From Bacteroidota bacterium (GTDB lineage: Bacteria; Bacteroidota; Ignavibacteria; UBA10030), in the NCBI GenBank assembly GCA_021813905.1, contig JAKAJH010000006.1, forward strand, positions 21,953 to 85,952: DNA of 64,000 nt, read 5' to 3'. The notes under the pieces were generated by a model. The model saw nothing but the letters and a program-made list of their open reading frames with translations. It did not search any database and was not told the origin of the DNA. Positions 1 through 64,000 of this stretch are shown one piece after another. The position numbers were made by a program, and so were the translations under genes. Every line of letters starts with the position of its first letter. Position 1 is the first letter of the stretch.

Positions 1-90
1 GAGAGAGGGGATTGGCAAACGAAAGCAATCATCGGGCGGCCTTGGAACCGGTGGGCAGGCGAAGCGTCTCCATACTCCCGCCATACAACC

Positions 91-116
91 TTGACTGTCA
101 ATTGTCAATTGACATC
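91..116 (-). repeat. 7-bp period tandem array (AATTGAC)2 plus degenerate unit
   Basis: Minus strand gtc AATTGAC AATTGAC AGTCAAG, about 10 nt after the hpnD stop codon. Confidence 0.75.
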
Positions 117-120
117 CGAT

Positions 121-1005
121 CTATGCCGGCAGCTGCGTGCGAATGTAGCGATGAAAGTTCTTGGGAAACTTGTTCCGCACGCGCAACGCGATGGCGACGA
201 ACAGCTTGATCGGCGACGAGAGCCGGATGCGGCGGTCAAAGACGTTGTAGTGCGACCGCTCGATGCGCCGAAGGAGCAGGTAGTAGATGTTTCCCATCGT
301 TCGGGCGGCAGAGAAGAGCACTTTGTCCTCCTCGGCGAGCGACGATTTTGCACGGCGAAAATATTCGTGCGCGCGCTGACACTCGAACTTCATCAGTTCC
401 ACGAATCGTTCGTTGTACGTTCCGGCAAACAATTCCTCTTCCGTGTACCCGAACCGATGAATATCTTCCAGCGGCAGATATATGCGTCCCCGCTTCGCGT
501 CCGACTTGATGTCGCGCAGAATGTTCGTCAACTGAAGCGCGATGCCCAGATTGATTGCATATTGGCGCGTCTCGGCGTTGCGGTAGCCGAAGACCTCTGC
601 GCAGATTAATCCCACCGTCGACGCAACCCGGTAGCAGTACTGCTCGAGTTCGCTGAAGGTGCCGTAGCGGTTCTGCGTCAGATCCATTTCCATTCCCTTG
701 ATCAGGTCGTAGAAGTGGTCGACCGGAATCCTGAACCGGTGAATGATCGTCCCCAGCTTGTTCAGTAGCGTGAACGTCGAGACGCCGTACAGTGCTCGTT
801 TCAGCTCATCCGTCCAGTGCAGCAAGCGGGCATGCTTCTCCGTATCGTCGGGCCCTTCATCGACGATATCGTCCGTCACCCGGCAAAACGTATAGATCGT
901 TTCGATCGCGTCTCGCTGGGGCTTGGGCAGAATCAGGAAGGAGTAGTAGAAATTACTCTGTCTGTTCTGCGTGATGTCCGGTATGATGGTGTCGGCGGTG
1001 TGCAT
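121..1005 (-). CDS. hpnD: Squalene/phytoene synthase family, presqualene diphosphate synthase HpnD-like
   Basis: 294-aa ORF; YTFCRVTDDIVDE and LTNILRDIKSDAKRGRIYLPLED prenyl-synthase Asp-rich motifs; adjacent to an HpnC-like paralog. Confidence 0.85.
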   Translation of the reverse strand: MHTADTIIPDITQNRQSNFYYSFLILPKPQRDAIETIYTFCRVTDDIVDEGPDDTEKHARLLHWTDELKRALYGVSTFTLLNKLGTIIHRFRIPVDHFYDLIKGMEMDLTQNRYGTFSELEQYCYRVASTVGLICAEVFGYRNAETRQYAINLGIALQLTNILRDIKSDAKRGRIYLPLEDIHRFGYTEEELFAGTYNERFVELMKFECQRAHEYFRRAKSSLAEEDKVLFSAARTMGNIYYLLLRRIERSHYNVFDRRIRLSSPIKLFVAIALRVRNKFPKNFHRYIRTQLPA

Positions 1006-1008
1006 GAA

Positions 1009-1887
1009 CTAGCGTTTGCGTGCCTGCCAAAGGAGGCCAATCTTGTCGAACGGCGACAGCGTCGGCCGCCGGCGAAAAACGTCGAAATTCTGAGCCCGGA
1101 TCTTTCCGAGAATCCGCATCCCGCCGTGCCAGGTCAGCCGCAATTCGGCAGCAATGTCTCGCCCGACCAGATCCAGCAGCGGGGCGCCCTCGGTGAAGAT
1201 CTCCTCAGTCCGGCCCACCTCAAATGCCATCAGGTCCTGAAAGCGCTTGCCGAACCGGCGCGCAAACAGGTCCTGCTCGGTAAAGCCGAACCGGTCCAAA
1301 TCCTCCAGTGGAAGATACACCCGGTCCTTCGAAAGGTCAACAGTCACGTCCTGCCAGAAATTGGCCAGCTGGAGCGCCGTGCAGATCGAGTCCGACAGAG
1401 CCTGCATGGAATCGCTCCGGTAGTTGAACAGCAGCAGCACCAGCCGCCCGACCGGATTGGCCGAGTTCTCGCAATACGCCAGCAAATCCTCGAAGGTGTC
1501 GTACCGATGCACGGTGACGTCGGTGCGAAACGCGATGAGCAGGCTCTGGAGCAATTCCACCGGGATCTGGAACCGCTCGATCGTGTCGGCCAGCGCGATG
1601 AAGACCGGGTGCGTGGCGTGGCCGTTCACGCAGTCGATCAGTCGCTGTTCCCACGAGTTCAGATTTTCGATCCGTTCCGCCGGCGTCCAGCCCGGCTCGT
1701 CGGCGAAGTCATCCGCGATGCGCGCAAACGCGTAGAGCGCGCTGACGTACGGCCGCTTGTCCCGCGGCAGAAACAGTGACGCGACGGGAAAGTTCTCGTA
1801 ATGACTGCGCGTGACGTGCTCGCAGTGGCGAAAACTCTCCGCCAGAGTCCAGTGCTTGCGCGCGATGTGAAGTTCCGGTGCGTTCAT
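1009..1887 (-). CDS. hpnC: Squalene synthase HpnC-like
   Basis: ORF 1009..1947 with likely internal start at 1887 (MNAPELHIARKHW); YAFARIADDFADEPG and LANFWQDVTVDLSKDRVYLPLEDL motifs. Confidence 0.82.
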   Translation of the reverse strand: MNAPELHIARKHWTLAESFRHCEHVTRSHYENFPVASLFLPRDKRPYVSALYAFARIADDFADEPGWTPAERIENLNSWEQRLIDCVNGHATHPVFIALADTIERFQIPVELLQSLLIAFRTDVTVHRYDTFEDLLAYCENSANPVGRLVLLLFNYRSDSMQALSDSICTALQLANFWQDVTVDLSKDRVYLPLEDLDRFGFTEQDLFARRFGKRFQDLMAFEVGRTEEIFTEGAPLLDLVGRDIAAELRLTWHGGMRILGKIRAQNFDVFRRRPTLSPFDKIGLLWQARKR

Positions 1888-1967
1888 TCGGAGCCGATGG
1901 CGGATTGATCGGCCATCGTGGTGGGTTGAATATGAAGAACGGCGCAAGGAAAAGCAAGCGCCCGCGG

Positions 1968-2921
1968 TTAACGCACCAGGGCGATTTGCTGTGCGTGGCG
2001 CAGCATCCCGGCCCTGCCCGGCACCGATGCATCGGGCGTCACGACGTAGAGACCCGACGCGACGGCCGCCTCCCAGAAAACGTGATGCGTCCCTTCCGGG
2101 AACTCCCGCTCGGCCAGCACCGCCACGGTGCGACTCAACAGATCATGCACGGCCAGCCGGATCCTGCTGCGGACCGGAAGCGTGAATCAAATAACCGTCG
2201 GGCCGTTGACCGGATTGGGATACGCCGGATGCAAAAAGTGAGCCCGGACGGCGCTGATCTCCCGGTGACGTGAGAAGGGATCGACCGGGCGGTCCAGAAA
2301 AGACCGTCGCTGTGTGCGGCGTACACCCGTGATCCCACCACAGCCAAATCGCGGATCTCCACGATATGTTGCCAGCGCGGCGACGGCGCCCGAAATGCTT
2401 CTTAGCAGGCTGTCGCTCTCGAGGATCCATGTCGCGGCGGATTCGGACCAGCGGTATGCACCGCCGCCCGTTCCGCAATACAGCGTATCGTTCCGGACGG
2501 CGAGCTTCTGGATCTGCGTTGCGCCAAATGTGCTGAGGCCGGCGGTCAGATGGGTCCAGTGCGTCCCGTCGTCGGAGCTGCGCACGACGCCGCCGGCGTA
2601 GGTCCCTCCGTACAACCAGCCACCGTGGATTGTCAGCGCGGTGAACCCCTGATCGTCCGACAGCAACGGAGAGATCCCGAACCAGCTCTGCCCGCCGTCG
2701 GTCGACCGGTAGGCACACAAGTCGTCCGCCGCCCGGAGAATGCCGTCGATCATCCCGCATACGTAGAATGAGGACGCCGGAAGCTCCGTGACGCGGGACC
2801 ATATCGCGTTCTGCGAGAATGTTGGCGTCAGGGCGCTTGCCTGGAGCAGAATCACGCCGGAGAGCACCGTCCGTCGCGTCTGCAGAAAGAGATCCACGAG
2901 GGTCTGATTCATATCATTCAT
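1968..2921 (-). pseudogene. Secreted BNR/Ycf48-like repeat protein with T9SS type A sorting C-terminus, disrupted
   Basis: Frame of 2187..2921 gives the N-terminus and HPAYPNPVNGPTVI, then TGA, then same-frame FTLPVRSR...HDLLSRTVAVLAEREFPEGTHHVFWEA; a middle block (QHIVEIRDLAVVGSRVYAAHSDGLFWTARSIP) is in another frame. Confidence 0.7.
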
Positions 2922-3073
2922 CTGTGGTTGATGAATATTCCAGCGGGGGTGACACTGTGATCGGAGGGGGCACCGGTGAGATAACGCGAACGCACCGCCT
3001 CCAGGGACCTAAACCGGGAAAGGTCCGCGGAAGTTTCGGGCAAAGGGAGATGAGCGAAGCGGGGGAATAACGG

Positions 3074-5030
3074 TCAGGACGCTGTGGGAGCGTCTTCGAC
3101 CAGCACTTCATACACCTGGATCGGCGTCTCGAGGCCTTTGACGAGGATCGGCTCCAGCCGGCGGGTCGGCACCTGGTCCTTTACGAACTGCCACGTGCGC
3201 TCGGAGATGAGGATCCCCTCGACCGGCGCGTTCGATTCGAGCCGGTTGGCCAGGTTCACGTCGGAGCCGAGGACGGTGTACGACAGCTTCTTCCGCGTGC
3301 CCATGTTGCCGACGACGACATCGCCGGTGTTGATGCCCACGCGAACGCGGAGCGGGAATAGCCCCTTGACGACCCATTGCTCCTTCAGTTCACGGCATTT
3401 GCGCTGCATCTCGATCGCGGCCCGCACACAGCGAAGTGCGTGGTCGGGCTGCGGCTCCGGGGCGCCGAAGAAGACCATCAAGCCGTCGCCGATGTACTTG
3501 TCCACGGTTCCTTCATACTTGAACACGATGTCGACCATGGCCGTGAAGTACTCGTCCAGCATCTTCTGGATCTGATCCGGGGTCATCGTGGACGAATACG
3601 TGGTGAAGCTCTTGATGTCGCTGAAAAGGATCGTGACCGTCTTCTTCTGCACTTCGAAGGCCGATTCCGGCTGCTGCAGCATGCGCTTGACGACGGTGGG
3701 CGGCAGGTACGCCTCGAATGACTGCCGCAGCGTCTCCTTCTCACGCTCCTCGTTGATGAACCGGTACGCCAGAACGGCGAAGACCGCCAGGACGTTGATC
3801 AGCACCGGTCGCACAATGTTCAGGATGACGTTGCCGTAGAGGAAGAGCGCCACGGCCGCGACGATGTAGCCCACGACGATCAGGATGGCGCCGACCCACA
3901 TGCCGCGGGACGAAAACTGCAGCGCGAACAGCCCGACGAGTCCGAGCGTGATCAGCTCGACGACCAGCATACCGGAGGAACCCACATCGCGCAGGAAGTT
4001 CTCGGTGAGGATGGTGTTGATGACGTTGGCGTGCACGCCGCTGAGCGGAAAGTCGTTGTCGGTCGGCACCGGAGCCACATCGGCGGCGCCGGTGGAAGCG
4101 ACCGAGACGACCGCGATCTTCCCCTGGAAGAGCGGCATCCAGTCGTTTTCCATCGCGTCGCGGTCGTCGGACAGGTGGTATACCGTCGCGAACTGGTAAT
4201 GCGTCATCGAGCCGCGCCAGGGGCCGACAAAATTGATGGTGAGATTGCACCGCGCATCCACCGGAATGGTGATGTCGTGCGGCTCTCCCCCGGGCCGCCA
4301 GGCCCCCTCCAGAATGATGGAGGTGCCGGGACGGACCACCACGCGGTCCGGCGTGACGTGCAGATAATCACAGACGGCGCGGAACGCGAAGCTCGGATAG
4401 TACGCATCCTCATAGCGCACGAGCAACGGCGCGCGCCGGAACACGCCGTCACGGTCGATGCGCAGGCTGAGATAGCCCAGACCGCGGGCTGAAGAGGCGA
4501 GCTCGGGAAACGTCAGGATTGGATTGCCGCCGACATACATCGTGCGCGGATCGCCCTCCATGCGCACATACCACTTCGTGCGGGAGAGATACTCCCAGTC
4601 GGTCTCGGGGCGGGGCGGCCGCACGACCGGAGGCTCGTTGAGCAGGCTGAAGGCCAGACCGTAGTACGCATTCCCGGCCTTCCGGTTGCATTCGAAGAAG
4701 TACTGATCCTCTTCAGGAGATGCGGGGGCGCGGAAGATGTAGTCCCAGATCTGCAGGGCCGTCTTCATTTCGCCGAGATTCCGGACGACCTGCGCGTACT
4801 GCTGACGTGTCAGGTAGGAACCGGTCAGCGCCTGGACGGTGCTGTCCGTCTCATCGACGTGCACGATGGTGCTGTCGTACGGAATTCGGGAGGGAAACTC
4901 GGAGGCCCGGAGCACGAACAACTGGTCGAAAGCCTGCGCGTTCCAGGTTTCGAAGACGGACGGGAGGAGCCCGAACAGCAGGTGGCCGAACAACAGAGCG
5001 GACACGAGGATGATCCCCGTGTCCCGCACT
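3074..5030 (-). CDS. CHASE2 domain adenylate/guanylate cyclase
   Basis: CHASE2-like periplasmic region (FPLSGVHANVINTILTENFL), TM helices, class III cyclase domain (VTILFSDIKSFT, DKYIGDGLMVFFG, RVGINTGDVVVGNMG); GTG start near 5030 suggested. Confidence 0.9.
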
Positions 5031-5039
5031 GTCGTTTGC

Positions 5040-5741
5040 TTACTGGTGATCAATGGTGATGGTCTTGCTGTAGAAATTACGGGCCGTGACCTCGGTGGCA
5101 ATCGTCGTGACATCCGGCCGCTGCGAGACCTCAACCTTCTCTGTGCCGCGGATATTGCCCCCGATCGTCAGCGGCTTCTCGGCGATGGTGGCAAAGGTCG
5201 TGTACCGTCGCCGCAGGTCGCGGATGGTGGATACGATCGCCTTGGCGAGTGTCTCCTTCTTCGACGCGTCGGCGGAGAGATAGTCGCCGAGCTTCGCTTC
5301 CAGATCGAGCTGGCGCTCGGTGGAGGCGACGAGGAAGAACGTCTCCCGGCCGGTATTCTTGTCCAGCCGGATCCAATCGCGGCCCTTCGGGATAAAATAG
5401 TTCTTGCCGGTCTCGTAATCCGACTGGAACTGACGGAACGAGTACGGGAAGAGCAGATCGATCTCGCCCTTGGAGCCGTAGTGCACGACGTAGACGAAAC
5501 ACTCCTTCGTCAGCTGGACGAACATCTTCAGTTCTTCGCCGGAGTTGAGCGTCGTGTCGCGGGTGATGGAAACGAACTTGTGGCTCTTCCCGATCACGGC
5601 CCCGAACGCCCACTGGAAGCCGATGTTGGCCTGGTTCTGGACGGCGGGATCCGGTGTCGGTCCCGGTCCGGGTGACATTCCCATCAGCACGAAGCCGGCG
5701 GCAAGCAACAACAGCAGAATCGGTCGGGTCATGGAACGCAT
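5040..5741 (-). CDS. DUF4384 domain-containing secreted protein
   Basis: Signal peptide; LNSGEELKMFVQLTKECFVYVVHYGSKGEIDLLFPY typical of DUF4384. Confidence 0.75.
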   Translation of the reverse strand: MRSMTRPILLLLLAAGFVLMGMSPGPGPTPDPAVQNQANIGFQWAFGAVIGKSHKFVSITRDTTLNSGEELKMFVQLTKECFVYVVHYGSKGEIDLLFPYSFRQFQSDYETGKNYFIPKGRDWIRLDKNTGRETFFLVASTERQLDLEAKLGDYLSADASKKETLAKAIVSTIRDLRRRYTTFATIAEKPLTIGGNIRGTEKVEVSQRPDVTTIATEVTARNFYSKTITIDHQ

Positions 5742-5746
5742 CCTCC

Positions 5747-8146
5747 TTAATGCGGAATCGTGGAAATCGTCATTTCCTTGTCGTACTCGGTCTGGCTGCG
5801 CGTGGGGTTCTGCGCGCCGCGCGTTTTGCGCTTGACCTGCTCCTCCACGTACTGCATCAGCTCATTGATCGTTACGGTATAATCGTTGTTGTAGTCCGCC
5901 TTGCCCTGCATCCCTTCGAGCAGGTAATAGGTAAAGGCGCCGTGGCCGAGCTCGGGGAATTCCTGCGAAACCTCGCCGGCCGCGCTGGCCGTGAAGACCA
6001 CCGTTCCTTCCTTCGTCTTCGACAGATCCGTCAGGTACTGGTTGATCAGGTTCTGTTCCGTCATGCCCAGCCCGCGTGTCGCGTAGTTGACGCTGATGCC
6101 GCCGCTGTGGCAGGCATCCGAGAAGACCACGATCCGCTTGGCGCTGATGTACCGGGCAAGTACGTCCTGAATCTGCCACATCGGAAATGCCGTCGTGCCG
6201 AGCATGTTCGGGTCCGAATCGTAGGTCAGCAGATACAGAAGGGTGGGACGGGCCGGTTCGGGAGCGCCATGGCCCGCAAAATAGATCATGACCAGGTCGA
6301 TGTCGATGGCCTGATTCAGGAAGTTGATCAACGCATCGCGCAGGTTCGGCAGCGTCGCATCCTTGTTCAGGAGCAGTCGCAAATGATCGGAGTCATACCC
6401 GCCGCCTTCCGGCCGGCGGAGGAAGTTGGCGAACGCTTCCGCGTCGCGGTCGGCAAATTTCAGCGCCGGGATGCCGGGATTGGCGTATTGAGACACTCCC
6501 ACCACCACCGCCCACGCCTGCGGACCCGTGCTCTTGTCCCGCTTTGTGGCCGGCCCGGATGCAATGGGTGTGCTGCTGACCGTCGAACTGCGGTTGATGC
6601 CGATCGTTTTCGTGAATTCCTTCCCGGTCGTGCTGACGATCCGGAGCCGGACCTGATTGTAGCCGGCGACCAGCGGAAATTCCTCGGTGATTTCATCGCC
6701 GATGTTCTTGAGGAAGACCGACTGGTTACTGACGATGTCCGTCAGGTTTACCGACATCGAGTAGGACGCAATGTCGAACCAGCAACGGAAGCGGATCGGC
6801 GACGACGTGTTCGGTGTTTCCGCGTTGTCCGTGGGGTACGTGATTTCAACCGCCTGATCATCCGCGAGGCGCCGTACCGCGCACGTGGCGGTGGTCGAAA
6901 GTCCATACGGGTCCACGGCGGTGATTGACACGGGATTCACGCCGATGGAATCGAGCGTCAGCGTGAATTTGAACTGCTTTCCTTTCGTCCCCGGCGGGAG
7001 TGTCGCCGTGGCAGGGGCCGCGGTCAGAGGAACAGGTTTGCCGTTGATGCGGAGCTCTTTGACGTCGGAATTGTCATACGCGATTCCGCGGACTTCACAC
7101 TGTGTCCCGAACACCTTCACGGGCGCCCCATCTGTGCCGATAACCGGATACTCCAGCGCGATTCCCGGCGGCGTTGTGTCGGGCGGTTCGGTAAGGACGG
7201 TCCAGCGCTTCAACAGTCCCTTGCTCGTGGTGATAAGCAGCGTCTTCTCGTTCGTGAATCCGAGCCCGGTGCCGTATTGATCCGGCAAATTCCAGGAAGC
7301 GACCTGCGTCCCGGACGCGACGTCGATGATCCGGACGGTGCTATCCGCGGAGGCTGTGGCCATCCAGCGGGATTTCGGATCGAAGGCAATGGCGGAGATT
7401 GTCAGGCGATGGGGGACGATATTCTTCAGAAGCGTGTATCCCTGCGTCTCGTACAGTCCCACCGCTCCGTCAGCCGTGCTCACGGCAAGCATCTTCCCGT
7501 CCGGGCTGTACGCCAGCGCGGAGATCCGCCCCTTCATGTCAGCAATGGTCTTGATCAGCGCGAACTGGGCGATCGAGTAGATAGACACTTTTCCGGAGGT
7601 CATGCCGACGGCAAAGGTCCGGTTCGTCGGATGGAGGATGATGGTCGAATAATCTTCGTCGGAGGCGTTCAGCGTTCCGATGGAATTGCCGGTGACCGCA
7701 TCGAAGACGTGGAGGGTCCGGTCCAGTCCGACCGTGAACACGAGATTTTCATCCTGCACGGCGACGCCGACGATGCCGCCCGTATGCACTTCGTAGGACT
7801 TGGTTTGTGTGCCGGTGGCGGTGTTCCAGACGGCGACCTGACCGTCGGGTGTGCAGGTGAAGAGTGACTGGCCGGATGCGGAGAAGGTGAGGGCGCTGAC
7901 GCGTGCGGTGATGCCCGGGAGCACACTCCGCTCGCGGAGTGTCGAAGCATCGAACAGCTTTACAGCTTTTTCGGTGGACGCAACCGCGAGGAGGCCCGAC
8001 GTTGCGCTTAGCGCCGCACGGCCGATGGGAGCCTTGAATGCTTCGGCGTCACCGGCCGCCTCCGTGTAGAGTTGCTTCTGGCCGAATCCGACACCGCTGC
8101 TCCAGAGCAGCACGATGACCGTCAGGCACAAGCGTGTGCACGTCAT
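5747..8146 (-). CDS. WD40-repeat caspase family (peptidase C14) protein, secreted
   Basis: Signal peptide, repeated WD40-like blades, C-terminal caspase fold with YFAGHG (His) and FSDACHSGG (Cys). Confidence 0.9.
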   Translation of the reverse strand: MTCTRLCLTVIVLLWSSGVGFGQKQLYTEAAGDAEAFKAPIGRAALSATSGLLAVASTEKAVKLFDASTLRERSVLPGITARVSALTFSASGQSLFTCTPDGQVAVWNTATGTQTKSYEVHTGGIVGVAVQDENLVFTVGLDRTLHVFDAVTGNSIGTLNASDEDYSTIILHPTNRTFAVGMTSGKVSIYSIAQFALIKTIADMKGRISALAYSPDGKMLAVSTADGAVGLYETQGYTLLKNIVPHRLTISAIAFDPKSRWMATASADSTVRIIDVASGTQVASWNLPDQYGTGLGFTNEKTLLITTSKGLLKRWTVLTEPPDTTPPGIALEYPVIGTDGAPVKVFGTQCEVRGIAYDNSDVKELRINGKPVPLTAAPATATLPPGTKGKQFKFTLTLDSIGVNPVSITAVDPYGLSTTATCAVRRLADDQAVEITYPTDNAETPNTSSPIRFRCWFDIASYSMSVNLTDIVSNQSVFLKNIGDEITEEFPLVAGYNQVRLRIVSTTGKEFTKTIGINRSSTVSSTPIASGPATKRDKSTGPQAWAVVVGVSQYANPGIPALKFADRDAEAFANFLRRPEGGGYDSDHLRLLLNKDATLPNLRDALINFLNQAIDIDLVMIYFAGHGAPEPARPTLLYLLTYDSDPNMLGTTAFPMWQIQDVLARYISAKRIVVFSDACHSGGISVNYATRGLGMTEQNLINQYLTDLSKTKEGTVVFTASAAGEVSQEFPELGHGAFTYYLLEGMQGKADYNNDYTVTINELMQYVEEQVKRKTRGAQNPTRSQTEYDKEMTISTIPH

Positions 8147-8321
8147 GGTCCAATCTCCTTTCAGCGCAGGCTCACCCGGAGTTTAGCGATCCTTCTGCTC
8201 AACCGGTGTGTCAGGGGTCAAACGGGCTTGTACGACCTGCCCGCTCCGGTGGGCACGCTCAATGCCGGGCGGCGGAAGTCCGGAAGGCTGGTGAAACGTG
8301 GTGGCAACCTCCCGACGACCC

Positions 8322-8350
8322 AATGTTTCTCATTTTTGTGAGAATGTCAA
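8322..8350 (-). promoter_or_regulatory. Candidate promoter/operator upstream of caspase operon
   Basis: Minus strand TTGACA-TTCTCAcaaaaaTGAGA-AACATT: -35-like hexamer, 17-nt spacer containing an inverted repeat. Confidence 0.4.
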
Positions 8351-8364
8351 GAAATTGCGGTTTT

Positions 8365-8673
8365 TCAGTCGTGTCGCGGGCGGACGGGCACGCTCCCGTC
8401 ACATAATTCGTCCAGAAACTGCGTCACATCCGCACGGAACGCGTCATCACCGCATGCCCGCTCGGGCGACGCTTCAAGGCGGTCCATCCAGCTGCGGAGC
8501 AAACTCGGGCCGTATGCGGTTCCAGCCGGGAGTTTTGACGGATAGACGATGAATGCGGCGTTCAGCCGCTGGAGGAAGACGAGGAGGTCGTCGGCGAATA
8601 GCGTGGCCTCTGCGCCCGAGGCGTTGTGCATCCGCGTGCGGAGATCCATCGCCATCGAAAGGAGGTCGCTCAT
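8365..8673 (-). CDS. Hypothetical protein
   Basis: GGAGG about 6 nt before ATG at 8673; lies directly downstream of rarA. Confidence 0.6.
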   Translation of the reverse strand: MSDLLSMAMDLRTRMHNASGAEATLFADDLLVFLQRLNAAFIVYPSKLPAGTAYGPSLLRSWMDRLEASPERACGDDAFRADVTQFLDELCDGSVPVRPRHD

Positions 8674-8687
8674 GTTGCCTCCGAAGT

Positions 8688-10016
8688 TCAGGAACGGCGT
8701 TTCTTCCACCACCGCGCCAGCCGGTCGCGGAAATCCTTCTCACGCCCCTGGTCGGTGGGATGATAATAGAGCTTCGTACGAAGATTGTCCGGAAGGTACT
8801 GCTGCTCGGTGAAATGACCGTCGAAGTCGTGACTGTACTTGTAATCCGCGCCGTAGCCGAGTTCGTCCATCAGTTTCGTCGGAGCGTTACGCAGATGAAG
8901 AGGAACCGGAAGATTCGGAAGCGACCGCACATCGCTCCACGCGTCCTCGATCGCCCGATAAGCGGCGTTGCTCTTGGAGGCGGAAGCGAGATAGACAGCG
9001 GTCTGCGCCAGCACGATGCGCGCTTCCGGCATGCCGATGTAATCGACGGCTGTGAAGCACGATGTCGCCAGTGTGAGGCCGTACGGATCCGCGTTGCCGA
9101 TGTCCTCAGCCGCGAGGACGATCATTCGTCGCGCGATGAATTTCGGGTCCTCTCCGCCGTCGAGCATGCGCGCCATCCAGTACACCGCCGCATCGGGATC
9201 GCTGCCGCGGATGCTCTTGATGAACGCGGAAATGATGTCATAGTGCTGTTCCCCCTCCTTGTCATAGAGCGTGAACTTGCGCTGGAACGCCTCTTCGGTC
9301 TTCTTCTTCGTGATGATCACGGATCCGTCCGGTGCGGGTTTCGTGAGTCGGACGGCGTTCTCGAGGCCGTTCAGCAGTTTGCGGGCGTCGCCGCCGGAGA
9401 GGAGCATGAGAAATTCACGGTCCTCGATCGTGATCCGGCGTTGCGAGAGCATGGAGTCCTTCGTGAGCGCAGCAGTGATGAGCGCGTCCAGCGCGTCCCG
9501 GTCGAGCGGCTCGAGGATGTAGACCTGACAGCGGGAAAGCAGGGGGGCGATGACCTCGAACGACGGATTCTCGGTCGTCGCGCCGATGAGCGTGACGATG
9601 CCTTCCTCCACCGAATGCAGCAGCGCGTCCTGTTGCGCCTTGTTGAACCGGTGGATCTCATCGATGAAGAGCACCGTGCGCCGGCGCAGGGCCCGGAGGT
9701 TCTTCTCGGCCGTCGTGATCACCTCGCGCACGTCCTTGACGCCGGAGGAGACCGCGTTCAGCTGAAAGTATTCCGCCTGGATATGGCGCGCAACCAGACG
9801 GGCCAGCGTCGTCTTGCCGACGCCGGGAGGTCCCCACAGGATCATTGAGCTCAGGTCGCCCTGTTCCAGCATCAGCCGAAGCGGCTTTCCCTCGCCGATC
9901 AGATGATCCTGACCGAGGAATTCTTCCAGCGTGGCCGGACGCATCCGCTCCGCCAGCGGTGCATTCGCCGCCAGCGGTTTCTTCTGGAACTGTTCCCGTG
10001 GAAAGAGTTCAGACAT
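8688..10016 (-). CDS. rarA: Replication-associated recombination protein A (MgsA/RarA AAA ATPase)
   Basis: ILWGPPGVGKTTLA Walker A; LFIDEIHRFNKAQQD; GATTENPSFEV. Confidence 0.95.
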   Translation of the reverse strand: MSELFPREQFQKKPLAANAPLAERMRPATLEEFLGQDHLIGEGKPLRLMLEQGDLSSMILWGPPGVGKTTLARLVARHIQAEYFQLNAVSSGVKDVREVITTAEKNLRALRRRTVLFIDEIHRFNKAQQDALLHSVEEGIVTLIGATTENPSFEVIAPLLSRCQVYILEPLDRDALDALITAALTKDSMLSQRRITIEDREFLMLLSGGDARKLLNGLENAVRLTKPAPDGSVIITKKKTEEAFQRKFTLYDKEGEQHYDIISAFIKSIRGSDPDAAVYWMARMLDGGEDPKFIARRMIVLAAEDIGNADPYGLTLATSCFTAVDYIGMPEARIVLAQTAVYLASASKSNAAYRAIEDAWSDVRSLPNLPVPLHLRNAPTKLMDELGYGADYKYSHDFDGHFTEQQYLPDNLRTKLYYHPTDQGREKDFRDRLARWWKKRRS

Positions 10017-10046
10017 GCTCGACAGCCCAAACCATGATCTTCAACT

Positions 10047-10094
10047 ACTCACTCACCCACCCACGTACGCTCGTACTCTCGTACCCTCGTTCCC
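10047..10094 (-). repeat. Degenerate 8-bp period tandem array (6 units)
   Basis: + strand: actcactc acccaccc acgtacgc tcgtactc tcgtaccc tcgttccc; begins 2 nt after the ftsB-like stop codon. Confidence 0.8.
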
Positions 10095-10095
10095 T

Positions 10096-10479
10096 TCACT
10101 CCTGCTCTTTCTTGATCTTGTACACCGTCTCCCCCTCCCGGATCATGCCGTACTTCTCGCGGGCGATCTTCTCGACGGTCTTCTTGTCCCCCTGCAGGGC
10201 GTTGATCTGCGCCTGCAGTGCGCGAATCTGAACGCTGTCGGCGCGAACCTGCTCGATGAGCGCCTGGCGTTCACGCTCGAGCCGGATCCGGGCAAGTATC
10301 CCTTTGTTGTCGAAGAAGAAGTAGAGAAAGACGAGAGTCCCGACGGCAATGAGGAGTGCGCGCCGTTTGTTGCGGGAGGCAGCGCGACCGATCTGTTTCA
10401 AAAACCGTCGCGGCTGAAGATTTCGGTAGAATCGGTCTTCCATCGCATCCAACGTAACGGAAAAATGGCGGGAGTGCAA
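10096..10479 (-). CDS. Septum formation initiator family (FtsB/DivIC-like)
   Basis: One TM helix followed by coiled coil ERERQALIEQVRADSVQIRALQAQINALQGDKKTVEKIAREKYGMIREGE. Confidence 0.82.
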   Translation of the reverse strand: MHSRHFSVTLDAMEDRFYRNLQPRRFLKQIGRAASRNKRRALLIAVGTLVFLYFFFDNKGILARIRLERERQALIEQVRADSVQIRALQAQINALQGDKKTVEKIAREKYGMIREGETVYKIKKEQE

Positions 10480-10497
10480 TCAGCCGCCGGACACCGG

Positions 10498-11619
10498 TCA
10501 GCGGTACCATTCCTTCTTGGGCTCGTATCGGGTCTTGAGCGCCTTGCGCGCGGTGTGCCGCTCGATCGCGAGCGTGATCAGGCGGTCCAGCAGTGCCGGA
10601 TACGACAGGCCGGACGCCTGCCACAGTTTCGGGTACATGCTGATGGAGGTGAAGCCGGGGATCGTGTTGATCTCGTTCAGAAAGACGCGGTTGGTTGTCC
10701 GGGTGACGAGGAAATCGACGCGCGCCATGCCGCTCCCGTCGAGCGCGCGGAACGCCGCCACGGCCAGCCGCCGGATCGTCCGCACGGTCGTGCGCGGAAG
10801 CTTCGCCGGGATCACGGCGGTGGACTTGCCGTCGACGTACTTCGCGTCGTAGTCGTAGAACTCGTTGGAGGGGATGATTTCGCCGGGGAGGCTGGCTTCC
10901 GGCGCATCGTTGCCGAGCACGCTGCATTCGATCTCGCGTGCATTGCGAATGCCCTGCTCGATCAGGATTTTCCGGTCGAACCCGGCCGCCAAACGGATCG
11001 CGGCAATGAGTTCCGCGCGATCGTGGGCCTTGCTGATGCCAATGCTGGAGCCGGAGTTGGACGGCTTGACGAACATCGGATATCGGAGCGACCGCTCCAG
11101 TGCCCGGATCATACGCGCGGGCGATGCGTCGAACTCGGGGGCGAGAAACCAGATGCTGGGCGCCACCGGGAGCTTCGCATGCCGGAGCACGTCCTTCTGC
11201 ATTGCCTTGTCCATGCCGACGGCTGATCCGAGCACGCCGGCTCCGACATACGGAATGTCCGCCAGCTCAAGCAGTCCCTGCAGTGTACCGTCCTCGCCGA
11301 ACGTCCCGTGCACGGCGGGAAAGATCACATCCAACGCGGGACCCGCATGCGATGCGGCGTTGAGCTCGACGAGCGACTGCTTGCGGGGATCGGGCACGAC
11401 GAGTAGCTCCGGCTCACGCTCCACGGACCGCTTCTCCGTCAGCAGCCGCAATGCTTCCCCGGAACTGAGCCAGCGTCCGTCCGGCGTGATGCCGATCGGC
11501 ACAACGTCGTACCTGGATTTGTCCAGTGCCTCAATGATGGAGGCGGCGGAGACGAGCGAGACCTCGTGCTCGACCGACCGTCCTCCGAAAATGACTCCCA
11601 CGCGAAGCTTTCGTTCCAC
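10498..11619 (-). CDS. ddl: D-alanine--D-alanine ligase
   Basis: [38 protein letters not shown]...[21 protein letters not shown]. Confidence 0.95.
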
Positions 11620-11645
11620 GGACTCTGATTCCTTTCGTGAATCCT

Positions 11646-12356
11646 TCAGGCGCCCGGCTCGGAGGGAAAGACCGCGTCCGGGTCGAGGCCCTCGCTCGGG
11701 CGACTGATGGCCCGGAGCCGCTCCAGCTCACCCGCGGTCAATCGGTGCACGCCGCCGAGTTGAGCGGCGACGCTGAGGATGTGCGCCGCATGTTCCACTT
11801 TCTCCATCCGCAAATACGCCTCCTCTAGCGTCCGTCCCACGGTCAGCACGCCGTGATTCGCGAGCAGGATGGCGTTGGCGCTGTCGATGAACGGTGCGAT
11901 GGATGCGCGCACCTCCGCCGTCGACGGCGTGGCGTAGAACGCCAGCGGCACACCGCCCAGACCGAGAATGACCTCCGGAAACACCGCGCCGGTCATCGGG
12001 ATTCGTGCCGCGGCGAATGCGGTGGCATGAACGGGATGCGCGTGCACCACCGCATGGATCTCCGGCCGTTGCTCATACACGAACAGATGCATGTCGAGCT
12101 CGGTGGATGGTTTCCGGTGTGGATCGAGCGGATGGCCGTCTCGGCGGACTTCGATCACGTCGGCAACGGTGACGCGGCGTTTGGGCATTGCGGAGGGCGT
12201 GATGAGGATGTTTCCCGACGGCAGGCGGGCGCTGACGTTTCCGTCCGTTGCGGCGACAAACCCGTGTTCGGCCAGCCGATGGCTGACGTCCACAAGCAGG
12301 TGCAGGATATCGTTTCGGTCGGACACGCGGGTTGCGGGGAAAGAGTGCTGAGCCAT
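11646..12356 (-). CDS. Class II aldolase/adducin family protein (L-fuculose-phosphate aldolase-like)
   Basis: Internal start MAQHSFPAT at 12356; [35 protein letters not shown]. Confidence 0.85.
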
Positions 12357-12432
12357 AATAGGGAAAAGAGGCGCCACTCGCAACGAAGCGGCAGGTGGAA
12401 GGGAGGGGAGTTTTGCGTATCTTGCGTCCGCT

Positions 12433-12792
12433 ATGTCGGCGACTGCGTTCATCTCCATCCTTCGTCTGGGCCGTTGCTCCGTGTTGCGGTTGACCGCCGC
12501 GGGGTTCTTCACGCTGTTCCTCGCATCGGCACCGATGGCCGGAACCGGTACGCGGGAGCCGCTCCGCCACGCCCAACTGATCCAGCCGCTGGTAGAGGAC
12601 TCCGGGACGATCATCATTCGCATTGTCAAGGAGGCAAGCGGTCGCATCCTCCTCTCGTTCCTCATCCTCTCGGTGGCGGCGTTGCTTCCGCTCAGGCACC
12701 GGATTGCGATGCGCTCGGCGGTCGTGCGGCCGTTGCTTACGCCCCTGCGTCTCGGCTTTCTCTCTACCCGCGTCACCTCGTCGTTCCTCTGA
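12433..12792 (+). CDS. Hypothetical membrane protein
   Basis: 119-aa ORF with two hydrophobic stretches in an otherwise empty region; only strand-compatible ORF here. Confidence 0.4.
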   Translation: MSATAFISILRLGRCSVLRLTAAGFFTLFLASAPMAGTGTREPLRHAQLIQPLVEDSGTIIIRIVKEASGRILLSFLILSVAALLPLRHRIAMRSAVVRPLLTPLRLGFLSTRVTSSFL

Positions 12793-12897
12793 CGGACGAT
12801 TTTCCAGCGATCACGCCGGGTCTGCGATTGGCGTTCGGGAACCTCCCCGGACGAATGACACCGGTACGTCCACCATTCGATCAAGGAACGTCCGTCC

Positions 12898-13020
12898 ATG
12901 GAAACCCCTGAACCCGGAAAAGAGGAGTATCAGTCGGGCACGCAGATCGTTGTCGGGATTGTTGTTGCCGTTGTCGGCTTTGCCGCGATCCTCATCGCGA
13001 TCAAGCTGTTGTTCTTCTGA
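12898..13020 (+). CDS. 40-aa single-TM small protein METPEPGKEEYQSGTQIVVGIVVAVVGFAAILIAIKLLFF
   Basis: ATG to TGA with a clear TM helix, upstream AAGGAA, followed by a strong hairpin terminator; below the ORF track size cutoff. Confidence 0.55.
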   Translation: METPEPGKEEYQSGTQIVVGIVVAVVGFAAILIAIKLLFF

Positions 13021-13044
13021 TCTCGTCGCAGCACAGAAAACACG

Positions 13045-13071
13045 AACGCCCTTCCACGGAAGGGCGTTTTT
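13045..13071. terminator. Rho-independent (probably bidirectional) terminator
   Basis: aacgcccttcc acg gaagggcgttttt: near-perfect stem plus T run between convergent ORFs. Confidence 0.85.
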
Positions 13072-13097
13072 GATGTTCGGGGGCTAAGTCTCCGCCG

Positions 13098-14984
13098 TCA
13101 GCGCTTCCGCTGCTCCGGCTGAAGCAACCCGGCGCCTTCGAGGATGCGCGGAACGATATCGTACTTGTGGAAGGGGGGCATGAGGTATGCGCCGGCGACC
13201 AGGCCTTTGATCTTCTCCAAAAAATCCACCGTGATCTCGATGCCGACCGCAGCCGCGGACGATCCGGCGTTCCGGAGCTGTTCGCGAATGCGCCCGGGAA
13301 TGCGCATGCCCGGGACCTCGTTGTGCAGGAATTCCGCATGCTTCGCGGAGCGCAGCGGCAGCAGTCCGACCATCAGCGGCACGCGCAGCGGCTCGATGCG
13401 GCGGAGAACTTCCTCCAGCGTGCGCAGCTCGTAGATCGGCTGCGTGTAGACGATGTGCGCCCCGGCGGCGACTTTCTTCTCGAGCTTCGCGATCTCGCCA
13501 TCCATGTTCGATGCCGTGGCGTTCAGCGCGCAGGCGATGCAGAATGCGGTCCGTTGCCCGATCGCATTGCCGAGCAGATCGCGGCCCTGATTCATCGCGG
13601 CGGCGGCCCGGATCAGTCCCACCGAATCCACATCGAACACGGATGTCGCCTGCGGATAATCACCGACCTTCGTCGGATCGCCGGTGACGAGAAGGATGTT
13701 CCGGATGCCGAGCGCGTGTGCGCCGAGCAGCTCCGCCTGCAGTCCGATCAGATTCCGGTCGCGCGTCGCGAGGTGCATCATCGCCTCAATGCCGCTGTGT
13801 CGCTGCACCAGGTGGGAAAGCGCGATCGGGCTCATGCGCAGGCGGGCGCGGGCACCGTCCGTGATGTTGACGGCGTCGATGTCGAACTTCTTCAGATACT
13901 GCGCGCCGTCCACGACGGTCGACATGTCCAGCCCGCGCGGGACATCCAGTTCAACGCTTGTCAGAAACTTCTTGCCGATGTTCCGCGCGAAGACGGACAA
14001 CTCGGCAGGGTGCTCCGGCGCGGTCGGCTCCGCGATCTCAATGATCGCCGGTGAGGGCACTTCCCGCTCTCGGCGGTCCGCGGCCGGTTCCGCCTCCGGA
14101 CGAGTGCCGGCCTGACGGTTGAATTCATCCAGGACGAGTCTCATCGCGCGGGTATGGGCAGGCGTGGATCCGCAGCAGGCACCGATAAGCGTGACGCCGG
14201 CCTGCAGCAGTTCGCCGGCATACTTGCTCAGGTACTCCGGCGTCGCGTGATAGATGGACCGTCCGTCAAGCAGCGTCGGGATGCCGGCCGCCGGCTGGGC
14301 GGAGAGCACCACGCCGTCCTTGTACATGCCGCGAATGATGCTGAACATCCGCTGCGGGCCGACGGTGCAGTTGGCGCCGACCACGTCCACCCCCTTGCCG
14401 ATCAGGTGCTCCACGACTTCGAGGGGGAAGCTGCCGGACAGAATGGTCCCGTCCTCGGGGAATGTCTTTTGTGCGACGATCGGGATCGACGTCAGTTCCT
14501 TTGCCGCGGCGATCGCTTCGTCCAGTTCCTGCAGGCTCACGAAGGTCTCGAGGATCAGCAGGTCGACGCCCGCGCTAACGAGTACGCGGATCTGTTCCCG
14601 GAACACCTCGCGTGCATCGGCATGTCGCAACTTGCCGACGGGCTCCAGCAGTTTTCCCGTCGGTCCCACGGCCCCGGCGACGTACGCCGCGTCTCCGGCC
14701 GCACGGCGGGCGATCTCCACGCCGGCACGGTTGATGGCTTCGACCTGGTCCTCGAGGTGAAATTCCGAAAGTCGGATGCGGTTGGCGGAGAAGGTGTTGG
14801 TCTCGATGATCTCCGCACCGGCCTCGATGTATTCCCGGTGAACGCGCTCGACGATGTCGGGATTCTTCAGGTTCTGCAGCTCATGCGGCGGTTCGGAGTA
14901 CTCGTACAGATCGAGCATCGTCCCCATCGCGCCGTCGCAAAGGATGGGACCCTGGGTCAGTCGTTGTCGGAAGTCGGGGTGCAT
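13098..14984 (-). CDS. Bifunctional homocysteine S-methyltransferase/methylenetetrahydrofolate reductase
   Basis: N-terminal DGAMGTMLD...ETNTFSANRIRL...GACCGSTPAHTRA; C-terminal MetF domain (LLVTGDPTKVGDYPQATSVFDVDS). Confidence 0.92.
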   Translation of the reverse strand: MHPDFRQRLTQGPILCDGAMGTMLDLYEYSEPPHELQNLKNPDIVERVHREYIEAGAEIIETNTFSANRIRLSEFHLEDQVEAINRAGVEIARRAAGDAAYVAGAVGPTGKLLEPVGKLRHADAREVFREQIRVLVSAGVDLLILETFVSLQELDEAIAAAKELTSIPIVAQKTFPEDGTILSGSFPLEVVEHLIGKGVDVVGANCTVGPQRMFSIIRGMYKDGVVLSAQPAAGIPTLLDGRSIYHATPEYLSKYAGELLQAGVTLIGACCGSTPAHTRAMRLVLDEFNRQAGTRPEAEPAADRREREVPSPAIIEIAEPTAPEHPAELSVFARNIGKKFLTSVELDVPRGLDMSTVVDGAQYLKKFDIDAVNITDGARARLRMSPIALSHLVQRHSGIEAMMHLATRDRNLIGLQAELLGAHALGIRNILLVTGDPTKVGDYPQATSVFDVDSVGLIRAAAAMNQGRDLLGNAIGQRTAFCIACALNATASNMDGEIAKLEKKVAAGAHIVYTQPIYELRTLEEVLRRIEPLRVPLMVGLLPLRSAKHAEFLHNEVPGMRIPGRIREQLRNAGSSAAAVGIEITVDFLEKIKGLVAGAYLMPPFHKYDIVPRILEGAGLLQPEQRKR

Positions 14985-14987
14985 GGT

Positions 14988-15320
14988 CTAGCGGGACGCG
15001 GTGGTGTCGTGCCGGAACACAGTGACGGAGTCGAGCCACGTGCGGGAGCCCTGGACATTCAGGATCGCCGCCAGTGAATCGCCGATGCGCAGCGTGGAGA
15101 TCACAGAACTGTCTTTGAGTTCGAACGCCATCGTCATGGCGTCCATGAATCCCGGCACCGCGCCGTGCGACAGCGTTACGCGGGCGGGGGAGAGATCGAT
15201 CCGCACCACTTCGCCGCGGATCGGAAAGGTGGACGGGGGCTGCGGCGCGTTCTTGGCGCAGGAAGCAATGCCCGTCGCGAGAAGCGCCACGGCCAACGTG
15301 AGAGTGCGGGACATGGTCAT
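14988..15320 (-). CDS. CusF-like copper-binding lipoprotein
   Basis: Lipobox-like TGIASC; HGAVPGFMDAMTMAFEL Met-rich CusF-type motif. Confidence 0.7.
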   Translation of the reverse strand: MTMSRTLTLAVALLATGIASCAKNAPQPPSTFPIRGEVVRIDLSPARVTLSHGAVPGFMDAMTMAFELKDSSVISTLRIGDSLAAILNVQGSRTWLDSVTVFRHDTTASR

Positions 15321-16585
15321 GCCAGATCCTCGAACGTCTCGCGCGGACGGATCAATCGCACCCGGTCGCCGTTGACGAGCACTTCCGCCGGTCGGGGACG
15401 TCCGTTATACTGCGATGCGAGCGCGAAGCCGTACGCGCCGGCGGTCAGCACTGCGAGAATGTCATTCGGCTTGACCTTCGGCATGACGCGATCGCGGGCA
15501 AAAAAATCTCCCGTCTCGCAGACGGGGCCGACGATATCCATCGGCAGGTGCTCATAGGTGTCAAGCACCGCCGGAACGATCTGATGATACGCCTGGTACA
15601 GGCTGGGGCGGATGAGATCGGTCATTGCGGCATCGACGATGGCGAACTTCTTCTCGCGATTCTCCTTCAGATACAGGACGCGGGTCAGCAGTGTACCCGC
15701 TTCGGCCACCAGTGCGCGGCCCGGTTCCACCCAGATCGTGCAGCCCGTGGACTGCAGGATGGGAAGGATCGAACGGAGCACATCCGCCGGATCTGTCATC
15801 GATTCCGCCGTGCCGTTCTCTTCCGGCAGCATCTCATGCCGGATGGCGTTGCGGTACGGCACCCCGATGCCGCCGCCGAAGTCGATGTGCGACAGATGAA
15901 TGCCCGCGTCGCGCAGTTGTCCCACGAGTTGCGCCACGAACTGGGCTGTGGCCGTGAACGGCTCCACCTTGGTGATCTGCGAGCCGATGTGCGTGTGGAT
16001 GCCGGTCACCTGAAGGCCCGGCAAACCCGCGGCAAAGCGGTACACCTCGAGCGCTTTGGAGGATTCGATCCCGAACTTGTTCGAGTGGAGTCCGGTCGTG
16101 ATGTACGGATGGCTTTCGGCGTCGATGTCGGGATTGATGCGAAGCGAGATGCGCGTGGAAGTGTTAAGCCGCAGCGCGATGCGGGAGATGGTCTGCAGCT
16201 CGCCCGTCGATTCGGCATTGAAAGCGAAGATTTTCTGCTGGAGCGCGTACTCGATCTCGTCTTCGCGCTTCCCTACGCCGGCAAAGACGATCCGCTCGGG
16301 CGGGAAGCCGGCCTTGAGCGCCTGGTGCAGTTCCCCGGCGGAGACGACATCCGCGCCGGCGCCTTCGTCGGCGAACAGCCGGAGGATCGTCGGATTGGCG
16401 TTGGCTTTGACGGCGTAGCAGACCAGATGCGGTTGCTCACCGAACGCGCCGTTGAGGCTCCGGTACCGGGTGAGGATGTCGTTCTTGCTGTAGACGTAGA
16501 GCGGCGTACCGTATTCCTCGGCCAGCTCCCGAACGGGTACATCCTCGCAGCACAGATCCTGGTCTTTGTAGGCGGTGTGGGTCAT
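15317..16585 (-). CDS. lysA: Diaminopimelate decarboxylase
   Basis: PLYVYSKNDI, YAVKANANPTILR, HIGSQI, DFGGGIGVPY, PVCETGDFFARDR; start MTHTAYKDQD at 16585. Confidence 0.93.
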   Translation of the reverse strand: MTHTAYKDQDLCCEDVPVRELAEEYGTPLYVYSKNDILTRYRSLNGAFGEQPHLVCYAVKANANPTILRLFADEGAGADVVSAGELHQALKAGFPPERIVFAGVGKREDEIEYALQQKIFAFNAESTGELQTISRIALRLNTSTRISLRINPDIDAESHPYITTGLHSNKFGIESSKALEVYRFAAGLPGLQVTGIHTHIGSQITKVEPFTATAQFVAQLVGQLRDAGIHLSHIDFGGGIGVPYRNAIRHEMLPEENGTAESMTDPADVLRSILPILQSTGCTIWVEPGRALVAEAGTLLTRVLYLKENREKKFAIVDAAMTDLIRPSLYQAYHQIVPAVLDTYEHLPMDIVGPVCETGDFFARDRVMPKVKPNDILAVLTAGAYGFALASQYNGRPRPAEVLVNGDRVRLIRPRETFEDLA

Positions 16586-16589
16586 GTCG

Positions 16590-17672
16590 TCAGTGCGTTT
16601 CCTGGTGCAATGGAGCGTGGGCAGAAGACGGCGCAAGTGCGTTCAGCACGGCGTCCGCAAGCCGTCCGGCGCCTGAGCGGAGCGCGTCCGCCGCCGGCAA
16701 ACCGGTCTCTGCTTCCGCAGAGTGGACGGCATCGGCGAGGGCGGCGTCGGTCAGTCCGATTGAGTTCAGTCCGATGGCGACAACCGGGGCGATGCGAAAG
16801 TGTCGCAGCACCTCCGTGTGCAGCCGGATCGCGTCCGTCAGTGTGATGAGCGGAGAGCCGTAATTGTCGACGGTGCGCGTCGGTTGATGGCAAAGGATCA
16901 GCGCGTCAGGCATGGAGCCGTGCAGAAGTCCGAGCGTCACGCCGGCATACGCCAGCTGCGTCAGCGCGCCCTGTCCCTCCACAAAGATGTATTCGTATCC
17001 TTCCGCCACCGACCGGTCGATCTCACGCTCGATGCAGCCCGAGATGTAGTCGCTGATGATCGAATCGACGGCGATTCCCCGTCCGCGCAGCAGCATGCCG
17101 GTCTGCCCCGTCGCGACGAAGTCGGCGTTCAGGCCGCGGCGGACGAATTCGCGCTGCAGCTCGAGTGACACCGTCATCTTGCCGATGTTCGAATCGGTGC
17201 CGACGGTGAGGATGACCTTCGCCCGGCGACTCTTCCAGCTGCCGACGGGGATGACCTCCGCCTCGGGCGGGATCTTCCGGTAGTCGGTGATAGTCACGCT
17301 GTGCGTACGGGCAAGCGCCGAAAATTCCGGATCATCCGACAGGATCGTATGCAGGCCGCTCAGGATGTGCAGGCCGTGCCCGAGCGCGAAACGGATGTCG
17401 TCGCGCCAGGCGTCGGGCAGCAAGCCGCCCGGAGGCGCGATGCCGATGAGTAAATCTGTCGGACGAAATATCATTCCGTCCGACACGGTACTTACAACCG
17501 GTACACCCCCGCCGTACCCGAGCACCTGCGCTGCTGTTTGACCCGCCTTCGTGCTGTCGACGATCGCGACGACCTCTTCGGGAAGATACCGCAACGCCGC
17601 ATTGGCTGTCTTGGATTTGAGCGGGCTGAAACGTCCTTCCGCGAGCGCGAGGATGCGTCGGGGCGTTGTCAT
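16590..17672 (-). CDS. DUF1611 domain-containing protein (DgcN-type P-loop family)
   Basis: ILALAEGRFSPLKSKTANAALRY; VGTDSNIGKMTVSLEL P-loop; start MTTPRRILAL at 17672 overlapping the upstream stop as ATGA. Confidence 0.8.
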   Translation of the reverse strand: MTTPRRILALAEGRFSPLKSKTANAALRYLPEEVVAIVDSTKAGQTAAQVLGYGGGVPVVSTVSDGMIFRPTDLLIGIAPPGGLLPDAWRDDIRFALGHGLHILSGLHTILSDDPEFSALARTHSVTITDYRKIPPEAEVIPVGSWKSRRAKVILTVGTDSNIGKMTVSLELQREFVRRGLNADFVATGQTGMLLRGRGIAVDSIISDYISGCIEREIDRSVAEGYEYIFVEGQGALTQLAYAGVTLGLLHGSMPDALILCHQPTRTVDNYGSPLITLTDAIRLHTEVLRHFRIAPVVAIGLNSIGLTDAALADAVHSAEAETGLPAADALRSGAGRLADAVLNALAPSSAHAPLHQETH

Positions 17673-18334
17673 AACAGCGTGTTCACCAGCCACGTATACG
17701 GCTCACGGATCGTGAGGACGACGGCATACATCGCGTCGCGCACCGGGGCGACCCGCATCAGCACCAGCACAATGAGAATGCCGAAGAATCCGATCTGGCG
17801 GTACCGCTCGCCCAGGTCGGCCGGGAGCAGCGATGCAAGCACGTGCGATCCGTCGAGCGGCGGAACGGGAATGAGATTGAACACCGCGAGAAAGATGTTG
17901 AGCGTGATGCCGGCCGCGAACATGCGCAGAAGAAACACGGCGATGTTCTGCGACAGGCCGTCGTTCATGTTTTCCATCGGACCGACCAGCCGGATCGTGA
18001 GCACATAAAAGAGCGCGCAGGCGAGCGCCACGACGAGATTCGACAGCGGACCGACCACGGAGACGAGTATGTCGTCCCTGCGCTGGTTGCGGAAGTACAT
18101 CGGATTGACCGGCACCGGCTTTGCCCAGGCGATGAACACCGCTCCGGCGGTCAGATACGACAGGAGCGGAATGGCGATCGAGCCGATCGGATCGATATGG
18201 GGGATGGGATTGAGCGTCAGTCGGCCCATGTCGCGGGCGGTCGGATCCCCGAGACGCAGTGCCATCCAGCCGTGGGCAACTTCGTGCACCACGACGGAAA
18301 AAAGGAGGACCGGCAGGACGTACAATGCATCCAC
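17669..18334 (-). CDS. Site-2 protease family (M50) membrane protein
   Basis: VVHEVAHGWMA (HExxH), LNPIPHIDPIGS, NLIPVPPLDGSHVL. Confidence 0.9.
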   Translation of the reverse strand: MDALYVLPVLLFSVVVHEVAHGWMALRLGDPTARDMGRLTLNPIPHIDPIGSIAIPLLSYLTAGAVFIAWAKPVPVNPMYFRNQRRDDILVSVVGPLSNLVVALACALFYVLTIRLVGPMENMNDGLSQNIAVFLLRMFAAGITLNIFLAVFNLIPVPPLDGSHVLASLLPADLGERYRQIGFFGILIVLVLMRVAPVRDAMYAVVLTIREPYTWLVNTLL

Positions 18335-18358
18335 GTTGAATTCCTTTCAGAAACGGGA

Positions 18359-18381
18359 CGTCCCGCTACGAAGGCGGGACG
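18359..18381. repeat. Perfect 8-bp inverted repeat, cgtcccgc-tacgaag-gcgggacg
   Basis: Intergenic stem-loop between the T9SS protein gene and the M50 gene. Confidence 0.7.
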
Positions 18382-18524
18382 GTCGCGTCGTGAATGTTAT
18401 GTACCAAAAAAACGGAAGGAATTCAACAAAACGTGGCCGGTACGCCCTCCCGCTCGCAGTACGCTGAAGCCCAACAGCACCGATTCAATCCTGGTTTCAA
18501 CGGGTTCAGCGCCCCGACTTCAAC

Positions 18525-21500
18525 CTACAGATGATCGAGGATCTGCGCCTCGACGATGACGGCCAGCTTCAGATGTCGCACGATCCCGAGCTCCGGCAGC
18601 TCGATTCGGATCAGATACATGCCGGACGAGATCATGATGCCGTCGCTGTTCAGCAGGTCCCAGCGCAGCGTCTGCAGATCGTCGTCCTTCACGTAGGTCC
18701 GGACGAGGTGCCCGCCGAGGGTCCAGATGCGAATGACAGCCTTGCGTGGAAGGTGGGTGATGGTGACGAAACGCTGATACTTGGAGGTCTCGTTGAGGTT
18801 GAGCCCGAAGTAGGGATTGGGGAAGACGTTGATGAGCGCGGCATCCTGGCGCTCGAGCTCCGGAGAGCCGGTAATGTTCGCGGGAGCGGTGAAGGAGTAC
18901 ACGTCGTTCGGCGTCGGCGGATGAAACGCCGCAATGTCGAACTCATCGCCGGACAGGAAATGGTTCGATCGTAGTGCCGGTGTACCGACCCACATCATCG
19001 CGGTTTTCGAAGACTGGATGTCTATCTGAAGCGACGGGTCTGGCGTCTCGCTATAGTCCGCGTCGAAGATGAAGAACCATTCCTGCGGCCCGGCGGATGT
19101 CCCGTTGTCCCCTCCGGGCGCAGGCTCGCTGCCCCAAGGAGGGAAGTAGACGCCGTCCACAAGGCCCGCGGCGACGTTGTTCTCCAGATGTCCGACCGCG
19201 AGTCGCCTCGGTGGTGTGCTTTCCATGTCCCATGCCGAGAACGGCACGCTCTTCTTAAACGCTTGATACGGCATCCCGCTCGCCGCATGGATGATGTACG
19301 GAGCGAATGATGATTTCGTGGCAGGCTGGTCCGCATTGCGAAGGTACCGATAGGCAAACGAATAGTTCGGATCGGTGATGGCAGAATCGGGATTCCAGGG
19401 CTGCCAGGCTGTCCCAAACCGGATCTGCACGTTCTTCAATGCGGTCAGAGGTACCGTTGATCCCGAGTACCAATGCTGATACGCGTTCCCAATGGCGCCG
19501 TTGAATCCCTCCATCTTCAATGAATCGGCTCCATACGCCCACGTCCAGCGCCGCGTGCCGGATGGAATGCTATAATCCTTCATGCCTGTCATCCCGGATC
19601 CGGGCGTCAGGATAAGCAACCCGTCCACGACGGGAGATGAGATGGTCCCGTTCAGGTCTGCGCGTCCGGCAAGGAGCGTTTGCCCCGCCGTCGAGTCAGT
19701 GACCGTCCAGCGCACCTGACCTCCACCCGTGTCCGCCGACACGCGATACCGGTGGCCGGTCAATGCAAGGGGGTTCACGACGGCGGCACGGACATCCCCG
19801 TCGCAATGTCCGGACACATGATCTGCCGGGATGCTCTGACCGACCGTTGCGCCGTATCGCGATCCCGGGACCACGCCCTCCGGATCAATCGTAACCCAGC
19901 GGGGGATGGTCTCGACGACCTTCGGATTCGCGGCAGGATTGTAGAAGTACGCGGTGACCGCAAAGTAGTACGGGCGGTAATTCGCCAGCTTCGTGTTGGT
20001 CAGCGTGTCCCACGAGGTAGCGTAGAACCGGCACACGCCGTTGTTCTGTCCGAACTGCACGGCGCGTTCGACGACGGTCCCCGAGACCGGATCGATACAC
20101 GCGTCCACAATGAGTCCGGTGTTGTCAACGATGTCATACGTTTCCCGCCGGACGGCACCGTCCCCCGTGGCTGACGCCGCCTGATAGACGTTGTACCCCT
20201 GGAACCGATAGCCACCGAAGGCGAACGCTTCAAGCGAATCCGCCAACGACGGCTCGCTCCAGTCAAGGACGATCTGAGCATCCAGGCCGCCGGAGCGGAC
20301 AAGCGGCGGTGGCGGCGTTGTGACGACAAAACCATTGCGGTAGACCGATTGCACCTGATCCGCGTACAACTGGAGCCCGCGGATTCCGTAGATATGATCC
20401 CCCGGGGGAGAAACCACCACGGCGATCACGACATCCTGTGTGTCTCCTGCAGCAAACGTGATCGGCCCCGTGCTCATGAATACACGCCGATCGCCCGGGG
20501 GATGAATGAGGCCGTCAATCCATCCGATCCGCGAGATCGGATCACCGGCATCCACGAAGGACGTCGGCAGATTCGTCGATGGATCGATGAACATCCCGCC
20601 GCCAGTCTGAAGCCCCATGAGCGCATTGTACAAGCCGATCGTGCCGCTATAGATTCCGAGCGAAGGTTCTGAAATCTCGAGGCAGCATTTGAACATATTA
20701 TTGGCCGAACAGAGAGGCAGATTCCGGAATCCCGGAAGTCGCCGTCCCATGAAATTCGCAGTGTCTCCACTTGCCCCGGGAACCACTGGCGTTTGGAGAT
20801 AGCGATAGCCAACCGCCGGAATACGCTTTCCGTAGTACGAGTCAGTGCTTCGCCCGTTATAGACATAGACGAGCGTTCGGGATGTGTCGGCGCCGTTGAG
20901 GTCGTCCCCTGCGTCTCCAAGATCCGGATCGGCCCACTGTCCGAGGTACATCGAGTCGATCGCGCTGCCGCTCTTGTTCACGAGCACGGTACGGACAAAC
21001 AGTGTATTTCCCAGGGCCCCCGGCTGATTGTACGCCCAGATCGTCCGTTGCATCTCGAATCCCATCGGGTCGGAACCATACAAATAGCGGGTCCGTTGGC
21101 CGTCCAGATCGTTCGACACGTACCAGAGCGTTGCATCGGCACCGGGAAAACCGGGAATGTCGACCGCAGGGTCGTACTGGCCATCGTGGTTCACATCTTC
21201 AAAAGGCGCCCCCTCGTTCGCCGGCCAATCGTTCCAGTCCCGCACGTAGCGTTCGCGAAGGTACGACACACTCCAGCCTGACATATACCGGAGACTCATG
21301 CGCGATTCCTCGGCAAGGGCCTCTTCCGCAACATCGGACGGTGTGGACGGCGTGATGTCGCGACGAACGGCGTAAAGCCGATTGTGTGCATCCGCGGGAT
21401 CTGCGGCAACTGCGCCGGCGCCGGGAGGTCCGGCAACCAGGATGCGCCCCGCCTGCAGGCCATAGCGATACGTCGAGCCTCCGCATTTCAACGAGCCGTT

Positions 21501-21785
21501 CTGTCGGCCTCCCCAGACGAGCCCGTCTTCGAAGACCACCGTATTGCCGGTTCCTTTCGGATACTCCAGACCGGAATTGCCCGTGAAGAAATTGTACGAT
21601 CCGCCCCCGTTGTTCTGATACATATTGAACAGATTGTTGATGCAGATGAACTTCGTGTCATCATTTGTGGTCCGCTTGGACAACACGGAGTCCTTCCCTG
21701 CGCCTTCTTTGGCGATGGCCGGAATTGCGGCGATGAACAGCGCGGAAAGAGCACAGACGACGAAAAGAATCCCAACCCGCTTCAT
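18525..21785 (-). CDS. Large secreted protein with T9SS type A sorting C-terminal domain
   Basis: Signal peptide MKRVGILFVVCALSALFIAAIPAIA (start 21785); C-terminus INVFPNPYFGLNLNE...RIWTLGGHLVRTYV...SGMYLIRIELPE. Confidence 0.8.
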   Translation of the reverse strand: MKRVGILFVVCALSALFIAAIPAIAKEGAGKDSVLSKRTTNDDTKFICINNLFNMYQNNGGGSYNFFTGNSGLEYPKGTGNTVVFEDGLVWGGRQNGSLKCGGSTYRYGLQAGRILVAGPPGAGAVAADPADAHNRLYAVRRDITPSTPSDVAEEALAEESRMSLRYMSGWSVSYLRERYVRDWNDWPANEGAPFEDVNHDGQYDPAVDIPGFPGADATLWYVSNDLDGQRTRYLYGSDPMGFEMQRTIWAYNQPGALGNTLFVRTVLVNKSGSAIDSMYLGQWADPDLGDAGDDLNGADTSRTLVYVYNGRSTDSYYGKRIPAVGYRYLQTPVVPGASGDTANFMGRRLPGFRNLPLCSANNMFKCCLEISEPSLGIYSGTIGLYNALMGLQTGGGMFIDPSTNLPTSFVDAGDPISRIGWIDGLIHPPGDRRVFMSTGPITFAAGDTQDVVIAVVVSPPGDHIYGIRGLQLYADQVQSVYRNGFVVTTPPPPLVRSGGLDAQIVLDWSEPSLADSLEAFAFGGYRFQGYNVYQAASATGDGAVRRETYDIVDNTGLIVDACIDPVSGTVVERAVQFGQNNGVCRFYATSWDTLTNTKLANYRPYYFAVTAYFYNPAANPKVVETIPRWVTIDPEGVVPGSRYGATVGQSIPADHVSGHCDGDVRAAVVNPLALTGHRYRVSADTGGGQVRWTVTDSTAGQTLLAGRADLNGTISSPVVDGLLILTPGSGMTGMKDYSIPSGTRRWTWAYGADSLKMEGFNGAIGNAYQHWYSGSTVPLTALKNVQIRFGTAWQPWNPDSAITDPNYSFAYRYLRNADQPATKSSFAPYIIHAASGMPYQAFKKSVPFSAWDMESTPPRRLAVGHLENNVAAGLVDGVYFPPWGSEPAPGGDNGTSAGPQEWFFIFDADYSETPDPSLQIDIQSSKTAMMWVGTPALRSNHFLSGDEFDIAAFHPPTPNDVYSFTAPANITGSPELERQDAALINVFPNPYFGLNLNETSKYQRFVTITHLPRKAVIRIWTLGGHLVRTYVKDDDLQTLRWDLLNSDGIMISSGMYLIRIELPELGIVRHLKLAVIVEAQILDHL

Positions 21786-21893
21786 GATGTCCCCCGAGGA
21801 CGGTGAGCAGGAATACAACGGTACATCCCCGATGTATCTTACGAATCCGCGAAGACACTCGCAAGTCGCGGCACGGAGCCCGGCCTGCGGATA

Positions 21894-22832
21894 CTATCCC
21901 CGCGGATGGAACGTGCGGTGCACTTCTTTCAAATATTCGCGATCGATGTGCGTGTAGATCTGCGTGGTCGAAATGTCCGCGTGCCCCAGCATCTCCTGCA
22001 CGGCCCGCAGATCCGCGCCGCCTTCGAGCAAGTGCGTCGCGAATGAGTGCCGGAACGTGTGCGGATGCACTTCCTTCGTGATGCCGGCCCGCCGCGCATA
22101 CGTCACGATCATCTTCCATACCGACATCCGCGTCAGCTTCGTCCCCCGCGTGTTGAGGAAGAGCACATCCTGCGACCGCCCCGTTTTGCGCAAATGCACG
22201 CGCGTGTTCTTCTGATACTCCCGGATCCACTTGCGCGCGGAGCCGCCGATCGGCACCAGGCGCTCCTTCGATCCCTTGCCGAACACCCGCACCAGCTCCT
22301 CTTCGAACAGCACATCCCCCTGATGAAGGTTCACCAGCTCCGAGACGCGCACGCCGGTGGCGTACAACGTCTCCAGGATCGCCCGGTCGCGAATGCCCAA
22401 CCGATGCGTCACGTCGGGCTGCAGCAGAATCGCATCGACCTCGGCGATCGTCAGCACGTCCGGCAACGGGCGCGTTCGTTTGGGAGAATCGATGATCTGC
22501 GTGGGATCGTCCTTCGCGAGTCCTTCTCCCAGCAGGAAGCGGTGAAAGCCCCGGATGGCAGACAGGGCGCGTGCCGAACTGCGGGCCGAGAGACCGCGAC
22601 GATGGAGCGACGTGATGAATTGCTGGACCTGTGCGTCGGTCACCGCGGCAGCGTCCGATACTTCGTGAGTGAGCAGAAAAGAGCGATACTTGGCGAAGTC
22701 GAACGAGTACGACGCGATGGAATGCTTCGAGAGACTCTTCTCGAGCCGCAGAAAGTCGAGATACCGGCGAAGCTGCCGGTCCAGCGGCGTGAGTGTTGCG
22801 GCGGGGTCCGACGGTGAAGGCCGTGTTCCCAT
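21894..22832 (-). CDS. xerD: Site-specific tyrosine recombinase XerD/XerC
   Basis: TGVRVSELVNL, HPHTFRHSFATHLLEGGADLRAVQEMLGHADISTTQIYTH. Confidence 0.93.
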   Translation of the reverse strand: MGTRPSPSDPAATLTPLDRQLRRYLDFLRLEKSLSKHSIASYSFDFAKYRSFLLTHEVSDAAAVTDAQVQQFITSLHRRGLSARSSARALSAIRGFHRFLLGEGLAKDDPTQIIDSPKRTRPLPDVLTIAEVDAILLQPDVTHRLGIRDRAILETLYATGVRVSELVNLHQGDVLFEEELVRVFGKGSKERLVPIGGSARKWIREYQKNTRVHLRKTGRSQDVLFLNTRGTKLTRMSVWKMIVTYARRAGITKEVHPHTFRHSFATHLLEGGADLRAVQEMLGHADISTTQIYTHIDREYLKEVHRTFHPRG

Positions 22833-22847
22833 CGGGATCCTTCCGGG

Positions 22848-24326
22848 TCAGGATGCGGCGCGGCCGGCCGGTCGGATCGCGTGCGACAGATTGCCGACAC
22901 CGATTGTGACGGCACAGCCGATCAGCGTATGCCACGTGAAATCGATCGTCGTCATCGTAAGCACGAGTGTCATCGCCAGCAAGCCGCACATGAATCCGAT
23001 GGTGGCGTCCCGCTGATCGGTGCGGGGAAAGAGCAGTCCGAGGAAAAACGTCCCCAGCAATCCGCCGTAGGTGAACGAGGCGATCTTCAGTCCGAGCTCG
23101 ACCACGGGATTGCGGGTGTCGGTAAACAGCATGGCGCCGCCGATCAGCACGATGCCCCACAACAGTGTGAAGAGACGCGACCAGACGATCTCTTTGTGCG
23201 GATCGAGATTGCGTCCGCGCGCGGTGTTCTTGAAGAGGTCGAGGAAGGTCGAGGATGCCAGTGAGCTGATGGAGGACGAGAGCGTCCCCATCGCCGATGC
23301 CAGCACGCCGGCAACGACCAGTCCGGCAATGCCGGTGGGAAGGTTCTCGATGATGAACTTCGGGAACACCTCGTCCGACGTGTTGAGCCCGAGCTGCTGG
23401 AACGTTACGCCGTTATAGAACGCGTACAAGCACAGGCCGAGCACGAGGAAGAACGCGAACTGAATCACGATGAAGCTGGCGTCGAGGATCAGGGCCCGCT
23501 GGCTCTCCGCCTTCGACCGGCAGCCGAGCAGCCGCTGCACCAGCAGCTGGTCCGTCCCGTGCGAGGCCATGGTGAGGAATGTTCCGCCCAGCAGCCCGCC
23601 GAGCAGCGTGTACGGCGCGGAAAGGAATTCCCATACACCCGCGCCCCAGTCCAGATTGACCATCGCGAATTTGTTCTGCCCGTTCGCCGTGGCGAATCGC
23701 ACCACATCCGACCATCCGCCGGGAAGATGGTGCAGGATCAGCAGCATCGAGGCCACGGCGCCGCCCAGATAGATGAACAACTGCACCACGTCCATGGCCA
23801 CAACGGCTTTCAGGCCGCCGAGATACGTGTAGAGCAGCGTGAAGAGTCCGATGATGAGAATACTTGTGGGATAATCCAGGCCGGTGATGAGGTGGACCGG
23901 AATGGCGGTGGCGAACAGCCGCACGCCGGAGGCCAGCACCCGCGTGACGATGAAGACGGACGACGTGAACTTCCGGAGCCACGTCCCGAAGCGCTTTCCG
24001 AGAAAATCGTACGCTGTCTCGAGATCACCGGCATAATACGCGGGGATGAAGATGAAGCTGACGAGCAGCCGCCCGACAAAGTAGCCGACCGCCAGCTGCA
24101 GAAAGAACATGTTCCCCTTGAACGCCAGACCCGGAATGCTGATGAACGTCAGCGTACTCGTCTCGCTGGCCACGATGGAGAATCCCACCGACCACCACGC
24201 CATCTCCTTGCCGCCGAGAAAGTAATCGCGTGACGAGCGCTGGCGTCCGGAGATGATGATTCCCGCGACGGTGACGCCGATGAGGTAGACGATGACGATG
24301 GCATAATCGATGGCGGCGAATCCCAC
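22848..24326 (-). CDS. Sodium:solute symporter family protein
   Basis: 12-14 TM pattern; SSRDYFLGGKEMAWWSVGFSIVASETSTLTFISIPG; likely GTG start at 24326 with GGAG upstream. Confidence 0.88.
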   Translation of the reverse strand: MGFAAIDYAIVIVYLIGVTVAGIIISGRQRSSRDYFLGGKEMAWWSVGFSIVASETSTLTFISIPGLAFKGNMFFLQLAVGYFVGRLLVSFIFIPAYYAGDLETAYDFLGKRFGTWLRKFTSSVFIVTRVLASGVRLFATAIPVHLITGLDYPTSILIIGLFTLLYTYLGGLKAVVAMDVVQLFIYLGGAVASMLLILHHLPGGWSDVVRFATANGQNKFAMVNLDWGAGVWEFLSAPYTLLGGLLGGTFLTMASHGTDQLLVQRLLGCRSKAESQRALILDASFIVIQFAFFLVLGLCLYAFYNGVTFQQLGLNTSDEVFPKFIIENLPTGIAGLVVAGVLASAMGTLSSSISSLASSTFLDLFKNTARGRNLDPHKEIVWSRLFTLLWGIVLIGGAMLFTDTRNPVVELGLKIASFTYGGLLGTFFLGLLFPRTDQRDATIGFMCGLLAMTLVLTMTTIDFTWHTLIGCAVTIGVGNLSHAIRPAGRAAS

Positions 24327-24435
24327 GAGCAGGCTCCTGAGCGGTGGTAAAGACGATGTCAAAAGATAGCAGAAACTCGCTGCAAATCCACCCGCCGGAG
24401 CAGGTTCCGAGCCCCGACATCGCCGCCGGATCGCC

Positions 24436-24888
24436 TCAGCGTGTCTGCGGAAGGCGATGCACGAGATCGCGGAAGACGCCGTCGTAGAATTCCTGCACCG
24501 CTGCTTCTGTCGCCCGTGCTTCTTCCCATTGGCCGCTGCGTCCGGCCTGTTCGATGATCGCGAGCGCCACAACGCACGTCCGGTCCGCTTCGATGCGAGA
24601 GAGGCGGAACTTGCAGCGTGTCCGAAATGCTGCGCCGATCCCCCGCAGCGGCGGATTCGTCGGGCGATAGGCGGTACTGATGATACCGGCCGGGTAGTCG
24701 GTGACGACGACGGGATACGAATGCTCGGTGCAGTATGACAGAACCGCGGTGAACGACCGGTCGTAGTCCGCGGCGAGTGTGATCGTGCGGGTTTGCGAAG
24801 GTGCGGACGGTCCGCTGAGAACGGCGCATCCCGCGGCCGCGAGGACGAGAAACAGCGAGAGGATCTTCATGGAGGTCTCCCCGTGCAT
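24436..24888 (-). CDS. Hypothetical lipoprotein
   Basis: Signal peptide with lipobox LVLAAAGCAVLSG. Confidence 0.65.
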   Translation of the reverse strand: MHGETSMKILSLFLVLAAAGCAVLSGPSAPSQTRTITLAADYDRSFTAVLSYCTEHSYPVVVTDYPAGIISTAYRPTNPPLRGIGAAFRTRCKFRLSRIEADRTCVVALAIIEQAGRSGQWEEARATEAAVQEFYDGVFRDLVHRLPQTR

Positions 24889-24996
24889 CGGTGACGGGGA
24901 GTGATGGAAAGAATCAAAGCGCGAGCGCAGCCGCGGTCCGTTCAGCGGATCGCCGGCGCCACGGAGGACGCGAACAGGAGGGGGTGAAAGAGCCGG

Positions 24997-25326
24997 CTAC
25001 TTCGTCGCGCGCGCGACGGTATCGTAGATCTGAAACGCGCGGTCGAGATGGGAAATCTTGATGAGGGACAGCACCTTCTTGTGGACACCGGCGAGCTTCA
25101 CGACGCCGCCGTTCTCCCGCATCTTGCGCTCGGCGATGAGGAGGGCGCTGAGGCCGCTGCTGTCGCAGAATTCGACATCCGTCAGGTCGACGATCAGCTC
25201 TCTGAGCTTCGGCTTGCAGATGACGAGAAATTCTCCTTTCAGGTCCGGCGATACGCTTGCATCGAGCCGTCGTTCCTTTACCTTCACGACGGTCGTTCCC
25301 TCGTTCTTCTTCACGTCAACACGCAT
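24997..25326 (-). CDS. STAS domain protein (anti-sigma factor antagonist)
   Basis: LIVDLTDVEFCDSSGLSALLIAERKMRENGGVVKLAGVHKKVLSLIKISHLDRAF. Confidence 0.9.
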   Translation of the reverse strand: MRVDVKKNEGTTVVKVKERRLDASVSPDLKGEFLVICKPKLRELIVDLTDVEFCDSSGLSALLIAERKMRENGGVVKLAGVHKKVLSLIKISHLDRAFQIYDTVARATK

Positions 25327-25344
25327 GCTTCCTCCTTGCCGGAA

Positions 25345-25887
25345 TCAGGAGAACATATCGAGGCATCGCAGAAGATTGCGGTAGGATGCCGGATTATTCG
25401 TGGTCCCCTTGGTCTGGACCTGAAAATTGTAGAACCGGTCGCCGTGGTTCTTCAGGAAGCTGACGCGCAAAGGGGCGTTCGACGCCTTACAGAGAAACGC
25501 GCTGGGGAGCGAGAGCCCGACGTTCAGGTCAAACGCCACGTCGTACGTCGTGCCCTTCATTCGCTGCACGAGGCTTTTGCGGGGTGTGTGCCAGGTGCTG
25601 ATGTCGTCCCGGTCATACGTGACCATTTTGACCCAGGGGACCGGACTCACCGCCGCCTTAAGATCGTGCCGGATGACAACCACCACCCCGCCGGCGGCGT
25701 ACCGGCGGGCGATGTATTTCAAAACCGCTGACGATGAATCAGTATCGATCGGAGTTTCCGGGAACAGCACCAGCGCGCGCCGCGCCCGGGTGAAGGCTTC
25801 AGTGAAACTCAGGATCCGGTCCCGGCTTCCCCGGAAATGAACTCCGGCATACCAGAGCCCGATTCTCCTGCGCGCGCCGTCAAACAC
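25345..25887 (-). CDS. Conserved hypothetical (glycosyltransferase-9-like fold possible)
   Basis: TTYDVAFDLNVGLSLPSAFLCKASNAPLRVSF...FYNFQVQT; co-directional with STAS gene. Confidence 0.5.
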   Translation of the reverse strand: MFDGARRRIGLWYAGVHFRGSRDRILSFTEAFTRARRALVLFPETPIDTDSSSAVLKYIARRYAAGGVVVVIRHDLKAAVSPVPWVKMVTYDRDDISTWHTPRKSLVQRMKGTTYDVAFDLNVGLSLPSAFLCKASNAPLRVSFLKNHGDRFYNFQVQTKGTTNNPASYRNLLRCLDMFS

Positions 25888-25889
25888 CC

Positions 25890-26549
25890 TTATTTCTGTC
25901 CTTCGTAGCGGGCTTTCAGCGCTTCGAGCAGCTGCGTGATGAAGTCCTGATCGAAGAAGTAATACCGCACCTGGAGACTCACGCGCATGTACGCGTTGTT
26001 GCTCGTTTCCCGCGGATACGCTGCGTAGGTCTTGAGGTTCGTCATCGCGTACTCCACCTGTCCGGTAATGGAGATGAACTCGCTCGGGAAGTAATCCACG
26101 CCACCACCGAACAAGTAGTGGATGTCCGTATTTGTCTGACCAGTCGCCAGGAGGTATGATCCGTCGGATCCTTTCGGTGCGAAAAGGACGAACCCTCCAC
26201 CGGCAAGCAGGAACGGATTGAATTCACTGTTCGGCATCATGTCCAGACTTGCGTAGAAATTTCCGCTGAACATATCCGAGAATTCTTTTCCGCCCGCGTC
26301 ATTTTGCCAACCGAGTTGACCGTACCCCCACATCGACCGGATACCGAGATATTCCATCGGCGAATACGACAAAGAAATTCCTCCGCCGAATGTGGTGAGC
26401 TTCGTCGCACGATTGCTGCCGGTAAAGAGATAGGTAGACCCCGCCACTCCGACACCGAACTTGCCGGTGCGTAACTGGCCGAAAGACGTTCCCGCTGCCG
26501 TCGCGAGGAGAAGGCATACGGCAACGAGACGAAGCATTCGAGTGGTCAT
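25890..26549 (-). CDS. Outer membrane beta-barrel protein
   Basis: Signal peptide, alternating aromatic/Gly strands, terminal aromatic-rich strands (LQVRYYFFDQDF). Confidence 0.75.
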   Translation of the reverse strand: MTTRMLRLVAVCLLLATAAGTSFGQLRTGKFGVGVAGSTYLFTGSNRATKLTTFGGGISLSYSPMEYLGIRSMWGYGQLGWQNDAGGKEFSDMFSGNFYASLDMMPNSEFNPFLLAGGGFVLFAPKGSDGSYLLATGQTNTDIHYLFGGGVDYFPSEFISITGQVEYAMTNLKTYAAYPRETSNNAYMRVSLQVRYYFFDQDFITQLLEALKARYEGQK

Positions 26550-26581
26550 ACGATCCCCTCTGCTAAATGAGTGAAGGTGAG

Positions 26582-29433
<2,852 letters not shown>

Positions 29434-29471
29434 ACGAACGCAGGGTAGTGATTATTTGACTCCGGTTCAAG

Positions 29472-31700
29472 CTAGCGGTCGAGGACCGAGCGAATGGCGC
29501 GCGAGATTTCCACCAGCTGGTACGGCTTCTGGATGAACGCGTCCGCCGATTCCCGCAGCGCGGCAATGTCGCTGGCCTGATCGCTGTAACCGGTCGAGAT
29601 GAGCACGCGAGCCTTCGGCTCGATCGCCCGGATCTTGAGAAACGTGTCCTTCCCGCTCATCTTCGGCATGTTCAGATCCAGGATGATGACATCGAACCGC
29701 TCCTTCTTGCGGAGGATCGCCAGCGCCTTGCGCCCGCTGTCGACGGCGGTCGTGCGATAGCCGAGGCTCTCGAGCATGCCGCTGATTACCTCGCCGACAT
29801 GCGGTTCATCGTCGATGATGAGTACGCGCTCCTCACCGCGCGCCAGACGCGGCTGGCGTGACGGCCGGCGGAACCCCTCATGTCCGGCTAGCAGCGGGAA
29901 ATGCAGCGTGATCGTCGTGCCCTTTCCCGGGGCACTGTCCACCGTGATAAATCCGCCGTGCGAGTTTACTACACCGTACACCACCGACAGTCCGAGACCG
30001 GTGCCTTTGCCCTGTTCTTTGGTGGTGAAGAACGGCTCGAAGATGCGTTGTTGCGTCTCCGCATCCATGCCGACGCCGGTATCCGCGATGCCCACGGCGA
30101 TAAACTCACCGCCGGATGCCGGAGCGCTTTCACCGGACAGAGGCGCCTCGCGGTGCACGCGCTGGCTCTGGATGGTGATCGTCCCGCCATCCGGCATGGC
30201 GTCGCGTGCGTTGATCAGCAGATTGAGCAGCGCCTGCTGGATTTGCCCGTCATCGCCGTTGATGAGACTGAACTCCGCGGACGGCTGATTGCGGATGATG
30301 ATGGATTTGTCGATGCTGCGCTCGAAGAGGTGCAGCGTCTCGTCGAGGATGTCGCTGACGACGACGGGGCGGAAATGCACGGTTCCTTTGCGGGCGAAGG
30401 TCAGCAGCTGGCGCGTGAGCGCGGCGCCGCGCTTGGCGGCGGTCTCGATGATATCCGCAAAGTGATACCAGGGATCCGAAGGCTTCATCTTCCGTCTCAT
30501 GATCGCGGTGGATCCCAGGATCGACGTGAGGATATTGTTGAAGTCGTGCGCGATCCCGCCGGCCAGATTGCCGATGCTGTCGATGCGCTGTGCGTGCATG
30601 ATGCCCGCTTCGAGTTTCTTCTTCTCGGTGATGTCGCGGGCGGCCACGCGCGTGAGGATCGGCACGCCGTGTTCGTCATACACCATCGTCGTGTTGACGC
30701 TTACATCAATGATCTCGCCGGAGCTCTTGACCATCCGCTCCTCGAACCCCGTGAGCTGTCGGTTCTGCTCAAAGATTTCCCGCAGCAGCGTCGAGGCCTG
30801 CGCGTGGTAGTTCACCGGATACAGCCGGAGGATCGGCTGGCCGACGAGTTCCTCCTTGCGGTAGCCGAGCCACGACGCTTCGGTCTGATTGCAGCTGACG
30901 ATGATCCCTTCACGATTGACCAGATGATACATGTCCGGCGAGTGTTCGAACAGATCCATGTAACGCTCTTCGGACTTGCGCACGCGATCGAAGAGGACGG
31001 CATTCTCCACGGCCACGCCGATCTGGTTGGCGAACGCCATCATCAGGTCGAGCTGTTTGCCGGTGAACGCATCCCTCCGGTCGCTGGCGGTGACGAGCAG
31101 ACCGAAGAGCTGGTCCTTCATCATGATCGGCACCGATGCCCACGACTGAATCGGAGCATACGGCCAGCCGGGCTGACCATCGTCGCGCGGTCCGGCCATG
31201 GCCTTGCGGATCTGCAGCGTCCGCAGCTCGCGCAGGGTGTCTTCCGTCAGCTCGCGGGTGGGATCGATGATGGGTCGCTCGATCCGTTCGGCCCCGCGGG
31301 AGGCGGAGATGGACAGGCGCGTTCCTTCGATGCGGTAGATCCAGGCAAATTCGACGTCCAGCAGCTGTTTGATCGTCTCAAGGCCGTTCTGGAACAGGAA
31401 GGAGAGATCGATGGCGCGGTTGACGGATTCGGCCAGCGTTTTCAGCGCGAGAAGCTCCTGCTTCTGCTCCTCGAGCAGACGGCCGTACTTCAGCGTGAGC
31501 AGCACGATGATGAAGCCGAAGACGCCGACCGTGAGGATGCTGCCGAACAGCAGCCATTCCGGCGTGCGGTACATGCCGCCGGACATGCGGACGAGCAGGA
31601 TGGTGACGAGCGTGACGACGACGGCGGTGGAGACCACCACCTGCGCCTGCTCAACGGGACCGAGGGAGGTGCGAAACCGGCGGAGAAAACTGTTTGCCAT
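29472..31700 (-). CDS. Hybrid sensor histidine kinase (TM, GAF, PAS, HisKA/HATPase, receiver)
   Basis: GGIAHDFNNILTSILG H-box; GKGTGLGLSVVYGVV G-box; RVLIIDDEPHVGEVIS...ILDLNMPKMSGKD receiver. Confidence 0.95.
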   Translation of the reverse strand: MANSFLRRFRTSLGPVEQAQVVVSTAVVVTLVTILLVRMSGGMYRTPEWLLFGSILTVGVFGFIIVLLTLKYGRLLEEQKQELLALKTLAESVNRAIDLSFLFQNGLETIKQLLDVEFAWIYRIEGTRLSISASRGAERIERPIIDPTRELTEDTLRELRTLQIRKAMAGPRDDGQPGWPYAPIQSWASVPIMMKDQLFGLLVTASDRRDAFTGKQLDLMMAFANQIGVAVENAVLFDRVRKSEERYMDLFEHSPDMYHLVNREGIIVSCNQTEASWLGYRKEELVGQPILRLYPVNYHAQASTLLREIFEQNRQLTGFEERMVKSSGEIIDVSVNTTMVYDEHGVPILTRVAARDITEKKKLEAGIMHAQRIDSIGNLAGGIAHDFNNILTSILGSTAIMRRKMKPSDPWYHFADIIETAAKRGAALTRQLLTFARKGTVHFRPVVVSDILDETLHLFERSIDKSIIIRNQPSAEFSLINGDDGQIQQALLNLLINARDAMPDGGTITIQSQRVHREAPLSGESAPASGGEFIAVGIADTGVGMDAETQQRIFEPFFTTKEQGKGTGLGLSVVYGVVNSHGGFITVDSAPGKGTTITLHFPLLAGHEGFRRPSRQPRLARGEERVLIIDDEPHVGEVISGMLESLGYRTTAVDSGRKALAILRKKERFDVIILDLNMPKMSGKDTFLKIRAIEPKARVLISTGYSDQASDIAALRESADAFIQKPYQLVEISRAIRSVLDR

Positions 31701-31764
31701 CAGTGCCTGCGTTCGGATTCAGGTGGACCGATGCTGCGCGTCATGCCTTCGGATTCCGGGCGGA

Positions 31765-32145
31765 TTACCCGGGGAGGTGCTTCTGCAGGAGAGAACTCAC
31801 TTCGCCCTCATCGAACGGCTTGACGAGGTAGTCGAGCGCTCCCAGCTCCTTGGCGATCTTGCGGGCGTCGTAATCGTCGATGGCAGAGAGAAGCACCACA
31901 GGGGTGAATTTCGTGGCGGGAAGTCTCTTGATGCTTTCCAGCAGCTCGAAGCCGTTCATGTCGGGCATGCGGACGTCGCTCAGGATCAGATCGGGCGTGA
32001 AGCCGGTCAGCTCGCGAAGCGCCTCGGTGCCGCTCTGCGCGGTGTGCACGGCGTATCCGCGGGTGGTCAGGAACCGGGAAAGAATCTGGAGCCACGTCGG
32101 CTCGTCGTCCACCACGAGGATGTGCCGCTTGTTCTTCTCTGCCAT
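31765..32145 (-). CDS. Response regulator (single receiver domain)
   Basis: ILVVDDEPTWLQILSRFL...DLILSDVRMPDMNGFELLE...KPFDEGEV; start at 32145. Confidence 0.92.
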   Translation of the reverse strand: MAEKNKRHILVVDDEPTWLQILSRFLTTRGYAVHTAQSGTEALRELTGFTPDLILSDVRMPDMNGFELLESIKRLPATKFTPVVLLSAIDDYDARKIAKELGALDYLVKPFDEGEVSSLLQKHLPG

Positions 32146-32250
32146 GCGTTCCCCGAAATTCGAATGAAGGCGCCTGCAAGATACGAACGCCGGCTGCCGA
32201 ATGCAACTGAACGCGCTCGCGGCGGCCGCGAGCCGTAGCCCGAACATGAA

Positions 32251-32276
32251 ACAGGGCGGACTTGCGCCCGCCCTGT
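32251..32276 (-). terminator. Rho-independent terminator of the S46 peptidase gene
   Basis: Minus strand acagggcgggcgcaagtccgccctgttt, long GC stem followed by short T run. Confidence 0.75.
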
Positions 32277-32299
32277 CGGTGTTGCGTCCGATGAACCGG

Positions 32300-34474
32300 T
32301 TACTGCGCGATCTTGCCGTCGCGCAGTTCCTTCACGAGGCGATCGGCCTTGTAGATCTGGTCGAGTCCTTCGAGCAATCCGGCGGAGTGCACCGCTACGG
32401 CGCGGTTCTTCACTTCGTCGAAGATCACGTTGCCCGGCAGGCTCTCGATGTTGCCGTCGAAGATCAGACCCACGACCTGAAGGTCCTTGTTGATCACGGG
32501 GCTGCCTGAGTTGCCGCCGATGATGTCGCATGTGGAAACGAAATCCATCGGGGTGCTCAGGTTGAAGGATGCCGGCGGATTGACCCAGCGCGCGGGCAGA
32601 TTCCACGGTTCCTTCTTCCCGAAGGAATAGTACCGGTCATACAGTCCGTAGAACGTGGTGACGGGCGGCGCAATCGTGCCGTTGTAATCGTATCCCTTCA
32701 CGACGCCGTCCGCGATGCGCAGCGTGAACGTGGCATCAGGCGGGATTTTGGTGCCGTACACCTCGTACATCGCCTTGCCGAGCACCTGCACCCGGTCGGC
32801 CAGCTTCTCGCCGATCTCCGCCAGCTTCCCGCGGATCGACGACGCTTCGTCGCGCGTGGCGACGATGAACGTGATCAGCGGATCGGTGGAATGCAGGATG
32901 TCGTCGGGGGGGCCGGCCAGCAGCTTCTCCAGGCGATCCCGTGATGTCGTCACACCGGTCCGGAAGATATCCGCCGCGGCCTGTGCCGGCGTGCGGCCGT
33001 TCAGCAGGGCGTTGAACGCGGCGTTCTTTCCTTCGAACGCCTTCTCCATTCCCTTCAATTGAAGGGCGAGCAGCTGTTCGTCGATCTCGGGCACGAAGGT
33101 GCGCGGGAACATGCGGGCCTTCGTGGAATCGAGCATCGATCCGCGCATGGTCGGCGGGATCTTGGCTTCCGGTCCCTTCAGCGTGTACGCCATCTCCACC
33201 GCTTCGGATGCCATGCTGAGGGCCTGGGATCGTCCGTAGCCGCGGAATGTGTACGCATTGACCTTGGCAAAGTACGGCGTGCGCTCCGCCTGGTACGTGG
33301 CGATGTCCTTCCACGGATCGCCGTACTTGGCGAGCAGCGTCGGATTGCCGACCACCGCCGCGCGGAACTTCTTTTCAAAGTCGGCCTTCTTCGCCATCAG
33401 GACGGGATCCTGCAGGCCGCCCAGATAGCCGCCGATGGCCTTCTGCGAATTCGCCAGGCCGAAGATCTGCGTCTGGTACTTCAGCTTGGTGTCCGGGTGC
33501 TTCTCGACGTAGCCGGAGTACACCTTCACCAGGTCGTTCAGCATCGTGAGCGTGGTGGGATATGCGTAGTCGCGCATGAACTCGAGCTGCGAGAACGTGA
33601 GCAGACGGCTGGTGCTGCCGGGGTTGCCGATGACGAACACGGCTTCGCCGTCCTGTGCGCCGTTCGGGCTGAAGCGGAAGAAGTTCTTCGTCTTCAGCGG
33701 CTTGCCGTCGTCATACACGCGGAAGAACGAGCAGTCGAAGTCGTACCGCGGATAGGTGAAGTTGTCCGGATCGCCGCCGTAGAACGCGATGTCCGTTTCC
33801 GGCGCATACACGATGCGAATGTCGGTGTACCGCTTGTAGCCGTACAACGAGTAGCGGCCGCCGTTGTAGAATGTCACGACGCTGAATACCATGGAATCCT
33901 TGGACGTCTCCTTGAACTTCATCGCGGCGTTGTCCTGGATCTCCTTGATCTTCGCCATGCGGTTGGCGACCTTCTCCGCGTCGGTCTTGCCGCTGTCGAA
34001 TGCCTTCTGCACGTCCGCCGTGACATCCTCGATCATGATCAGCTGATCGATGTGCAGCCGCGGGACCTTGCGTTCCTCATCGAGCGTCGCGGCGTAGAAT
34101 CCATCCGACGCGAGCTTCTCGCCCTCACGCGTCACGAGGTCCAACGGACCGCGGGCGCAGTGGTGATTCGTCATCACCAGTCCGTCTTCGGAGACGAACG
34201 AAGCGCTGCAGTTCGGGAGGCGCAGGGCCGCCAGACGCGCCTGCTCAAACCACTCCTTGGAAGGATTGAAGTTGTAGGTCTTGGCGAAGTAATCCATGGG
34301 CGGAAAATCGAACGTCCACATCTTGCCCGTGTCGTAGGGACCTGCCTGGACGGCATCAAGGTTGACGCCGCGCGGCGCTTCGGAGCGCGTCGCCTGCTGC
34401 GTCGTGCAGCCGGCGAAGAGCGCGAGCGCCAGCAGCATCAACACCGCAATCTGTCTGACCGGTGAACGCATCAT
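32300..34474 (-). CDS. S46 family peptidase (dipeptidyl-peptidase 7/11-like)
   Basis: Lipoprotein-like signal at 34474; NCSASFVSEDGLVMTNHHCARGPL; TCDIIGGNSGSPVINKDLQVVGLIFDGNIESL. Confidence 0.93.
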   Translation of the reverse strand: MMRSPVRQIAVLMLLALALFAGCTTQQATRSEAPRGVNLDAVQAGPYDTGKMWTFDFPPMDYFAKTYNFNPSKEWFEQARLAALRLPNCSASFVSEDGLVMTNHHCARGPLDLVTREGEKLASDGFYAATLDEERKVPRLHIDQLIMIEDVTADVQKAFDSGKTDAEKVANRMAKIKEIQDNAAMKFKETSKDSMVFSVVTFYNGGRYSLYGYKRYTDIRIVYAPETDIAFYGGDPDNFTYPRYDFDCSFFRVYDDGKPLKTKNFFRFSPNGAQDGEAVFVIGNPGSTSRLLTFSQLEFMRDYAYPTTLTMLNDLVKVYSGYVEKHPDTKLKYQTQIFGLANSQKAIGGYLGGLQDPVLMAKKADFEKKFRAAVVGNPTLLAKYGDPWKDIATYQAERTPYFAKVNAYTFRGYGRSQALSMASEAVEMAYTLKGPEAKIPPTMRGSMLDSTKARMFPRTFVPEIDEQLLALQLKGMEKAFEGKNAAFNALLNGRTPAQAAADIFRTGVTTSRDRLEKLLAGPPDDILHSTDPLITFIVATRDEASSIRGKLAEIGEKLADRVQVLGKAMYEVYGTKIPPDATFTLRIADGVVKGYDYNGTIAPPVTTFYGLYDRYYSFGKKEPWNLPARWVNPPASFNLSTPMDFVSTCDIIGGNSGSPVINKDLQVVGLIFDGNIESLPGNVIFDEVKNRAVAVHSAGLLEGLDQIYKADRLVKELRDGKIAQ

Positions 34475-34636
34475 ATGGAACACCTCTGATTGATTGTGAA
34501 TGAACGCTATGTGGTGGGGGGCAACAATGTACGAAGAAGGGCGTACGGGCGCAACGGACGTTTCGACGAACGGCGCCCGCGCGGGACAAGCGGCGGATGC
34601 TTGTGCATGCGCCAAGAAATCGGTAGTTTCGGGCGT

Positions 34637-35194
34637 ATGAGGCTTCCGCAGGCACTGCATGCTTTCCTTCTGATGAGCGCGACCGCTGTGGCGCTCCCGT
34701 CGCTCGCCGACGCACAGGATTCCACCGGCACCGTGTCGGTTTCCACCGGCTGGTACATCGACCAGGCCATTCCGGGCATGAGCTGGACCAGCCATCCCGG
34801 CGGCACGAATTTCGCTTTGGAGTGGGAAGCCACACCGGTGCTCTACAGTTTCGGCATCTCGAAGCTTGTCTCTCCGTGGAAATTCTTCTTCGTCCGCCCC
34901 CCGGCGCGGTTCACCGGCTCCGTGGAACTGATCGTTGCCGGACAGGTCTACACCAGTCGCTTCAATGGTACGCACACGGGGGCGTCCGTAACGTTGCTCG
35001 GCCATGTGCCGCTCATCGAATACGGCGAGGACCTCGGGCTGAACCTCGGCGCAGCGCGTCACTGGATCGCCGGCCTCCCGGAAGATTTCGCGGTGGCGGG
35101 CGTGTCGGTGCTCTTCGGATTCCTCGAATACAACATTCGCTGTGCGCCCCGCGACCATCTCTGGATCCACCAGATCGCAGTCCGGATGTTCTGA
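34637..35194 (+). CDS. Hypothetical secreted/outer membrane protein
   Basis: Signal peptide MRLPQALHAFLLMSATAVALPSLADA; start at 34637. Confidence 0.6.
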   Translation: MRLPQALHAFLLMSATAVALPSLADAQDSTGTVSVSTGWYIDQAIPGMSWTSHPGGTNFALEWEATPVLYSFGISKLVSPWKFFFVRPPARFTGSVELIVAGQVYTSRFNGTHTGASVTLLGHVPLIEYGEDLGLNLGAARHWIAGLPEDFAVAGVSVLFGFLEYNIRCAPRDHLWIHQIAVRMF

Positions 35195-35195
35195 C

Positions 35196-36170
35196 ATGAG
35201 ATCGACCGCTCGCCGCTTTCGCGCGTTTCTCTGGATCATGGCCGTCAGTCTCGCCGTCGACGGATGCAGTTCGTTCGTCAGTCGCTTCGTGGTGCGCTCC
35301 ATCGGGCATATGGGCGATCCCATCGATACGCTGCAGAACCGCATCGCGGATCCCCTCCGGCCCGGCGCCCGCCTGGCGGTAGTGTGGATCGGTCACGCGT
35401 CCTTCTTCATCCAGATGGACGACAAGGTGATTCTCACCGATCCGGTCTTTGTCAACACGGTGGCGCTCTTCGCACGGCGATCGGTGGAGCCGGGACTCGA
35501 TCCACGCGCGATCCGGAAGGTCGATCTGGTCACCATCTCCCATTTGCATTTCGACCATTTCAACTACAGCAGCGTGGGGATGCTTCCGAAGGAGGGGGCG
35601 CTGGTGCTGCCGGCAGGCGGGGCGGAGTACGCGCCGGAGTTCGGCTTCGCCGAGACTGTCGAGCTCCGCTGGTGGCAGTCATTCGAGCATGACGGGATGC
35701 GCGTGACCGCCGTGCCGGTGCAGCACTTCAGCGGCCGGTACGGATTCGATGCGGGATGGATGAACCGCATCGGCTACACCGGATATGTCGTGCAGTACCA
35801 CGGGATCACGATCTTCATCGCGGGCGACACCGCGTACAATCCGGAGATGTTCAAAGAGATCGGACGCCGGTTCTCCATCGATCTCGCGCTCATCCCGATC
35901 GCACCCATCGGACCGCGGGGCATGATGGGTCGCGTCCACGCCAATCCCGACGGCGCGGTGCAGATCTTCCGTGATCTCAATGCCCGCTTCATGATCCCGA
36001 TGCATTACGAAACGTTCTTCCAGGGACTCGACTCGACCCAGCATGAGGCCCTTGACTGGTTGAAGCAGGACATTGCGGCGGATCATCTCGAACAGCGCAT
36101 CTTCCCGCTCCGGATCGGGGAAGAGCGCGACTTCACTCCTCTTCTTTCCACAGCGGAGAATCGTCCGTGA
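35196..36170 (+). CDS. MBL fold metallohydrolase
   Basis: WIGHASFFIQMDDKVILTDPV, TISHLHFDHFN, FIAGDTAYNPEMF. Confidence 0.93.
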   Translation: MRSTARRFRAFLWIMAVSLAVDGCSSFVSRFVVRSIGHMGDPIDTLQNRIADPLRPGARLAVVWIGHASFFIQMDDKVILTDPVFVNTVALFARRSVEPGLDPRAIRKVDLVTISHLHFDHFNYSSVGMLPKEGALVLPAGGAEYAPEFGFAETVELRWWQSFEHDGMRVTAVPVQHFSGRYGFDAGWMNRIGYTGYVVQYHGITIFIAGDTAYNPEMFKEIGRRFSIDLALIPIAPIGPRGMMGRVHANPDGAVQIFRDLNARFMIPMHYETFFQGLDSTQHEALDWLKQDIAADHLEQRIFPLRIGEERDFTPLLSTAENRP

Positions 36171-37516
36171 GCCGGCGACTGTTCGTCGTGTCGCTGACGT
36201 TTGCCTTCCTTGCTTTTGCCGCACCGGCGGCCTGGTCGCAGGAGCGGCCGTCCGCGATCGTGCGGGCGACGATCTCGCTGGCGGACTGGGGACTGCTCTC
36301 GGCGCGCGAAATCCGCTCGGGGACGATCGCCATCATTCACGATTCGACCGGTGATCGGCTGACCATCGAGTCGCTCCTGCCGTCGCCGGAACCGGCACCG
36401 AAGCCTGCGCGTTCGCCGGAGATGCCGCCGAAATCGGTCAGTGCCGGCGATACGATCGCGCATCGGGCGACATGGGTGTGGAACACCGCCGCGCTTCTGC
36501 AGAGCGATTCACTCCGCCGGTCGCTCGCGGCGTTCCTGCGTTCCGATCGATTCGAACGGATCTTCCTCCAGCTTCCGGAATCAACGATCGACTCGACGGG
36601 CACACGGTCGCTTGCGCTCACGGCGCTGCCGGAGCTTGTGCGGATGATCCGCTCGTCCGGCGCGGAGGTTGCGGCGCTGGACGGCGGTGCGGATTACGCG
36701 CGTCCCGCCGCTCATGGGACAGCGGTCGCGATCGCGAACGCCGTCGTCGAGTATAATCGCCGCGTACCGTCGGAATCGCGCTTCGATGCGCTTCATCTAG
36801 ATGTCGAACCGTACCTCCTGCCCGGATTCGGAAGTGTTCGCCGGAAAGAGATCGTGAAGCAGTATCTTGATCTGTTCGCGTCGGTTCGCTCGGCGTGCCG
36901 CCGGGATTCACTTCCGTTGGGAGCGGATGCGCCGTTCTGGTTCGACGATGAGGCGTTGAGCGATGACAGGACGATCCTCGATCGGCTCCTGCCGATGGTG
37001 GATGAGATCTGTGTGATGAGTTATCGCACGCGTGCGGGGGGAGAGGATGGGGTGATCCGGTTCGCGTCAGGAGGTGTTGCGCGTGCCTCGTCTGCGGGAA
37101 AGCGGATCTGGGTGGCGGTGGAGACGACGCCGCTGCCGGATGAGCACGTCGTTACCGTGGCGGGTGCACCGCGCGACGAGTGGCCTCAGCCGAAGCCGGG
37201 CGTCTCCATCGTCGTCATGTGCGATCGGAATGATTCAGCGGACGTGGTCTTCGCTCCATCCGACCGGATCGATGAAGTGAAACGTCTTCCGGTGATCGCG
37301 GCCGGTGAAAGAAGAATCGCGGTGTGGGAACGTTCGTACCTCTCGAGCGTTCCGGCGGATCGCATCACCTTTGCGCGTCGGAACAAAGCAGAGGTACGGA
37401 AGGTTGCTGCTGAGGTCGATGAAGCGTTCCGAGGAATTCCGGGATATCGCGGCGTGGCGGTCCACCACTGGGAATCGTATCGCTGCCTGCCGTCCGGCGG
37501 GCCTCAGGATCCCTGA
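36167..37516 (+). CDS. Secreted hypothetical, probable TIM-barrel glycoside hydrolase-like
   Basis: Signal peptide; DALHLDVEPYLLPGF, VDEICVMSYRTRA, KRIWVAVETTPLP; start overlaps MBL stop. Confidence 0.6.
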   Translation: MSRRLFVVSLTFAFLAFAAPAAWSQERPSAIVRATISLADWGLLSAREIRSGTIAIIHDSTGDRLTIESLLPSPEPAPKPARSPEMPPKSVSAGDTIAHRATWVWNTAALLQSDSLRRSLAAFLRSDRFERIFLQLPESTIDSTGTRSLALTALPELVRMIRSSGAEVAALDGGADYARPAAHGTAVAIANAVVEYNRRVPSESRFDALHLDVEPYLLPGFGSVRRKEIVKQYLDLFASVRSACRRDSLPLGADAPFWFDDEALSDDRTILDRLLPMVDEICVMSYRTRAGGEDGVIRFASGGVARASSAGKRIWVAVETTPLPDEHVVTVAGAPRDEWPQPKPGVSIVVMCDRNDSADVVFAPSDRIDEVKRLPVIAAGERRIAVWERSYLSSVPADRITFARRNKAEVRKVAAEVDEAFRGIPGYRGVAVHHWESYRCLPSGGPQDP

Positions 37517-38169
37517 CTGTCGCCGACCAGGCGAAGCAGCTCATCGAACCGATCGATGATGAGCTGCGGCGATGCCGCTTCGATCCGCGTGCGTGTGAGG
37601 GCGCCGAACGTCACGCCGCACGTACGCACGCCTGCGTTCTTCCCCGCCGCAATGTCGGCGTCCGTGTCGCCCACCATCACCGTCTCTTCCTTTTCCCACT
37701 GCTGCTCCGCGACGATCTTGTTGATGATGAACGGATCGGGCTTGAACGGGAGGTTGTCGCTTCCCTGCACCTGAACGAAGTATTGCGCGATGCCGAAATG
37801 ACCGAGCACGCGCGTGGTGGTCATTGTCGATTTCGTCGTGGCGACCGCGAGCCGGATGCCGCGACGGTGAAGCTCGGCCAGCGTGTATTCCACGCCGGGG
37901 AAGAGCCGCGTGGTGTCGAGCGCGTGGGCACGGTAGAGTGTCACATACATCGTGTGCGCGTCGGGGATGCAATGATGCAGCGGGGGCGGAAGAAGGATCG
38001 CAAAGATCTCCGCCAGCGGCTTGCCGATGAGAGGAAAGATGTCCTCCTCGGTGCGGTCGTACACGCCGAGAGACCTGAGCACATGCAGCTGCGCAGCCGC
38101 GATGTCATGCTTGGAGTCGAGCAGTGTCCCGTCGACATCGAAGATGAAATTTCGGATCGGTGTCGTCAT
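37504..38169 (-). CDS. HAD family hydrolase (phosphoglycolate phosphatase-like)
   Basis: FIFDVDGTLLDSK; MVGDTDADIAAGKNAGVRTCGVTFG; start 38169. Confidence 0.88.
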   Translation of the reverse strand: MTTPIRNFIFDVDGTLLDSKHDIAAAQLHVLRSLGVYDRTEEDIFPLIGKPLAEIFAILLPPPLHHCIPDAHTMYVTLYRAHALDTTRLFPGVEYTLAELHRRGIRLAVATTKSTMTTTRVLGHFGIAQYFVQVQGSDNLPFKPDPFIINKIVAEQQWEKEETVMVGDTDADIAAGKNAGVRTCGVTFGALTRTRIEAASPQLIIDRFDELLRLVGDSQGS

Positions 38170-39032
38170 CGTGCGGATGTTGTGTCGATGGGATAGAACG
38201 GATGCGGAATGGGGCCTTCGTCGCTGAAGAACCGGCACAGAACGGAATCGGCCAGCGCCTCGCGCAGCAGCAGACGCCTCCCGCCGATCTCCACGGTGTC
38301 ACTCACAAACCGGATGCCATGACTGTAGTCCGCCCACGTGTGCTGATGGCCGTTGTACATGGGCTGAATGGGCGTTCCGTCCTGCCGATGCCAGCCGTAG
38401 ATCACGACCGGAGCCGGAACGCCGGGGCGCAATCCGCTCCGGATGCTGTTGGAGATGATGACGTCCTTCTTGTGTCCGGCGATGAGCAGGCCGGGCTTCC
38501 GGCGAATCCGTGCTTCCGCCATCTGTGTCTGCACCGAGTCCGTATGCTGCAGAAACACCGGCACCGTGATCATGGCGGGGCCCGGAGGGATCGGCTGCGG
38601 ACGCAGCCGTACGGCGGCCTGCTGATAGATCAGATCGACCATGCGCCGGGTGGGAAGTGACGCGTGTACCCGCGCGGCGATGCGCTGTGCACAATCGGGG
38701 GTCATCGGCACGTACACCCAATCGCTGTCCGATCCCGCGCAAAGGTAATCGGCGGCCGCAAAAAATGTCGCCGGTGGGCCGTCCGGCGAAGAAGGATCGA
38801 CGGCGCTGACGGCGATCGTCTCGCGCATGAATGACGGCACGTTGCCGCGGATGATCTGGGCGAAGAGGGAATCCTCACGAACCGCCAATGGCACATCAGT
38901 CAGCGACGTCAGCACTTCCCGTCCGCCGGGCGCATCGGCCGGTCGCGGCGGGAATGCCAGCGTCTGGCCGAGCAAGGAATGACCCAGGAGCGCGGTGCAG
39001 ATGCCGACGATGATCGCGGGACGACCCATCAT
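38166..39032 (-). CDS. Hypothetical secreted protein
   Basis: Start MMGRPAIIVGICTALLGHSLLGQ at 39032; ATGA overlap with HAD gene. Confidence 0.65.
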   Translation of the reverse strand: MMGRPAIIVGICTALLGHSLLGQTLAFPPRPADAPGGREVLTSLTDVPLAVREDSLFAQIIRGNVPSFMRETIAVSAVDPSSPDGPPATFFAAADYLCAGSDSDWVYVPMTPDCAQRIAARVHASLPTRRMVDLIYQQAAVRLRPQPIPPGPAMITVPVFLQHTDSVQTQMAEARIRRKPGLLIAGHKKDVIISNSIRSGLRPGVPAPVVIYGWHRQDGTPIQPMYNGHQHTWADYSHGIRFVSDTVEIGGRRLLLREALADSVLCRFFSDEGPIPHPFYPIDTTSAR

Positions 39033-39037
39033 CTTCC

Positions 39038-40489
39038 TCACCGCATCAGCAGCATCGGGCGTGTCTGAGAGATCTCGCCGGCGGAGAGTCGCGCGAAGTA
39101 CACGCCGCTCGCGCAGCCGGCGGCGTTCCATTCGAATGCAGAACGACCTGCGGCGACGGCTCCGTGAAAGAGTACTGCCACGCGCCGTCCGAGCGGATCA
39201 TAGACGTCGAGCGTGATCTCCTGCGGCGATGTCACGTCGACCGTGATGCGGGTGGAGGGATTGAAAGGATTCGGATAGTTCGGCTCAAGCGTGCAGGAGA
39301 CGGGAACCGGTGACGGTTCGGAAACGGAGGACACCGGTGTGAATGCCGCCTTGATCCCGCTCCAGATCTCCGGCCGTCCGCCGTCGTAGCTCAGCGCCCA
39401 AATGCCGATGCCGCCGAGATTCTTCGCAATCGCCATGGCGTACTTCATGCCGAGGCTCATGCTGTCGTCGTACCACACCTGCCGCCAGGTCGAGCTCTGG
39501 TACGAAAACCACGGGACATCGTAAATCCCGTCGAACGTCTTTCCGTACGTCGCCGCCATCGGTTCCGCCACGGCATATGTCCGTGAGCTTGCCGTTGAGC
39601 CGCTCACGGTCGGACTCATGCGTGCGCTGCTTGTGACCACGAAGTCGTATCCGTACCATGGCACACCCAGCCAGAGCCGCTCCGGCGCCACGCCCGCGTT
39701 CAGATAGGTCATCACCGAATTGGTGACGTTGTACTTCCCGCCGACCAGCGGCGCCACGGGACCGGCAGTTGTGCTGCCACTCCAATAGTAGTTGTATCCC
39801 ATCATGACCAGCGCATCGCAGATCTGTCCGAGCTGTGCGTAGTCCCACGCGTCCGACCAGTCGACGGCCGGCGTCGCCATGGAGATTTCTGCGCCCGGCA
39901 CCTGCGCGCGGATGGCATTCGCCGCGCGGCGCATGAAGGAGACGAGATTGCTCCGCTGCGCGGCCGGGATCGACTCGAGGTCAAAATTCACTCCATCGCC
40001 GTTCCGCGCTTTGAGGAGGGAGATCAGTGTTGTGATCATTGTGTTCTGCCGCGCCGTGTCGCTCAGAAGCGCGGAGTTCTGCGCGTTGCCGAAGTTGGTG
40101 ACGGTCAAAAGCACTTTCACGCCGCGTGCGTGCGCGTAGTCGATGATCGGCGTCGAGTTCCAGGAATGGATGCTCTTGTATCCGCCGGTCGTCGTGTCCG
40201 TCTCGTAGCTGAAGTATGCGATATGCGTCATCGCCGAATAATCGTATGAAAGATACGCCGTAGACGAGGCCCACCACGGATGCCAACCGAGCACATGCCG
40301 CGTCAGGGCGGCGCGCTTCGCCAGCGTCAATAGTCGCGGAATTGCCCAGGCGGTGTCTGCCGATGCCGCGGTGGTATCCGCCGCGTGCAGACGGCTTTCC
40401 ATCTCATGAATTCCCGGATGCGGCCCGAAGTCCTGTGCGAGCGTCGCCGATGTGGCGGTCATAAGAAGAGAAAGCAGGACACGTTTCAT
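39038..40489 (-). CDS. Glycoside hydrolase family 18 protein with T9SS type A sorting domain
   Basis: GDGVNFDLESIP (DxxDxDxE-like), LMGYNYYW, PWYGYDF; C-terminal PNYPNPFNPSTRITVDV...GVYFARLSAGE. Confidence 0.88.
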   Translation of the reverse strand: MKRVLLSLLMTATSATLAQDFGPHPGIHEMESRLHAADTTAASADTAWAIPRLLTLAKRAALTRHVLGWHPWWASSTAYLSYDYSAMTHIAYFSYETDTTTGGYKSIHSWNSTPIIDYAHARGVKVLLTVTNFGNAQNSALLSDTARQNTMITTLISLLKARNGDGVNFDLESIPAAQRSNLVSFMRRAANAIRAQVPGAEISMATPAVDWSDAWDYAQLGQICDALVMMGYNYYWSGSTTAGPVAPLVGGKYNVTNSVMTYLNAGVAPERLWLGVPWYGYDFVVTSSARMSPTVSGSTASSRTYAVAEPMAATYGKTFDGIYDVPWFSYQSSTWRQVWYDDSMSLGMKYAMAIAKNLGGIGIWALSYDGGRPEIWSGIKAAFTPVSSVSEPSPVPVSCTLEPNYPNPFNPSTRITVDVTSPQEITLDVYDPLGRRVAVLFHGAVAAGRSAFEWNAAGCASGVYFARLSAGEISQTRPMLLMR

Positions 40490-40896
40490 CGCGACGGAGT
40501 TCGTTCCTGAAGGATACGTCGGGTGTTGCGGATGTACTCCAGGCAGGCGTGATCCCGGTGTCCGCCGTAGGATGCGCGGAACCAGAGCAAGGCGTTGGAA
40601 AAATCCCCGCGCTGGTACGCCACGAGACCGAGGTTGAACAGGGCGCGCGAATTCGACCGGCGGGTGAGGGAGCGGTACATTGCCACCGCCTCGTCGAGCT
40701 TGCCGTCGCGTGCAAGGGCATTTGCCCGTTGAAGCTCGGGCACGTCCGGGTCGGTTTTCAGGTCGTCCCAGCGACGTTCCGCCGCCTTGAGCGCAGGGAT
40801 GCTGATGCGTCCGCTGTCCGCGCTTTGCCCCCGGGCAAGGGCGGGCAGGCACAGCGCGACGAGGCCGGCCAGCCACAGAAAGTTCGATCTTTTCAT
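40486..40896 (-). CDS. TPR-like secreted protein
   Basis: ANALARDGKLDEAVAMYRSLTRRSNSRALFNLGLVAYQRGDFSNALLWFRAS; start 40896. Confidence 0.75.
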   Translation of the reverse strand: MKRSNFLWLAGLVALCLPALARGQSADSGRISIPALKAAERRWDDLKTDPDVPELQRANALARDGKLDEAVAMYRSLTRRSNSRALFNLGLVAYQRGDFSNALLWFRASYGGHRDHACLEYIRNTRRILQERTPSR

Positions 40897-41017
40897 GCTC
40901 ACAATATCGTCACCGATGTCGGTACATTCAAGCCGGAATCCCTCCAACCGCCTGAAAAATCAAGGTGTTTCGTTGATTCTCCCTGAACTAATCGTTACAT
41001 TTTGTCGTTCCGAAACG

Positions 41018-41632
41018 ATGAATCTCGCGGTATTCGCATCAGGACGCGGCTCGAATTTCCTCGCGATCCTCACAGCCATCGACAGCGGCCTGCTGCCGGC
41101 GCGGGTGACATTGCTGTTGAGCAACAAATCCGACGTCGGAGCGATCGAAGCGGCACGAGGCCGCGGCATTCCGACGCTTCATCTTTCGCAGACGATGTTC
41201 GATTCCGAAGATGCGTTCGCCGACCGCATGATCGCAGAACTGGCGGCGCATCGCGCGGATCTGATCGCGCTGGCGGGATATCTCAAGCGCATCCCCCGGC
41301 GCGTGGTCGCGATGTACTGCAATCGGATCGTCAACATCCATCCGGCGTTGTTGCCGGCGTTCGGCGGTCCAGGGATGTTCGGTCACCATGTCCACGAGGC
41401 TGTGCTGGCGAGCGGCGTCTCGACCTCCGGAGCGACCGTCCACCTGGTGGACGAAGAGTATGATCGCGGACCGATCCTGCTGCAGAAGACGGTCCCGGTT
41501 TTGCCGGACGACACGGCGGAGACGCTTGCCGCGCGCGTGCTGACGGTGGAACACGAGATTTTTCCGCTGGCGTTGAAGGCGTTCGCCGAGGGACGTGTGC
41601 GGGTGGAAGGAAGAACAGCGAGGATCGAGTGA
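41018..41632 (+). CDS. purN: Phosphoribosylglycinamide formyltransferase
   Basis: LAVFASGRGSNFLAIL, NIHPALLPAFGG, GATVHLVDEEYDRGPILLQ. Confidence 0.94.
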   Translation: MNLAVFASGRGSNFLAILTAIDSGLLPARVTLLLSNKSDVGAIEAARGRGIPTLHLSQTMFDSEDAFADRMIAELAAHRADLIALAGYLKRIPRRVVAMYCNRIVNIHPALLPAFGGPGMFGHHVHEAVLASGVSTSGATVHLVDEEYDRGPILLQKTVPVLPDDTAETLAARVLTVEHEIFPLALKAFAEGRVRVEGRTARIE

Positions 41633-43188
41633 GCGATGCTTCGAATGGTTTGCTGAAGGTGCGGCGCGCGCTGCTGAGCGTGTCGAACAAGAAAGGCCTC
41701 ATCGAGTTTGCCCGCGGCCTCCGCGAGTTCGGCGTCGAGCTGATCTCCACCGGCGGCACCCACCGGGCGCTTCGCAACGCCGAGATCCCTGCTGCCGCCG
41801 TTTCCGATGTCACCGGATTCCCCGAGATCCTCGACGGGCGCGTGAAAACGCTGCACCCCCGCATTCATGCCGGCCTGCTCGCCGTGATGGACAATCCTGA
41901 TCACGTGAAGCAAATGAAAGAGCACGGTATCGAGTCCATCGATCTGGTGGCGGTCAATCTCTATCCCTTTGAGCAGACGATTGCCGGCGAGAATGTCCGG
42001 CTCGACGATGCCATCGAGCAGATCGACATCGGCGGACCGGCGATGGTGCGTGCGTCCGCGAAGAACTTCCGACACACGGCGGTCGTCGTAAATCCCGATC
42101 TCTACGGTATTCTTTTGGAAGAAATGCGCGCGCACGACGGATGCATCACAGCCGAAACGCGGTTCCGTCTGGCCTGTGCGGCATTCGAGCACACGAGTCA
42201 TTATGACGCGGTGATCGCCGACTATCTTTCAGGGATGACCGGCCGGCAGAATCTGCCGGAGTCGTTCACGCTTTCCGAGCCGAAGTCGCTGACGCTGCGC
42301 TACGGCGAGAATCCGCATCAGGCGGGCGCGCTGTACGGCAAGTTCTCCGAATACTTCGTAAAGCTCCACGGCAAGGAGTTGTCCTACAACAACATTCTCG
42401 ATATCAACGCCGCGGCTCAACTGTGCGCTGAGTTCGACGAGCCGGCGGCGATCATCGTGAAGCACAACAATCCGTGCGGGGTGGGGACGGGCGAGACGCT
42501 GGCCGACGCGTACGCGAAGGCGTTGGCGACGGATTCGAAGTCGGCTTACGGCGGCATCGTCTGCGTGAACCGCCCGCTCGACCGGGCGACCGCCGAGGCG
42601 ATCAACGGGATCTTTACCGAGGTCGTGATCGCGCCCGACTACGCCCACGGCGTGCTGGAACTGATGACCAAGAAGAAGGACCGGCGGCTCATGCGCCAGA
42701 CGGTCAATCTTCGCTCCCTGAACGAGCTCGATCTCCGGCGCGTGGCCGGCGGCGTGCTGGTGCAGGAAGCGGATCGTCATCGTCTGCACGCCTCCGACGT
42801 GAAGGTGGTAACGAAGCGGACGCCGACCGGGGACGAAATGAGCGCCTTGCTCTTCGCGTGGCGCGTGGCCAAGCACGTGAAATCCAACACGATCGTGTAT
42901 GCGGCGGGCGACCGGACGCTCGGGATCGGTGCGGGACAGATGTCGCGGGTCGATTCCGCCAAGATCGCCGCGATGAAGGCGGCGGAAGCCGGCTTGCCGC
43001 TCGAGGGCTGCGCGGTGGCTTCGGATGCCTTCTTCCCCTTCGCGGACGGACTGCTCGAGGCGGTCAAGGTTGGTGCCTCCGCAGTCATCCAGCCGGGCGG
43101 CTCGGTGCGTGACGACGAAGTAATCGCGGCGGCGGACGAGCACGGCCTGGCGATGGTCTTCACGGGCGTACGGCATTTCCGGCACTGA
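41629..43188 (+). CDS. purH: Bifunctional AICAR transformylase/IMP cyclohydrolase
   Basis: [55 protein letters not shown]. Confidence 0.97.
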
Positions 43189-43261
43189 GCGCGGCGAGGC
43201 TCTCCGGAACGGATCAAGCAGGTTCATCACTCACTTTCACATTCGGTACTGACGGACAACC

Positions 43262-44287
43262 ATGGGTCTCTTTTCGCTCTTCTCTGCCGACCTTGCCATC
43301 GATCTGGGAACGGCCAACACCGTGATCTGGATGAAAGGCAAGGGGATCATCCTGAACGAACCGTCCATTGTGGCGTTCGACCGGAACACGAAGAGGATCA
43401 TTGCCATCGGCAATGAAGCGCGGGAGATGCTGGGCCGCACGCACAAAGACATCCGCACGATCCGCCCGATGAAGGACGGCGTGATTGCCGATTTCGAGAT
43501 TGCGGAAGGCATGCTGCGGGAGTTCATCAAGAAGATCAGCAACGGCTGGGTGCCGAGCCGGCGCATCATCGTGTCGGTGCCCTCCGGCATCACGGAAGTC
43601 GAGAAGCGCGCGGTGCGCGATTCAGCGGAGCATGCAGGCGCCAAGGAGGTGCATCTGCTGGCCGAGCCCATGGCGGCCGCCATCGGCGTCAACCTGGATG
43701 TGGATGCGCCCGTGGGAAACATGGTCGTCGACATCGGCGGCGGCACGACGGAGATCGCCGTCATTGCGCTCTCGGGCATCGTGAACGAAGAATCGCGCCG
43801 GGTGGCGGGGGATGAGATGAACAACGCGATTATCCAGTTCTTCAAGCGGAACCATAACATCCTCATCGGCGAACGGACGGCCGAAGCCATCAAGTGCGAG
43901 GTCGGCTCCGCGATGCCGCTGAAGGAAGAGATCACGATCCAGGTGAAAGGCCGCGATCTCGTCAACGGCGTCCCGAAGACGACGGAGGTCAGTTCGGTCG
44001 AGATCCGCGAGGCGTTGAACGAGCCGATCGCGCAGATCGTCGAAGGCGTGAAGGTGACGCTGGAGCGTACGCCCCCCGAGCTGTCGGCCGATATTCTCGA
44101 CCGCGGCATCATGCTGACCGGCGGCGGCGCGATGCTCAAGGGACTGGACGAGCGGCTGCGACTGGAAACGAATCTGCCCGTTCATGTGGCGGAGGAGCCG
44201 CTGCTCGCGGTGGTCCGGGGAACCGGCAAAGTGCTCGAGACCCTCGAGCGCTATTCGAAAGTTCTGCTGCGCAGTAAACGATATTGA
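43262..44287 (+). CDS. mreB: Rod shape-determining protein MreB
   Basis: DLAIDLGTANTVIWMKGKGIILNEPSIVA; VVDIGGGTTEIAVI. Confidence 0.97.
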   Translation: MGLFSLFSADLAIDLGTANTVIWMKGKGIILNEPSIVAFDRNTKRIIAIGNEAREMLGRTHKDIRTIRPMKDGVIADFEIAEGMLREFIKKISNGWVPSRRIIVSVPSGITEVEKRAVRDSAEHAGAKEVHLLAEPMAAAIGVNLDVDAPVGNMVVDIGGGTTEIAVIALSGIVNEESRRVAGDEMNNAIIQFFKRNHNILIGERTAEAIKCEVGSAMPLKEEITIQVKGRDLVNGVPKTTEVSSVEIREALNEPIAQIVEGVKVTLERTPPELSADILDRGIMLTGGGAMLKGLDERLRLETNLPVHVAEEPLLAVVRGTGKVLETLERYSKVLLRSKRY

Positions 44288-44439
44288 TCGAGGTGTGCGG
44301 TGCGGGTGGTGGGTGATGGTGCGGTACCCGGCGTCGGGGAGAGGGGCGGTGCAGCGGTGGCCCGTGCCCGGATGTCCGGCGTGTCTCTTCGCGTGATCTC
44401 ATCTGTTTCCTGCCGCGAGTCCTGAAATTCCCGGGAGCC

Positions 44440-45276
44440 ATGCTCCAGCGCGTCTACGATATTCTGTTCGAGTTCCGCGAATACGCCATCCTGGCGGGTC
44501 TCGTCATCCTCTCTCTCATTCTCCTGGCGCTGAACGACAATCCGCAGGTCAAGCGCGTTCGCGCCGTCACGAGCGTCGTCTTCGGCGTGGTGCAGGAACA
44601 GGTCAACTTCATCCCTTCCTATTTTGGTCTTCGTGCGGAGAATGAGCTCCTGCGTCGCATGAATGTCGACCTTGCGGATGAAGCATACCGGCTCCGCGAA
44701 GCGAAGCTGGAGAATCTGCGCCTCCACGGACTCATCGGACTGAAAGATCACGCCACGCACCGGCTCATCGCTGCCAACGTTGTCGGAAAGAATCTGACGC
44801 TCCTGCGGAATACCCTGACGCTCGACATCGGCTCTCAGGACGGCGTGGAAGAGCGGATGCCGGTGGTGACCGATGCGGGTCTGGTCGGGCTGGTGGTCGC
44901 CGTGAGCGCGCACTACGCGGTCGTGAACATTCTGTTGAACACTGACTTTCGCGCCAGCGCGAAGGTACAGCGCAGTCGGGTGGACGGCATTGTCGCCTGG
45001 GATGGAAAGTCGCTCATCCTGAAGAATGTCCCCAAGTCCCGCGACGTGAAGCCCGGCGACGTCGTGATCACGTCGGAATACAGCGATATGTTCCCGGATG
45101 ACGTGCGGATCGGCGTGGTGAGTGATGTGCGCGACCGGCCCAGCTCGATGTTCAAGTCCATCACGATTGCGCCCAGCGTCGACTTCGTCCGGCTGGAGGA
45201 GGTCTTCGTTGTTGAGTACCGTTCCGATGCGGAGCGGCAGTTGCTGGAACAGAAAGCACCCGCCGGAGTGCACTGA
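44440..45276 (+). CDS. mreC: Rod shape-determining protein MreC
   Basis: TM plus coiled coil ENELLRRMNVDLADEAYRLREAKLEN; position after mreB. Confidence 0.9.
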   Translation: MLQRVYDILFEFREYAILAGLVILSLILLALNDNPQVKRVRAVTSVVFGVVQEQVNFIPSYFGLRAENELLRRMNVDLADEAYRLREAKLENLRLHGLIGLKDHATHRLIAANVVGKNLTLLRNTLTLDIGSQDGVEERMPVVTDAGLVGLVVAVSAHYAVVNILLNTDFRASAKVQRSRVDGIVAWDGKSLILKNVPKSRDVKPGDVVITSEYSDMFPDDVRIGVVSDVRDRPSSMFKSITIAPSVDFVRLEEVFVVEYRSDAERQLLEQKAPAGVH

Positions 45277-45278
45277 CC

Positions 45279-45776
45279 ATGGAACGCGCCCTTCAATCCG
45301 CCGCCATCATCGTTGTCCTGCTGCTGGTCCAGACCACGTTCATTCCGCTCATCAGTCTCGGCGGGTTCCTTCCCGATCTGCTGATGATCTGGCTGGTCGT
45401 TGTGGCGCTCCAGCGGGGCCAGATCGAAGCGACCGTCACCGGATTCGCCGCCGGACTGCTGCAGGACCTCGTGGCCACGAAGTTCCTCGGCCTGGCGGCC
45501 CTCTCGAAAACGATCGCGGCGTTCGTGCTCGGCTACTTTTATAATGAGAATATGGTCGAGCAAACGCTCGGCTCGTACCGGTTCGTGATGCTCGTCGCGC
45601 TCGGCTCCTTTCTGCACGATCTCGTCTTCTTCCTCGTGTTCCTCCAGGGAACGGAGCAGCCGATCTTCTTCCTCTCGATTGAATTGAGCGCCGGCATGGC
45701 GCTCTACACGGCGGTCATCGCGGTGCTTCCCATGTTTGCCTTTTCGCGGCGGTACAACACGTCATGGGCCCGGTGA
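45279..45776 (+). CDS. mreD: Rod shape-determining protein MreD
   Basis: Small multi-TM protein between mreC and PBP2, QDLVATKFLGLAALSKTIAAF. Confidence 0.85.
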   Translation: MERALQSAAIIVVLLLVQTTFIPLISLGGFLPDLLMIWLVVVALQRGQIEATVTGFAAGLLQDLVATKFLGLAALSKTIAAFVLGYFYNENMVEQTLGSYRFVMLVALGSFLHDLVFFLVFLQGTEQPIFFLSIELSAGMALYTAVIAVLPMFAFSRRYNTSWAR

Positions 45777-47587
45777 TCGACAGCGGTGAATTCGGATCCC
45801 GCCGGCGGCAAGGTGTGCTGCGCCTGGTGACGCTGATCGTCTTCAGCGTACTCTTTGTCCGCTTGTATCAGCTTCAGCTCATCTCGCACAGCGAGTTCGG
45901 CAGGAAGTCCGAGGAGAACAGCGTCCGGACGATCGTGACCGAACCGGTGCGCGGCTACATGTACGATCGTACCGGCAAACTGATCGTCGATGTCGGTCCG
46001 TCGTTTGCGATTACAGCCACGCCGGCATCGTTCGACTCCGCGGCCGCCCGCGAGCTCGCGACACTGCTGGACCTCGATCCGGCGGTGGTCATCGACCGCG
46101 TCAACAAGGGGCGTCAGTATTCCCGCTTCTCGCCGGTGCGCATCAAGCGGGATGTCGATTTCCAGACTCTGTCCGCGGTCGAGGAAAATCTGTACGCACT
46201 CCCGGGCGTCGGCTACGACGTCGAGTCGAAGCGGCTGTACGACTATCCCATCCGCGCGGCGCATCTGCTCGGCTACTGCAAGGAAATCACCGATGCGCAG
46301 CTGGCAAAAGGGGGGGACGCGTACCGGCCGGGAGATCTCGTGGGCGCGACGGGACTCGAGGCAAGTTACGAGACCTTCTTGCGGGGGGAAAAGGGATTCG
46401 AATACATCGCCGTGAATTCGCGGGGACAGCAGATCGGGCCGCTCGAGCATGGACAGCGCGATGTGCCGTCCCAAAGCGGCTTCGATCTCGTGCTCAGCCT
46501 TGACGCCGGTCTGCAGGCATACGCGGAATCCCTGATGACCGACTATCGAGGCGCGCTCGTCGCCATGGATCCGAACACGGGCGGCGTACTGGCGATGGTG
46601 AGCAAGCCGGACTTCGATCCATCCATCTTCAGCGGTGTCACACCCGCCAACGACTGGAATCGTCTGAACACGGACGAGGCCAAGCCGCTGTTCAACCGCG
46701 CCACGATGACGCGCTATCCGCCGGGATCGACATTTAAGATGCTGGTTGCAGCAGCGGCTCTGGAAGAAGGGATCGTCGACGAGCAGTACCGGATCACGTG
46801 TACCGGCGGATTCCGCTTCGGCCGCCGGCTGTTCAAGGATCTGCACGTCCACGGGTCGGTGAACGTTGTGCAAGCGATCGAGAAGTCGTGCAATGTCTTC
46901 TTTTACCAGCTCGTGCTCAAGGTCGGACTCGACAAGCTCAACGAGTACGGCCGGCGCTTCGGCTTCGGCAAGACTACCGGATTCGACATCGCGGAGGAGA
47001 CCGCCGGGTTGTTACCGTCCGCGGCGTACTATGATCGCGTATACGGAAAGAACAAATGGACGCTGGGTAACGTGGTGAGCCTGGGAGTGGGACAGGGAGA
47101 GATCGGCGTTTCGCCGCTGCAGATGGCCCGCTACGCGGCGGCGCTGGCGAACGGAGGTACGCTGCTCCATCCGCATGCGGTCGAACGGATCTATGATCGT
47201 CGGACGGGCCGCTCCAGCGACGTTGATCCGCGGCCGGTCTCGCTGGGCCTGAAGCCCGAGACGATCCGCATCCTCCGGGAGGGTATGCGGGAGGTCGTGC
47301 AGGAGCCGGGAGGAACGGGAGGACTCGCGCGGATTCCGGGGATCGAATCGGCCGGAAAGACCGGCACGGCGGAGAATCCGCACGGCGCGGACCATGCGTG
47401 GTATATCGGATTTGCGCCGTTCGACAATCCGCGAATCGCGATCGCAGTGCTGCTGGAGAACTCCGGGTTCGGTGGTGCCAAGGCCGCGCCGATCGCCGGC
47501 AAACTGATGCAACGCTACCTGATGGGTGAAGCGAAGCCGGACAGCACGCGCGCGTACGCCGCGGCCTCCGAGAATCTGCTCCACTGA
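45764..47587 (+). CDS. mrdA: Penicillin-binding protein 2
   Basis: PPGSTFKM, SCNVFFYQL, GKTGTAENP transpeptidase motifs. Confidence 0.95.
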   Translation: MGPVIDSGEFGSRRRQGVLRLVTLIVFSVLFVRLYQLQLISHSEFGRKSEENSVRTIVTEPVRGYMYDRTGKLIVDVGPSFAITATPASFDSAAARELATLLDLDPAVVIDRVNKGRQYSRFSPVRIKRDVDFQTLSAVEENLYALPGVGYDVESKRLYDYPIRAAHLLGYCKEITDAQLAKGGDAYRPGDLVGATGLEASYETFLRGEKGFEYIAVNSRGQQIGPLEHGQRDVPSQSGFDLVLSLDAGLQAYAESLMTDYRGALVAMDPNTGGVLAMVSKPDFDPSIFSGVTPANDWNRLNTDEAKPLFNRATMTRYPPGSTFKMLVAAAALEEGIVDEQYRITCTGGFRFGRRLFKDLHVHGSVNVVQAIEKSCNVFFYQLVLKVGLDKLNEYGRRFGFGKTTGFDIAEETAGLLPSAAYYDRVYGKNKWTLGNVVSLGVGQGEIGVSPLQMARYAAALANGGTLLHPHAVERIYDRRTGRSSDVDPRPVSLGLKPETIRILREGMREVVQEPGGTGGLARIPGIESAGKTGTAENPHGADHAWYIGFAPFDNPRIAIAVLLENSGFGGAKAAPIAGKLMQRYLMGEAKPDSTRAYAAASENLLH

Positions 47588-47603
47588 CGATTGCCGCCGC
47601 GCC

Positions 47604-48821
47604 ATGAATCAGTACTTCAAAGAATACTTTGACGTCAAGACCTTGCTGATCTGCCTGGCGCTGGTCGGCATGGGTCTGCTCTCGATCTACAGCGCGACGT
47701 TCGACATCAATAATGCCGCGAACTTCCATCGGCAGGCGGTATGGGCGGGGATCGGCTTCCTGGGCATGATCGTGGTGATGCTGCTGCCCATCCGCACGCT
47801 CCAGCGGCTGGCGTTCGTGATCTACGGCGTCGTCCTCTTTGTCCTTCTGGTGGTGCTGGTGGTCGGAAGCACGATCAAGGGAACGAAGAGCTGGTTCGGC
47901 GTCGGCGGTCTCGGCGGACAGCCGTCCGAGTTCGCCAAGGTGGCGACGGTGCTCGCGGCAGCCGCGTATCTGTCGCGGACGGAAGTGTCCATCACCCGAC
48001 TGAAGGATCTGATCGTCACGCTTGTGATCTTCGGTGTGCCGATGGTGCTCATTCTCGCGCAGCCCGACCTGGGAACGACCATCGTCTTCTTCGCGGCGCT
48101 GATGCCGGTGCTGTTCTGGGCCGGCGCGTCGAATTTCATACTGATCGCGATCCTTGTGCCGATCCTGGTGGCATTCGGCGCGCTGTTCGGGACGGCGGCG
48201 TTCCTGATCGCTGCGGCCATCGGGGCGGGGACGCTGTACTACTTCCGGGAGAACCGTTTCGCCGTCGCAGTGGCCTTCGGCATTGCGCTGGCGGTCGGCC
48301 TCTCGGCGCAGCTTGTCTACGAGCGGTTGCCGGCGTATCAGCAGAAGCGCATAGCCACCTTCCTCAATCCGGAAGCGGACCCGCTCGGCGCCGGGTACAA
48401 CGTCGTGCAATCGAAGATTGCCATCGGCTCCGGCGGATTGACGGGAAAGGGATATCTGCACGGGACGCAGACGCAGCTGAACTACATCCCGGAGCAGTGG
48501 ACCGACTTCATCTTCTGCGTGCCGGGAGAAGAGTTCGGATTCGTCGGTGCGGCATTTGTTCTGGGGCTTTTTGCGGCGCTGATCTTTCACGGGATCAGCA
48601 TCGCCGGCCTGTCCAAGAACAGGTTCGGCAGTATCGGTGCCATCGGCATCACGGCGGTGCTCGCGACGCATGTGGCCGTAAACGTCGGCATGGCCATGGG
48701 GCTGATGCCGGTCATCGGCATCCCGTTGCCGTTCCTGAGTTACGGCGGCTCGGCGCTTGTGGCGAACTTCCTGATGGCCGGCCTGCTGATGAACTTCTAC
48801 GCGAACCGCAAGGAACATTGA
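47604..48821 (+). CDS. mrdB: Rod shape-determining protein RodA
   Basis: SEDS family, KRIATFLNPEADPLGAGYNVVQSKIAIGSGG...EQWTDFIFCVPGEEFGF. Confidence 0.95.
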   Translation: MNQYFKEYFDVKTLLICLALVGMGLLSIYSATFDINNAANFHRQAVWAGIGFLGMIVVMLLPIRTLQRLAFVIYGVVLFVLLVVLVVGSTIKGTKSWFGVGGLGGQPSEFAKVATVLAAAAYLSRTEVSITRLKDLIVTLVIFGVPMVLILAQPDLGTTIVFFAALMPVLFWAGASNFILIAILVPILVAFGALFGTAAFLIAAAIGAGTLYYFRENRFAVAVAFGIALAVGLSAQLVYERLPAYQQKRIATFLNPEADPLGAGYNVVQSKIAIGSGGLTGKGYLHGTQTQLNYIPEQWTDFIFCVPGEEFGFVGAAFVLGLFAALIFHGISIAGLSKNRFGSIGAIGITAVLATHVAVNVGMAMGLMPVIGIPLPFLSYGGSALVANFLMAGLLMNFYANRKEH

Positions 48822-48846
48822 TTTCGCGGCTCGGATGCGCCGCAAG

Positions 48847-48870
48847 CCGCCGAACATTCCCGGCGGTTTT
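48847..48870 (+). terminator. Rho-independent terminator after rodA
   Basis: ccgccgaacattcccggcggtttt. Confidence 0.75.
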
Positions 48871-48905
48871 GCGTAGTACTCTGCAGAATCCACTCCGGGA
48901 ATTCC

Positions 48906-50018
48906 ATGGAACCATCCTCCTCACAACGCTCCTCCGGTCCGCGGCTGCGTGATGTGCTCCGCGACGATCTTCACCAGGGTGACTATCTCTCCACGCTTCG
49001 CCGGGACCTGAAGGATATCGAGGCGTACTATCTGAGCGATGCCCAGAAAGAGCGTCTCGCTGCGTTGGGCAAACGGCACCGCGTCAAGCGATGGATCTGG
49101 ACGGCTTGGTGGGTGCTCAAGGAGATGGTCGTTCGGCTCTCGCCCGTCCGGCGTCTGCTGGTGGTAGCGGCCGTCGTGCTGATCTTCCTGTCGGAGTCGG
49201 ACTCAAGCGGCGGCGGAGCTGACGGTCGGGTGATCCTTGCGCTCCTCATTCTGCTGTTCGTGATTATTCTGGAGGTGAAGGACAAGCTGCTGATGCGCGA
49301 CGAGCTGGAAGCCGGACGGAAGGTGCAGCGTGCGCTGATGCCCGAAGCGACGCCCGCGGTGTACGGGTGGGATGTATGGCTGTCGTCGCGTCCCGCGAAC
49401 GAGGTCGGAGGAGATCTGGTCGACATCCTGCGCATCAGTCAGGATCGCGTGGCCGTTTCCATCGCCGATATCGCGGGAAAGGGTCTGCAGGCGGCGCTGC
49501 TGATGGTTAAGCTGCAGGCGAGCATCCGCGCCCTGGCGTCCGAAGATACGTCGATCAGCGACCTGGTGGCGCACATCAATGAGATCTTCCGCCGCGACAG
49601 CCCCGTGTCGATGTTCGCCTCGCTGCTGACCCTGGAGGTCCGTCCCGGATCGGGCGGACTCCGGTTTGTCAACGCCGGGCATCTGCCGCCGTACCATTTG
49701 AAGGAAAGCGGGATCGACGAACTGGCAAAGGGTGAACCGGCGCTCGGTCTGGCGAAAGGGACGCACTACACGGAGCATGTGCTCGAACTGCAACCCGGCG
49801 AAGTCTTTGTGGCGATTTCGGACGGCGTCGTTGAAGCGCGTCGGGAGAACGGCGAATTCTACGGCGCGGAGCGGTTCAGGCAGCTTCTGACGTCGCTCCG
49901 CCGGTTGAGCGCTCAGCAGATGGCGCAGGAAATCATCGGCGAGATCGATCGCTTCGTCGGCAGCACGGCGTCGGGCGACGATCTGTCATTGGTGATTTTG
50001 AAGAGGGTGGAATCATGA
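48906..50018 (+). CDS. PP2C-type SpoIIE/RsbU family phosphatase
   Basis: ELEAGRKVQRALMPEATP, SRPANEVGGDLVDIL, IADIAGKGLQAALLM, SDGVVEARRENGEFYG. Confidence 0.92.
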   Translation: MEPSSSQRSSGPRLRDVLRDDLHQGDYLSTLRRDLKDIEAYYLSDAQKERLAALGKRHRVKRWIWTAWWVLKEMVVRLSPVRRLLVVAAVVLIFLSESDSSGGGADGRVILALLILLFVIILEVKDKLLMRDELEAGRKVQRALMPEATPAVYGWDVWLSSRPANEVGGDLVDILRISQDRVAVSIADIAGKGLQAALLMVKLQASIRALASEDTSISDLVAHINEIFRRDSPVSMFASLLTLEVRPGSGGLRFVNAGHLPPYHLKESGIDELAKGEPALGLAKGTHYTEHVLELQPGEVFVAISDGVVEARRENGEFYGAERFRQLLTSLRRLSAQQMAQEIIGEIDRFVGSTASGDDLSLVILKRVES

Positions 50019-50029
50019 GAAGTTAAAAT

Positions 50030-50058
50030 GAAAAGGGAAAAGGGAAAGAAGGAAGGGC
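50030..50058 (+). repeat. Degenerate 7-bp period purine array (AAAAGGG-like)
   Basis: gaaaaggg aaaaggg aaagaagg aaggg starting about 12 nt after the SpoIIE-like stop codon. Confidence 0.6.
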
Positions 50059-50137
50059 ATGTTCCATGGGCTGATGTCGAGCCGCTGCAACCGCGGATCA
50101 TCGCGTAGCTCAGCTCTCTTCCGATCCTCTCCCGTAC

Positions 50138-50185
50138 ACGTTCCCACGTACACACATACCCGCGTGCTTTCGTACCCTCACCCAC
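50138..50185 (-). repeat. Degenerate 8-bp period tandem array (6 units)
   Basis: + strand: acgttccc acgtacac acataccc gcgtgctt tcgtaccc tcacccac; ends 6 nt from the stop codon of minus ORF 50192..50302. Confidence 0.75.
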
Positions 50186-50191
50186 CCACAG

Positions 50192-50302
50192 TTACACCTG
50201 CCCCGTCTTAGCCGGTTTTTCTCCCCGCACGCGTGACCGGATCAGAAACACCACGACGCCTGCCGCGATCACTCCGGTGCCAGCGACGATCCGCAAAACC
50301 AT
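50192..50302 (-). other. Possible 36-aa membrane ORF MVLRIVAGTGVIAAGVVVFLIRSRVRGEKPAKTGQV
   Basis: Minus-strand reading of the junction with the IS256 relic; one TM helix with positive C-terminal flank. Confidence 0.4.
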
Positions 50303-50498
50303 CTATGCCGCCAATGCCATCGAGAGTCTCAATGGTCGGGTGCGCAAAGCTGTGCTGGTGCGCGGACACTTTCCCAACGGCCGAACAGCCGGGAAGCTCC
50401 TTCGGTTCGTCTTGCCCAACGCATCCCAAAAATGGAATCCGCCGATCTGCTGGCGAGAAGCCAAGACTCATCTCACGATCATGTTCAAAGAACGACTC
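50289..50498 (+). pseudogene. IS256-family (Mutator-type) transposase C-terminal relic
   Basis: IRKTIYAANAIESLNGRVRKAVLVRGHFPNGRTAGKLLRFVLPNASQKWNPPICWREAKTHLTIMFKERL matches the conserved C-terminal block NAIESLN..RK...RG.FP. Confidence 0.85.
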
Positions 50499-50807
50499 GT
50501 CGGACTCAACCAAGCTACCATGCGCTCACGCACAATATATCTGATCGCCCCGTCACAGTCACGACCGAGGCGTCGCAAGTTCTTTGAGATCGAGTCGTTA
50601 GCGCGTTTTGTGCCTGCCCGCCATTCCGACTCCGCCGGCGGTATGAGCCGAACCGCCAAATGCTTCCGCCTCCTCACAGGCTCCTCGACCATACGATCGA
50701 TCAGAACCGATTGAACCTGTCGCCTCGTTCATCGGGCAGCGGTGATCGTCAATTGCCTGTTTCCCCAGTTCCATCTTCCCCCATTTTTCTCTATACTCCC
50801 CTTCACT

Positions 50808-51830
50808 ATGGAACCCTCTTCGACCGTCTTCGTCACCGGATCCACCGGATTCATCGGCACAAAACTCGTCAATGAGCTTGTTCGCCAGGGACATTCCGTC
50901 CGGGCGCTCACGCGGGCCGCGAGCAACCGCTCGGGACTCGAGCACGAGCGCATTACCTTCGTCCAGGGAGACATCATGGACAAGGCGTCGCTGGTGCGGG
51001 GCATGGAAGGCTGCCGGCATGTCTTCCACCTGGCCGCCTACGCCAAGAACTGGGCGAAAGACCGTACGATCTTCTTCGACCAGAATATCCAGGGGATGCG
51101 GAACGTCTTCGAGGCCGCGAAGCAGAACAGCGTGGAGCGCCTCGTCCTGACGTCCACGATCGTCACCTTCGGACCGACGCGCCCCGGCGCCGTGGGGGAT
51201 GAGACGATGCCCCGCATCACGCCGAAGTATTATACCGAATACGAAGAGAGCAAAGCCATCGCCGAGCAGGAGGCTATGCGCCGCGCGGCCGACGGATTCC
51301 CCGTCGTCATCGTCAACCCCACCCGCGTCTATGGTCCCGGAAAACTCACCGAGGGCAACTCCGTGAGCCTGATGATCGATCAGTACGACCGGGGCAAGGT
51401 GCCGGTGCTGCTCAACGGCGGCGTGAATGTCGGCAACTACGTGCTCGTGGACGACCTGGTGCAGGGACACATCCTGGCAATGCACAAGGGGCGGATCGGC
51501 GAGCGCTACATCATCGGCGGCGAGAACATTTCGCTGAAAGGATTCTACCGGCTGGTGGACGAGGTGAGCAGGAAGAAGCATTTCCAGATGTCGCTCCCGC
51601 CGGGACTGGCGATGACGTACAGCGGCGTGCTGAAGTTCGTCGCCGATACGTTCGGCATCTATCCGCAAATCACGCCGGGCTGGGTCGAAACGTTCCTGCA
51701 GGACTGGGCCTACACGTGCGCCAAGGCGGAGCAGGAGCTGGGCTACCGGATCACGCCGCTGAAGGATGGCGTCCGGATGACGTACGAGTGGATCCTCGCA
51801 GAACGCACACGAGCGAAGAGGAAGGGATGA
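50808..51830 (+). CDS. NAD-dependent epimerase/dehydratase (SDR)
   Basis: VFVTGSTGFIGTKLVNEL; HVFHLAAYAKNW; YxxxK in YTEYEESKAIAE; start 50808. Confidence 0.92.
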   Translation: MEPSSTVFVTGSTGFIGTKLVNELVRQGHSVRALTRAASNRSGLEHERITFVQGDIMDKASLVRGMEGCRHVFHLAAYAKNWAKDRTIFFDQNIQGMRNVFEAAKQNSVERLVLTSTIVTFGPTRPGAVGDETMPRITPKYYTEYEESKAIAEQEAMRRAADGFPVVIVNPTRVYGPGKLTEGNSVSLMIDQYDRGKVPVLLNGGVNVGNYVLVDDLVQGHILAMHKGRIGERYIIGGENISLKGFYRLVDEVSRKKHFQMSLPPGLAMTYSGVLKFVADTFGIYPQITPGWVETFLQDWAYTCAKAEQELGYRITPLKDGVRMTYEWILAERTRAKRKG

Positions 51831-52543
51831 ACCGACTCAGCACGGGCATGTTCTCCGGACTTCTGTCCGGTCCTCAGCGCAAGGCGACGCTCATTCTGCT
51901 CTGGGCGCCGGTGGTCATGATCGTGTGGAAGTACTACGGCACGCGGCCGTTCTATCTGACGCATCTCGCGTCGACGTTCGGCTCCGGCGATCCCGCGCAG
52001 GCGGCGGAGCTGTACACGTTCGGCTCGGCGTTCCTGCTTCTCGGCGTCGTGTCGCTGCTGGCCATCCGATTCATCTTCAAAGAGCCGCTCGCGAATTACG
52101 GCATCGGGCTGGGGGACTGGAAGTTCACGCTGAAGGCGATCCTGGTGGTGGCGCCGGTCTTCGCGCTGCTGTCGTTCCCGTCGTCGAAGGATCCGCAGTT
52201 CCTCGCCGAATATCCGATCTTCAAGGGCGCCGCGGTGTCCGCGGGAGCGTTCGCGTGGCATGCGCTGGCGTATCTCTTCTTTTATGCGGGATGGGAGATC
52301 TTCTTCCGCGGGTTCATGCAGTTCGGTTTGCGGGACGCCCTGGGAGACTGGAACGCGATCTTTGTCCAGACGGCGCTCTCGTGCGTCATCCACATCGGCA
52401 AGCCGGACGGGGAGATCTTCAGCTCCATCCTCGGCGGACTGCTGTGGGGCATTCTGGCCTTCCGCAGCCGCTCGCTCATTTCCACCATCGCCACGCACTG
52501 GGTGCTGGGGGTCTCACTGGATCTGTATATCTGTTTCTTCTGA
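51827..52543 (+). CDS. CPBP family intramembrane metalloprotease-like protein
   Basis: Multi-TM; WEIFFRGFMQFGLRDALGDWNAIFVQTALSCVIHIGKPDGEIFSSILGGLLWGILAFRS. Confidence 0.8.
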   Translation: MNRLSTGMFSGLLSGPQRKATLILLWAPVVMIVWKYYGTRPFYLTHLASTFGSGDPAQAAELYTFGSAFLLLGVVSLLAIRFIFKEPLANYGIGLGDWKFTLKAILVVAPVFALLSFPSSKDPQFLAEYPIFKGAAVSAGAFAWHALAYLFFYAGWEIFFRGFMQFGLRDALGDWNAIFVQTALSCVIHIGKPDGEIFSSILGGLLWGILAFRSRSLISTIATHWVLGVSLDLYICFF

Positions 52544-52556
52544 GGGACTGTGGGGA

Positions 52557-52584
52557 ATTGACAATTGGCAATGGGCAATTAACT
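52557..52584 (+). repeat. 7-bp period tandem array AATTGAC AATTGGC AATGGGC AATTAAC
   Basis: Four direct heptads starting about 13 nt after the CPBP stop codon. Confidence 0.85.
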
Positions 52585-52597
52585 ATCTATCTCCCGT

Positions 52598-53512
52598 ATG
52601 ACGAATTCCCGTATCCGCATCGGTTCTCTTGAGCTTCGCGCCACGGACGGCCTGATCCTCGGCACCCTGGCGGTCTTCAGCTTCCTCGCGCTCGTGTTCT
52701 TCTGGCGGGTGGAGGGATGGTGGATGCTGATCGTGAAGAATGTCGCGGTCGGCATCGTATACATCCTGTTCAATCGCTGGAGCGAGAAGGCCGCAACGAA
52801 GTTCTGGAAGTTCTTCCTGCGCGTGGCCGCGGTGACGCTCTCGTACGCGTATTTGTTCGGGGCGGTGGACAAGCTGCAGGCGCTCATCTGGGGGCAGGGA
52901 ACGTGGTTCGACTATCACGTCATGGACATGGAGCAGTGGATCTTCGGCGTCCAGCCGACGCTCTGGCTGCAGGACTACATGTCAAAGGGGCTGACGGAGT
53001 GGATGATGTTCACGTACGTCGTGTACATTCCGCTCTATCCGGTCCTGTGCGGCGTAATCTATTTTCTGCGCGGCGACCTGGCGATGGAGGATTACTTCTT
53101 CACGCTGGGGCTGACGAACATCCTGTGCGATATCGGATTCATCCTGTTCCCCGTGGCCGGCCCGTTGCCGACGATCGGGCATCTCTACACCGTGCCGCTG
53201 GACGGATACGTTTTCACATGGCTGGGCGAGGCGATCCGCCACAACCTGCATTACATCGGCGGAACCATCCCGAGTCCGCACGCGGCGGCGGCCACCATCA
53301 TGTGGATGATGGCGTACCGGTATCACCGGCCTTCCTTCTGGGTGCTGGCGCCCATCGTGCTGTCGCTGTACGTTTCCACCTTCTACGGCCGGTATCATTA
53401 CATGACGGACGCGGTGGTCGGCATCGCGACGGCGTTCATCGGTCTCGCCCTTGCGCCGCTGATGATGCGGGCGTGGGACCGGATGGCGCTGGCGCGAAGC
53501 GCTGAACGGTGA
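52598..53512 (+). CDS. PAP2 superfamily phosphatase (inositol phosphorylceramide synthase-like)
   Basis: Multi-TM, GGTIPSPHAAAATIMWM and YGRYHYMTDAVVGI PAP2 catalytic motifs. Confidence 0.88.
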   Translation: MTNSRIRIGSLELRATDGLILGTLAVFSFLALVFFWRVEGWWMLIVKNVAVGIVYILFNRWSEKAATKFWKFFLRVAAVTLSYAYLFGAVDKLQALIWGQGTWFDYHVMDMEQWIFGVQPTLWLQDYMSKGLTEWMMFTYVVYIPLYPVLCGVIYFLRGDLAMEDYFFTLGLTNILCDIGFILFPVAGPLPTIGHLYTVPLDGYVFTWLGEAIRHNLHYIGGTIPSPHAAAATIMWMMAYRYHRPSFWVLAPIVLSLYVSTFYGRYHYMTDAVVGIATAFIGLALAPLMMRAWDRMALARSAER

Positions 53513-53602
53513 CCGGCCGGCAAGCGTCGGCGCCGCTTGTTGTCCGTTGCGATTGACGGCGAACATGCCGGTCGTTCGGGTGCCCGACACATCTCCATTG
53601 CC

Positions 53603-54361
53603 ATGTGCGGCCGATACGCGATCATTGACGGAAGAAAGGTTCTCGACACCTTCGCCCGCTTGACGGTGCGGGACACTACCGCTCTGTTCGCGGACCTGCC
53701 GCGGTACAACGCCTCTCCTCTGCAGAAGCTCCCCGTCTTCGCCGTGCGTGACGGGGCTCTGGTCGTCCGGAAGATGCAATGGTGGCTCATCCCCCACTGG
53801 TCGAAGGACGGAAAGCCCTCGGCCACGACATTCAACGCCAAGGCGGAGACGGTGGCGCAGAGCCGGTTGTTCGCGCCGTACTTCCGGGCGAGCCGATGCC
53901 TCGTTCCCGCGGATGCGTTCTACGAGTGGACGAAGATCGTTCCCGTGGCCGACGGCCCGAAGAAGCCGCGCGAAGAGAAGCAGCCGATGTGCATCGTGAT
54001 GAAGGATCGGTCGCCGTTCATGTTTGCCGGATTGTTCTCCGTCTGGAAGAACGAGAAGGGCGAAGAACTTCCCAGCTTCACGATCCTCACGACAACACCC
54101 AATGCACTGATGTCCGGCATTCACTCGCGCATGCCGGTGATCCTTCCGGAGAAGCACCATGCGCAGTGGCTCGACCGGGAATTCAAGGACACGAATGAAC
54201 TGAACAAACTGCTTGTTCCGTATCCCTCCGAGGCGATGAATGCCTATCCCGTCTCCCGCTATGTGAGCAATTCGCGGAACGAAGGCAAGGAATGCATGGA
54301 AGCGCTGAACGCGGACTCTCTGCCGGGGAACGCGGCGTCCGGCCCGCCCCGTCGCGCATGA
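53603..54361 (+). CDS. SOS response-associated peptidase (YedK/HMCES family)
   Basis: MCGRYAI catalytic Cys2; WWLIPHWSKDGK; FNAKAETVAQSRLF; RCLVPADAFYEW. Confidence 0.95.
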   Translation: MCGRYAIIDGRKVLDTFARLTVRDTTALFADLPRYNASPLQKLPVFAVRDGALVVRKMQWWLIPHWSKDGKPSATTFNAKAETVAQSRLFAPYFRASRCLVPADAFYEWTKIVPVADGPKKPREEKQPMCIVMKDRSPFMFAGLFSVWKNEKGEELPSFTILTTTPNALMSGIHSRMPVILPEKHHAQWLDREFKDTNELNKLLVPYPSEAMNAYPVSRYVSNSRNEGKECMEALNADSLPGNAASGPPRRA

Positions 54362-55314
54362 AGGACTCTCCCGTGGCACATTCCGAACTCAACACCGATT
54401 TATCCGTCCGGACCGTCCGCGGTCCCGCCGTTCTCGGATGGATGGCGGTCATCTGCTCCACCCTTTTCGCAGGGTTCTGGGGATTCTGGGGAGCCATCGA
54501 GAATTTCCACGAAGGCTGGTACTCGACGTCTCTCCTGCAGAACCTTGGGCTCATGCTGATCCAGTATCTCAGCCCGATGCTCCTGTTCGTGGCGCTCGCC
54601 CTGGCAAGCCTCCGCTGGCCGCGAACCGGCGGAGGGGCGCACATCCTCGTCGGTGCGCTGCTGCCGACGCTGCTGATGCGGACCACTGTCGCGGTAACGG
54701 TCATCGGCGTGCCGCTGGGCCTGTTGGGATTGCTGTACTGGTTCGGCCGACCGACGCCGGTGCGACGGGCACAATGGATCGTGGCCGGCGTGCCGCTTCT
54801 GATCGCTGTCGGATTCGCCATTGGACCGGCGGTGCGCGTGGCGGGACGCGTCGACGACGGCATCCGCAGCGCGCGGGCGATCGAAGGGAACGGCGTGATG
54901 CTCGTCTGGGCCCCCGAAGGACCCGGCTGGCCCGCCACCACCCACGGATACACGTGGGAAGATGCGCGGGACATCTGCGCTCATCTGACCGAGGACGGGA
55001 CAGGGATCTCCGACGTGCCGCAGAACCTCTGGCGCCTTCCGACCGTGGACGAGGCAGTGCGCTCCATGGTGCGTCACGGCACCAACGCCGGCGGCTCGTG
55101 GGATGCGGCGACCCATCACGCAGCGTACACCGTCACGCCCGACAAGGAAACGCCGCTCTGGGATCCGCACTCGCCGATCATCTACTGGTGGACCGCGACG
55201 ACGCCGACGGAATCGACCGCTTACCGCGCGGTGTACAACGGCGGCGTACAGCTGGTGCACAAAAAGTCCCGCATGGGCGACTGGGCTTTCCGCGCCGTGA
55301 AAGACATGCGGTGA
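54358..55314 (+). CDS. Membrane protein with C-terminal DUF1566/Lcl-like domain
   Basis: Four or more TM helices then YTWEDARDICAHL...NLWRLPTVDEA...YWWTATTP...WAFRAVKD; ATGA overlap with upstream gene. Confidence 0.7.
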   Translation: MKDSPVAHSELNTDLSVRTVRGPAVLGWMAVICSTLFAGFWGFWGAIENFHEGWYSTSLLQNLGLMLIQYLSPMLLFVALALASLRWPRTGGGAHILVGALLPTLLMRTTVAVTVIGVPLGLLGLLYWFGRPTPVRRAQWIVAGVPLLIAVGFAIGPAVRVAGRVDDGIRSARAIEGNGVMLVWAPEGPGWPATTHGYTWEDARDICAHLTEDGTGISDVPQNLWRLPTVDEAVRSMVRHGTNAGGSWDAATHHAAYTVTPDKETPLWDPHSPIIYWWTATTPTESTAYRAVYNGGVQLVHKKSRMGDWAFRAVKDMR

Positions 55315-55664
55315 CCGCACGAGGGAAGATGACCGGCAGCCGCACAGCGGCGAACGACACGCGATCGACGCGGTCCTCGACCGTCGGCCGGTGGACATCC
55401 ATGCAACGCGCACGGCGATCATCCTGAAAGCACCGAGTCCATTCGCCGGGATCACACCGATGCATGGTCGCCTGGAATCTGAGTTCCTCCTCTCCGCCGC
55501 GTGGGAGCAGGGACCGGTCCTCGGACAATCCGCGTCTTCACGAATCGGGTCGCCCACTGTATCCGTCTCGAACACGCGTGCGGGGTCACCCGATCGCTCT
55601 TGTTTCTTCTGCACCGATTCTTTCACTTCATGAGCGGCTGCTCATCAACTCTCCGGAGGTTTCC

Positions 55665-56195
55665 ATGTGCTTCCAGCAATTGTCCCGACGTACAGTGGTT
55701 TTCGTTGCATTTCTTCTCGCGCCTGTCGTGCTCGCCGCTCAGGCGCATCCGCAACCGGAACTGGAGAAGCTCATGCCCCTTCTCGGCACATGGATCGGCG
55801 AAGGCGGCGGCGATCCCGGTCAAGGCGTCGGATCATCCGCATTCACCATGGACCTTCAGAACAGCGTGATGGTGCGGAAAAGCCACACTTCCTATCCTGC
55901 CGCCAACAACCGTCCGGCGTTCGACCACGACGATCTGATGATCATCTACCGCGACGGGGGAGCGCTCCGGGCATTCTATGTCGACAACGAAGGCCACGCG
56001 ATCCGTTATGAGGTGAGTGCAGCGGGCGATTCGATCGCATTCGTGAGTCCCGCCTCAGAGACAGCGCCTCGGTTCCGGCTGAGCTACGTGTTTGCGGGCG
56101 AGGACCGTGTCCGCATTCACTTCGAGATCGCTCCGCCGGGACAGCCGGACGCCTTCCGGATGTACGTGACCGGTTTGGCCAGAAAACAGCGCTGA
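55665..56195 (+). CDS. Hypothetical secreted protein (DUF1579/lipocalin-like possible)
   Basis: Signal peptide; EKLMPLLGTWIGEGGG; GGAGG RBS before ATG 55665. Confidence 0.65.
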   Translation: MCFQQLSRRTVVFVAFLLAPVVLAAQAHPQPELEKLMPLLGTWIGEGGGDPGQGVGSSAFTMDLQNSVMVRKSHTSYPAANNRPAFDHDDLMIIYRDGGALRAFYVDNEGHAIRYEVSAAGDSIAFVSPASETAPRFRLSYVFAGEDRVRIHFEIAPPGQPDAFRMYVTGLARKQR

Positions 56196-56257
56196 ATTCA
56201 GCCCGTTTAACCTTCCGGCCGGCCGGACGTATCACCGTTGCAGCATCACCGCACCGG

Positions 56258-56842
56258 ATGACCACGCAAACCGAACAACAGACCGTCGAACAGCTTGCCG
56301 TGTCGGCTCAGGCAGGCGATGCCGGTGCGTTCCGCTGCCTCGTGGAACGGACACATCCCATGGCATTTCGCCTCGCCTTCCGGCTGCTCGCCGACGACCA
56401 TGACGCCCGTGACGCCGCTCAGGAGAGTTTCATCCGGCTCTGGGATCATCTCGACCGCTACGATCCCACGCAGCGCTTCGAAACCTGGTTCTACCGCATC
56501 GTCACCAATGTCGCGATGGACCGCCTGCGGGCACGCAAGCGCCGCTGGGGTGTGTTCCCGCGGACGGACCGCCGGGCGATCGACGCGGCCGATCCCTCCA
56601 CACTCGAGTCCGCCGGTGCGAATGCCGAGCTCGCCGGCATCATTCGCACGCTCACGGATGATCTCCCCGAGCGCCAACGGGCGGTGATCGTGCTTCGGGA
56701 TCTTCAGGATTGTTCGACGGAGGAGGTCGCGGAAATCCTCGGCATTTCCGTCGCCAGCGTCAAGACGAATCTGCACTATGCGCGCGCGAGGATCCGCAGC
56801 CTGATGCAATCCCGCTTCGGCATCAGGAAGGAGGATGTATGA
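56258..56842 (+). CDS. RNA polymerase ECF sigma factor
   Basis: DDHDARDAAQESFIRLWDHLDRYDP...FETWFYRIVTNVAMDRLR; sigma4 LPERQRAVIVLRDLQDCSTEEVAEILGISVASVKTNLHYARARIRS. Confidence 0.95.
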   Translation: MTTQTEQQTVEQLAVSAQAGDAGAFRCLVERTHPMAFRLAFRLLADDHDARDAAQESFIRLWDHLDRYDPTQRFETWFYRIVTNVAMDRLRARKRRWGVFPRTDRRAIDAADPSTLESAGANAELAGIIRTLTDDLPERQRAVIVLRDLQDCSTEEVAEILGISVASVKTNLHYARARIRSLMQSRFGIRKEDV

Positions 56843-57525
56843 ACTGCACGACCGCACGGCGCCTCATGCTCCTCGCGCGCCCGGGCGAACGAAGCGACCG
56901 CGAGACGCACGATTTGGAGCATCATCTCGCCGAATGCCCTGCCTGTCGCAAGGAGCAGAGCGCGATCGGGGCGACCGTCGCCGGGTTCCGCCGGATCGCC
57001 GGCGCAGAGCCGGTCGTTCCGGACCGCAGCATCGCCGCACAAGAGGTGATCCGCCGACTGCGCCAATCGTCACCATCCGCTTCCCCGATCGCGGATGCAC
57101 TGTTTCGTCCCGCGGAAGCGCCGGCCGTTCGCTTCGCGCTGATCGCCGGCGTGCTGATCGCAGCCACGATGTTCGGATTCGAGGTCAGCACCACATTGTG
57201 GGACATGCACCGGCTGGAGATGCGGTTCGCCGATCGCCGTCCGGTTTCCTCGGCACCGTCCGTCTTCGGCGGCAATCCCGCCGACATGCCGCTTACCGCG
57301 GCCCGGAAGGAATCGCTGCGGTCGCTCGGCTATTCGCGGGCATCCTCGGAGCGGCTGATCGCCAGCGCGGGCATCGATCGGATATTCCGGCCGTTCCTCT
57401 CCGGAGAATCCGTGGATGCAGCCGTCCGCGGAATCCTGGGCGACACGCCCGAGGCCCGCACCGTCCTCCAGATGCTCCGGGCCCATCCGGCAGCGGCCTC
57501 ACGACTGTTCGGAAAAGGAGAGTAG
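56839..57525 (+). CDS. Zinc-finger anti-sigma factor, single TM
   Basis: LEHHLAECPACRKEQ (HxxxCxxC); one TM; ATGA overlap with ECF sigma gene. Confidence 0.85.
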   Translation: MNCTTARRLMLLARPGERSDRETHDLEHHLAECPACRKEQSAIGATVAGFRRIAGAEPVVPDRSIAAQEVIRRLRQSSPSASPIADALFRPAEAPAVRFALIAGVLIAATMFGFEVSTTLWDMHRLEMRFADRRPVSSAPSVFGGNPADMPLTAARKESLRSLGYSRASSERLIASAGIDRIFRPFLSGESVDAAVRGILGDTPEARTVLQMLRAHPAAASRLFGKGE

Positions 57526-57529
57526 AGCC

Positions 57530-58573
57530 ATGAGTACGACATTCCGAGTCCTTGTCAGCGGCTTTCTGGCCGTGCTGTTCTCGTCCTGTCTCGACGTGGA
57601 AACGTCGACAGTCGTTCACCGCGACGGATCCGTCACGCGGACGATCTTCTTCACGGGGGACTCTGCGTCCGTCTACAGCGGTCACTATCCGCTGCCGCTC
57701 GATTCTTCGTGGCAGGTCAGTATTGCACGGAAAGACGAGAAGACACTCGTGTATCGCGCCGAGCGGACATTTGCGCATGTGCGGGACCTGAATCGGGGCG
57801 CCGCCGGCACCCGCGGCAAAACGCTGACATCCGTGTCTGACCTGGACGAGAGTTTTCGGTGGTTCTTCACCATTTACCGGTACACGGAGACATGGAAATG
57901 CTATCGGGTCGTCGATGCGGTGCCGCTCTCCGCCTATCTCTCCGACGCCGATCTCGATTTCGCGTACCGGCACGAGGTGCGAAAGGATTCCACCACCGCG
58001 CAAGACAGCACCCGCATGGAGGCCATCAAGGAGCGATACGAGGAATGGGAGAAGCGGAACATTTTCGAAGCATACTACCGGGAGTTCATTCGCGGAGTGC
58101 AGTCGCTGCATTCCCCGCGGCTGGCGGTTTCGGACGTCGAACGGCAGCGGCACCGGCTCTATGACAGCCTCGCGGCCGACCTTGTTGCGAACAAGACGAA
58201 CCTCGAGAGAACCTCGAAACGATTCGGCGCCGTTCTGGGCTCATCCGCCGCGCGGGATGCTTTCCGGGCCAATGCCGCCGGGTTCGATTCACTGAAGGCC
58301 CTGCTCGATTTTGAGGAATCAGGGCATGGGTCGAACTTCACCGCGTCGGTCACGATGCCCGGATTGATCGTCACGACCAACGCGGAAGGTGTCGAGGGCA
58401 ACACCGCTCACTGGAAGGATGCCTTTGCGCTGAACGAACTGCGCGATGTCACGTTGGACGTGGAATCGCGGGTGATCAACTGGTGGGCGGTGATCGGAAC
58501 GGGCATTGCGATCGCGGCCATCCTCGCGTACTTGCTTGTCGCCGCGTACAGACGAAAGCCGCGAACAATCTAG
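57530..58573 (+). CDS. Hypothetical lipoprotein with C-terminal TM
   Basis: Lipobox LAVLFSSCLD; C-terminal WWAVIGTGIAIAAILAYLLVAAYRRK; directly follows anti-sigma gene. Confidence 0.7.
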   Translation: MSTTFRVLVSGFLAVLFSSCLDVETSTVVHRDGSVTRTIFFTGDSASVYSGHYPLPLDSSWQVSIARKDEKTLVYRAERTFAHVRDLNRGAAGTRGKTLTSVSDLDESFRWFFTIYRYTETWKCYRVVDAVPLSAYLSDADLDFAYRHEVRKDSTTAQDSTRMEAIKERYEEWEKRNIFEAYYREFIRGVQSLHSPRLAVSDVERQRHRLYDSLAADLVANKTNLERTSKRFGAVLGSSAARDAFRANAAGFDSLKALLDFEESGHGSNFTASVTMPGLIVTTNAEGVEGNTAHWKDAFALNELRDVTLDVESRVINWWAVIGTGIAIAAILAYLLVAAYRRKPRTI

Positions 58574-58584
58574 TCGCGGCTTTC
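58555..58584 (+). terminator. Hairpin overlapping stop codon, aaagccgcga-acaatctag-tcgcggcttt
   Basis: Perfect 10-bp inverted repeat at the gene end; T tract is short. Confidence 0.6.
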
Positions 58585-58657
58585 AAGACCGGCAGGAACT
58601 CCGGCTGCATCCGAACGCGTGACGCAGCCGGACTCTCAGTTCATTTGACCAACCTGA

Positions 58658-58697
58658 TGTTCCTTGCGTACGCTCGTACCCACGTACGCTCATGTTT
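58658..58697 (-). repeat. Degenerate 8-bp period tandem array (about 5 units)
   Basis: + strand: tgttcctt gcgtacgc tcgtaccc acgtacgc tcatgttt; ends 4 nt from the S9 peptidase stop codon. Confidence 0.75.
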
Positions 58698-58700
58698 TCC

Positions 58701-60770
58701 CTAGTTCCCCACCCTGGCTTCACGCACCATCTTCATCACATCGTACGGCGCCGGATCTCCGCCCAGATATTTGTGGAACCAGTCGAGATGCGCATCATAA
58801 TAGAGCGGCATGGATTTGACGTTGTTGGGCCAGTGCCCGTCGTTGGGGAACACAATCAGGCGCGACGGCACGTTCATCACCTGGAGATCGGAGAAGAACT
58901 CGAGGCTTTGCGTGTAGGGCACCCGGTAGTCACGTTCGCCCGTGATGACAAGGCACGGGGTCCTGAAGTTCTTCACGTACTGATTCGGGGACCACTTCAG
59001 ATACAGGTCGCTTTCCCACGGCAAACCGTTGAGATCCCATTCGGGGAACCACAGTTCTTCCGTCGCACCGTGCATGGCGGTCAGATCATACACGCCCATC
59101 ATCGCGGCGATCGCCTTGAAGCGCGCCGTGTGTCCTTCCAGCCACATCATCATGTAGCCGCCGAAGCTCCATCCCATCGCGCCCATCCGGTCGGCATCGA
59201 CGTAAGGCAGATGCGAGAGCGAATCCGCCACCGCCATCACGTCCTCATACACTTTCCCGCCCCAGTCCTTTGAAATGGCCGCGGTGTACGACTGTCCGTA
59301 GCCGGTGGAACCGTGCGGATTGGGGAACGCCACAATGTATCCGGAACCGGGATACACCTGCCAGTCGCCGCGGAACGCATCTTCCCACTGCGACTGCGGC
59401 CCGCCGTGCACGTTGAGGATCAGCGGATACTTCTTGTTGGGATCGAAATTGTGCGGCTTGACAAGGAACGTGTGTACCTTCACGCCTGTCGGCGAGGTGA
59501 TCCAGAGCTCTTCCGCCGGACGGATGTCAACCGCGTCTTCCACCGGCTTGTTGAACGTCGTCAGCCGCACCGGATTCGCCGCGCCGTTCTTGCCCAGCGT
59601 CGCGCGCCAGATCTCGACCGGATCCGCAATGCCGCGTCGCGTGTACACGAGCGTCTTTCCGTCGGGCGAAATGTCGAACGCGTCGATGGTTTTCACGTCG
59701 AGCACCGGCGTGATCTTCTTCGACGCGATGTCAACGCGGTACATCGGCACATGGCCTTTCACGTCGGCCGTGAAGTAGATCGATCGCGAGTCGGGAGCCC
59801 AGGCGAACGCATCGATCCAGTTGTCGAACTGCCCTTCGGTGAGGATGATCCGCTCGCCGGAGGAGCGGTCCATGATCGCGAGCCGCTTCAGATCGGACTC
59901 GTAGCCCGGTGTCAGCTGCACAATGTAGGCGATGTACTTGCGGTCGGGTGAGTACGCCGGCTGATCGTCGCAGGCGGTGTTGTTCCTGGTGATGTCGGTT
60001 GCGGTTCCCCCATCCACCGGGACGGTGAAGAGATCCTTGTTCGTCGAGCGTGCTTCCACCGCGTCATGATTCGAAACGAAGCAGACCTGCTTGCCATCCG
60101 GCGCGAACACGGCCTGTGCTTCGCCGAATCCCGGCGCATCATGATCGCCGGAGGTCAGGTCCGTGACGCTGTTCTTCGCCAGATCGTAGTAGAACGTGTG
60201 CGTACGTTTTCCGTCCGACCAGGCGGTCCAGTGCCGGTAGAGCAATCCGTCCGCGAGGTGCGCCTGTACCGGGCCGCTGTCGTGCAGCTCGTCCCGCTCT
60301 TTGTTCAGCGCGTCATCCGCGCCGAACTCCGGGTACACGTCACTTGCGAAGAGAAATCCGTCCCCGTTCGGCGCAACGACCAGATTGCCGACGCCGGTCG
60401 AGATGTGCGTGACCTGCTCGGCCTCGCCGCCGTCGATCGGGAGACGCCATACCTGCGGACCGTCCTTTCGGGTGGAGATGAAGAGGATGGATTTGCCGTC
60501 GGGCATCCATGCCGGCGAGTAGTCGGCGGCCGGGCTGGTGGTCAGCTTTCGCAGGTCGGAGCCGTCGAGGTTCATGACATAGACATCGGCGTTCGTCTTC
60601 CCCTGCTCCAGAAAGCTTTCCGTCACCGAAAAGACGATCATCCTGCCGTTGGGGGAGATCTGCGGGCCTGCCACAGCTTTGATCTTGTAGAGATCGGCGA
60701 CGGTGAACGGCTTCTTCTGCGCCATTCCCAGCGCCGAAACGCACAGCAGCAACGCGAGTACGCGCTTCAT
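58701..60770 (-). CDS. S9 family peptidase (acylaminoacyl-peptidase/prolyl oligopeptidase-like)
   Basis: TolB-like propeller; GAMGWSFGGYMMMW nucleophile elbow; VITGERDYRVPYTQSLEFF; start MKRVLALL at 60770. Confidence 0.95.
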   Translation of the reverse strand: MKRVLALLLCVSALGMAQKKPFTVADLYKIKAVAGPQISPNGRMIVFSVTESFLEQGKTNADVYVMNLDGSDLRKLTTSPAADYSPAWMPDGKSILFISTRKDGPQVWRLPIDGGEAEQVTHISTGVGNLVVAPNGDGFLFASDVYPEFGADDALNKERDELHDSGPVQAHLADGLLYRHWTAWSDGKRTHTFYYDLAKNSVTDLTSGDHDAPGFGEAQAVFAPDGKQVCFVSNHDAVEARSTNKDLFTVPVDGGTATDITRNNTACDDQPAYSPDRKYIAYIVQLTPGYESDLKRLAIMDRSSGERIILTEGQFDNWIDAFAWAPDSRSIYFTADVKGHVPMYRVDIASKKITPVLDVKTIDAFDISPDGKTLVYTRRGIADPVEIWRATLGKNGAANPVRLTTFNKPVEDAVDIRPAEELWITSPTGVKVHTFLVKPHNFDPNKKYPLILNVHGGPQSQWEDAFRGDWQVYPGSGYIVAFPNPHGSTGYGQSYTAAISKDWGGKVYEDVMAVADSLSHLPYVDADRMGAMGWSFGGYMMMWLEGHTARFKAIAAMMGVYDLTAMHGATEELWFPEWDLNGLPWESDLYLKWSPNQYVKNFRTPCLVITGERDYRVPYTQSLEFFSDLQVMNVPSRLIVFPNDGHWPNNVKSMPLYYDAHLDWFHKYLGGDPAPYDVMKMVREARVGN

Positions 60771-60845
60771 CGGACATCCTTTCTTCAATAATTGGAGCGA
60801 ACTGTGAAGAAGATACGGATGAGAGGAGAGAGATGAAAGCGAAAG

Positions 60846-60893
60846 GCGGTGAAGCGGTGGGACGGTTCGACGGTGCGTCGGTGAGTGCGTGTG
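60846..60893 (-). repeat. Degenerate 8-bp period tandem array (6 units, CGGT-anchored)
   Basis: + strand: gcggtgaa gcggtggg acggttcg acggtgcg tcggtgag tgcgtgtg; ends 12 nt from the DUF1858 gene stop codon. Confidence 0.8.
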
Positions 60894-60904
60894 TGAGGTG
60901 CGGC

Positions 60905-61111
60905 TCAGGGGGCGTTGGAGAGAGCGTTAAGATCGTTGACGAACGCAGCGATCTGGGCGTCCTCGAATCCCTTCTCGCGCGCGGCGCTTTCCAGCGTACC
61001 CCAGATCGGCTCACCGCAGGCAAGACATTTGATGCCGTGATCCATCAGGTAGGCGACGGAGCCGGGAACGTCGCGGACGAGATCTTCGATCTGCACGTCT
61101 TTTGTCACCAT
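60905..61111 (-). CDS. DUF1858 domain-containing protein
   Basis: MVTKDVQIEDLVRDVPGSVAYLMDHGIKCLACGEPIWGTLESAAREKGF. Confidence 0.88.
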   Translation of the reverse strand: MVTKDVQIEDLVRDVPGSVAYLMDHGIKCLACGEPIWGTLESAAREKGFEDAQIAAFVNDLNALSNAP

Positions 61112-61378
61112 CGGTTGAATCCTTTCGCCGGAATTGCTTCTGTTTCTCCCGATGAGATGCGCGAATTGGCCGTACGATCCTCCTCCGTGGGCAGCGCCAT
61201 CCCTCGCCTGTGTAAGCCGAGGGAATTCACGCTGCATGCGTCGTGTTCTGACGCATCGCTGATCCTGAATTTTTTTTCTCTTGACTTTCTCTCCCGGCCG
61301 CTGCATCATAGCGCCATCATTCGGGGATCAAGGGGTCCTATCAGAAGCTGATCACCATTTGTCCGACAAGGGGGACGC

Positions 61379-62248
61379 ATGGGGGGCACTCAGGGGTGTC
61401 TTACCGCGGTGGCTGTCATTCTGCTGGTCTTGCCAGGTCCGTTCGCAACGGCGCAGGTTGTCATTCGCGAACGCATCGCAATATCTCCCTCACCTCCGCA
61501 GTCCCCGCCCAATCTTTCGGTTTCATCGTCGCGCGCCCTGCTCGAAAAGCGTACAACTTCATACGGGGGACAGTACATCACCACGACCCGTTCCGGCGTG
61601 CGGATCACAATGTCCGGGATCGTCGAAATCGGGGAACTGCCGCGCGGAACCGGGTACGAGCTGGAGGTGGGGGCCGGCAGCACGTCTGTCGTGATCGATC
61701 GCAGAGTGTATTTGTGCGACTACTCGCGCCAGCAGGCAACCACAGCGTTCCCTCCCACAACCATCCCGCTGTGCGGCACGATCACCGCGGGACTCCGTCT
61801 GCTGAAACGATCCACCTACACGTATTATTGCTCAAGTGCTTGGGCGGGTTCCGGGACGTCGCTCACCGTCAGCGGCAACGAAGCGACCTACACGCTCGAG
61901 GGGATGTTGACCGATCTTGACGTCTATCCTGCCAGACTTGTTCCGATCGTCGCCACGGTGAGGGTGTCGGCCTCGGTCGACCCTGCCTACGAAGTTGCGC
62001 GGATCGACGTGCAACCGAATGGGGCCGAGCTCGTCTGCGGCGGATCGGTGGGCGTATCGGTTGCCGCGTATGACGGGAACGGTCGATCGGTTACAACCTG
62101 TCCCGGCAGTGAGCCCATGACGTGCATCGCTCGGCACAATCTCTGTTTGGCCTATCGTTTCGGCCTTCAATTACGCCGATCATCGACTGGGAGCTACTTA
62201 TCGACCAAGCACCGACCATCCACTTCGGACCAAGGAACGTTAACATGA
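61379..62248 (+). CDS. Hypothetical secreted protein, 3' end uncertain
   Basis: Signal peptide ...AVILLVLPGPFATAQ; C-terminal about 50 residues look out of character (possible frameshift or truncation). Confidence 0.5.
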   Translation: MGGTQGCLTAVAVILLVLPGPFATAQVVIRERIAISPSPPQSPPNLSVSSSRALLEKRTTSYGGQYITTTRSGVRITMSGIVEIGELPRGTGYELEVGAGSTSVVIDRRVYLCDYSRQQATTAFPPTTIPLCGTITAGLRLLKRSTYTYYCSSAWAGSGTSLTVSGNEATYTLEGMLTDLDVYPARLVPIVATVRVSASVDPAYEVARIDVQPNGAELVCGGSVGVSVAAYDGNGRSVTTCPGSEPMTCIARHNLCLAYRFGLQLRRSSTGSYLSTKHRPSTSDQGTLT

Positions 62249-62330
62249 TTTGAAACCTTGTGAATTGTTGATACATTTGCAGCGCAACTCAACTGTCCAC
62301 ATTCTCAGTCCCACCTGCGGGGCCACACCG

Positions 62331-63914
62331 ATGGAAAGAGTTACGAAGCAATCTCTGTTTGGAGAGCTCGACTTCCAGCGACTCCACCTTAATCCAAGCT
62401 TCAAGGAAGACAGTGTACGCGAAGTTATCGTTCTTCCTCTACTGATGGCGCTAGGCTACAGCCAAGCAAACATTATAAGAAGCATGGCTCTGAAGCATCC
62501 ATTTCTCAGGATCGGTAGCAAGAAGAGACCAATTACCTTAGTTCCGGATTATACACTTCGTGTCGACGGAGTGTACCCTTGGGTGCTCGATGCAAAGACC
62601 ATAACAGAAGCAGTAATGGATGCCGACAATATTGAACAGGTGTATAGTTATTCATCTCATCCAGAGATTCGCAGTACGTACTTCGCCATATGCAATGGAC
62701 TCCAATTTGCGCTCTTTCGAAGAGAGTTCACAAATCAGCCGTTGCTCCTGTTTGAGGTGGACCAACTCGAATTCTACTGGGATAGACTCCGCGCATACGT
62801 TTCACCGGATAGCTTTCATTTTGGCAAGTCCTTCACGTACGAGAACACCGGCGCTTCAATCAAGAATGATGCATCATTTGACTACGCGCACAGGCCTTTA
62901 CTCAATGAAATACCGGTAAAGAAACAACAGGCGAAACGGCATTTCGGTGTGCATGGCTACTTCACAAAACAGTCCTGGAATGTCGTGAGCGAGTACATCA
63001 AGAACTACACGAAACCAGGCGATCTAGTACTCGATCCTTTTGGCGGATCAGGAATCACGCTCGTAGAGGCGTTGATGACGGACAGAAGGGCCATTCACGT
63101 AGATCTAAATCCCATGTCCGTATTTATGACTGAGGGCTTGATTGCCCCGGTGAAGATATCCGAGCTAGTAGATGCCTTTAGCCGCATTAAACAGAAATAC
63201 GAGAAATCCGTACCGCACACAGCAGGCGAGATGAAGAAGGCATTGTCTCAATATTCGTACCCGCATGGCGACAAGCTCCCCAAGGGTTCGGATGTCCGCA
63301 CCGTAGAACAACTATTCACACGCCAACAACTTGCACAACTCGCCCTACTTAAACATCTTATCGCCAAAGAGAAAGATGCTGCAATCCGTAAGTCACTACT
63401 TCTAGCTTTTTCCAGCACCGTCACCAAAATCAACAGAACGTACCACAATTCAGGCCAACGCATTGAGAATGCAGGCGATTGCGCAGCCTTTCGATACTAC
63501 AGATATCGCATTGCCCGAACCGAAGTTCAGCTAGACGTATGGACCAGCTTCGAAACGAAATTCAGAAAACTACTCAATGCAAAACAAGAGATTCAACCAA
63601 AGATAAACACCGAGACAATCGGCAACGCATCGACACTGAAGGCAAGCGCCACCGATTTGCATTGGCTCGCAAATGAAAGTGTCGACTACATCTACACCGA
63701 CCCACCCTATGGTAAGAAGATCCCCTACCTTGATTTGTCTGTCATGTGGAACGCTTGGCTGGACCTGAAGGTTACTCGAAAAGATCGCCAGTTGGAAGCC
63801 ATAGAAGGTGGTGACGACGGCAAGACAAAATTCGAGTATAACTCGTTGATGGCTGCAAGCATACGGGAGATGTATATATTGCCCCCCACGACGATGAGAC
63901 AGCCAGGAGGTTGA
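62331..63914 (+). CDS. Fused PD-(D/E)xK-like nuclease domain plus DNA methyltransferase, probably 3'-truncated
   Basis: ITLVPDYTLRVDGVYPWVLDAKT (PD...DxK, HsdR_N-like); VLDPFGGSGITLVEAL; YIYTDPPYGKKIPYLDLSVMWNAWL; start MERVTKQSLF. Confidence 0.75.
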   Translation: MERVTKQSLFGELDFQRLHLNPSFKEDSVREVIVLPLLMALGYSQANIIRSMALKHPFLRIGSKKRPITLVPDYTLRVDGVYPWVLDAKTITEAVMDADNIEQVYSYSSHPEIRSTYFAICNGLQFALFRREFTNQPLLLFEVDQLEFYWDRLRAYVSPDSFHFGKSFTYENTGASIKNDASFDYAHRPLLNEIPVKKQQAKRHFGVHGYFTKQSWNVVSEYIKNYTKPGDLVLDPFGGSGITLVEALMTDRRAIHVDLNPMSVFMTEGLIAPVKISELVDAFSRIKQKYEKSVPHTAGEMKKALSQYSYPHGDKLPKGSDVRTVEQLFTRQQLAQLALLKHLIAKEKDAAIRKSLLLAFSSTVTKINRTYHNSGQRIENAGDCAAFRYYRYRIARTEVQLDVWTSFETKFRKLLNAKQEIQPKINTETIGNASTLKASATDLHWLANESVDYIYTDPPYGKKIPYLDLSVMWNAWLDLKVTRKDRQLEAIEGGDDGKTKFEYNSLMAASIREMYILPPTTMRQPGG

Positions 63915-64000
63915 GAGAATAAGAGAATTCGTCATTGCGAAAATGGTATCTGGTTCTCATACTACCAACATCACCAATGGGAGAACCGGACCATGCCACA

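Follow-up and report, generated by a model that had tools for sequence, protein, structure and literature searches.

Degenerate octad and heptad arrays past stop codons in an Ignavibacteria genome, probably built by replication slippage

The ftsB-rarA array and its counterparts in the window

The window analyzed here is a stretch of 64,000 nucleotides from contig 49 in a genome of 3.08 Mb and 90 contigs. At 10047-10094 it contains six consecutive octads, and direct reading matched the letters quoted in the original prediction, including its statement that the octads share one phase and lie 2 nt past the stop of an ftsB-like gene. The minus strand reads ...GAGTGA AG GGAACGAG GGTACGAG AGTACGAG CGTACGTG GGTGGGTG AGTGAGT..., with 2 nt between the array and the upstream TGA (10098-10096), where a DivIC/FtsB-family gene stops, and 30 nt from the array's end to the start (10016) of a co-directional rarA/MgsA-family gene. 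The DivIC/FtsB-family ORF may extend to 10479, and the nearest relatives of the RarA-family protein (74-79% identity) belong to Ignavibacteriae/Ignavibacteria or 'Bacteroidetes' MAGs, which places the organism, as an uncultured member, in that lineage. Tandem Repeats Finder assigned a period of 8 to the array core, and BLAST with the array found eight further sites in the genome that resemble it, with the likeness confined to the array. The features of the window are as follows, with the genes beside the other arrays assigned by Pfam:

91..116, minus strand: heptad array (TGTCAAT), 4 nt past the stop of a squalene/phytoene synthase-family gene (121-1005)
8688..10016, minus strand: rarA/mgsA-family AAA+ ATPase gene, downstream of the type array (Pfam PF12002, E 4.2e-72)
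10047..10094, minus strand: type octad array, GTACGNGN units grading into GTGGGTGN/GTGAGTGN (direct reading, Tandem Repeats Finder, BLAST)
10096..10443, minus strand: DivIC/FtsB-family septum formation gene, upstream of the type array (Pfam PF04977, E 3.8e-17)
50030..50058, plus strand: heptad array (GAAAAGG), 11 nt past the stop of a SpoIIE-domain gene (48954-50018)
50138..50185, minus strand: octad array of the type array's family, beside the end (50192) of a short ORF (direct reading)
52557..52584, plus strand: heptad array (AATTGGC), 13 nt past the stop of an Rce1-like gene (51827-52543)
58658..58697, minus strand: octad array GAGCGTACGTGGGTACGAGCGTACG, 3 nt past the stop of an S9 peptidase gene (58701-60770)
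60846..60893, minus strand: degenerate octad array, 11 nt from a stop at 60905

All of these arrays had been claimed to begin about 2-13 nt from a stop codon, and five of the six further places, all of which were read directly, do adjoin a called stop. The minus-strand array at 50138-50185 is a weaker case, because its stop belongs to a short ORF (50192-50302, minus strand) with a low score of 17. In the array at 60846-60893 the G-rich strand is the plus strand, reading toward the ORF that has its stop at 60905. By eye, a transposase-like fragment (AIESLNGRVRKAV) is visible at 50302-50600 and apparently truncates the small ORF whose end bears the array at 50138-50185.

Period and placement across the genome

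A sample of 1.70 Mb of the 3.08 Mb genome, taken in stretches, was scanned for tandem self-matches. A home-made caller based on hexamers gave 1510 genes (91% coding), and the 843 intergenic regions were scored against dinucleotide shuffles. The strict count yielded 28 arrays at lag 8 and 13 at lag 7, where the shuffles had 0.2 and 0.0. Multiples of the octad were likewise enriched, with 17 against 0.3 at lag 16 and 11 against 0.3 at lag 24, and no clear excess over the shuffles was seen at lags other than 7, 8 and multiples in these regions. The excess of tandem 5-11 bp units over a composition-preserving null that marks long simple sequence repeats (SSRs) is thus present at lags 7 and 8. The arrays are confined largely to the space between genes, where 22 lag-8 arrays were found in 138 kb, compared with 2 in 1546 kb of coding sequence, a density about 120 times that inside genes. 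Arrays inside genes favor lags 6, 9 and 12, as predicted by frame constraint.

Placement was assessed on a set of 50 non-overlapping arrays, obtained with a looser mismatch penalty than the strict count. A stop is no more than 15 nt away from 26 of the 50, where random placement among intergenic regions would give 4.8, and no more than 50 nt away from 34 (12.8 expected). Starts attract no excess, with 4 of the 50 arrays within 15 nt (5.2 expected). Convergent regions are enriched (14 arrays vs. 6.0 expected) and divergent regions depleted (5 vs. 10.4). When placement was randomized within each array's own region, 15 arrays were at most 5 nt from a stop, compared with 6.3 expected. Because this abutment exceeds the own-region null even in convergent regions alone (7 arrays vs. 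4.2, p 0.027), promoter avoidance cannot be the full explanation. Lag matches, as a possible sign of array extension into the ORF, amount to 34% in ORF tails and 26% in the control, a difference that is partly an effect of composition.

Stop-proximal degenerate arrays of 8- or 7-base units are therefore real and far above chance. The comparison by which the original prediction could have failed, that of 7/8-bp periodicity after stops with other intergenic sites, showed a clear enrichment of arrays, and the 1.70 Mb scan bears out its proposal of a genome-wide family with this period at stop codons.

Unit structure and turnover in relatives

Two octad families dominate, namely GTACGNGN, often passing into GTGGGTGN and GTGAGTGN, and GGGAATYG with its relatives; the heptad arrays comprise many different units. 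In the GTACG arrays, positions 1-5 are conserved at 88-99%, a figure inflated by the search seed, and position 8 at only 48%. The claim that part of each unit is constant while the rest varies holds at this family level, in part by construction of the seed, and only modestly for single arrays, as phase conservation was uneven at p<0.05 in 7 of 39. Adjacent units are most alike and likeness drops with distance, from 0.72 to 0.39 in heptads, with the caveat that array detection by lag matching inflates the similarity of adjacent units. Octads show a second similarity peak at four units (0.671 vs. 0.601 in order-shuffles, 0 of 500 as high), probably driven by two long arrays of contig C45, and repeated unit pairs number 12 vs. 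5.9. The four-unit peak has the mark of higher-order duplication. The higher likeness of neighboring than of distant units fits local duplication; selection for a consensus binding site would not leave that pattern.

The two long arrays of contig C45 (genome G000) are at 13511-13779 and 15212-15510 and comprise 33 and 37 octads. They are mostly of the GGGAATYG family, have the same orientation and flank a single ORF (13780-14940, minus strand), in which a Fic-like HPFTNGNGR motif was recognized by eye.

The two-unit pattern GTACGNGNGTACGNG has 34 matches in its own genome, compared with 1 for a reversed-pattern control, and 0 to 2 in each of 60 genomes of relatives; it had no match in the sole same-genus genome, which is 55% complete. 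Among 297 genomes searched, the three-unit GTACGNGN pattern occurs in its own genome only and is absent from the 296 others of the phylum. At the orthologous ftsB-rarA spacers, relatives bear heptads with other units directly past the ftsB stop, for example TRANNAG in L069 and GAYTACN in L077. Pooling of these spacers from 13 relatives gave z scores of 7.7 at lag 7, 5.8 at lag 14 and 3.6 at lag 21, and no signal at lag 8. Position and period thus persist at this spacer while the unit sequence turns over. In the same-genus genome, which is about 70% identical and fragmentary, nothing matched the ftsB-rarA region; a single orthologous spacer was found within the genus, and its sequence is different.

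In 246 intergenic regions of such relatives, 18 lag-7 arrays were found vs. 0.6 expected, adjoining both stops and starts as placed by a crude gene caller. Only two lag-7 arrays turned up in 275 kb sampled at family level from 20 genomes, likewise with a crude gene caller, which indicates that heptad density differs between species.

Origin of the arrays and their known relatives

According to our analysis, the arrays are fairly likely to be intergenic SSRs, or short minisatellites, whose units of 7 or 8 bp are duplicated locally and survive mainly past stop codons, and they were probably made by replication slippage rather than representing a new regulatory element. We posit that local duplication of one to several units, most likely by replication slippage or unequal exchange, would create and renew the arrays, which would have no function tied to their sequence. 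They would persist mainly in the stretch past the stop codon, because an insertion or deletion of 7 or 8 bp there shifts no frame and spares promoter and ribosome-binding site. Slippage-driven evolution had rightly been named among the candidates. The decay of unit similarity with distance, the convergent enrichment, the divergent depletion, the confinement between genes, the unit turnover at the ftsB-rarA spacer and the restriction of the excess to lags 7, 8 and multiples speak for it. The slippage reading leaves the period of 8 and the close stop contact in convergent regions unaccounted for, and local slippage alone does not put one GTACGNGN unit at about 20 loci.

Alternatively, the arrays may be a functional mRNA 3' element, whose unit would bind a protein or shape RNA 3' ends or stability past the stop, a reading that we regard as doubtful. 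It would suit the strong stop proximity, the conserved GTACG core with its variable remainder, and the orientation of the arrays. In 15 of 20 intergenic GTACG arrays (binomial p 0.021), and in 9 of the 10 within 15 nt of an ORF end (p 0.011), the G-rich strand points away from the closest end of an ORF. However, some arrays are nearer to starts, with the G-rich strand non-coding there, and the unit differs among species and even among loci of one genome, its likeness decaying with distance instead of keeping one consensus. The earlier suggestion of a role in 3'-end formation found no support. Intrinsic-terminator-like sites were present at 0 of 33 array-bearing stops and at 43 of 607 other stops (p 0.16), and neither a promoter nor a terminator was predicted on the type array. 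An intrinsic terminator or structured RNA was rejected for the type array, which has no stable hairpin with a T run, no unusual RNA fold (z -0.99) and no match to an Rfam family. The idea that a 7/8 period serves to provide stops in all frames was likewise dropped for the GTACGNGN unit, as its common form GTACGAGG has no sense-strand stop by eye.

A lineage-wide process that builds arrays of period 7 (here 8) at ORF ends, with outward polarity and independently of the unit, appears improbable to us. It could consist, for example, of transcription-coupled slippage or template switching where ribosomes leave the mRNA, and the polymerase-set step would then have shifted from 7 to 8 in the present species.

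We consider it similarly improbable that a short dispersed sequence, mobile or copied, akin to small dispersed repeats or the product of ectopic gene conversion, distributed the GTACGNGN array over the genome and that slippage varies only its copy number. Such dispersal would fit the recurrence of this unit, in one species, at about 20 separate places between genes, the absence of its three-unit form from the 296 other genomes of the phylum, and the similarly composite arrays of several loci, in which GTACGNGN is followed by GTGGGTGN. It is at odds with the flanks, since the likeness between loci ends at the array edges and octad-bearing regions with arrays masked were found to have no flanks in common. 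The single unit GTACGAG is not clearly enriched outside arrays (23 vs. 16.8), which together with the missing common flanks makes a larger mobile element unlikely. A MITE or REP-like element was rejected on the grounds of these flanks, and GTACGAG singletons were rejected as array seeds. A phage origin was dismissed, as the 15 viral-contig matches are unrelated simple or palindromic repeats, and so was a plasmid origin, with no plasmid match.

A general basis in regulatory repeats that form G-quadruplexes, an idea put forward for the Xanthomonas GGGAATC heptads (PMC4692102), is highly improbable: GGGAATYG octads do resemble GGGAATC plus one base, and a G3 motif occurs in 6 of 23 octad arrays (2.0 in shuffles), but it occurs in 0 of 27 heptad arrays, most arrays have no motif, and the type array has neither a G3 nor a G2 motif.

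The slippage reading places the arrays close to repeats of other bacteria. The original prediction knew of no named element that joins this position and unit structure, a view contradicted by the degenerate heptamer arrays GGGANTN (GGGAATC) of Xanthomonas and the similar GGGGA(T/C)T of Nostoc (Rehm et al., 2015, PMC4692102). These are mostly located 0-50 bp past the stop on the coding strand, sometimes overlapping the stop, and copies upstream of a gene occupy the non-coding strand close to the start (PMC4692102). Our arrays share with them this dual placement and the short, G-rich, degenerate tandem units in 2 to 26 copies, dispersed between genes; 34 of the 50 arrays are no farther than 50 nt from a stop and 15 of 20 GTACG arrays are oriented outward, in agreement with the coding-strand placement. 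They differ in that the main family has period 8, with the unit GTACGNGN, and in that most arrays are without a quadruplex motif. The 7-bp period of the published heptads is not that of the type array and the GTACGNGN family, and a separate heptad set exists in the genome. The choice of heptameric repeats as the nearest analogue was sound, as the match in placement and degeneracy attests.

The best reading of the arrays is as an 8-bp counterpart, specific to this species, of the heptamers known from intergenic DNA of Xanthomonas and cyanobacteria; what is new is the octad period and the GTACGNGN unit. The STRR of cyanobacteria are tandem, intergenic heptanucleotide repeats with many different units; they share period and unit diversity with the heptads described here and differ in their near-perfect copies, and a period of 8 is not typical of them. 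Mrazek-type surveys of long SSRs reportedly counted near-perfect repeats, whereas the present arrays are degenerate and were measured for their position relative to stops. As relayed by later papers, such prokaryotic SSRs have units of 5-11 nt, heptanucleotides being the most abundant, and slippage at a polymerase-sized step was the proposed cause (Mrazek et al., 2007, cited in PMC4679880 and PMC4692102); to the extent of these accounts, intergenic tandem units of 7-8 bp are common to both. The TAACTGA repeats present in Beggiatoaceae, Cyanobacteria and some Bacteroidetes (PMC4679880) are also intergenic direct repeats of heptads; they differ in having a single fixed unit and in lying directly upstream of start codons. 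A library search for work on intergenic tandem repeats of Ignavibacteria found no paper.

The excess of heptamers in bacterial intergenic DNA has, by secondary accounts, been noted since 2007. One spacer keeps period 7 across many related species despite sequence turnover, and one species has moved to 8. This contrast makes the cause of the period accessible to comparison. To our knowledge, the polymerase-step explanation of the heptamer excess has hardly ever been tested. The arrays are also a warning that stop-proximal repeats need not be regulatory.

Further arrays were noted in passing. In L038 (8397-8467), CTCGTACC and GTCGTACT octads alternate three times and form a 16-bp higher-order unit, and on the other strand the TGA stop of the neighboring ORF lies inside the GTGGGTGAGTGGG part. 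The same-genus genome carries a 130-bp heptad array with TCTTGNN units (L210, 1932-2062).
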